Shown here: positions 1 through 33,445 of the stretch, one piece after another
Layout: the number at the start of each line of letters is the position of its first letter
How positions within the stretch are numbered: position 1 is the first letter of the stretch
DNA from: Alphaproteobacteria bacterium
GTDB lineage: Bacteria > Pseudomonadota > Alphaproteobacteria > Reyranellales > Reyranellaceae
Direction of reading: 5' to 3'
Length of the DNA: 33,445 bases
Assembly: GCA_016870115.1 (NCBI GenBank)
Contig: VGCH01000031.1
Coordinates: 1-33,445, forward strand
The notes under the pieces: model-generated
Databases searched by the model: none
Seen by the model: only the letters and a program-made list of their open reading frames with translations
What the model was told of the DNA's origin: nothing
Program-made: the position numbers and the translations under genes

Positions 1-498
1 CGCGGTGAAGGGACCGACCAGCTTGTCGCCGAACGTCTCGTAGCCCTTGGGCATCAGCGTGGCCGGGTCCAGTGCGAAGGGCGCATGGGCTTCTTCCAGC
101 GCCAGCAGCTTGTCGCCGTGCCAGACAATGTTGGTGTTGGCGACCGTCGAGTTCAACATCATGAACTCGGGCTCCGTGAATCGCGGGTTGCCGAACGTGC
201 CGATCAGCGCGTCTCCCGCCTTGTGCTCGGCCTCCCACTTGGGCGTGCGGACCCAGCGGTTCTTGTAGGACACGCGGCCGTTCTCGATGTGGAAGGCGTG
301 GATCATGCCATCGCCGCCGAACCAGTGATGCGGACCGCGCGGCGCGAATTGCGGATTGGGCCCGTTGCGATAGAGCGTGCCGCAAAGCTCGCGCGGCACC
401 TCGCCCGTGATGTGCAGGTGCGGCGCGTCGCACTCGACGTTGGTCGGCGCGAAGTAGCCGCGCAGGAATGGGTTGTCCGTCGGGAAGGCCTTGGCCAT
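1..498 (-). CDS. Carotenoid oxygenase family protein, 5' part only
   Basis: This is the N-terminal 166 codons of a carotenoid cleavage / lignostilbene dioxygenase-type enzyme (RPE65 family); the rest lies beyond the window edge. These non-haem iron enzymes cleave a C=C bond of carotenoids, apocarotenoids or stilbenes. Visible family signatures are FLRGYFAPTN near residue 11, GEVPRELCGTLYRNGPNP around 32-49 and HHWFGGDGMIHAF around 56-68, followed by RWVRTPKWEAE. The four iron-binding histidines of the family come later and cannot be checked. The ATG at 498 is preceded by a GGAG eight bases upstream. The substrate cannot be told from this part. A 15-bp inverted repeat lies just upstream. The gene is on the same strand as the MFS gene behind it, but a 181-bp gap with a repeat separates them, so it probably has its own promoter. 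Confidence 0.88.
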   Translation of the reverse strand, partial: MAKAFPTDNPFLRGYFAPTNVECDAPHLHITGEVPRELCGTLYRNGPNPQFAPRGPHHWFGGDGMIHAFHIENGRVSYKNRWVRTPKWEAEHKAGDALIGTFGNPRFTEPEFMMLNSTVANTNIVWHGDKLLALEEAHAPFALDPATLMPKGYETFGDKLVGPFTA

Positions 499-515
499 GG
501 CGGGCTCCAGTTTAA

Positions 516-564
516 GGGAAACGCTGTGTACTAAAGCCGACGCTATCAATACACGGCGTTTCCC
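516..564. promoter_or_regulatory. Inverted repeat upstream of carotenoid oxygenase gene
   Basis: Two 15-nt arms (516-530, GGGAAACGCTGTGTA, and 550-564) are complementary over 14 positions plus one G-T wobble, with a 19-nt spacer. The repeat ends 17 bases before the start codon of the minus-strand carotenoid oxygenase gene. It could be an operator for a dimeric regulator or a hairpin in the 5' leader. It does not resemble the CTAG-bounded repeats of this window. No clear -35/-10 pair could be assigned here. Confidence 0.45.
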
Positions 565-641
565 GCAAGGGGTTTCTGGTGGTCGTCGCGGGAATACGTG
601 CCGCGCCGCAGGGCGGATGCGACGGCGCAGGTCGAGGGCCT

Positions 642-683
642 ATCCGACCCGACCGGACTTCAACTGGATCGGAAACACCCTAG
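642..683. repeat. Short CTAG-bounded intergenic repeat, copy 1 (truncated)
   Basis: The segment ends with GGATCGGAAACACCCTAG, closely matching the AAACACCCTAG end of the copy at 19212-19338 and the AAACACTCTAG end at 23264-23362. Its first part carries a degraded arm (TCCGACCCGACCGG). The terminal CTAG at 680-683 contains the TAG stop codon of the minus-strand MFS gene. The rest of the 499-679 gap shows only the inverted repeat at 516-564. Confidence 0.55.
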
Positions 684-1954
684 ATGGTGCCGCGATTCTC
701 CAACCGCCGGAAGTGCCAGTGCCCCCCGAGGCCGACTGCCACGATGAAGAGCCCGCACAGCAGCTCCGTCAGCGCGGCACCGATCCAGTCAAACAGCGGC
801 TCGGCGGCAACGTTGGCGATCAGCATCGCGGCGGCCATGATGGCCAGCCGCAGGCGGAAGACGCGCGCAATCTCGGGGCCGCGATAGACGGTCTGAAGGC
901 GGGTGATCATCGGGATGAAGAAGAACGGGCCGCCGACACCCCCGACGAACCCCGCCAGCATCATGGCCGGAAGCATGTAGGGGTTGGGCAATATCCAGAC
1001 GCAGACCGCCATCACCGCGAAGCCGCCGCCCATGGCGACGTATCCCAGGAACATGGTCGAGAGCGGTCGGCGCAGACGCAGACTGGCGACCAGCAGATTG
1101 CCGAGCACGTCGCCCACGCCCACGAAGCTGATGATAACGGCAAGTGCGGCGAGTCCATCGATGCCGAAGGATGTCGGATTGTGCTCCTTCACGATCAGCG
1201 CGAGTGCGAGCTGCAACGCAACGCTCCACGGACCCATGACCAGCGCGTTCATCAGGATCAGGAAACCCATGATCCGCTCGCGCCGCATCAGCCGTGCGCC
1301 TTCGGTCATCGATTCCCAAGCGCCGCGCCAGCCGCCGCCTGCAGGACGCGGCTTGGCGTCGCGATCGACCAGACGGTCGCGAATCGTCGCCATGGCGAGC
1401 GCCGACAGCGCAAAACCGATCGCGGTCGCCGACAGGAAGTGGATCACCGGCAGGAAGAGTTCCAGGAACGCCGTCACTGCCGGTCCAAAGAGCCGCGCCA
1501 GACGCCAGGTGATGTCGATCAGCCCGTTCACCGCCTGCAGCGCGGCGCGGTCGGGGGCGAGGAGCGGGATGGTCTGCTGCAGGGCCGGCGTGAACACCAT
1601 GCGCAGGGCGGCGATGCCCATCACCGACAGAACGAGCAGCGGCACCGACACGCCCCAGATGTAGAAGCCGAGCACCGGCACGAGTGCGAGCGCCGCGCTG
1701 CCGATCTTGGAGCCGATCATGGCGCGATCGGCACGCCAGCGGTCGATCAGCGGCGCACCAAGCAGACCGACAACGAGCATGGCGAGATACTGCGCCGCAT
1801 TCACCCGCGCCGCGAGATTGCCTACGGCCTCGACCGCGAGCCAGACGACGGCGACGCGATAGACCTCTTCGCCGATCGTCGACGCCGCCTGTCCCAGCCA
1901 CATGGTGGCAACGGCGCGGTCCCGGAGCGGGCGGAATGCGGCGAAGATCGACAC
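680..1954 (-). CDS. MFS transporter, MFS_3/EntS-like exporter
   Basis: A 424-residue integral membrane protein of the major facilitator superfamily with about 12 hydrophobic segments and a charged cytoplasmic central loop near 195-225 (RDRLVDRDAKPRPAGGGWRG). The start FRPLRDRAVATMWLGQAAST is typical of the MFS_3 branch, which includes enterobactin exporter EntS and many macrolide-efflux-like proteins. Export of a small molecule by proton antiport is the family expectation; the substrate is unknown. The start is a GTG four bases after the stop of the upstream esterase gene, so it is the last gene of a coupled four-gene operon; an ATG at codon 18 (1903) would cut into the first helix. The TAG stop lies in the CTAG end of an intergenic repeat. 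Confidence 0.85.
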   Translation of the reverse strand: MSIFAAFRPLRDRAVATMWLGQAASTIGEEVYRVAVVWLAVEAVGNLAARVNAAQYLAMLVVGLLGAPLIDRWRADRAMIGSKIGSAALALVPVLGFYIWGVSVPLLVLSVMGIAALRMVFTPALQQTIPLLAPDRAALQAVNGLIDITWRLARLFGPAVTAFLELFLPVIHFLSATAIGFALSALAMATIRDRLVDRDAKPRPAGGGWRGAWESMTEGARLMRRERIMGFLILMNALVMGPWSVALQLALALIVKEHNPTSFGIDGLAALAVIISFVGVGDVLGNLLVASLRLRRPLSTMFLGYVAMGGGFAVMAVCVWILPNPYMLPAMMLAGFVGGVGGPFFFIPMITRLQTVYRGPEIARVFRLRLAIMAAAMLIANVAAEPLFDWIGAALTELLCGLFIVAVGLGGHWHFRRLENRGTI

Positions 1955-1958
1955 CGGT

Positions 1959-3182
1959 TCAGCGGGCCCAGACGCCGGAGTCTTTCGACGTGTGGCCGAG
2001 CGAGCGGTACGCCGCGTCGACCAGCGCCTGCCCGCGGGCGTTCATCAGAAGCCCGGGCCCCATGCGGTTCATGCTGTACCCGAAGGCGAGGCCGGCGGCG
2101 GGATCGGCGAATCCCAGCGAGCCACCGGCGCCGACATGACCAAAGGCCGAGCTGCCCAGGATCACACTGTCGCAATCCTCGCCCCAGAGTTTGGCCGCGA
2201 GGCTGCGTCGGCGGTTGTCCATCGACTTCATGAAGCCCAGGGCGAAGCGGGTCGGGATGCGCAGCGTCGCGTCGTCGTGGGTCGCCATCGAGACTTCGCC
2301 CATGCGGCGCAGCGTCGTGGCGTCGACCAGACGGCCGCCGCCGGCGGCAAGCGGCGCATACATTCCGGCAAGCCCGCGCGCATTGGTGACCCCGTTGGCG
2401 GCGCCGATCTCGGCGGCATGGCCCGCGCGGGTGTTGGCGCCGCCCAACCGCCAGGCGCCGTTGTTGAAGAAGAACAGCGCGGCAATCGACTGCTTGTCGG
2501 TCGCGAGATCCCGCATGAACGGGGTGACCGCGTCGGCCGGCTTGTAGACATGCGCGATCATGGGCGCGACCCGGGGTTCCATCTCCTCCGGCAGGCCGAT
2601 CCAGAAATCGAGGCCGAGCGGGCCCGCGATCTCCTCACGGAAGAAGGTCCCCAGCGACTTGCCGGACGCGCGGCGAACCATTTCACCGACCGTCCAGCCG
2701 AAAGTGAAGCCGTGATAGCCGTTGCGCGTGCCGGGTTCCCAAAACGGAGTCTCGTCGGCCAAGCGTTCGGTCATGTAGGTCCAGTCGTAGGGGCCGTCGT
2801 CCTTCACCTTGGCGCGCACCGCCGGCACGGCGGACGAGTGATCGAGCATCATCCGGGCGGTCACGCGCTCCTTGCCGTGGCGGGCGAACTCCGGCCAGAG
2901 CTCCGCCACCGGGGCGTCGAGATCGAGCAGACCGCGACTGGCGAGGACATGCGCGCAGAGGGCCGTCGCCCCTTTGGTGCAGGAATAGACAATGCTCACC
3001 GTATCGCGCGACCAGGCGCGGCCGGTCTTGGGGTCGGCAACGCCACCCCACAGATCCACGACCGTCTCGCCGCCGGCGACGACGCAGACCGACGCGCCGA
3101 CTTCGCCTTCAGCGTCGAAGTTGCGGCGAAAGGCCTCGCCCACGCGCTCAAAGCCGGGTTTGCAAATGCCGTCGATGTTCAC
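1959..3182 (-). CDS. Serine hydrolase, beta-lactamase fold (class C/EstB-like)
   Basis: A 407-residue member of the beta-lactamase-related serine hydrolase family (PF00144), which contains esterases such as EstB and D-aminopeptidases as well as class C beta-lactamases. The nucleophile motif SxxK is S67-C-T-K70, the tyrosine motif is Y156-H-G (the YHG form seen in esterase-type members rather than YxN), and the third element is H349-V-G351 in place of KTG. These variants favour an esterase or transesterase over antibiotic resistance. No signal peptide is visible, so it is probably cytoplasmic, unlike true AmpC enzymes. The start is GTG, overlapping the upstream carboxylesterase stop as GTGA; the downstream MFS gene begins four bases after its own stop. 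Translation of the operon is therefore coupled. Confidence 0.88.
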   Translation of the reverse strand: MNIDGICKPGFERVGEAFRRNFDAEGEVGASVCVVAGGETVVDLWGGVADPKTGRAWSRDTVSIVYSCTKGATALCAHVLASRGLLDLDAPVAELWPEFARHGKERVTARMMLDHSSAVPAVRAKVKDDGPYDWTYMTERLADETPFWEPGTRNGYHGFTFGWTVGEMVRRASGKSLGTFFREEIAGPLGLDFWIGLPEEMEPRVAPMIAHVYKPADAVTPFMRDLATDKQSIAALFFFNNGAWRLGGANTRAGHAAEIGAANGVTNARGLAGMYAPLAAGGGRLVDATTLRRMGEVSMATHDDATLRIPTRFALGFMKSMDNRRRSLAAKLWGEDCDSVILGSSAFGHVGAGGSLGFADPAAGLAFGYSMNRMGPGLLMNARGQALVDAAYRSLGHTSKDSGVWAR

Positions 3183-3838
3183 GCGTCGGTCTCCAGCACA
3201 TTCTTGAGGAAGCGGGCGGCAGCCGTGAGGCCGCTCTGGTCGATCGAATGTCCCACGCCCTTGGCGACATGCAGACCTGTCTCGACGTTGGTGTCTTTCA
3301 GCACCCGGGCGGCGATCTCGCTCAGGCGGGAGGGCACCATCTCGTCGCTGTCGCCATGGACAAGCAGGACCGGCGGGCGCGAGGCGATCTCGTCCTTCAG
3401 GACCTCGGCACCGGCCAACAGGCCCGAAAAGCCAACGATGCCGGCGAGCGGCCGCTTGCGCCGCGGACCGACGTGAAGCGACATCATGGTGCCCTGCGAG
3501 AATCCGACCAGAGCGGTGCGCGCCTCGTCGAGGCCGTAGCGCGCCATGGTGTCATCCAGAAACGTGTCGACGAACGGTGCCGCGGCCCGAACGCCAGCCA
3601 ACATCAGGTGCGGGTCGAGCCCCGAGATGCCGAACCACTGACGGCCGAACGGATTGCCAGCACAGGGAAACGGCGCATTCGGCGCGTGGAACACCGCGTC
3701 GGGCAGGATCGGCGCCAGGACGGGAGCCAAGCCGATCAGATCATCGCCGTCGGCGCCATAGCCGTGGAGCAAGACGACCAAGCGCTTCGGCGCGCCGCCG
3801 CCCTCGGGACCATGTGACGGACCGTCGAGTTGGAACAT
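3179..3838 (-). CDS. Carboxylesterase/phospholipase, alpha/beta hydrolase (PF02230)
   Basis: A 219-residue alpha/beta hydrolase of the phospholipase/carboxylesterase (acyl-protein thioesterase-like) family, which hydrolyses short carboxyl esters. The oxyanion-loop motif is LLHGYGADGDD (residues 23-33), the nucleophile elbow is GFSQG with S114, the acid is D165 in HGDSDEMVP, and the base is H197 in GVGHSID: a full catalytic triad. The ATG at 3838 is chosen because it overlaps the glycosylase stop (TGATG) and the domain starts within 20 residues; the open frame running further upstream lies in the glycosylase gene and shows no domain. The 3' end overlaps the next gene by GTGA. No signal peptide, so cytoplasmic. 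The natural substrate is unknown. Confidence 0.9.
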   Translation of the reverse strand: MFQLDGPSHGPEGGGAPKRLVVLLHGYGADGDDLIGLAPVLAPILPDAVFHAPNAPFPCAGNPFGRQWFGISGLDPHLMLAGVRAAAPFVDTFLDDTMARYGLDEARTALVGFSQGTMMSLHVGPRRKRPLAGIVGFSGLLAGAEVLKDEIASRPPVLLVHGDSDEMVPSRLSEIAARVLKDTNVETGLHVAKGVGHSIDQSGLTAAARFLKNVLETDA

Positions 3839-4488
3839 CAGCTCTTGGCCTCCTTGGCCGACCAGTCGGGCATGGTGCGACGATAGTGCCAGAGCAGCAG
3901 GGCTGCCGCCGAGCGCCAGGGTCGCCACGCCTCCGCGATTTTCACCAGCCTCTTCGGATCCGGCCGCTTGCGCAGGCGCTTGAGGTGCTGCGCCGCGACC
4001 ATCAGGCCGAGATCCAGGCCGGGCATGATGTCGGGCCGACCATGGGCGAACATCAGGTAAATCTCCGCCGTCCACGGGCCGATGCCCTTGGCTTGCGTCA
4101 GCATGGCGATGGCCGCGTCGTCGTCGAGTTGGTCCAGCCGGTCGAAGGCGATGCGCCCCTCGACGATGTCGGTGGCGAGACTTCGGGCATACCGAACCTT
4201 GGCGCCGGACAAGCCCGCGCCGCGCAACGTCTCATCGCTCGCGTCGAGAAGGCGGCCGGGCTCCATCGGCACGATCGCTGCCTCGACGCGCAGCCAGATA
4301 CTGCGTGCGGCGTGGACGGAGACCTGCTGACCCACGATCGCCCGCAAGAGTCCGCCGAAGCCCGATGGCACACGCCGCAGCTCGGGTTTGCCCGCGCTCT
4401 TCAGCGCGCGCGCCAGATCGGGATCGACCTTGGCGAGATGTCGCAACGCGCGGGGCAGGGTTTTCTCGTCGAGCACGGGGCGGGCCAT
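3838..4488 (-). CDS. DNA-3-methyladenine glycosylase, AlkA-type HhH-GPD
   Basis: A 216-residue HhH-GPD base-excision glycosylase that removes alkylated purines such as 3-methyladenine from DNA. Features in order: LLRAIVGQQVSVHAA (47-61), the typical first motif; the helix-hairpin-helix KGIGPWTAEIYLMFA (134-148); and the catalytic aspartate D159 in PGLDLGL. Most homologues have DD here, and the first D is L158, while the second, catalytic, one is kept. The protein is shorter than E. coli AlkA and lacks the N-terminal domain, as is usual for bacterial AlkA2-like enzymes. The ATG at 4488 leaves 45 bp to the divergent gluQ; longer frames would run into gluQ. It heads the minus-strand operon ending in the MFS gene. 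Confidence 0.92.
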   Translation of the reverse strand: MARPVLDEKTLPRALRHLAKVDPDLARALKSAGKPELRRVPSGFGGLLRAIVGQQVSVHAARSIWLRVEAAIVPMEPGRLLDASDETLRGAGLSGAKVRYARSLATDIVEGRIAFDRLDQLDDDAAIAMLTQAKGIGPWTAEIYLMFAHGRPDIMPGLDLGLMVAAQHLKRLRKRPDPKRLVKIAEAWRPWRSAAALLLWHYRRTMPDWSAKEAKS

Positions 4489-4533
4489 GCTCCGGGCATA
4501 GCATGCGGGAAGGGCGGGCTGTAACGTGCGGCG

Positions 4534-5370
4534 ATGTCCACGGTGACGCGCTTCGCACCCAGCCCGACGGGATTGCTGCATCTTGGCAGTGCGTTCTCTG
4601 CATTGCTGGCGTGGCGGCGCGCGCGGACTGACGGCGGGCGGTTCCTGCTGCGGATCGAGGATATCGATGCGAGCCGCTGCCGGCCCGAACTCGAGGCCGC
4701 GATCCTGGAGGACCTGGCGTGGCTCGGTCTCGACTGGGATGGACCGGTCCGTCGCCAGTCCGATCACCTCGAGGAGTACCGCGTGGTAGTCGAAGGGCTG
4801 CGGGATCGCGGGCTGGTGTATCCCTGTTTCTGCACGCGGACCGACATCGCCCGCGAGATCGCCGCCGCGACCAGCGCGCCGCATGGGCCGGGTGGACCGC
4901 TGTATCCGGGAACCTGTCGAGCGCTCTCTGCCAGCGAGCGGGACGCGCGGATCGCGCGGGGCGATCTTCACTGTCTGCGGCTTGATGCAGCGCGGGCATC
5001 AGCGGCGGCCGGCACCTACCGCTTCAGCGACGAGACGACGGGCGAGGTCAGCGGCGATCCAATGTTGGCGGGCGACGCGGTGCTGGCGCGCCGCGACACG
5101 CCCACGAGCTACCATCTTGCGGTCACTGTCGACGACGCTCTGCAGGGTGTCACTCTGGTGACTCGCGGCGTCGACCTCCTGCCGTCGACACATCTTCAGG
5201 TGCTGTTGCAGCGGCTGCTCGGCTACAAGACGCCGCGCTACGCCCACCACCGGCTGATTGTCGGGCCGGACGGGCGGCGCTTCGCCAAGCGCGATCGATC
5301 GTCCACCATCGCGGACTTGCGCGCCGGTGGACGGACGCCCGCCGAGGTCCGCGCAATGGTTGGCTTCTGA
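4534..5370 (+). CDS. gluQ: Glutamyl-Q tRNA(Asp) synthetase
   Basis: A 278-residue truncated glutamyl-tRNA synthetase paralogue without the anticodon-binding domain. It activates glutamate and transfers it to the queuosine base at the wobble position of tRNA-Asp. Seen in order: FAPSPTG followed by HLGS (residues 7-19, the HIGH-type motif), LLRIEDID (38-45), the zinc-site pattern C98-x-C100 with Y124-x3-C128 characteristic of GluQ, TSYHLAVTVDDALQGVT, and a KMSKS-like loop GRRFAKRDRS near the C-terminus. The length is close to the usual 290-300 residues. The start ATG is well placed before the motif. It is divergent from the glycosylase gene and followed 11 bp later by the MetE-like gene. Confidence 0.95.
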   Translation: MSTVTRFAPSPTGLLHLGSAFSALLAWRRARTDGGRFLLRIEDIDASRCRPELEAAILEDLAWLGLDWDGPVRRQSDHLEEYRVVVEGLRDRGLVYPCFCTRTDIAREIAAATSAPHGPGGPLYPGTCRALSASERDARIARGDLHCLRLDAARASAAAGTYRFSDETTGEVSGDPMLAGDAVLARRDTPTSYHLAVTVDDALQGVTLVTRGVDLLPSTHLQVLLQRLLGYKTPRYAHHRLIVGPDGRRFAKRDRSSTIADLRAGGRTPAEVRAMVGF

Positions 5371-5381
5371 GGGAGATCGGA

Positions 5382-6488
5382 ATGACCGCATCGAAACCGC
5401 CGTTCCGCGCCGATCATGTCGGCAGCCTGCTGCGCGGAGCCGCACTCAAGGACGCGCGCACGCGACGGGCGACCGGCGAACTGCCGGCCGGAGGGTTGCG
5501 CGAGATCGAGGACCGCGAGGTCGCCCGCGTCGTGGCCGCCCAGGAACGGCTGGGCCTGGAGGCGGTGACCGATGGCGAGCTGCGCCGTTCGTGGTGGCAC
5601 TACGACTTTCTCGCGGCCCTGGATGGCGTCGCCTTGCGCGGTCTCTCGCAGGGAATCCAGTTCCACGGCACGCAAACCCGCGCCGAGGGGCTGCAGGTGC
5701 ATGGTCGCGTCGCGTTTCCTGCCGACCATCCGATGCTGGCGCATTTCCGCTACCTGAAGTCGGTGGCGAAGGGTGTCCCGAAGATGACGATCCCCGCTCC
5801 AAGTGCGCTGCACTATCGCGGCGGGCGGGAGGCGATCGATCGCGCGGTCTATCCCGATCTCGACGGGTTCTTCGAGGATCTCGGGCGCGCCTATGCCGAG
5901 GCACTGGCCGCCTTCGGCGCCGCCGGCTGCACCTACCTGCAGCTGGACGAGGTCTACATCGCCTATCTCTGCGATCCAGCGCAGCGCGTGTTTCTGAAAG
6001 ATCGCGGCGACGATCCCGATCGACTGCTGCGGGTCTACGCCGATTTGCTGAACGCCGCGCTGAGAGGGCGACCGCCGGGCATGACCGTGACCATGCATCT
6101 CTGCCGCGGCAATTTCCGGTCCACGTGGTTCGCGCAGGGCGGCTATGAGCCGGTAGCCGATACGCTGTTCAATCGCATCGGTGTCGATGGCTATTTCATG
6201 GAGTACGACAGTGAGCGCGCCGGCGGTTTCGAGCCGTTGCGCTTCCTTTCGGCGGGCAAGCGCGCGGTTCTGGGACTGGTCACTTCCAAGACCGGCGCGC
6301 TGGAGCCCGTGGACGCGCTGCGCCGCCGCCTCGACGAAGCCGCGCGCGTTACCGATCTCGATCGGCTGTGCATCTCGCCGCAGTGCGGTTTTTCCAGCAC
6401 CGAGGAGGGCAACCTGCTGGTCGAGGACGAGCAATGGGCCAAGCTCGCGCGCTGTCTAGAGGTCGCGCGCGCCGTCTGGGGCGGCTGA
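5382..6488 (+). CDS. MetE C-terminal domain-like (B12-independent methionine synthase II) methyltransferase
   Basis: A 368-residue protein homologous to the C-terminal catalytic half of cobalamin-independent methionine synthase, like B. subtilis YxjG/YxjH. The zinc ligands of MetE are all present: H239-x-C241 in MHLCRGN, E274 in YFMEYD and C335 in SPQCGFSS. FRADHVGSLLR at 8-18 is the family's usual start. Family members lack the N-terminal folate-binding half of MetE, so the methyl donor is uncertain; a thiol such as homocysteine is the likely acceptor. It begins 11 bp after gluQ with a GGGAG-type ribosome site (GAGGGAGATCGGA), so the two are probably cotranscribed. It ends nine bases before the convergent amidase gene, with no obvious terminator between them. 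Confidence 0.87.
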   Translation: MTASKPPFRADHVGSLLRGAALKDARTRRATGELPAGGLREIEDREVARVVAAQERLGLEAVTDGELRRSWWHYDFLAALDGVALRGLSQGIQFHGTQTRAEGLQVHGRVAFPADHPMLAHFRYLKSVAKGVPKMTIPAPSALHYRGGREAIDRAVYPDLDGFFEDLGRAYAEALAAFGAAGCTYLQLDEVYIAYLCDPAQRVFLKDRGDDPDRLLRVYADLLNAALRGRPPGMTVTMHLCRGNFRSTWFAQGGYEPVADTLFNRIGVDGYFMEYDSERAGGFEPLRFLSAGKRAVLGLVTSKTGALEPVDALRRRLDEAARVTDLDRLCISPQCGFSSTEEGNLLVEDEQWAKLARCLEVARAVWGG

Positions 6489-6497
6489 GGTCGTCGC

Positions 6498-7916
6498 CTA
6501 CGCCAATGCCATCGGAGGCGGAGCGATCGGGTGGTCGCGCTCGAACGCGCCGGCGGCGCGCAGGACGAGATCGTCGGCGTAGAGGTTGCCCACGATCTGC
6601 AAGCCGATCGGCAGACCCTCGCGATCCAGCCCGCAGGGGATGGTCGCCGCCGGCTGGCGCGTGAGGTTGAAAGTGAGCGTGAACGGGGTCCAGCCGATAT
6701 CGACGCCATCGCCGCCCCAAGCGGCGTTCTCGTTCACCGCGAAGGCCGTCATCGGCATGGTGGGCGTCAGCAGGAGATCGTAGTCCGCCATGAAGCGCGT
6801 GAGGATCGCCGAGACGGTCTGCCGCTGCTGGATGGCGCGGACCACAGCCTCCTGGCCGAGCGACTCGCCCACTTCGGCCGCGCGCAGGAGGCCGGGGTCC
6901 ATCAGGGCGCGCCGCTCGGGTGGAAACGTCTTCACCAAGAGTGCGACGTTCGATTGCCAGTGGGCATTCAGGATGCGCCGGGGATCGAGGCCGACGAAAT
7001 CGGGAGAGGCCTCGGTTACCTTCGCGCCGAGCTTGCGGAAGTGGCGGGCGGCCTTGTCGACGGCGACGGCCACGTCGCGATCGATCTTGTCGCGCTCGAC
7101 GAAGCCCAGCGCTGGTGAGTAGGCGATGCGCAGGCCCTTCACGCCCTTGTCGAGACCCTTCAGATAGTCCTCGGTGTTGTCGCGCGGGTTGCTGTACGGA
7201 TCGCGGCCGTCGGGCCGGGCGATCACGTTCATCATCAGCGCGGCATCCCGCACGGTGCGCGTCATGGGTCCGGCGTTCGACAGCGTGCCTTGCGCCGACG
7301 GCGGATGGAGCGGCACGCGGGCGTGGGTGGGCTTCAGGCCGAAGAGTCCGGTGAAGGAACACGGGATGCGCACCGAACCCGCGCCATCGGTGCCGACCGC
7401 GAGGTTGCCGATGCCGACTGCCTCGCAGGCGACGCCGCCGCCCGATGAGCCGCCCGGCGTGCGGCCGAGCTTCCAGGGATTGTGAGTGGCGCCGAACAGC
7501 GCGCTGTCGGTGACGCCCTTCCAGCCGTATTCCGGCGAGGTCGTCTTGCCGAGAAGCACCGTGCCGGCCTCGCGCAGCCGCGCCGCCGAGGGGGCGTCGT
7601 CGAGCCAGGGGCCGGCCCCGTTGGTCGCCATGCTGCCCATGCGGGTCGGCAGACCGCGCGTCAGCACCATGTCCTTGATGGTGATCGGCACGCCGTCGAT
7701 CGGCGACGCGGGTTTGCCGCCCTTCTTCCAGCGTTTCTCCGCGGCGCGCGCCGCCTTCATCGCACCGTCGGGATCGATGTGCTGCAGCGCGTTCAGCTTC
7801 GGATTGAAGCGCTCGATTCGCGCGAGCGCCGCCCGGGTCGCCTCGACGGGCGACGCCTTTCGCGTCTTGAAGAGGCGCGCGAGTTCGTGCGCCGGCAACA
7901 TCGCGAGGTCGGTCAT
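6498..7916 (-). CDS. Amidase signature family protein (first of tandem pair)
   Basis: A 472-residue amidase-signature hydrolase, which cleaves carboxamide (or related C-N) bonds through a Ser-cisSer-Lys triad. The triad is visible: K81 in ITIKDMV, cis-Ser S157 in TPGGSSGG and nucleophile S181 in VGTDGAGSVRIP. The C-terminal part has TPTMPMTAF and GLPIGLQIVG, both typical. The ATG at 7916 overlaps the preceding gene's stop as ATGA, which fixes the start; a longer frame would only extend into that gene. It is clearly paralogous to the gene at 7913-9325 (shared KASPVEA, NPKxNAL, EAGxxxxxxxTSxEYG). It is the last gene of the Nudix-TPR-amidase-amidase operon. The substrate is unknown; neither GatB/GatC nor a small subunit lies nearby, so a GatA role is unlikely. 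Confidence 0.9.
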   Translation of the reverse strand: MTDLAMLPAHELARLFKTRKASPVEATRAALARIERFNPKLNALQHIDPDGAMKAARAAEKRWKKGGKPASPIDGVPITIKDMVLTRGLPTRMGSMATNGAGPWLDDAPSAARLREAGTVLLGKTTSPEYGWKGVTDSALFGATHNPWKLGRTPGGSSGGGVACEAVGIGNLAVGTDGAGSVRIPCSFTGLFGLKPTHARVPLHPPSAQGTLSNAGPMTRTVRDAALMMNVIARPDGRDPYSNPRDNTEDYLKGLDKGVKGLRIAYSPALGFVERDKIDRDVAVAVDKAARHFRKLGAKVTEASPDFVGLDPRRILNAHWQSNVALLVKTFPPERRALMDPGLLRAAEVGESLGQEAVVRAIQQRQTVSAILTRFMADYDLLLTPTMPMTAFAVNENAAWGGDGVDIGWTPFTLTFNLTRQPAATIPCGLDREGLPIGLQIVGNLYADDLVLRAAGAFERDHPIAPPPMALA

Positions 7917-9325
7917 CGTGCGTTCTCCGGCAGGATGGGCAGCGGGACGGGATAGGCTTCGGTGAAGTGGCGCGCGGCGCGCAGGACCAGCGCATCGCGA
8001 TAGAGGCCCGACACGATCTGCAGGCCGATGGGCAGGCCCTCGCGGCTCACCCCACAGGGCACCGAGATCGCGGGATGGCGCGACAGGTTGAACGGCGAGG
8101 TGAAGGGCACCCATGCGCGGTTGGGCTTGCCATCGGCGCCGTCGGGGAAGTTCTGGCCGACCGGGAACGCCGTCACGGCGACGGTGGGCGTCAGCAGCAG
8201 ATCGTACTTCTCAAAGAACAGGTTCCAGGCGAGCGCGATGGCGCGTCGTTCGACCTGTGCGTTCACCAGATCCTGCAGGCTGAAGCGCAAACCGGCGCGC
8301 CCCGAGGCGAGCAGGTTGGGATCGAGTTCGCCATGGCGCGCCTCGGGATGAAGCTGCAAGAGCCGCTGCGAGGCCGTGAGCCAATGGGTGATGAAAGCGC
8401 GCGGCTGGTCAGCGCCCATCAGGTCGACCTTGGCCTCTTCGACCTTGCAGCCCAGCGCCGCGAAACCCTTGGCGGCCCGGGTGACGGCGGCGGCGACCTC
8501 GATTTCCACCGGAGCGTCGCCGAAGCGCAGGATGAACCCCACGCGGAGCTTCTTCAGCTTGCCCTTCAGCGCCTTGACCCAGTCGGTGTCGTCGGGAGGC
8601 AACGACGTCGGATCGCGCGGATCGGGTTGGGCGATCGCGTTCATCATCAGCGCGCAATCCTCGACCGTACGCGCCATCGGCCCGGTATTGGCGAGATCGC
8701 CGTTCATCGAGGGCGGCCAAGCGGCGATCCGCCCATAGGTCGCCTTGTGGCCGACGATGCCGCAGAAACTCGCGGGCAGGCGCACCGAGCCACCGCCATC
8801 GGTGCCGATCGCAAGCGGTCCCATGCCTGACGCGACAGCCGCCGCCGCGCCGCCGGAAGAGCCACCGGGCGTGCGCGCCGGGTTCCACGGGTTGCGCGTG
8901 ATGCCGTTCAGCGGACTGTCGGTGACGCCCTTGTGGCCGTACTCCGAGCTGGTGCTTTGCGCGAACACGATGGCGCCGGCCTCGCGCAGGCGTGCGACCG
9001 CGGGCGCATCCTCCGTTCGGGGTGCGTGGTCGGCGAGCTTGCTTGCCATGGTGAGCGGCCAGCCACGCACAGAGACGAGCTCCTTGATCGAGACCGGCAC
9101 GCCATCGAGCGGGGATAGCGGCGTACCCTTGCGCCAGCGGCGCTCCGAGGCGCGTGCCGCCTTGAGGCTCGCCGTTTCCTCGATCAGCCGCAGCGCGTTG
9201 ATCTTGGGGTTGACCGTCGCGGTCCGTTTCAACACGGCCTTCATGGCCTCGACGGGCGAGGCCTTGCCGCGACGGAACAGGCGCGAAAGCTGGGCAGCGG
9301 TACTGTGCGCGAGATCGGCGGTCAT
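7913..9325 (-). CDS. Amidase signature family protein (second of tandem pair)
   Basis: A 470-residue amidase-signature hydrolase with a full triad: K81 in VSIKELV, cis-Ser S156 in TPGGSSGG and nucleophile S180 in GTDGGGSVRLP. It also has TPTVAVTAFPVG and GLPIGLQIVS near the end. Start ATG at 9325 overlaps the TPR gene's stop (ATGA), and its own stop overlaps the next amidase start (ATGA), so the three are translationally coupled. It resembles the following amidase along its whole length, which points to a local tandem duplication followed by divergence, mainly in the substrate-pocket region 200-400. No signal peptide. Likely cytoplasmic; substrate unknown. Confidence 0.9.
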   Translation of the reverse strand: MTADLAHSTAAQLSRLFRRGKASPVEAMKAVLKRTATVNPKINALRLIEETASLKAARASERRWRKGTPLSPLDGVPVSIKELVSVRGWPLTMASKLADHAPRTEDAPAVARLREAGAIVFAQSTSSEYGHKGVTDSPLNGITRNPWNPARTPGGSSGGAAAAVASGMGPLAIGTDGGGSVRLPASFCGIVGHKATYGRIAAWPPSMNGDLANTGPMARTVEDCALMMNAIAQPDPRDPTSLPPDDTDWVKALKGKLKKLRVGFILRFGDAPVEIEVAAAVTRAAKGFAALGCKVEEAKVDLMGADQPRAFITHWLTASQRLLQLHPEARHGELDPNLLASGRAGLRFSLQDLVNAQVERRAIALAWNLFFEKYDLLLTPTVAVTAFPVGQNFPDGADGKPNRAWVPFTSPFNLSRHPAISVPCGVSREGLPIGLQIVSGLYRDALVLRAARHFTEAYPVPLPILPENAR

Positions 9326-10713
9326 GCGCGGCTCCTCGATGGGGTGGACAGGCGTTGCAGGTCGAGACGGGCGGCAGCGGCTTCCTGCGCGCGGCCCAGC
9401 CGCTCGCAGATCGCGGCGATGGAACGCTTAGTCGCGGCCACGCGCGGGCGGTCGCGCTCGTCGGCGCGCAGGATCGCGAGCGCCGCGTCGTTCCAGTCGG
9501 CGTGCATCAGGGCGTCGAGGTGCAGCGCGCCGAACAGGGCGCGCTGGGCATGGCTGCCGCCGATGGCGGGAAGCGAGGGCAGGGCGAGCCCCAGGAGTCG
9601 CGCGGCCTCGCCCATGTCGCCGCGCGCATGGGCGGCGAGCCCGTGGGCGGCGGGCACCGCGGCGTCGCGCCACGCTTTGCGCTCGAAGGGCTGCGCGCGA
9701 GCCGCGCGGTCCTCCAGGCTTGCCAGCATTTCGGTGACGGCGGCATCGCGACCGGCGCGCGCCAGTCCATAGAGGTAGTGGAGATCGAGAAAGGGCGAAT
9801 AGTGTTCGTGCAGACGTGGCGCGAGGTAGGTGGCGATATCCGCCCAGCGCGGCCCCGCGTCCACGCCGCGCAGCTCCAACCGCGCGAGCAGCGAGACCGC
9901 GTTGATCTGGTCCTGGCAGAACTCCTTCCACACACCCCAGACGCGCCGGTCGAACAGTTCCAGCGCTGCGTCGGTCCGATCTCGGTCGATCTCGAACAAC
10001 GCCACGTGCCACCAGTTGTGGGTGAGCATGAAGGAGTTGCAGCCCTCCCAGGTGTCGGCGACGCTGGCCATCCAGGCGACGCCTTCATCCATGCGGCCGC
10101 GCGCTTCCAGGCAGTGCGCCACGGCGTGATGGGACCACGGATCGCGGCGGTCGGTTTCGACGGCGGCGCGCGCCTCGGCCTCGGCCTCGTCGAGGCGATT
10201 GCACTCCTCCAGCCCGAAGGCGCGCATGCCGCGGACATGCGAGCGATCCGGATTGGCGGCCCAGGCGATCTCGGCGATGCGCAGAAGCCCCTCGCTGTCG
10301 CCGCGATTGAAGGCGTGCAACTGGCCCATCTTCAGGGCCAGCAGATCGCGCGGCCATTCACGCACCAGCGCCTCGAAGCGATCGAACGCGGTGGCGTTGT
10401 CGCCGGCGGCCCATGCCTCCATGGCGGCGAGCCAACCGCACTCGCGCGGGCCCGCGGCCCTCATTGCGGCGCGCGCGGCAGCGAGGAAGCGCAGGCCCTC
10501 CTTCTCGCCGTCGGGCGAATCCATGGTGAGGCAGAGACAGGCGGCGAGCATCTGGGTCAGCGGCACATCGGCGTCGCGGCCGGCGGTCTCGAGAAACCCG
10601 GCAAGGCGATTGCCCTGGCGCAGCCACTCGTCGGTCAGGAAATCGATCGCCGCGACGGCATCCGCGGATGCGCCCGCCACCTCAAGCCCCTGACTGTCCC
10701 GCCGCACCGCCAC
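9322..10713 (-). CDS. Tetratricopeptide-repeat protein, TTC38-like
   Basis: A protein of about 463 residues related to tetratricopeptide repeat protein 38 (TTC38). The stretch SHHAVAHCLEARGRMDEG, then WEGCNSFMLTHNWWHVALF, is the signature region of that family; the rest is alpha-helical with alanine-rich repeat pairs. The molecular role of TTC38 proteins is not known; a scaffold or binding role is all that can be said. The GTG at 10713 is preferred because GGGAG lies six bases before it; a GTG at 10707 is equally placed behind a second GGAG, and a GTG at 10746 opens the frame earlier but has no ribosome site. The stop overlaps the amidase start (ATGA). The Nudix gene lies just upstream, so it belongs to a four-gene operon. 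Confidence 0.82.
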   Translation of the reverse strand: MAVRRDSQGLEVAGASADAVAAIDFLTDEWLRQGNRLAGFLETAGRDADVPLTQMLAACLCLTMDSPDGEKEGLRFLAAARAAMRAAGPRECGWLAAMEAWAAGDNATAFDRFEALVREWPRDLLALKMGQLHAFNRGDSEGLLRIAEIAWAANPDRSHVRGMRAFGLEECNRLDEAEAEARAAVETDRRDPWSHHAVAHCLEARGRMDEGVAWMASVADTWEGCNSFMLTHNWWHVALFEIDRDRTDAALELFDRRVWGVWKEFCQDQINAVSLLARLELRGVDAGPRWADIATYLAPRLHEHYSPFLDLHYLYGLARAGRDAAVTEMLASLEDRAARAQPFERKAWRDAAVPAAHGLAAHARGDMGEAARLLGLALPSLPAIGGSHAQRALFGALHLDALMHADWNDAALAILRADERDRPRVAATKRSIAAICERLGRAQEAAAARLDLQRLSTPSRSRA

Positions 10714-10771
10714 GCTCCGCTCCCGGTCCCCGGGGCAGATTGGCACGGCGGAAGGCGCGTCGGAAAGCGGT

Positions 10772-11638
10772 TCAGCGGGCCGAGGGAAAGAGCCCGGCGT
10801 GGAGACCCGTTGCGATCGCTACGTAGTCCGGGTGGTCGGCGTCGATCAGCCCGTGGCGCACGAAGAAATCGATCAGCGCGAGATTGCAGTTGTACTTGAA
10901 CTCGGCGGTGTCGCGGACGGTCTCGTAGACTCGCTGGACCGGCCAGAGCTCGAACGACTCGGCCTCGCCATCGGCCGGTCGCAGTTCGAAACCGTCCGGC
11001 AGTTCAAGGTCGAAGCAGTTCATGATGTCCGGCTTGAGCGTGGCGCCGGATTGGTGGCGATAGGCGATGACGCCGACCGCGATCGCGCGACGGGCGATTT
11101 CGGGCGGGATTCCCGCCTCCTCACCGCACTCCTTCACCACATTGTCATGCAGACCGATGCCGACCGGCTGGCCACCCGCCACGGTATTGTCGAGCTGACC
11201 GGGATAGGTCGGCTTGCTGCGCGACCGGCGCGGCACCCAGACATGCAGCCCGTCGCGGCGGCGCACGTACCCCGTCAGGTGGACTCCGAAGGCGCGAACG
11301 CCGAACGACGGAACCGCGGCTCGCTCCATCTGCATCATCGGGGCCAGATGCAGCGCAGGGGTGAGGGGATAGTCCTCATCGCGCCAGGCCGCGAAGAAAC
11401 CCCGTGGGCGCATTTCCTGCTGCCAGGCGCGGACGGCCTCGCTGCGCTGCGACGGCGTCGCGAGCCGGCCGGCAAGCCGCCAGCCGCCGTCGACCCGGTC
11501 GAACAGGTCGGGTCGGGCCGCGAGCTCGGGGGCGAACTCGCGATGGACGAGCCCCGCCTGGGCGCCCGCGATCCACCAGGGTTCGAACTCATCGAGGCGC
11601 GCATTGTTGCAGCGCGCGATGTGGTCGACGAAGGACAT
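10772..11638 (-). CDS. DUF4743 Nudix hydrolase (thiamine-diphosphate repair type)
   Basis: A 288-residue protein with an N-terminal DUF4743 region (about 1-115) and a Nudix domain (about 115-270). VWVPRRSRSKPTYPGQLDN (133-151) followed by VAGG is the hallmark of the family that includes yeast YJR142W and Arabidopsis NUDT20/24, reported to hydrolyse oxidised, toxic thiamine diphosphate analogues; it also forms the N-terminal part of S. pombe Tnr3. The Nudix box (155-177) is non-canonical: K169-E-C-G-E-E replaces REUxEE, and the earlier Glu is I161. The acidic metal ligands E170, E173 and E174 are kept. The ATG at 11638 gives MSFVDHIARCNNA, a typical start. It is divergent from the thioesterase gene with only 30 bp between starts, and heads the TPR-amidase operon. 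Confidence 0.85.
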   Translation of the reverse strand: MSFVDHIARCNNARLDEFEPWWIAGAQAGLVHREFAPELAARPDLFDRVDGGWRLAGRLATPSQRSEAVRAWQQEMRPRGFFAAWRDEDYPLTPALHLAPMMQMERAAVPSFGVRAFGVHLTGYVRRRDGLHVWVPRRSRSKPTYPGQLDNTVAGGQPVGIGLHDNVVKECGEEAGIPPEIARRAIAVGVIAYRHQSGATLKPDIMNCFDLELPDGFELRPADGEAESFELWPVQRVYETVRDTAEFKYNCNLALIDFFVRHGLIDADHPDYVAIATGLHAGLFPSAR

Positions 11639-11668
11639 GGGTCGGCCAGATAGCATAGAGTGCGACCG

Positions 11669-12076
11669 ATGACCGAAGACGAACTTCAACGCTTGCTCGA
11701 GACGACGCTGCCGCTTCGCGATCTCCATGGCGTGCTGATCGAGGATTGCCAGGATCAGGACATCCGGCTGCGCTTTCCTTTCGACGCGACGGCGATGGGT
11801 CCCGGCGACATCTTCTCGGGTCCCACGCTGCTCTCCTTCGCCGATACCGCGATCTATGCCGCCGTCCAGATCACGATCGGGGCGGCGCAGATCGCCCTCA
11901 CATCGAACCTCAATGTGACGTACTTGAAGCCCGCCGATGCCGCCGACGTGGTGTCGCTGTCCCGCGTGATCCGCAAGGGCCAGCGGACGGTCCATGCCGA
12001 GGCCTGGCTGTTCAGCCACACTCTGATCGAGCCGATCCTCCACGCGACCGCGAGTCTCGCGATCCGCCCGCGCTGA
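11669..12076 (+). CDS. Hotdog-fold thioesterase, PaaI/4HBT-like
   Basis: A 135-residue single hotdog-domain protein of the PaaI thioesterase group, expected to hydrolyse acyl-CoA thioesters. Supporting segments are GDIFSGPTLLSFADTAIYAA (around 48-67), equivalent to the HGG...aDxa motif but with SGP in place of HGG, and LTSNLNVTYLKPADAADVVS, the second strand-helix motif. The usual His-Gly-Gly is absent, as in several subfamilies that use an Asp or Glu instead. ATG at 11669 is chosen; a GTG at 11660 would add three residues. The stop abuts the ecm stop with no gap (convergent). Nearness to ecm may reflect a CoA-ester role, but it is not in the same transcription unit. Confidence 0.8.
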   Translation: MTEDELQRLLETTLPLRDLHGVLIEDCQDQDIRLRFPFDATAMGPGDIFSGPTLLSFADTAIYAAVQITIGAAQIALTSNLNVTYLKPADAADVVSLSRVIRKGQRTVHAEAWLFSHTLIEPILHATASLAIRPR

Positions 12077-14056
12077 CTACGCGGCCTCGCGCCAGGCGCC
12101 GTCCACGACCGTCACGATATCGCGCATGATGGCGGTGAGGTCGAAATCCTTCGGCTTATAGACCCGCGCGACACCGGCGCGGCGCAGCAGCTCGGCGTCC
12201 TCCGGCGGGATGATCCCGCCCACCACAACCGGCACCTCGCCAATGCCGGCCGCACGCAGACCGGCCATCACGTCGCCGACCAGCGACACGTGCCCGCCCG
12301 ACAGGATCGAGAGGCCCACCACGTGGACGCTCTCCTCAAGCGCGGCGTTCACGATGCGCTCGGGCGTGAGCCGGATGCCCTCGTAGACGACTTCCATGCC
12401 GCAATCGCGGGCCCGCACCGCGATTTGCTCCGCGCCGTTGGAGTGGCCATGGAGACCAGGCTTGCCGACCAGCATCTTGAGCCGCCGGCCGAGCCGGCGC
12501 GACACGGTTTCGACCTCGCGCCGCGCCACGTCGATGCGGCCATCGCCCGCGCCCGCAGCGCGACCGACGCCGGTCGGCGCACGGTACTCGCCAAAGATCC
12601 GCCGCAGCGTCTCGGTCCACTCGCCAGTGGTGACGCCCGCGTGAGCGCAGGCGATCGACGCCGGCATGATGTTGCGATCCTCGGTCGCCGCCGCGGCGAG
12701 GTCCGCCAGGGCCTGGCGCACAGCCTCGGCATTCCGGTCCGAGCGCCAGCGCCGCAGTCGCTCCACCTGGTCGGGCTCCACGGCGGGATCGACCGTCAGG
12801 ATCGACTCGCCTCCTCCCGACAGCGGCGAGGGCTCGGCCTCGGTGTAGGCATTGACGCCCACAACGGTCTGGGCCCCGGACTCAATGGCGTTGAGGCGGC
12901 GCAGGTTCGATTCCACCAGCCGCTGCTTCATGTAGGCAGACTCGATGGCAGGCACCGCGCCGCCCATTTCGGCGATGCGCGCCATCTCAGCCAACGCCTC
13001 GGCCTTGAGCTCGGCCACCTTTGTCGCGATCTCGCGACTGCCATCGAAAATGTCGCCGTACTCCAGGAGATCGGTCTCGAAGGCCACGATCTGTTGCATG
13101 CGCAACGACCATTGCTGGTCCCAAGGGCGGGGTAGGCCGAGCGCCTCGTTCCAGGCAGGCAACTGGACGGATCGCGCGCGCGCGTTGCGCGACAGCACGA
13201 CGGCCAGCATCTCGAGCAGGATGCGATAGACGTTGTTTTCCGGTTGCTGCTCGGTGAGGCCGAGCGAATTCACCTGCACCCCATAGCGGAACAGACGCTT
13301 CTTCGGGTCGGTCACGCCGTAGCGGTTCTCGCAGAGGTCTGCCCAGAGCTCGTTGAACGCGCGCATCTTGCACATCTCGGTGACGAACCTGATGCCCGCA
13401 TTCACGAAGAACGAAATCCGGCCCACCACCTCGGGGAAATCGGCGTCCGGCACCTGGCCGCGTGCCCGCACCGTATCGAGGACGGCCACCGCGTTGGCGA
13501 GCGAGAAGGCCAGCTCCTGCACCGGCGTCGCGCCGGCCTCCTGCAGGTGATAGCTGCAGACATTCATCGGGTTCCACTTCGGCACCTCGCGATAGGCGAA
13601 GCCGATTGTGTCGGCGGTGAGTCTCAGCGACGCCGCTGGCGGAAAGATGTAGGTCCCGCGCGAGAGATACTCCTTGATGATGTCGTTCTGCGTCGTGCCC
13701 TGGAGGCTCGCGCGGGCCGCGCCCTGGCTTTCGGCGGCGGCGATGTAGAGCGACAGCAACCACGCCGCCGGGGCGTTGATCGTCATCGACGTATTCATTC
13801 GGTCGAGCGGAATGCCATCGAAGAGCGTGCGCATATCGCCGAGATGGCAGATCGGGACGCCGACCTTGCCGACCTCGCCGCGCGCGAGTGGGTGATCGCT
13901 GTCGTATCCGGTCTGGGTCGGCAGATCTAAGGCGACGCTGAGGCCGGTCTGGCCGCGGGCGAGGTTCTTCCGATACAGCTCGTTCGACTTGGCCGCCGTC
14001 GAGTGCCCGGCATAGGTACGGATCAGCCAAGGTTTGTCGCGCTTCGATGTGGTCAT
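12077..14056 (-). CDS. ecm: (2R)-Ethylmalonyl-CoA mutase
   Basis: A 659-residue B12-dependent acyl-CoA mutase that converts ethylmalonyl-CoA to methylsuccinyl-CoA in the ethylmalonyl-CoA pathway for acetyl-CoA assimilation. It resembles the Rhodobacter Ecm from end to end: PWLIRTYAGHST (9-20), GLSVALDLPTQTGYDSDHP (38-56), LQGTTQNDIIKEYLSRGTYI (118-137), NSLGLTEQQPENNVYRI (263-279), and a C-terminal cobalamin domain with VGKPG (530-534), VVYEGIRLTP (556-565) and VVVGGIIPPEDAE. Oddity: the cobalamin motif reads H536-G-H538-S-N-G541 instead of D-x-H-x-x-G; the cobalt-ligand His is kept but the Asp is His. The start ATG at 14056 gives the expected N-terminus. No epimerase, crotonyl-CoA reductase or MeaB-type G protein is in the window. 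Confidence 0.93.
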   Translation of the reverse strand: MTTSKRDKPWLIRTYAGHSTAAKSNELYRKNLARGQTGLSVALDLPTQTGYDSDHPLARGEVGKVGVPICHLGDMRTLFDGIPLDRMNTSMTINAPAAWLLSLYIAAAESQGAARASLQGTTQNDIIKEYLSRGTYIFPPAASLRLTADTIGFAYREVPKWNPMNVCSYHLQEAGATPVQELAFSLANAVAVLDTVRARGQVPDADFPEVVGRISFFVNAGIRFVTEMCKMRAFNELWADLCENRYGVTDPKKRLFRYGVQVNSLGLTEQQPENNVYRILLEMLAVVLSRNARARSVQLPAWNEALGLPRPWDQQWSLRMQQIVAFETDLLEYGDIFDGSREIATKVAELKAEALAEMARIAEMGGAVPAIESAYMKQRLVESNLRRLNAIESGAQTVVGVNAYTEAEPSPLSGGGESILTVDPAVEPDQVERLRRWRSDRNAEAVRQALADLAAAATEDRNIMPASIACAHAGVTTGEWTETLRRIFGEYRAPTGVGRAAGAGDGRIDVARREVETVSRRLGRRLKMLVGKPGLHGHSNGAEQIAVRARDCGMEVVYEGIRLTPERIVNAALEESVHVVGLSILSGGHVSLVGDVMAGLRAAGIGEVPVVVGGIIPPEDAELLRRAGVARVYKPKDFDLTAIMRDIVTVVDGAWREAA

Positions 14057-14140
14057 GGTGGCAAGCCAGGGTACGGTTGGCGTAAGATATGAGGGCTATC
14101 GATGCTGCATTGCAGCAATTGTTCTATTCGTACAGAGGCG

Positions 14141-14194
14141 ATGCCCACCACGCAACAAATAGACCTGCGGCAGGAACGCGCGGTGACCTGGTGA
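14141..14194 (+). other. 17-codon mini-ORF overlapping DUF898 gene start
   Basis: ATG at 14141 opens a 17-codon frame (MPTTQQIDLRQERAVTW) whose TGA at 14192-14194 overlaps a GTG start at 14191 by GTGA, the coupling arrangement used by many gene pairs here. AGAGG lies two bases before the ATG, which is close for a ribosome site. It sits in the 134-bp gap between the ecm start and the DUF898 domain. It could be a leader peptide or chance. Confidence 0.2.
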
Positions 14195-15372
14195 CCCCGG
14201 CTCTTTCCGATGCACCCGGCTCCGGCCCTTGGGGGGCAATCCCACCGGCGCCCGACCTGACCGCACGACAGCCCGTCTACGACGGCAAGCTCGGTGAGCT
14301 CTACGGCATCTATCTCCGCCATCTCGTCTGGATGGTGATGACGTTCGGCCTCTCGCGCTTTTGGGGCCGGACACGGCTGCGCCGTTACCTGTGGTCCCAC
14401 CTGTCCATCCTGGGGGATCGCTTCGAGTACACAGGGCGGGGCATCGAGCTCTTCCTCGGATTCGTTTTCGCCGTGCTGGTGCTGGCCGCGCTGGGTGGTG
14501 GCCTGTGGGCGATCCAGCATTTCGCGGGGTCAGATGCGCTGCCGTTCGGGTTGGGCCTCCTCGATACGTTTTCGGTGGCGATCGCGGTTGTCGGCATTCC
14601 GCTGCTCTATGTCGGTCAGTACTCGGGCCTGCGCTACCGACTCTCCCACACGCGCTGGCGGGGCATCCGCTGCGGACTCGCGGGGTCGTCGTGGCGGTAC
14701 GGCGCGCAGGCCCTGTTCCTGAACATCGCCAACGCCATGTCGGCGCAGCTGCTGACACCGGTCGTGTCCGTGAACCTCGCTCGCCCGCGCATCGCCAACG
14801 CCGGTCTCGGGACGTTGCGTTTCACCTTCGCCGGCAGCGCGGGTGACATCTACAAGCGTTATGTCGGCTACTACTTCCTGAACATTCTCGCCTGGGTGCT
14901 GGCGATCGGCATCGGCGTCGCGATCGCCTGGGGTTTCTTCGCGGAGTCTTTCGGCTCGATCGAGCAACTGCCCAAGGAGATAGCGAAGCCGACCGCCCGC
15001 ACGGTGATGGTCCTGATCCTTGCCGCGTTTCTTCTCTACGCGGTCTTCAGTGTGCTGATCCTGCCGTTGCGTTGCTGGTGGCAAGCCTATCTCTTCCGCC
15101 ATCTGGTCGAGCGCACGCGGCACGGCCACGTGTTGTTCGCGAGCTCCATCACGACGCGGCAGATGTGGGGGTTCATGGTGCTGAACTACCTGATTGTCGT
15201 GCTGACGTTCGGGCTCGGCTGGCCTTGGGTCATGCATCGCACGCTGAAGCTGATCGCGTCGGAGCTCTGGATCTACGGAGCGCCCGACGGAGGCGCCATC
15301 CGCCAGCCGGGGGACCATGGACCGGGCTACGGCGAGGGGCTGCTCGACATGTTCGACGTGGCGGGGGTCTGA
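14191..15372 (+). CDS. DUF898 (YjgN family) membrane protein
   Basis: About 393 residues with roughly six transmembrane segments. The region DGKLGELYGIYLRHL, then SRFWGRTRLRRYLW, is the characteristic opening of DUF898/YjgN domains; GTLRFTFAGSAGDIYKRYVG marks a second repeat of the same unit. These proteins are of unknown function. The start is uncertain: GTG at 14191 has a GGTGA five bases before it and keeps the AT-richer, non-coding-looking segment out of the protein; an ATG at 14089 would add 34 residues (MRAIDAALQQLF...) without domain similarity. The next gene, an M48 metallopeptidase, starts two bases after the stop, so both are surely made together and may act together in the membrane. 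Confidence 0.82.
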   Translation: MTPALSDAPGSGPWGAIPPAPDLTARQPVYDGKLGELYGIYLRHLVWMVMTFGLSRFWGRTRLRRYLWSHLSILGDRFEYTGRGIELFLGFVFAVLVLAALGGGLWAIQHFAGSDALPFGLGLLDTFSVAIAVVGIPLLYVGQYSGLRYRLSHTRWRGIRCGLAGSSWRYGAQALFLNIANAMSAQLLTPVVSVNLARPRIANAGLGTLRFTFAGSAGDIYKRYVGYYFLNILAWVLAIGIGVAIAWGFFAESFGSIEQLPKEIAKPTARTVMVLILAAFLLYAVFSVLILPLRCWWQAYLFRHLVERTRHGHVLFASSITTRQMWGFMVLNYLIVVLTFGLGWPWVMHRTLKLIASELWIYGAPDGGAIRQPGDHGPGYGEGLLDMFDVAGV

Positions 15373-15374
15373 GC

Positions 15375-16439
15375 GTGAGCAGGGCACGCTACTACGATGG
15401 CGTGACCGCCGTGGCCCGCGAGGTGGCGCTGCGTCCGACGTCGCACGAGCTGGTGCTGTTCGATCCCTCCGATTCGCGCGTCATCGATCGCTGGCCCGCG
15501 ACCGAAATTGCGCTGCTGGGCGATCTGGAACACGAGGCCGTGCCGCCGATCGCCCGCAAGGGATCCAACGCCCGGCTTATCGTCGAGGACGAACCGATGC
15601 GCCGGCAGCTCGCCGGCGCGCTGCCGGCCTTGCGCGCGCTCGGCACCCCCAAGCCCTCGGCAGCGGGGCGTGTCGCCTTCTTCGCGCCTTGTCTTGCCGC
15701 TCTCGCCGCGCTGTTCTGGGGCGCCATTGACTACGGCGCCGAGCATGTCGCGCCGCTCGCGCCGCACAGCTGGCAGGTGTCGCTGGGCGAGTCGGTCCTG
15801 AATGAGATCACGGAGTCGGAAAAGGTCTGCCGTGGCGAGGCGGGGCTCGACGCGATCAACGATCTGGCCAATCGGCTGGCCGAGGTCGCGGGCTATCCGC
15901 ACGAGGTCGTTGTGCACGTGGTGGAGGGCGGCCCGGCCAACGCATTCGCCCTGCCGGGCGGCGTTCTGGTCTTCTACTCGGACCTGATCGATCAGGCGCG
16001 GGACGGGTCAGAGGTCGCGGGCGTGCTCGCCCACGAGATCGGGCACGTGGTGCGCTATCACTCCATGAAGGCGATCGCGCGGCACTACGGCATCGATCTG
16101 CTGCTGAAGGTGGTGACGGGTGGTTACTCCGACGCGCTGAACACACTCACGTCGGGGGGCGGACTCCTGTTGGCGTTGCGCAACGGGCGCGCCGCGGAAC
16201 GCGAGGCGGACGCGATCGGAGTGGAGTTGCTGGAGCGACTGGGGATGCGCGCCGACGGGGTCGCGGGTTTCTTCGGCCGGATGCTGAAAGACGATGGTGC
16301 TGATGCCGCCGAGCAGGCTGGCATTCTGTCGAGCCATCCGCCGACGCGGGAGCGGATCGAGGCCACGCGACGCCCAGCGACCGGGACGCCGCCCTTCTCC
16401 GACGCGCAATGGCGAGCACTCCGCTCGGTGTGCAAGTAG
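15375..16439 (+). CDS. M48 family metallopeptidase
   Basis: A 354-residue zinc peptidase of the M48 (Oma1/BepA-like) family. An N-terminal region of about 90 residues (YYDGVTAVAREVALRP) resembles the small beta domain often found before M48 domains. A transmembrane helix at 99-118 (RVAFFAPCLAALAALFWGAI) anchors it, so the catalytic part should face the periplasm. Zinc site: H220-E221-I-G-H224 and E275 in EREAD with D279. The segment NAFALPGGVLVFYSDL (189-204) is a strong family signature. The GTG start at 15375 lies two bases after the DUF898 stop; earlier in-frame codons fall inside that gene. Likely role: protein quality control in the envelope, perhaps acting on or with its DUF898 partner. 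Confidence 0.9.
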   Translation: MSRARYYDGVTAVAREVALRPTSHELVLFDPSDSRVIDRWPATEIALLGDLEHEAVPPIARKGSNARLIVEDEPMRRQLAGALPALRALGTPKPSAAGRVAFFAPCLAALAALFWGAIDYGAEHVAPLAPHSWQVSLGESVLNEITESEKVCRGEAGLDAINDLANRLAEVAGYPHEVVVHVVEGGPANAFALPGGVLVFYSDLIDQARDGSEVAGVLAHEIGHVVRYHSMKAIARHYGIDLLLKVVTGGYSDALNTLTSGGGLLLALRNGRAAEREADAIGVELLERLGMRADGVAGFFGRMLKDDGADAAEQAGILSSHPPTRERIEATRRPATGTPPFSDAQWRALRSVCK

Positions 16440-16445
16440 CCGGAC

Positions 16446-17564
16446 TCAGCCGGTGACGCGCGACCCGCCGATCCGCGCGCTCTTCAGGATCTCCGGCTTG
16501 AAGGCGAGGCCATGGCCCGGCCGTTCAGGCGGGATCATGGTGCCATCGGCTTGGGGCAGGATCGGATCGACCCAAAGATCGTCGTTCCAGTCCATGTATT
16601 CGAGGTAGCTGGCATTGGGGATCGACGCCATGAGATGCACCATCGTCTCGTGAAAGAGGTGGGGCGCGATGCGGATGCCCCAGGGTTCGACCATCGCGGC
16701 GATCTTGCGCAGCTCCGTGTAGCCGCCGCGCATTGGATCGGGCTGCAAGATCGGTGTGAAGGGATGCTCGACGAAGGGCCTCAAGTCGTTGCGCCCCCAG
16801 TGGCTCTCGCCGCCCACGATCCGCGTTTTCAGCGCCTGGGCGATCCGGCGATAGCCCGCGAAATCTTCCGCCACCACCGGCTCCTCGAGCCAATAGGGGT
16901 CGTACTCGTCGATGCGATGACCCGCCTGGATCGCGGTGTCGACGTCCCAGCCCATGTTCACGTCGATCATGATCTCGATGCCGGGACCCATCGCGTCGCG
17001 CATGGCCGCCACGTTCTTAACGTCCTCGCGCCACGGCCGGATATGCGCCACCTGCATCTTGATGGCCTTCAGGCCCTGCGCGGTGAAGCGCTTGGCGCGG
17101 TCGATCATGCCGTCGCGCCCCAGGCCACGGAAGCAGCCCGAGCCGTAGGCCGGTATCGTGTCACGGCAGGCGCCCCACAGACGGAAGAGCGGCAGGCCGG
17201 CGCGCTTGCCGACGATGTCCCACAACGCCATGTCGACGGCGCTCTGGGCCGACACGGTGACGCCCATGCGACCGAGCCAGAAGTTGCTCTTGTAGAGAGC
17301 TTGCCAGATGCCCTCGATCTCAGTGGCATCACGCCCCAGCACCTGGGGCGCGATCAGCTCGCGCAGGCAGGTGTCGAGCGTGTCCAGTCCGCCGCGCAAG
17401 GGCATCAGGTAGCTCATGCCGGTGAGGCCGCCGGCGGTCCCGATCTCGAGCACCAGCAGCTCGCGGGGACCCGGCGCCAGGATACCGGCAAGCGGCGGCG
17501 CGCCGGCCCAGTCGATGCGGAGCAGCGTGGTGCGCAACTCGGTGATGCGGGTCGAGGCGGTCAT
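16446..17564 (-). CDS. Enolase superfamily (mandelate racemase-like) protein
   Basis: A 372-residue member of the mandelate racemase/muconate lactonizing group. Enzymes of this type abstract the proton alpha to a carboxylate, with Mg2+ bound by three acids. Metal ligands visible: D201 in MIDVNMGWD, E227 in YWLEEP and E253 in VGGESHWG. A His-Asp dyad is given by D276 (QPDPMRGG) and H302 (APHLFHE). The KxK motif reads K169-M-Q171, so the second lysine, the usual Re/Si-face base, is missing. This points to a sugar-acid dehydratase or other non-racemase activity using the histidine. The ATG at 17564 has GGAGA six bases before it. It is divergent from cimA (43 bp). Substrate unknown. Confidence 0.87.
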   Translation of the reverse strand: MTASTRITELRTTLLRIDWAGAPPLAGILAPGPRELLVLEIGTAGGLTGMSYLMPLRGGLDTLDTCLRELIAPQVLGRDATEIEGIWQALYKSNFWLGRMGVTVSAQSAVDMALWDIVGKRAGLPLFRLWGACRDTIPAYGSGCFRGLGRDGMIDRAKRFTAQGLKAIKMQVAHIRPWREDVKNVAAMRDAMGPGIEIMIDVNMGWDVDTAIQAGHRIDEYDPYWLEEPVVAEDFAGYRRIAQALKTRIVGGESHWGRNDLRPFVEHPFTPILQPDPMRGGYTELRKIAAMVEPWGIRIAPHLFHETMVHLMASIPNASYLEYMDWNDDLWVDPILPQADGTMIPPERPGHGLAFKPEILKSARIGGSRVTG

Positions 17565-17607
17565 CGGCGTTTCTCCGGTCGGTTTGGATCAGTATGAAGG
17601 GGCCGGC

Positions 17608-19215
17608 ATGACATCGTCCAATCGCGTCTATCTATTCGACACCACGCTGCGAGACGGCGCGCAGACCCAGGGCGTCGACTTCACTGTGGCCGACAAGGCC
17701 GCCATCGCCCGCGAGCTCGATCGCATGGGCATCGACTACATCGAGGGTGGCTGGCCGGGTGCCAATCCGACCGACGATCGGTTCTTCGCCGATCCACCCG
17801 CCTTCAAGACCGCGAAGTTCGTGGCGTTCGGCATGACCCGGCGCGCGGGGCGCAGCGCCGCCAACGATCCGGGACTGGCCGCCCTCGTCGGCACCAAGGC
17901 GCGCCATGTCTGCATGGTCGGCAAGACCTGGGACTTCCACGTCGATGTCGCGCTCGAGGTCGACCGCACCGAGTATCTCGGCATGATCGAGGACTCGGTC
18001 GCCTTCGCGCGCACGCGCGTCGAGGAAGTGATGTTCGACGCCGAGCACTTTTTCGACGGCTACCGCGCCAATCCCGCTTACGCGCTAGACTGCTTGCGCG
18101 CCGCCGAGCGTGCCGGAGCGCGCTGGCTGGTGCTGTGCGACACCAACGGCGGAACCCTGCCGCACGATGTCGAACGTATCGTGGGCGAGGTCGCGCAGCA
18201 GATCGATGGCGGCAAGCTCGGCATCCACTGCCACAACGACACCGAGAACGCGGTCGCCAACTCGCTCGCCGCCGTGCGCGCCGGCGCGCGGCAGGTCCAG
18301 GGCACGATCAACGGGCTGGGCGAGCGCTGCGGCAACGCCAACATGATCGCGCTGATCGCCAATCTGGTTCTCAAGATGGGCTTCGACACCGGCCTCGCGC
18401 CGGACGCGATGGGTCGACTGACCCATCTTTCGCGCCTGCTCGACGACCGGCTCAGCCTGCCGTCGAACCGGAGTGCCGCCTACGTCGGCGCGCGCGCGTT
18501 CGCGCACAAGGGCGGGCTGCATGTCTCGGCCGTCGAGAAGGATCCGCGGACCTACGAGCACGTCGATCCCGAACTGGTCGGCAACCAGCGACTGATCGTC
18601 GTCAGCGATCAGGCGGGCCGCTCCAACATTCTGGCGCGCTTCCGCCAGATCGGCCTCGACGTTGATCCAAAGGACCCGCGCGTGGCGCGGCTGCTGGAAC
18701 TCGTGAAGGACCGCGAGTCGGAAGGCTACGCCTACGATGGCGCCGATGCCTCGTTCGAGCTCTTGGCCCGGCACGAACTTCAGACGGTGCCGCACTACTT
18801 CGTGCTGCAGAGCTTCCGGGTCCTGGCCGAGCGGCGCTGGAATGCCAAGGGACAGTTGATCGCGCTGTCCGAGGCGACGGTGAAGCTCGATGTCGGCGGC
18901 CGCCGGGTCATGGAAGTCGGCGAGGGCAACGGTCCGGTGAACGCGCTCGACGCCGCCCTGCGCAAGGCGCTCTTGCCGGTCTATCCCGAACTCGCGGACA
19001 TGAGCCTGGTGGACTTCAAGGTGCGCATCCTCGACTCGGCGGGGGGAACGGCGGCGACCACGCGCGTCATGATCGAGAGCGCCGATGGGGCCGGCCGGCG
19101 CTGGACGACGCTCGGCGTATCACCAAACATCGTCGATGCCTCCTACAACGCCCTCTACGACGCGCTGAGCTACAAGCTGTTCCGCGACGGCGCCAAGCCC
19201 GCACCCCTAGCCTAG
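17608..19215 (+). CDS. cimA: (R)-Citramalate synthase
   Basis: A 535-residue enzyme of the 2-isopropylmalate/homocitrate synthase family that fits the long citramalate synthase type (TIGR00977), condensing acetyl-CoA and pyruvate as the first step of a threonine-independent isoleucine route. Motifs: LFDTTLRDGAQTQGVDF (9-25) with catalytic R15 and metal-binding D16, IHCHND with H207 and H209, and GERCGNANM with N243. HKGGLHVSAVEKDP marks the communication region, and the last 120 residues (RRVMEVGEGNGPVNALDAAL) form a LeuA-type allosteric domain, expected to sense isoleucine. GEGNGPVNALDAA is intact, so feedback control is likely. The ATG at 17608 has an AAGGGG ribosome site; earlier frames run into the divergent enolase gene. 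Its TAG stop falls in the CTAG end of a repeat. Confidence 0.92.
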   Translation: MTSSNRVYLFDTTLRDGAQTQGVDFTVADKAAIARELDRMGIDYIEGGWPGANPTDDRFFADPPAFKTAKFVAFGMTRRAGRSAANDPGLAALVGTKARHVCMVGKTWDFHVDVALEVDRTEYLGMIEDSVAFARTRVEEVMFDAEHFFDGYRANPAYALDCLRAAERAGARWLVLCDTNGGTLPHDVERIVGEVAQQIDGGKLGIHCHNDTENAVANSLAAVRAGARQVQGTINGLGERCGNANMIALIANLVLKMGFDTGLAPDAMGRLTHLSRLLDDRLSLPSNRSAAYVGARAFAHKGGLHVSAVEKDPRTYEHVDPELVGNQRLIVVSDQAGRSNILARFRQIGLDVDPKDPRVARLLELVKDRESEGYAYDGADASFELLARHELQTVPHYFVLQSFRVLAERRWNAKGQLIALSEATVKLDVGGRRVMEVGEGNGPVNALDAALRKALLPVYPELADMSLVDFKVRILDSAGGTAATTRVMIESADGAGRRWTTLGVSPNIVDASYNALYDALSYKLFRDGAKPAPLA

Positions 19216-19338
19216 AGCCTCTCCGATCCGGCTGGACTCAGCCGGATCGGAAAGGCGACAAACGAGGCATTGCGAACAGCGCGTTTCCGTTCAGATGGAA
19301 CCGCGTGAGCGGTTCCATCTGAGCCGAAAACACCCTAG
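19212..19338. repeat. CTAG-bounded palindromic repeat, copy 2 (most complete)
   Basis: The 127-bp element begins with CTAGAGCC, where TAG is the cimA stop, and ends with AAAACACCCTAG. It holds two hairpins: 12-bp arms at 19222-19233 and 19240-19251 (TCCGATCCGGCT, 6-nt loop), and 14-bp arms at 19291-19304 and 19309-19322 (TCAGATGGAACCGC, GTGA loop). The first hairpin may also end cimA transcription. Parts match copies at 642-683 and 23264-23362, and the second hairpin's core AGATGGAACCGC recurs at 33131-33176. The rest of the gap to 19393 shows nothing further. Confidence 0.75.
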
Positions 19339-19393
19339 CAGCCATGCCGGCGGCCGGGTTGACCGGCCCGGCGCCGGGGCGGACGATTGCGCC

Positions 19394-20554
19394 GTGCGAG
19401 ACGGGGAACCCTCCGACCGACTGTCCGAAGTTGCGCCGGCACCGCCGATCGCGGCGCCGCGCCGCGCGACGGGACGTGTCGTGGCGCGCGCCGTCATGTG
19501 GTCGCTCCCGCTGCTCGCGATCGTGGCTGGCGTCCTCTACTGGCTGCAGGGCGGCCGCCACGTCACCACGGACAACGCCTATGTGAAGGGTGATCGGGCG
19601 GTGATCGCCGCCGAGGTCAGCGGCGTCATCGTCGAGGTTGCGGTCGCCGAGAACCAGCGCGTCAGCCGCGGCCAGCTCCTGTTTCGCCTCGACGAGCAGC
19701 CGCATCGCCTGGCGCTGGCGCGCATCGAGGCCGAGCTTGAGAGCGCCCGCGCCGAGATCCGCGGCCTCAAGGTCGCCTGGCGCCAGAAGCGCGAGGAGAT
19801 CAAGGCGGCGCAGAGCAAGCAGACCTTTGCCGCCGCCGACTACGATCGCCAACAGGAGCTCGCGCGGCGGCGTATCGCCTCCACGCAGCGGCTCGAAGAG
19901 TCGCGGCGCGATCTCGATGTCGCCCGCCAGCGCATCGCCAGCCTCGAGGAGGAGCTCGCGCGCATCGAGACGCAGCTGGTCGGCGACCGGCGGATCCATC
20001 CCGACGATCACCCCCGGGTGAAGCAGCTTGCGGCGACGCGGGATGAGGTGCTGCTGAACCTGCGCCGGACCCAGGTCGAGGCGCCGCTCGCGGGCATTGT
20101 CGCCCGCCGACCGCTGCCTGGCGGATACGTGACCGCGGGCCAGCCGGTCATGGCCGTGGTGGCCGATGGCGAGCTGTGGATCGAGGCGAACTTCAAGGAG
20201 ACCGAACTCACGCGCGTGCGGGCGGGCCAGCCGGTGACGATTCGTGTCGACACCTATCCCGACGTCGTGTGGCAGGGCACGGTTGCCAGCATTGCGCAGG
20301 CAACGGGCGCTGAGTTCGCTGTGTTGCCGCCGCAGAACGCTACCGGCAACTGGGTGAAGGTGGTGCAGCGCATCGCGGTGCGCATCGATCTGCGCCGGCC
20401 CGAAGGCGATCCGCCGCTGCGCGTCGGCATGAGCGCCCATGTCGAGATCGACACCGGCCACTCGCGGACGATCGGCGATCTCTTCGCCGGTCTCGGTCGC
20501 GCGCTTGGCTTCGGATCGGGCACCGCGACGGCGCGCGACGACCGGCGGCCATGA
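19394..20554 (+). CDS. HlyD/EmrA-type membrane fusion protein
   Basis: About 386 residues: a proline/alanine-rich cytoplasmic N-terminus, one membrane helix (residues 36-54, LPLLAIVAGVLYWLQ), then the EmrA hallmark TDNAYVKGDRAVIAAEVSG, a lipoyl-like half, a long coiled coil (about 95-190, rich in Glu/Arg/Ala), the second lipoyl half (APLAGIVARRPLPGGYV) and a beta-barrel (VDTYPDVVWQGTVASI). It links an inner-membrane MFS pump to an outer-membrane channel. GTG at 19394 is chosen; a frame opening at 19295 would include the repeat hairpin, and ATG 19496 would remove the cytoplasmic tail. The stop overlaps the EmrB-type start (ATGA). No TolC-like gene is seen in the window. Confidence 0.88.
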   Translation: MRDGEPSDRLSEVAPAPPIAAPRRATGRVVARAVMWSLPLLAIVAGVLYWLQGGRHVTTDNAYVKGDRAVIAAEVSGVIVEVAVAENQRVSRGQLLFRLDEQPHRLALARIEAELESARAEIRGLKVAWRQKREEIKAAQSKQTFAAADYDRQQELARRRIASTQRLEESRRDLDVARQRIASLEEELARIETQLVGDRRIHPDDHPRVKQLAATRDEVLLNLRRTQVEAPLAGIVARRPLPGGYVTAGQPVMAVVADGELWIEANFKETELTRVRAGQPVTIRVDTYPDVVWQGTVASIAQATGAEFAVLPPQNATGNWVKVVQRIAVRIDLRRPEGDPPLRVGMSAHVEIDTGHSRTIGDLFAGLGRALGFGSGTATARDDRRP

Positions 20555-22044
20555 CCGATCCGGCGGAGCGCCGGCGCCGGCGCATGATCACCCTCGTGGT
20601 GATGTCCGCCACGATCATGCACGCGCTGGACGGCACCATCGCCAACGTCGCGCTGCCCAGCATTCAGGGCTCGCTGTTGGCGACGCAGGAGCAGGTCTCG
20701 TGGGTGCTCACCTCCTACATCGTGGCATCCGCCGTGGTGACGCCGCTCACCGGCTTCTTTGCAGGCCGCCTCGGCCGGCGTCGGGTGTTCGTCGGAGCGG
20801 TGGTCGGCTTCACCTCGGTCTCGATGCTGTGTGGCGCCGCCCAAACCCTTGACCAGCTGGTCCTGTTTCGCGCCCTGCAGGGCGGGTTCGGCGCTGCCCT
20901 GATCCCGCTCAGCCAGGCGCTCATGCTCGACACCTACCCGCGGGAAGAGCACGGCAAGGCGATGGCGATCTGGGGCGTGGGCGTCATGCTGGGGCCCATC
21001 ACCGGCCCCTCGCTCGGCGGCTGGCTGACGGACGAGCTGAGCTGGCGCTGGGTGTTCTACGTCAACCTGCCGGTGGGCATTCTCACCGCGATCGGGCTCT
21101 TGTGGCTGGTGCAGGACGGCGCGCACGACCGGCCCGGGCCGTTCGATCACATCGGCTTTGCCTTTCTCGCGATCTCGATCGCGGCTTTCCAGCTGATGCT
21201 CGACCGCGGCGAGCAGCTCGACTGGTTCGAGTCGACCGAGATCGCGATCGAGGCGACGGTGGGTGCCGTGGCGTTCGCGATGTTCCTGATCCACATGGCG
21301 ACGCATCCTCGACCGTTCATGCCGCGCGCCCTCTTCGCCGATCGCAACCTGTCGATCGGGCTGCTCTTTACCGCGCTCGCCAGTCTCATCCTGATGGTGA
21401 CGGCGACGTTGATGCCGCCCTTCCTGCAACACCTGAAGGGCTATCCGGTGCTCACCACCGGCATGATTCTGGCGCCGCGCGGGATCGGCATGATGGTGGC
21501 GATGATGCTGGTGGCGCGCCTGATCGGTCGGTTCGATGCGCGTCTGTTGATCGGGTTCGGCCTCGGTCTCTGTGCTGTGGCGCTGTGGGACATGAGCCGC
21601 TTCACGCTGGACGTGAGCGAAAGCCACATTCTGTGGAACGGTGTGCTGCTGGGCTTCGCGCTCGGCTTCGTCTTCCCGCCGGTGAGCGCGCTCAGCTTCG
21701 CCACCATCGCGCCCGGTCTGCGCACAGAGGCGGCGGCGATCAACGCGCTCCTGCGCAATCTCGGCGCCAGCGTCGGCATTGCGGTGATGGTTTCCCTGCT
21801 GGCGCGCGGCGCGCAAACCAATCGGGCGGGCCTCGCCGAGGGACTGACGCCGCTCGCGCCCAACTGGCCGATGGGGCGCGGTGCGCTCGATCCGGGGCAG
21901 CTCGCGCTGTGGAGCGCCGAGATCGACCGACAGGCGGCCATGGTCGCCTATCTGAACGATTTCCGCGCCATCATGTACCTCACGCTGGTCTCGATCCCGT
22001 TCCTGCTGCTGATGCGCCGGCAGGCTCTGGCGCTCGCGCGGTAG
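20551..22044 (+). CDS. EmrB/QacA-type MFS drug efflux pump (DHA2, 14 TMS)
   Basis: A 497-residue MFS transporter of the DHA2 family, expected to have 14 membrane helices and to export hydrophobic compounds by proton antiport. Motifs: the first-helix signature LDGTIANVALPS with D27, motif A GFFAGRLGRRRVF (68-80), motif C GVMLGPITGPSLGGWL (144-159) and SWRWVFYVNLPVGIL (164-178). The start ATG overlaps the membrane-fusion gene's stop (ATGA), so the pair forms an EmrAB-like tripartite pump needing an outer-membrane channel coded elsewhere. It ends in TAG, 18 bp before trmJ. No MarR- or TetR-type regulator lies beside it. Confidence 0.92.
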   Translation: MTDPAERRRRRMITLVVMSATIMHALDGTIANVALPSIQGSLLATQEQVSWVLTSYIVASAVVTPLTGFFAGRLGRRRVFVGAVVGFTSVSMLCGAAQTLDQLVLFRALQGGFGAALIPLSQALMLDTYPREEHGKAMAIWGVGVMLGPITGPSLGGWLTDELSWRWVFYVNLPVGILTAIGLLWLVQDGAHDRPGPFDHIGFAFLAISIAAFQLMLDRGEQLDWFESTEIAIEATVGAVAFAMFLIHMATHPRPFMPRALFADRNLSIGLLFTALASLILMVTATLMPPFLQHLKGYPVLTTGMILAPRGIGMMVAMMLVARLIGRFDARLLIGFGLGLCAVALWDMSRFTLDVSESHILWNGVLLGFALGFVFPPVSALSFATIAPGLRTEAAAINALLRNLGASVGIAVMVSLLARGAQTNRAGLAEGLTPLAPNWPMGRGALDPGQLALWSAEIDRQAAMVAYLNDFRAIMYLTLVSIPFLLLMRRQALALAR

Positions 22045-22062
22045 AGCGCTATAAGCGCCGGC

Positions 22063-22830
22063 ATGGGACGCGCGGCGAAAGGCAAGGCGGTGGGCCGCGA
22101 GGGGCCGGTGATCGTGCTGGTCCGTCCGCAGCTCGGCGAGAACATCGGAATGGCCGCGCGCGCGATGCTGAATTGCGGCCTGCAGCAGCTGCGCCTTGTC
22201 GCGCCGCGCGACGGCTGGCCCAACCCGACCGCGCAGCGCGCCGCGTCGGGCGCCGATATCGTGCTGGAGCACGCCGAGGTGTTCGACGACGTCGCGTCGG
22301 CGGTGGCCGATCTTGAACACGTGGTGGCGACGAGCGCGCGCACCCGCGAACTCGCCCAGCGAATCGTGACGGCGCGCGAGGCGGGCCTGCGGATGCGGGG
22401 CTGGGCGGCGGCGGGCGAGGCGACGGGCGTGCTGTTCGGGCCGGAGCGGACCGGACTGGAGAACGAGGATCTCGCCTATGCCGACACGGTGCTGTCGGTA
22501 CCGCTCAATCCGCAGTTCGCCTCCTTGAACGTCGCGCAAGCCGTTCTGTTGGTCGCCTACGAATGGGCGATGGCGGGCGATGCGACACCGGCCGAACGGA
22601 TGGCCGAGCACGCGACGCGGCCTGCGACCAAGGATGAGCTGCACAATCTCTTTGCCCATCTCGAGCGCGCGCTCGACCAGTCGGGATTCCTGCGGCACCG
22701 CGAGATGCGCCCCTCTATGGTCGCCAACCTGCGCACGCTGCTGCAGCGCGCCGACATGACCGAGCAGGAAGTGCGCAGCTTCCACGGTGTCATCAAGTTC
22801 CTGTCCAAAGCCAAGCACAGCGAGGAGTAG
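22063..22830 (+). CDS. trmJ: tRNA (cytidine/uridine-32-2'-O)-methyltransferase TrmJ-like
   Basis: A 255-residue SPOUT-class (TrmH group 1) RNA 2'-O-methyltransferase. The three knot motifs are present: ENIGMAARAMLNCG (26-39, with N27 and R33), LFGPERTGLENEDL (124-137) and VPLNPQFASLNVAQAV (146-161). A C-terminal helical extension, about 190-250, is the TrmJ dimer tail. TrmJ methylates nucleotide 32 in the anticodon loop using S-adenosylmethionine. The length matches alphaproteobacterial homologues, which often lie near rpsD as here. Start ATG at 22063 follows emrB-like by 18 bp with a weak ribosome site. The OsmC gene begins two bases after the stop. Confidence 0.9.
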   Translation: MGRAAKGKAVGREGPVIVLVRPQLGENIGMAARAMLNCGLQQLRLVAPRDGWPNPTAQRAASGADIVLEHAEVFDDVASAVADLEHVVATSARTRELAQRIVTAREAGLRMRGWAAAGEATGVLFGPERTGLENEDLAYADTVLSVPLNPQFASLNVAQAVLLVAYEWAMAGDATPAERMAEHATRPATKDELHNLFAHLERALDQSGFLRHREMRPSMVANLRTLLQRADMTEQEVRSFHGVIKFLSKAKHSEE

Positions 22831-22832
22831 CC

Positions 22833-23267
22833 ATGGCCACCACCGCCCGCATTTCCTGGGTCGACGACGCCCTCATGGTGGCCGAGTCCGGCTCGGGCCA
22901 CAGCGTCACCATCGACGGGTCGGCCGATGTCGGCGGCCGCGACCTCGCCGCCCGGCCGCTCGAGCTGGTGCTGATGGGCATGGGCGGCTGCACGGCGATC
23001 GACGTGATCTCGATGCTGCGCAAACAGCGTCAGGACATCACCTCGGTCGTGGTCGATCTCGAAGCCGACCGCGCGGCGGAACCGCCCAAGGTCTTCACGG
23101 CGGTAAAGCTCGTCTACCGGGTGCGCGGTCGCAAGCTCAACCGCGCGCTGGTCGAACGCGCCGTCCAGCTCTCCGACAGCAAGTACTGTTCGGCCACCGC
23201 CATGATCCGCAAGACGGCCGACGTCACGCACGAGATCGTGTTTGAAGAGGAGCCGGTCGCCTCCTAG
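22833..23267 (+). CDS. OsmC family protein
   Basis: A 144-residue OsmC/Ohr-fold protein of the YhfA-like subgroup. The two redox cysteines are C53 in LMGMGGCTAIDVISML and C119 in DSKYCSATAM, spaced as in peroxiredoxin-type OsmC proteins that reduce organic hydroperoxides. RPLELVLMGMGGC and KLVYRVRG are typical of the subgroup. GGAG seven bases before the ATG lies in the end of trmJ, so the two are cotranscribed. The TAG stop falls inside the CTAG end of an intergenic repeat. Physiological substrate unknown; cytoplasmic. Confidence 0.88.
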   Translation: MATTARISWVDDALMVAESGSGHSVTIDGSADVGGRDLAARPLELVLMGMGGCTAIDVISMLRKQRQDITSVVVDLEADRAAEPPKVFTAVKLVYRVRGRKLNRALVERAVQLSDSKYCSATAMIRKTADVTHEIVFEEEPVAS

Positions 23268-23362
23268 CGACCCTGCGATCCGGCTGGATTGCGCCGGGCT
23301 GGCAAACCGGAGGACGATGCATCGCCCAAGGCGCGGTTCCGTCAGAGCCGCAAACACTCTAG
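23264..23362. repeat. CTAG-bounded repeat, copy 3 (degenerate)
   Basis: Bounded by CTAG at 23264-23267, holding the OsmC stop, and CTAG at 23359-23362, ten bases before the Bug gene start. It shares GATCCGGCTGGA, GCGGTTCCGTC, GAGCCG and AAACACTCTAG with the copy at 19212-19338, but both hairpins have decayed. It fills nearly the whole gap between OsmC and the Bug gene. Confidence 0.6.
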
Positions 23363-23372
23363 GGTGCACGAC

Positions 23373-24344
23373 ATGTCGACCAGACGCCGTCTCATCGCGA
23401 CCGCCTCAAGCTTCGCGCTCGCCCCTGCCATCCTGCGTGCGCAGGGGCAGTGGCCCGACCGGCCGGTGCGCTTCATCGTGCCCTTCACGCCCGGTGGCAC
23501 GACCGACATCCTGGGTCGTCTGGTGGCGGAGGGGCTTGCGCGCATCTTCGGCCAGCAATTCCTGGTCGACAACCGGCCGGGTGCTGGCGCGAACATCGGT
23601 GCCGCCGAACTCGCCCGCGCGGCGCCCGATGGCTACACGATCGGCATGATCACGGTGGGCACTCACGCGATCAATCCGGCGCTCTACGCCAAGATGCCGT
23701 TCGACCATCTTCGCGACTTCACGCCGATCTCGCTGGTGGCGACGTTGCCCAACCTGTTGTCGGTTCATCCGTCGGTTCCCGCCGATAGCGTTCCCGCACT
23801 GATCGCGCTCGCAAAGCGCGACCCCGGCAAGTACACCTTCGGCTCGGCGGGGGCGGGGACGTCGCTTCACCTTGCAGGCGAACTGTTCAACCAGATGGCG
23901 GGTGTGCAGCTCCTGCACGTGCCCTATCGCGGCGGCGGGCCGTTGATGACGGACCTGCTGGCCGGCACCGTGCATATGTCGTTCAGCAACATGCCGAGCA
24001 TCCTGCCGCATGTGCGGTCGGGCAAGGTGCGCGGGCTCGCCGTCACATCGCTCACCCGCAACAAGGAGACGCCGGACCTACCGGCCATCGCCGAGACGCT
24101 GCCGGGCTACGAGGCGACCTCCTGGCATGGCGTCGCGGCGCCCGCGGGTCTGTCCGCCGCGCTGCTCGAGCGGCTCAACGCGGCCATTCGGCAGGCGCTG
24201 GCCATGCCCGATATCGCGACCAAGATCGACCAGGCCGGCGCCACCGCGGCCCCCGGGTCGCCGGCCGAGTTTCGGCGCTTCATCGTCGAGGAGACCGCGC
24301 GCTGGGCGCCGGTGGTGCGGGCGTCAGGGGCCAGGGTCGAGTAG
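23373..24344 (+). CDS. Bug/TctC-family periplasmic substrate-binding protein
   Basis: A 323-residue tripartite tricarboxylate transporter binding protein. The signal sequence [19 protein letters not shown] with cleavage near A23 contains RRR and may be Tat-dependent. Family motifs: [20 protein letters not shown] (27-46), [12 protein letters not shown] and [17 protein letters not shown]. Bug proteins bind small carboxylates, nicotinate, amino acids or similar anions. No TctA or TctB membrane gene is near, so it is an orphan of the type seen in large numbers in beta- and alphaproteobacteria, perhaps sharing membrane parts or acting as a sensor. The ATG at 23373 follows a degenerate repeat; a longer frame from 23289 would lie in that repeat and lack a signal peptide. 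Confidence 0.92.
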
Positions 24345-24365
24345 CGACTGCTCAAGTCGTTGAAA

Positions 24366-24393
24366 GGAAAGGCAATTTCGCGCGCGCCTTTTC
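24366..24393 (+). terminator. Probable terminator after Bug gene
   Basis: An 8-bp stem (GGAAAGGC at 24366-24373 with GCCTTTTC at 24386-24393, one G-T pair) with a 12-nt loop, followed by GTTTGAC. The T-run is short. It lies between the Bug stop and the rpsD promoter, which begins three bases later. Confidence 0.4.
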
Positions 24394-24395
24394 GT

Positions 24396-24423
24396 TTGAC
24401 TTGGAGCCGCGCGCCCCTATTTT
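24396..24423 (+). promoter_or_regulatory. Probable sigma-70-type promoter of rpsD
   Basis: TTGACT at 24396-24401 and TATTTT at 24418-24423, separated by 16 bp, fit an alphaproteobacterial housekeeping promoter (consensus TTGAC -35). It lies about 110 bp before the rpsD start, giving a leader of roughly 100 nt, and directly after the terminator of the previous gene. Confidence 0.55.
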
Positions 24424-24474
24424 CGCGCCTTCTTCCGGAGAACGTGGCCGGCGGCATTGGGCCGTCGTCCCGCC

Positions 24475-24490
24475 CCGACCGAAGGGTCGG
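24475..24490 (+). promoter_or_regulatory. Hairpin in rpsD leader
   Basis: A perfect 6-bp stem, CCGACC and GGTCGG, with a GAAG tetraloop lies in the middle of the rpsD leader, 42 bases before the GTG start. S4 represses its own mRNA in other bacteria through structured leaders, so this could be part of such an element; the match to any known structure is not shown. Confidence 0.3.
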
Positions 24491-24532
24491 ATCCAGGCCT
24501 ATCCGGACAACATCGGTGCAAGGAGCCAACGC

Positions 24533-25147
24533 GTGAGCAAACGCGAGAATTCGAAGTATAAGATCGATCGCCGCCTGCGGGTGAACCTGTGGGGTCGGCC
24601 CAAGAGCCCGCTGAACAAGCGCGAGTACGGCCCGGGCCAGCACGGCCAGGGACGCCAGAAGCCGACCGACTATCGCCTCCAGTTGATGGCCAAGCAGCGC
24701 CTCAAGGGCTACTACGGCTCGGTGAGCGAGCGTCAGCTGCGCCGCTACTATCTCGAGGCGGTGCGCCGCAAGGGCGACACCGGCGAGAACCTGGTCGAGC
24801 TGCTCGAGCGCCGGCTGGACGCGGTCGTGTACCGCATGAAGTTCGCCATCACCGTCTTCGCGTCGCGCCAGCTGGTGAGCCACGGCCACGTCAAGGTGAA
24901 CGGCCGCCGCGTCAACGTCGCGTCTTACCTGGTGAAGGACAACGACACGATCGAGCTGGTGAGCAAGGCCAAGGAGATGGCCCGCGTCATCGAGGCGACC
25001 CAGACGGCCGAGCGCGATGTGCCCGACTACGTCACGGTCGACCACAAGGAGATGAAGGGCACCTACGTGCGTGGCCCCAAGCTCTCGGATGTGCCGTACC
25101 CGGTGCAGATGGAGCCGTCGCTGGTGGTCGAGTACTACAGCCGCTGA
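24533..25147 (+). CDS. rpsD: Small-subunit ribosomal protein S4
   Basis: A 204-residue S4, a primary 16S rRNA-binding protein of the 30S subunit. The sequence begins [20 protein letters not shown] without the N-terminal zinc cysteines, as in other Alphaproteobacteria. [18 protein letters not shown] (about 20-37), the S4 RNA-binding domain [15 protein letters not shown] to [13 protein letters not shown] (about 90-135), and the end [15 protein letters not shown] are all standard. The GTG at 24533 is fixed by AGGAG seven bases before it and by homologue length; upstream in-frame codons lie in the leader. It appears to be a single-gene unit with its own promoter and terminator, separate from the main ribosomal operons, which is the usual alphaproteobacterial arrangement. 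Confidence 0.97.
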
Positions 25148-25178
25148 TCCCGGCGCTCCCGATCGAAGACTCTGCGAA

Positions 25179-25210
25179 CCCGCCCCAAGAGGGGCGGGTG
25201 TCGTGATTCT
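25179..25210 (+). terminator. Terminator after rpsD
   Basis: A perfect 8-bp GC stem, CCCGCCCC (25179-25186) and GGGGCGGG (25191-25198), with an AAGA loop lies 32 bases after the rpsD stop and is followed by TGTCGTGATTCT. The stem is strong, the T-run weak, as often in GC-rich genomes. Confidence 0.65.
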
Positions 25211-25214
25211 GCGC

Positions 25215-25244
25215 CTGACGTGCGCGCCCGGACCTGCCTATAGT
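25215..25244 (+). promoter_or_regulatory. Possible promoter of the amidase operon
   Basis: CTGACG (25215-25220) and TATAGT (25239-25244) are separated by 18 bp and lie directly after the rpsD terminator, about 100 bp before the amidase start. The -10 match is good and the -35 match moderate. The rest of the gap holds only a 21-codon mini-ORF. Confidence 0.35.
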
Positions 25245-25282
25245 TTCAGTCCGTTGGTTGGGGATTTCGGGGGTCTGCACAG

Positions 25283-25348
25283 ATGGCGCTCACTCGCACG
25301 GCGCTGGTCGCGGTTGACCGGGGTGCAACCGCACGTCTCGCCGAATGA
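25283..25348 (+). other. 21-codon mini-ORF overlapping amidase start
   Basis: ATG at 25283 opens 21 codons starting MALTRTALVAVDRG, ending with TGA at 25346-25348 that overlaps the amidase ATG at 25345 (ATGA). The amidase itself has no good ribosome site, so coupled translation from this frame would make sense. GGGGG lies eight bases before its ATG. It does not resemble the small AtzG/HpxX subunits that accompany related amidases. Confidence 0.3.
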
Positions 25349-26535
25349 ACGCGGAGCAGGATGATCCCGTCGGCGCGTTCGTCGCCGGCCCGCGCATCCG
25401 GATCGCCGGCCGCGACGGCGGGCCGCTCGCGGGGCTCAGCTTCGCCGCAAAGGATTTGTTCGACGTCGCCGGCACCGCGACAGGCGGCGGCAATCCTGAC
25501 TGGCCCACTGGGCGACCGGTCGCGACGCGCCACGCGTGGGCCGTGCAGACGCTGCTCGACGCGGGCGCGACGCTGGTCGGCAAGACGATCACCGACGAGG
25601 TCTCGCTCGGAATCCTGGGCGAGAACTCGTTCGACGGAACGCCGCTCAACCCGCGCGCGCCGGGGCGCGTGCCGGGCGGTTCGTCGTCGGGATCGGCCGC
25701 CGCCGTCGCGGCGGGGCTCTGCGACACCGCGCTCGGCACCGACACCGGTGGCTCCGTCCGCGTGCCCTCAAGCTTCTGCGGTCTCCACGGCATCCGTCCG
25801 ACGCACGGCTGCATCAACCTTGCCGGCATGATGGCGCAGGCCCCGACTTCCGACACCACCGGCTGGTTCGCGCGCGATGCCGGGACTTTCGCGCGCGTGT
25901 CGGCGGTCTTGCTCGGCGAACCGATCGCCGCGCGGCGACCCCGCCAGCTCCTCGTCGCGACCGATGCGTTCGGTTTCGTCGACCCGGCGGTCGCCGATGC
26001 ACTCAGGCCCATGGTCGAGCGTCTCGGCAGCCTGGTCGGTACCGTCCGCGAGGAGCTGCTGGCGCCGCAGGGCCTGTCGGTGTGGGCGCGCGCGCAGCGC
26101 ACGCTGCAATCGTCGGAGTCGTGGCTCACCTTCCAGGATTGGCTCGACGCCAGCAACCCGCGCATGGCGTTCTCGGTGGCGCGTGGCCTCGTGCAGGCGT
26201 CCGCGATCCCCGAGACCGACAGGGTCTGGGCGGCCTTGATGCGCGAGGAAGCCCGCGCGCGACTGCGTCATCTGCTGGGCGAGGACACGATCCTCTGCCT
26301 GCCGACCACGCCCTTCGCCGCGCCGGAGCGTGGGCTGCCGCTCTCGACGCTGCAGCCGTTGCGCGATCGCATCACCTGCCTGTGCGCGCTGGGCGGTTTG
26401 GCCGGTCACCCGCAAGTCAGCCTGCCGGGCGCCACGACACGGGAGGGTCTTCCGGTCGGCCTGTCGATCGTGGGTCCGCGCGGCGCCGATGCGCTGCTGA
26501 TCGCTGTCGCAACTGAGATGGAGCGCCTGACGTGA
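25345..26535 (+). CDS. Amidase signature protein, short AMI1/AtzE-like type
   Basis: A 396-residue amidase, shorter than the 470-residue pair elsewhere in this window. The triad is K36 (FAAKDLFDV), cis-Ser S113 (PGGSSSGS) and nucleophile S137 (GTDTGGSVRVP); these match the numbering known for plant indole-3-acetamide hydrolase AMI1. AMI1-like folds hydrolyse small amides. The next gene is an HpxZ/AtzH-like protein, an association known from amidases of oxalurate (HpxY) and cyanurate/carboxybiuret (AtzE) breakdown, so a ureide-like substrate is a fair inference. The small AtzG/HpxX partner of those enzymes is not seen. The stop overlaps the next start (GTGA). Confidence 0.88.
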   Translation: MNAEQDDPVGAFVAGPRIRIAGRDGGPLAGLSFAAKDLFDVAGTATGGGNPDWPTGRPVATRHAWAVQTLLDAGATLVGKTITDEVSLGILGENSFDGTPLNPRAPGRVPGGSSSGSAAAVAAGLCDTALGTDTGGSVRVPSSFCGLHGIRPTHGCINLAGMMAQAPTSDTTGWFARDAGTFARVSAVLLGEPIAARRPRQLLVATDAFGFVDPAVADALRPMVERLGSLVGTVREELLAPQGLSVWARAQRTLQSSESWLTFQDWLDASNPRMAFSVARGLVQASAIPETDRVWAALMREEARARLRHLLGEDTILCLPTTPFAAPERGLPLSTLQPLRDRITCLCALGGLAGHPQVSLPGATTREGLPVGLSIVGPRGADALLIAVATEMERLT

Positions 26536-26936
26536 CCGACCTTGCCGCCAACCTGCCGGAGATCGTCGCCGAGGTTCGCGCCCTGTTCGAGCGCTACGAA
26601 CAGGCGCTGATCGACAAGGACGTCGACGTGCTGGACGCCACCTTCTGGGACAGCCCGCGGACGATTCGGTACGCCATGCACGAGAACGGCTACGGCTTCG
26701 CCGAGATTCACGCCCATCGGGTCCGACGACCGCCGGGTCCCGGCATCAAGGAGCGACGGATCCGTCTGGAGATCCTGACGCTCGGGCGCGACATCGCCAC
26801 GGTCAATCTCGAGTTCAAGATGCGCGGCCGCGATCGCATCGGTCGTCAGAGCCAGACCTGGGTCCGCTTTCCGGAGCTCGGCTGGAAAGTGATCGCCGCG
26901 CACGTCTCGACCATGGACACCGAACCGCAATGGTGA
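26532..26936 (+). CDS. HpxZ/AtzH-like protein (DUF3225, NTF2-like fold)
   Basis: A 134-residue protein of the DUF3225 family, with the NTF2/SnoaL-like fold. Seen: LFERYEQALIDKDVDVLDATFW (in part 18-39), then RYAMHENGYGFAEIHAHR and SQTWVRFPELGWKVIAAHVS, which are typical. Family members are HpxZ of Klebsiella purine/oxalurate catabolism and AtzH of cyanurate catabolism, the latter acting on 1,3-dicarboxyurea. The GTG start overlaps the amidase stop (GTGA), supporting a joint function, and the amidohydrolase follows seven bases later. Its exact reaction is not established from sequence alone. Confidence 0.82.
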   Translation: MTDLAANLPEIVAEVRALFERYEQALIDKDVDVLDATFWDSPRTIRYAMHENGYGFAEIHAHRVRRPPGPGIKERRIRLEILTLGRDIATVNLEFKMRGRDRIGRQSQTWVRFPELGWKVIAAHVSTMDTEPQW

Positions 26937-26943
26937 CGCACCG

Positions 26944-27984
26944 ATGACCCGCGACCCGCCCAAGCTCGGCAACGTGCTGCCACCCGATCCGGAATGGGCC
27001 GCGCAACGCCCCGAGCCCGCGCTCGAGCCCGGGCTGCCGATCATCGACCCCCATCACCACCTGTGGGATCGCCCGGGCAATGTCTACCTGCTGCCCGATC
27101 TGCTCGCCGACACGAACTCCGGCCACAACATCGTGGGCACGGTCTATGTCGATTGTCGTGCGAACTACCGCGCCGACGGCCCGCGGGAGCTGGCGCCGGT
27201 AGGCGAGACGGAATTCGCCAACGGCGTCGCCGCGATGACGGCGAGCGGTCAGTACGGATCGATCCGCGCCTGCGCGGGCATCGTGAGTTACGCCGACCTG
27301 CGGCTGGGCGCGCGGGCGCGGGACGTTCTGGAGGCGCAGATGCGCGCCGGCAACGGCCGTTTCCGCGGCATCCGCTACGCGACCGGCTGGGATGCCAGCG
27401 AGGAGATCCGGCGCACCCACACCAATCCGCCGAAGGGATTGATGGCCGACCGTACCTGGCGCGAGGGGTTCGCCCAGTTGGCGCCGCTCGGGCTGTCTTT
27501 CGATGCCTGGCTCTATCACCCGCAGATCGGCGAGCTGGCCGACCTTGCCGCGGCGTTTCCGGACACGACGATTGTGCTGGATCACGTCGGGGGGCCATTG
27601 GGCTACGGTCCCTACGCGGCGCGCCACGACGCCGCATTCGCCGACTGGCAGCGGGCGATGGCTGAGCTCGCGCGGCGACCGAACGTCGCGGTCAAGCTGG
27701 GCGGGCTCGGCATGGCGATGGGCTGGTTCGACTTCTATCGCGGCGCGGAGCCGCCCGACTCCGTGACCCTCGCGGCGGCTTACAGGCCGTGGATCGAAAT
27801 CACGATCGGACTGTTCGGCGCGGATCGCTGCATGTTCGAGAGCAACTTTCCGGTCGACAAGATCAGTTCCGGCTACGGCGTACTGTGGAACGCGTTCAAG
27901 CGACTGGCCGCAGGTGCGTCGGCCGCCGAGCGAACTGCACTTTTTTCGGGCACTGCGCGGAGAGTCTACCGACTTGTCCAATAG
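26944..27984 (+). CDS. Amidohydrolase family protein (PF04909)
   Basis: A 346-residue TIM-barrel metal hydrolase of the amidohydrolase-2 family, which includes lactone hydrolases (for example 2-pyrone-4,6-dicarboxylate hydrolase) and decarboxylases. Motifs in order: IIDPHHHLWDRPGN with H37-x-H39, GTVYVD (strand 2), RGIRYATGWD, YHPQ with H192, LDHVGGP with H214, and FESNFPVDK with D305, the general base. The ATG at 26944 starts seven bases after the HpxZ-like stop, so it is the third gene of the operon. A lactone or cyclic amide (ureide) is a plausible substrate given its partners, but this is inference. Confidence 0.88.
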   Translation: MTRDPPKLGNVLPPDPEWAAQRPEPALEPGLPIIDPHHHLWDRPGNVYLLPDLLADTNSGHNIVGTVYVDCRANYRADGPRELAPVGETEFANGVAAMTASGQYGSIRACAGIVSYADLRLGARARDVLEAQMRAGNGRFRGIRYATGWDASEEIRRTHTNPPKGLMADRTWREGFAQLAPLGLSFDAWLYHPQIGELADLAAAFPDTTIVLDHVGGPLGYGPYAARHDAAFADWQRAMAELARRPNVAVKLGGLGMAMGWFDFYRGAEPPDSVTLAAAYRPWIEITIGLFGADRCMFESNFPVDKISSGYGVLWNAFKRLAAGASAAERTALFSGTARRVYRLVQ

Positions 27985-27988
27985 CTGT

Positions 27989-28146
27989 TTGACAATCCGA
28001 TCCACGGTCGTCAGTTTTCGCGCAAAGAATTGCTGCTCCCGAAGGGGGCGGCGGCGGTTGGACGGTCAACGTCTGGCGCAACAGGGGCGGGGCGACAGAG
28101 CTTCAAAGGGCGACGTTGTCCGCCGTGGCTTCACGGAGGAATAATC
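27989..28146 (+). promoter_or_regulatory. Leader and possible promoter of TRAP operon
   Basis: The 162-bp gap before dctP starts with TTGACA at 27989-27994, a perfect -35 box, but the hexamer 17 bp later is only CAGTTT. A strong ribosome site, GGAGG, lies seven bases before the dctP ATG. No terminator is seen after the amidohydrolase gene, so readthrough from that operon is possible. Confidence 0.25.
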
Positions 28147-29196
28147 ATGCGAGCATTGTCAAAGCTTACAGGGGTGGCGGTTGCCGCCGCCGTCGCGCTC
28201 ACCGCAACGGTCGCGACAGCGCAGGATCGCAGGGTCCGCATCCAGATGCAGTCGAACTTCGCGTCCACGCTCGCGCTGCTTGGGCCGAACGCGAAGTACA
28301 CCGTCGATCAGGCCAACCGGCTGTCGAACGGCACTCTCGATATGCGGTTTTTCGAGCCGGGCGCACTGGTGCCGGCGAGCCAGGCCTTCGACGCGGTGTC
28401 GTCGGGCGCGCTCGACGCCGCGTGGGCGACGCCTGGGTTCTGGACCGGCAAGGACATCGCCTTCGCGGTGTTCGCGACGGTGCCGTTCGGCCCGGGTCTT
28501 GGCGAGTACCTCGCCTGGATGAAGGAAGGCGGCGGCGAGAAGCTCATGCAGGCTCTCTACGCCAAGTACAACATCCACTCGGTCATGTGCCATCTGATCC
28601 CGCCGGAGGCGTCCGGCTGGTTCCGCAAGGAGATCAAGACGCTCGACGACCTGAAGGGCCTGAAGATGCGCTTCTTCGGGTTGGGCGCCAACGTCATGCA
28701 GAACCTGGGCGTTTCGACCCAGCTGCTGCAGGCCGGCGAAATCTTCCAGGCGCTGCAGCTCGGCACGATCGACGCGACCGAGTTCTCGATGCCGGTGATG
28801 GATCTCAGCCTCGGCTTCCACCAGGTGGCCAAGTTCTACTACTTCCCCGGCTGGCACCAGCAGGCGACGGTCGGTGACTTGATCATCAACAAGGCCAAGT
28901 GGGACTCGCTGTCGGCGCACCAGAAGGCCGCGATCGAGGCGTCGTGCGACCAGACCGTGCTCAAGGGCATGAGTGTGGGTGAGGCTGTCCAGCCGGCGGC
29001 GCTCAAGGAGATCGAGAGCAAGGGCGTGAAGCTCATGACCTGGGGGCCTGAGTTCCTGCAGGCCTTCGAACGCGAATGGAAGAAGGTCGCGGAGGAGCAG
29101 GCGCAGAAGAGCCCCGAGTTCAAGAAGGCTTGGGAGTCGCTAAGCGCTTTCCGGGAGACCTACTCGATCTGGCGCGAGCGCGGCTACCTCAAGTAA
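28147..29196 (+). CDS. dctP: TRAP transporter substrate-binding protein
   Basis: A 349-residue periplasmic binding protein of the DctP family, the receptor of a sodium-driven TRAP carboxylate importer. Signal peptide 1-25 (VAVAAAVALTATVATA, cleavage before QDRRV). Family motifs: FFEPGALVPASQAFDAVSSG, LDDLKGLKMRFFG with the conserved arginine that holds the substrate carboxylate, and LQLGTIDATEFSMP. It is closer to the long-chain or mannitol/chloroaromatic type than to C4-dicarboxylate DctP. The ATG at 28147 has GGAGG; the open frame upstream from 28030 lacks a signal sequence. It is the only binding protein for two QM pairs that follow. Confidence 0.93.
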   Translation: MRALSKLTGVAVAAAVALTATVATAQDRRVRIQMQSNFASTLALLGPNAKYTVDQANRLSNGTLDMRFFEPGALVPASQAFDAVSSGALDAAWATPGFWTGKDIAFAVFATVPFGPGLGEYLAWMKEGGGEKLMQALYAKYNIHSVMCHLIPPEASGWFRKEIKTLDDLKGLKMRFFGLGANVMQNLGVSTQLLQAGEIFQALQLGTIDATEFSMPVMDLSLGFHQVAKFYYFPGWHQQATVGDLIINKAKWDSLSAHQKAAIEASCDQTVLKGMSVGEAVQPAALKEIESKGVKLMTWGPEFLQAFEREWKKVAEEQAQKSPEFKKAWESLSAFRETYSIWRERGYLK

Positions 29197-29212
29197 CCGC
29201 GGACTGAGACGG

Positions 29213-29237
29213 ACGGCCGCCCCGGTGGGGCGGCCGT
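29213..29237 (+). terminator. Strong hairpin between dctP and dctQ
   Basis: Perfect 11-bp arms, ACGGCCGCCCC (29213-29223) and GGGGCGGCCGT (29227-29237), with a GGT loop. No T-run follows. It probably attenuates transcription or stabilises the upstream mRNA so that dctP is made in excess over the membrane subunits, as is common for binding-protein transporters. Confidence 0.5.
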
Positions 29238-29257
29238 TGCCTTGTGGGGGACGGGAC

Positions 29258-29818
29258 ATGCAGGGTTTGTTGGGAGTAAGCGACGTCATCGATCGTGCGC
29301 TGGCGTGGATCGCGCAACTCTTCGGGTGGCTGTTTGTCGCGCTGGTCGCGGTGATCTGCTGGGACGTGATCACCCGCAAGGTTGGGTTCCAGATCCCCGG
29401 ATTCGGCTCGACACCGATCCAGGAGCTTGAGTGGCACCTGCACGGTCTGCTGTTCATGTTCTGGCTGGGCTATGCCTATGTACGCAACGTGCATGTGCGC
29501 ATCGACGTCTTCATCTCGAACAAGACGCCGGTACAGCAAGCCAAGCTCGAGATTTTCGGATTGCTGGTCTTCGCTATCCCCTATTGCGCCCTCGCGACGT
29601 ACTACGCGTGGGAGTTCGCAAAGATTTCGTTCCTGCAAAACGAGCGCTCGGACGCCCCCAATGGGCTCGCCTATCGCTGGATTATCAAGTCGTGCCTGGT
29701 CGCTGGCCTTCTGCTGCTGGATGCGGCCGTTGCTTCCGTCCTGTTCCGCAAGATCGTGATGGTGTTCGGTCCGCCTGAGCTGGCGAAGCGTGCCGCCAGT
29801 CCCGCGGCGAGCCACTGA
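29258..29818 (+). CDS. dctQ: TRAP transporter small membrane subunit (first)
   Basis: A 186-residue DctQ-type protein with four membrane helices, partner of the large DctM permease. The family motif is visible: RKVGFQIPGFGSTPIQELEW (around 40-59) followed by HLHGLLFMFWLGYAYV, with RIDVF after it. The ATG at 29258 has GGGG upstream; an earlier in-frame start at 29225 lies in the hairpin region. The dctM gene begins 12 bp after its stop. It is paralogous to the dctQ at 31218 (shared RKxGFQxPGxGST and QELEWHL). Confidence 0.9.
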   Translation: MQGLLGVSDVIDRALAWIAQLFGWLFVALVAVICWDVITRKVGFQIPGFGSTPIQELEWHLHGLLFMFWLGYAYVRNVHVRIDVFISNKTPVQQAKLEIFGLLVFAIPYCALATYYAWEFAKISFLQNERSDAPNGLAYRWIIKSCLVAGLLLLDAAVASVLFRKIVMVFGPPELAKRAASPAASH

Positions 29819-29830
29819 GAGGAGCGGATC

Positions 29831-31213
29831 ATGTACGAATGGATTGGTGATCACCTCTCGGTGCTCATGTTTCTCGTGCTCACGTTCATCATGTTCGTGG
29901 GCTACCCGGTGGCGTTCGTGCTGGGCGGCGTCGCGCTGGCGTTCGGCGCGCTCGGCATCGCCTTCGACGTCTTCCGACCCGCGCAGTTCGGCAGCCTGAT
30001 CCCGCGTATCTGGGGGCAGGCGGTTCAGAACCAGGTCCTGATCGCGGTGCCCATGTTCGTATTCATGGGTACGATCCTCGAGAAATCCGGCATCGCGGAC
30101 GAGCTTCTGAAAGCGCTGCAGGTGCTCACCAAGCGCATTCCCGGCGGGTTGGCCATGTCGGTCACCCTGATGGGCACGATCATGGCGGCGACCACCGGCA
30201 TCGTCGGTGCGTCCGTAATCATGCTGACGCTGATCGCGCTGCCGACCATGCTGGCCGCCGGCTATTCCAAGGAATTGTCGGTCGGCACCATCGCCTCGGC
30301 GGGCACGCTGGGCATCCTCATCCCGCCCTCGATCATGTTGGTGATCATGGGCGACCTGATGACCATCTCGGTTGGCACGCTGTTCACCGCCGCGATCCTG
30401 CCGGGCCTGGTGATGGCGGGCGTGTACCTCGTCTACATCTGCGTCCTGGCGTATTTCCGGCCCGATCTCGCGCCGCCCCTCGCCGCGGCTGCCACGCCGA
30501 CGGAGTCGGGCGATTTCACGCGGATGATCCTGCGTTCGTTCCTGCCGCCGGCGTTCCTGATCTTCGTCGTCCTGGGGTCGATCTTCGGCGGCTGGGCCAC
30601 CCCCACGGAGGCGGGCGGAACCGGCTGCGCCGGCGCGCTTCTGCTGGCCTGGTGGAACAAGCGCCTCAACATGAAGATGATGCGCGAGGTGATCGAGAGC
30701 TCCGCGCTCACCAACGCGCTGGTGTTCTTCATCATCTTCGGCGCCACGCTCTTCTCGTTCGTCTTCCGCGCGCTGGGCGGCGACGATCTGGTGGCGGAGC
30801 TCCTCAAGGCGGCCGGCATCGACACCGGATGGGAAATCCTCATCTTCGTGATGGTGCTCGTGTTCATCATGGGCTTCTTCTTCGACTGGCTGGAGATCTG
30901 CCTGATCGTGCTGCCGATCTTCGCGCCGATCCTGGGCAAGGTCGACTTCGCGCCGCATATCGCGTCCAACAAGGAGTTCATGATCTGGTTCGTCTCGATC
31001 GTCGCGGTGAACCTGCAAACGGCGTTCCTGACACCACCCTTCGGGTTCGCGCTTTTCTACATGAAGGCGACAGTGCCACCTTCGATAACGATGCAGCACA
31101 TCTATCGCGGCATCATTCCGTTCGTGGCGCTGCAGCTGGTGGCGCTGGCGATCTGCATCATCTTCCCGGAAATCGTGCTCTGGACGCCGCGGTACTTCGG
31201 CTTCCTCGACTGA
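29831..31213 (+). CDS. dctM: TRAP transporter large permease subunit (first, intact)
   Basis: A 460-residue DctM-type permease that moves the substrate with sodium. Seen: GYPVAFVLGGVALAFGALG (24-42), VPMFVFMGTILEKSGIAD, the conserved hairpin GTLGILIPPSIMLVIMGD, GGWATPTEAGGTGCAGA, a cytoplasmic amphipathic stretch (WWNKRLNMKMMREVIESS), a helix LTNALVFFIIFGATLFSFVF, and LTPPFGFALFYMK near the end. All expected helices are present. AGGAG lies before the ATG. The following dctQ starts four bases after the stop. It is the better candidate for the working permease of DctP. Confidence 0.92.
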   Translation: MYEWIGDHLSVLMFLVLTFIMFVGYPVAFVLGGVALAFGALGIAFDVFRPAQFGSLIPRIWGQAVQNQVLIAVPMFVFMGTILEKSGIADELLKALQVLTKRIPGGLAMSVTLMGTIMAATTGIVGASVIMLTLIALPTMLAAGYSKELSVGTIASAGTLGILIPPSIMLVIMGDLMTISVGTLFTAAILPGLVMAGVYLVYICVLAYFRPDLAPPLAAAATPTESGDFTRMILRSFLPPAFLIFVVLGSIFGGWATPTEAGGTGCAGALLLAWWNKRLNMKMMREVIESSALTNALVFFIIFGATLFSFVFRALGGDDLVAELLKAAGIDTGWEILIFVMVLVFIMGFFFDWLEICLIVLPIFAPILGKVDFAPHIASNKEFMIWFVSIVAVNLQTAFLTPPFGFALFYMKATVPPSITMQHIYRGIIPFVALQLVALAICIIFPEIVLWTPRYFGFLD

Positions 31214-31217
31214 CGCG

Positions 31218-31811
31218 ATGACGCCGCGAGAGACCGTCCCGGCGGACGCACTGATACGCGTCGCCGGGGCGATCGAGCGCGCGCTCGCCCGGTTCGCCGA
31301 GGCGTCGGGCTGGCTGATGGTCGTGCTGATGCTTGTCATCTGCTTCGACGTCGTCAGCCGCAAGCTCGGCTTCCAGATGCCGGGCCTGGGCTCCACCCGT
31401 CTGCAGGAACTCGAATGGCACCTGAGCACGGTGCTGTTCACGATGTGGCTTGGCCACTGCTACATCCTGAACTCCCACCCGCGGGTGGACACGCTCACGG
31501 CCCACCGGCCGCTCGCGACGCGCGCGCGCGTCGAGATCGCGGGGTGCCTGGCCTTCGCCTTGCCCTATGTCGGCGTGGTCGCCTGGTACGGGCTGGGCTT
31601 CGCGGTCTCGTCGTGGCGGACAGGCGAAGGCTCGGAGGCGGTGGTCGGGCTGCCGCAACGCTGGATCATCAAGTCGCTGTTCATCGTTGGACTGTGGCTC
31701 CTGGCGGCGGCGGTGGTCGCGGTGACCCTTCGCCTGCTCGCCTATCTGCTGGGGCGCGTTCCGGCGGAGACCGCCGATCTCAACATCGAACGCCGGGTCG
31801 ATCCGACATGA
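31218..31811 (+). CDS. dctQ: TRAP transporter small membrane subunit (second)
   Basis: A 197-residue DctQ-type protein with four membrane helices. The motif reads RKLGFQMPGLGSTRLQELEW followed by HLSTVLFTMWLGHCYI, then NSHPRVD where the first copy has NVHVRID. It is clearly paralogous to the first dctQ but diverged, and its N-terminus is about ten residues longer. The ATG at 31218 lies four bases after the dctM stop, so it is in the same operon. A GC-alternating stretch separates it from the second dctM. Confidence 0.88.
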   Translation: MTPRETVPADALIRVAGAIERALARFAEASGWLMVVLMLVICFDVVSRKLGFQMPGLGSTRLQELEWHLSTVLFTMWLGHCYILNSHPRVDTLTAHRPLATRARVEIAGCLAFALPYVGVVAWYGLGFAVSSWRTGEGSEAVVGLPQRWIIKSLFIVGLWLLAAAVVAVTLRLLAYLLGRVPAETADLNIERRVDPT

Positions 31812-31851
31812 GGGCGGGGAACGGGCACGCGCGCGCGCGGCGGAGGCCGGC

Positions 31852-33126
31852 GTGATCGCCTGGTTTGCCGACAACCTTGCTCTGATCATGTTCGTGACGA
31901 TGTTCGTCGTGATCTTCTGCGGCTATCCGGTGGCCTTCGTGCTGGGCGGCACCGGTCTCGCCTTCGCCCTGTTCGCTTGGGCGTTGGGCGACTTCCCGCT
32001 GATCAAGCTCTCCAACATCCTGCTGCGCATGTGGGGCGGCGTGGCGGTCGATCCCGTGCTGGTCTCGTTGCCCATGTTCATCTTCATGGGCGCGATTCTC
32101 GAGCGATCAGGTGTGGCGAAAGACATGCTCGATGCGTCGCAGGTGATGCTGCGCCGCATGCCCGGCGGGTTGGCGATCGCCGTCATGGTGATGGGCACGA
32201 TCCTGGCGGCGCCGATCGGGGTCGTTGGTGCGTCGGTCGTCATGCTCTCGCTGATCTCGCTGCCACCGCTGCTCAAGGCCGGCTATGACAAGCGGCTGTC
32301 GATCGGCACGATCGGTTCCGCCGGGACGCTCGGCATCCTCATTCCGCCTTCGATCATGCTGGTCGTGATGGCCGAGATGCTGAACACCTCGGCGGGTGCC
32401 CTGTTCGCGGCGGCGACGATCCCGGGGTTCGTGCTCTCGGGCCTCTATCTCCTCTACATCTGGGGCGTGGCGCTGGTGCGCCCGGACCTGGCGCCCAAGT
32501 TGCCGCCCGAGCACGGGCCGCAGACCTCGCGCGAGACGCTGATCGTCGTGTCCCGCGGCATGCTTCCCATGACGGTGCTGATGGTCGTGGTACTCGGGTC
32601 GATCTTCGCCGGTTGGGCGACCGCCACCGAGAGCGCCGGCGTGGGTTGCCTCGGCGCGACCGGCTTCTCGATGGTTTTCCGCGAGCTGGGCGGCGACGAT
32701 CTCATGCTCAGCATGCTCTACAAGCTCGGCATCGACACGCCATGGGAGATGATGGCGTTCGTGATGGTCCTGATCTTCCTTCTCGGGTTTCCGTTCGAGT
32801 GGATCGAAATCTGCCTGATCGTGCTGCCGATCTTCGGGCCGATCCTGATGAAGATGGATTTCTCCAGCCACATCGGCGACATGGTGGGCTTCATGCCGTG
32901 GTTCGCCACGCTGGTGGCGGTGAACCTCCAGACCTCGTTCATGTCGCCGCCCTTTGGCGCCACGCTCTTCTACATGAAGGGGACAGTGCCGGCGGACTGC
33001 TCGATGACCGATGTCTATCGCGGCACGTATCCGTTCCTCGTCCTGCAGGTGATCGGCCTCGCGCTCTGCCTGGCCTTTCCCGAGTTGAGCCTCTGGCTGC
33101 CGCGAATCTCCGGCATGCTTGACTAG
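31852..33126 (+). CDS. dctM: TRAP transporter large permease subunit (second, internal deletion)
   Basis: A 424-residue DctM-type permease paralogous to the first dctM, with GYPVAFVLGGTGLAFALFAW, LPMFIFMGAILERSGVAKD, GTLGILIPPSIMLVVMAEM and MSPPFGATLFYMK all conserved. Compared with the first copy, 36 residues are missing in frame: GWATATESAGVGCLGA runs straight into TGFSMVFRELGGDD, without the cytoplasmic amphipathic helix and most of the following membrane helix. An odd number of helices is removed, so the C-terminal half would face the wrong way unless the fold adapts. Either it is non-functional, or the sequence is collapsed here. The start is GTG with GGAGG before it. The TAG stop lies in the CTAG end of a repeat. 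Confidence 0.85.
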   Translation: MIAWFADNLALIMFVTMFVVIFCGYPVAFVLGGTGLAFALFAWALGDFPLIKLSNILLRMWGGVAVDPVLVSLPMFIFMGAILERSGVAKDMLDASQVMLRRMPGGLAIAVMVMGTILAAPIGVVGASVVMLSLISLPPLLKAGYDKRLSIGTIGSAGTLGILIPPSIMLVVMAEMLNTSAGALFAAATIPGFVLSGLYLLYIWGVALVRPDLAPKLPPEHGPQTSRETLIVVSRGMLPMTVLMVVVLGSIFAGWATATESAGVGCLGATGFSMVFRELGGDDLMLSMLYKLGIDTPWEMMAFVMVLIFLLGFPFEWIEICLIVLPIFGPILMKMDFSSHIGDMVGFMPWFATLVAVNLQTSFMSPPFGATLFYMKGTVPADCSMTDVYRGTYPFLVLQVIGLALCLAFPELSLWLPRISGMLD

Positions 33127-33250
33127 AGCGGAATGGGAATAGATGGAACCGCATGCGGTTCCATCTATTCCCATTCGCGCGCCCGATCGGTGTGTGTTTC
33201 AGGAGGCACTATGAGTTCAGCTGGTCCCAGCTGAACTCATAGTGCTCTAG
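33123..33250. repeat. CTAG-bounded palindromic repeat, unit A
   Basis: Bounded by CTAG at 33123-33126 (holding the dctM stop) and at 33247-33250. It contains a perfect 46-bp palindrome, 33131-33176, beginning GAATGGGAATAGATGGAACC with GCATGC at its centre, and a second hairpin with 19-bp arms, 33206-33224 and 33227-33245 (GCACTATGAGTTCAGCTGG, 2-nt centre). The AGATGGAACCGC core is shared with the copy at 19212-19338. The first palindrome may end dct transcription. Confidence 0.75.
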
Positions 33251-33320
33251 AGCGGAATGGGATCGGTGTGTTGTGCAGGAGGCACCACGGGTTCTGAGTC
33301 CGGCTGAACTCTTTGTGCTC
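33247..33320. repeat. Tandem, shortened repeat unit B
   Basis: Starts CTAGAGCGGAATGGGA exactly as unit A, then jumps to TCGGTGTGTTGTGCAGGAGG, so the segment holding the 46-bp palindrome is missing. The second hairpin is degenerate (GCACCACGGGTTCTGAG against CTGAACTCTTTGTGC), and the terminal CTAG has become CTCC. It separates unit A from the minus-strand gene end at 33328. Confidence 0.65.
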
Positions 33321-33327
33321 CAATCCG

Positions 33328-33445
33328 TCAAAGCATCGCGCCGCCGGCGCGCAGCCTCTCGCGCAACGCGGCGGGATCGATCGCCGGCGCCGGCAGGTTG
33401 CCGGCGGCGACCAGGGCCGCGGCGATGCCCACGGCATGGCTCATA
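33328..33445 (-). CDS. 3' end of a probable FAD-dependent oxidoreductase
   Basis: Only the last 38 codons and the stop are in the window, running off the right edge. The peptide MSHAVGIAAALVAAG, then PAIDPAALRERLRAGGAML, resembles the C-terminus of FAD-dependent oxidoreductases of the PF12831 type, where the end reads roughly G-AAALAA-gv-p-d-d-a-LqarLraqGa-L. The call rests on this short tail and codon use only. It converges on the TRAP operon, with the repeats in between. An ATG is visible at 33444, but the similarity to a C-terminus implies that the frame continues upstream. Confidence 0.45.
   Translation of the reverse strand, partial: MSHAVGIAAALVAAGNLPAPAIDPAALRERLRAGGAML

Follow-up and report, generated by a model that had tools for sequence, protein, structure and literature searches.

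A 36-codon in-frame deletion in dctM2 of an alphaproteobacterial TRAP operon, probably a recent loss-of-function allele

The second of two large permease subunit genes (dctM2) in a TRAP operon lacks 36 internal codons, and we consider the gap to be, on balance, a recent loss-of-function deletion in a second permease that is probably redundant. The operon lies at the end of the window, that is, the whole stretch of DNA analysed (33,445 nucleotides), which comprises the whole of contig C31. The gene order on the + strand, taken from the open reading frame list and profile searches, is dctP-dctQ1-dctM1-dctQ2-dctM2, and the features referred to below are:

28147..29196, + strand: dctP, the solute-binding protein of the TRAP operon (PF03480, 142.4 bits; NF037995 TRAP_S1, 66 bits against a cut-off of 50), with its start codon picked by eye inside the longer open reading frame 28030-29196
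29225..29818, + strand: dctQ1, small permease subunit (PF04290, 52.3 bits); a later in-frame start is possible
29831..31213, + strand: dctM1, intact large permease subunit, 460 aa (PF06808, 227.9 bits, in a single stretch)
31218..31811, + strand: dctQ2, second small permease subunit (PF04290, 40.2 bits)
31852..33126, + strand: dctM2, the other large permease subunit, 424 aa, shortened internally by 36 residues (PF06808, 166 bits, split over two stretches)
32623..32685, + strand: what remains of TM8 (its first part), running directly into the final part of TM9a; about residues 258-278 of DctM2, drawn by the model as a single helix at low confidence
32647..32661, + strand: deletion junction TGC CTC GGC GCG ACC, with GGCGC at 32653-32657 (up to GGCGCGA at 32653-32659) as the single remaining copy of a short repeat found on both sides of the 108 bp in most of the close orthologues
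33105..33445, no strand: end of the contig, overlapping the start of contig C21 by 341 bp with 4 mismatches (contig-end comparison)

These genes are a conserved TRAP uptake operon. dctM2 has the dctQ and dctP neighbours expected of a DctM (the TRAP large permease), and the M1-Q2-M2 order was found in nine of the eleven loci L048-L058, the exceptions being L056 and L057. The corresponding proteins of eight of these loci (L048-L055) are 83-89 % identical to DctM1 and, over shared columns, 84-86 % identical to DctM2. Within the stretches fetched, a dctP lies upstream in eight of the nine loci that share the gene order, and a more distant locus (L066) carries both an M1 relative and dctP upstream of its Q2-M2 pair. 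Positions 28147-33126 of the window hold a single dctP followed by two dctQM pairs; in such an operon, one binding protein may serve two permeases.

The earlier note had described the two DctM proteins as co-linear, with 36 residues absent from the second, and alignment confirmed both points: the sole gap between them falls in DctM2, is exactly 36 codons long and is placed by the aligner after the residues GC. The dctM2 frame is open from the GTG at 31852 through the stop ending at 33126, and the codons at the junction are TGC (32647-32649), CTC (32650-32652), GGC (32653-32655), GCG (32656-32658) and ACC (32659-32661); because of the repeat, the exact position of the cut may shift by a few bases. 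The PF06808 score of DctM2 stands well above the curated cut-off of 23.8 bits. The match is not continuous through TM7-TM9, leaving profile positions 255-306 unmatched in the search of the host's own genome; all seven intact orthologues tested were matched in one stretch. With TIGR00786 (dctM, NCBIfam; cut-off 268.45), DctM2 scores 220.2 bits and DctM1 285.9, and the seven intact M2 orthologues tested all fall below the cut-off too (248.6-267.7), so that the cut-off does not discriminate here and the shortfall of DctM2 was dropped as evidence.

The sequence at the junction is consistent with one deletion event between short direct repeats, which is the origin that had been proposed for the loss. 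Among 13 of the 40 DctM2 orthologues described below, all close, a distance of exactly 108 bp separates the two edges in every case; identical bases stand in register there over 5-7 bp in eight and over 2-4 bp in the other five, and of the runs that also agree with the junction sequence in the window, the longest is GGCGCGA, in L029. By expectation, microhomology of at least 5 bp would accompany 0.4-0.8 % of the 108-bp deletions that are possible in these 13 frames. The intact neighbour dctM1 carries the GGCGC pair as well. Two copies of GGCGC(GA), spaced 108 bp apart, would have bounded a deletion that took out 36 codons in frame, the ancestral repeat in dctM2 being deduced from the orthologues and the mechanism presumably being slippage or repeat-mediated joining. 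Deletions at microhomology (short direct repeats) are a known kind of event in bacteria, and the dctM2 junction, with one repeat copy of 5-7 bp left behind, resembles them with nothing unusual about it.

A gap of this kind in a single contig might also be an artefact, the consensus having been joined across the repeat, or a minority variant in a mixture of strains, with most cells carrying an intact dctM2. We regard this as possible but rather unlikely. The first 135 bp of C31 match the last 135 bp of contig C34 with 1 mismatch, giving the contig order C34-C31-C21; both ends of C31 therefore overlap other contigs inexactly, which suggests mixed strains in the sample and is what a polymorphic sample would be expected to give, and the junction lies less than 800 bp from one such end; these mismatched overlaps add weight to the assembly doubt already raised in the earlier note. 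Against this, the host's own genome holds no second high-identity copy of M2 (the next best match is 52-59 % identical and is DctM1), and the missing block was not found elsewhere in the assembly, where its best match, at 60 %, is again DctM1. Moreover, repeats of 5-7 bp are far too short to confuse a short-read assembler, and the loss is exactly in frame and sits at a plausible deletion repeat.

If the deletion is taken as real, it removes a block that relatives retain, as had been supposed. All 40 distinct DctM2 orthologues, drawn from genome contigs and relatives, have the 36-residue block without a gap. The set is defined as open reading frames of at least 400 aa that score higher to M2 than to M1 and above 300 bits, sequences that agree in their last 400 residues entering as one, and L001-L003 (the window itself) removed; a frameshifted locus (L085), a 216-aa piece (L087) and distant matches such as L088-L095 fall outside it. 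None of the 40 has the same deletion, and within the sequences searched the gap occurs in this genome alone. A wider set of 35 rows, which overlaps the 40 and includes DctM1 proteins and three distant relatives, has 36 residues in the region in 32 rows and 49 in three.

Genome-wide searches gave the same picture. When 146 genomes (own included; E ≤ 1e-50; 12 candidates scored where a genome has many) were searched with the short DctM2, 73 had no match, and among the matches listed, none of which, the own genome aside, comes from the host's genus, one unbroken over residues 1-424 occurred only in the own genome, intact orthologues being split into two matches. Some distant matches extend up to about 40 residues beyond the junction; the four such proteins examined (G126, G128, G131 and G132) each have exactly 36 residues there. 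A 62-aa peptide spanning the junction, searched against 385 genomes of the class (own included; E ≤ 1e-12), was matched in both halves only in the own genome, and its two other matches cover residues 21-62 and 22-62, that is, the right side alone.

These searches bear on whether the segment is an optional element, naturally absent from some DctM families, such that nothing was lost here. No support for a DctM family naturally without the segment was found in the sequences searched, and next to no probability attaches to this explanation: the block is retained in all 40 orthologues, all 35 wider rows and all four distant proteins; the solved structures 7qha and 9pym align through it with DctM1; and other DctM genes in the host's own genome run through Pfam positions 255-306 or match in overlapping pieces, so that only DctM2 leaves those positions unmatched, apart from a fragment at the edge of C34 that covers positions 307-358 only. 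A natural DctM subfamily lacking the segment was accordingly rejected within the sequences searched (orthologues, wider rows, junction-peptide and own-genome searches).

The position of the loss can be read from SiaM of Photobacterium profundum (7qha_B), a solved elevator with scaffold and transport parts. PMC9971032 describes an M subunit of 12 TM segments, N-out and C-out, with TM7-TM9 in the scaffold and arm II following TM9a, and a pairing of SiaM E237 with SiaQ R32; PMC10942642 places R292, at the start of arm II, facing the periplasm. E237 is kept in DctM2 as E260, and by the alignment of DctM1 with 7qha_B the lost part corresponds to about SiaM 244-280, residues that have no counterpart in DctM2. 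In the model of an intact orthologue (L049), TM8 spans 258-275 and TM9a 281-314, and the block is 267-302 by alignment numbering. From alignment and models together, the lost part comprises the half of TM8 on the cytoplasmic side, the cytoplasmic loop between TM8 and TM9, and two thirds of TM9a counted from its start, and not, as the earlier note had it, an amphipathic cytoplasmic helix plus most of a helix. DctM2 thus departs from the 12-TM inverted-repeat layout of scaffold and transport domains in that TM8 and TM9a are truncated and joined. Compared with the intact DctM (PF06808/TIGR00786) of Reyranella-type genomes, it keeps all invariant residues outside the gap and differs in lacking the 36 residues that span parts of these two helices. 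A literature search found no paper on a DctM or TRAP transporter deletion affecting a transmembrane helix.

The loss was also thought to change helix parity. Such a change is possible and is not required, since no single whole helix is removed: both half-helix stumps lie on the periplasmic side, so that a change of parity would need the two to merge into a single crossing helix, and if they instead form a short re-entrant turn, the rest of DctM2 would keep its original orientation. The AlphaFold2 model of the short protein has a helix at 261-278 and pLDDT below 50 at the join (254-266), the other stretches below 50 being 61-73 and 373-376; the intact orthologue model has no comparable stretch. 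Superposed on SiaM, the short model matches over 387 residues (Z 35.0, 3.3 Å) and the intact control over 422 (Z 39.2, 2.9 Å), and the fold outside the cut is thus not predicted to collapse. AlphaFold2-type models judge deletions poorly, and we give the superposition of this model on SiaM little weight as evidence of function. The best 19-residue hydropathy (Kyte-Doolittle) is 1.03 for the residual piece, against 1.15 for the intact TM8 and 1.91 for the intact TM9a of L049; ten peaks elsewhere in DctM2, from a listing of peaks above 1.4 only, reach 1.41-2.42.

We therefore weighed whether the protein could be a shortened yet working permease, in which the half-helices make one crossing or a re-entrant turn and which transports or has taken on a changed role, and judge this quite improbable. 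The open frame, the little other decay and the 109 invariant residues retained outside the gap are compatible with it, as are a residual piece (258-278) of helix length that forms one helix in the model and a residual hydropathy close to that of intact TM8. However, the block is kept by every one of the 40 orthologues and by the neighbouring DctM1, two invariant residues went with it, the residual hydropathy is below that of TM9a and of all ten listed peaks, and confidence at the join is low (pLDDT below 50). A stronger form, in which DctM2 is a working minimal-scaffold TRAP permease whose elevator remains mobile, perhaps with help from DctQ2 or DctM1, is very improbable; were the short DctM2 to work, it would define the amount of scaffold that a TRAP elevator requires.

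The preferred reading, a recent loss of function, follows from what the cut removes. With half of TM8, the loop and part of TM9a lost from the scaffold domain, the scaffold, which supports the elevator and keeps the DctQ subunit in place, is most likely broken, and this would make DctM2 a recent loss-of-function allele; the intact DctP-DctQ1-DctM1 set probably covers for it.

The rest of dctM2 has barely decayed, which would place the event as young or still segregating in the population. At the 111 columns invariant in the 35 other rows, DctM2 keeps 109; the other two (A and F) lie in the gap and none is substituted. At the columns conserved to at least 90 %, 165 of 170 are kept, four lie in the gap and one differs. 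Rates were compared in ten-row codon sets (the own gene and nine loci, L048-L055 and L058; gap-free columns only), with pairwise dS near 0.6. Relative-rate tests against the outgroup L058 showed no acceleration of M2 (p ≥ 0.75 in eight of eight comparisons), and its dN/dS to the nine relatives is 0.155-0.219; that of the intact L049 to the other eight is 0.173-0.221, save 0.063 with its close sister L048. By rough arithmetic, had constraint been absent over more than a few per cent of the gene's branch, changes would be expected at some of the 109 invariant residues. That these residues are unchanged, and that no rate acceleration was detected, indicates that the loss is recent or not fixed; the deletion may be young, segregating, still tolerated, or not real.

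Two comparisons with M1 may hint at slight relaxation of M2, or at no more than a different gene. The own M2 carries 11 private substitutions at 307 positions invariant in the nine relatives and the own M1 five at 312, the other ingroup rows having 0-2 in M2 and 1-9 in M1 (most of those rows have nearer sisters). In relative-rate tests two of the eight relatives have a faster M1 than the own genome (p 0.01 and 0.02), and M2 is without such a signal. An old pseudogene was rejected: there are no in-frame stops, no rate acceleration and no changes at the invariant residues outside the gap. Nor is the open frame odd for a dead gene, as had been suggested; one in three deletions leaves the frame intact, and little other decay is expected of a young loss.

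The dctM2 deletion is an ordinary event that is worth an annotation note, and this verdict does not depend on the earlier arguments from helix parity or from the open frame. Should the deletion be real, it would be a clean case of an in-frame loss allele of young age, one that automatic annotation could accept as an intact permease; the operon encodes another, intact permease, which may make dctM2 redundant.

Some further observations concern the surroundings of dctM2 and its relatives. The intergenic region downstream of the gene (33123-33320 of the window) is a palindromic repeat, with a perfect 23-nt inverted repeat at 33131-33176, a 19-nt inverted repeat at 33206-33245 and direct repeats; the genome has diverged copies of 74-140 bp, 80-90 % identical, at 11 further sites, and shorter matches as well. 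The reading frame of a DctM2 relative from Bradyrhizobium valentinum (L085, 4970-6370) shifts right after the GWATP motif, a few codons away from where the dctM2 deletion lies; the relative retains the beginning of the segment in the shifted frame, and the frameshift may reflect an error in sequencing. Contig C34 has at its start (L105, C34:1-1500, around 125-280) a short piece of DctM that contains an in-frame TAG, possibly the remnant of a separate TRAP permease gene.
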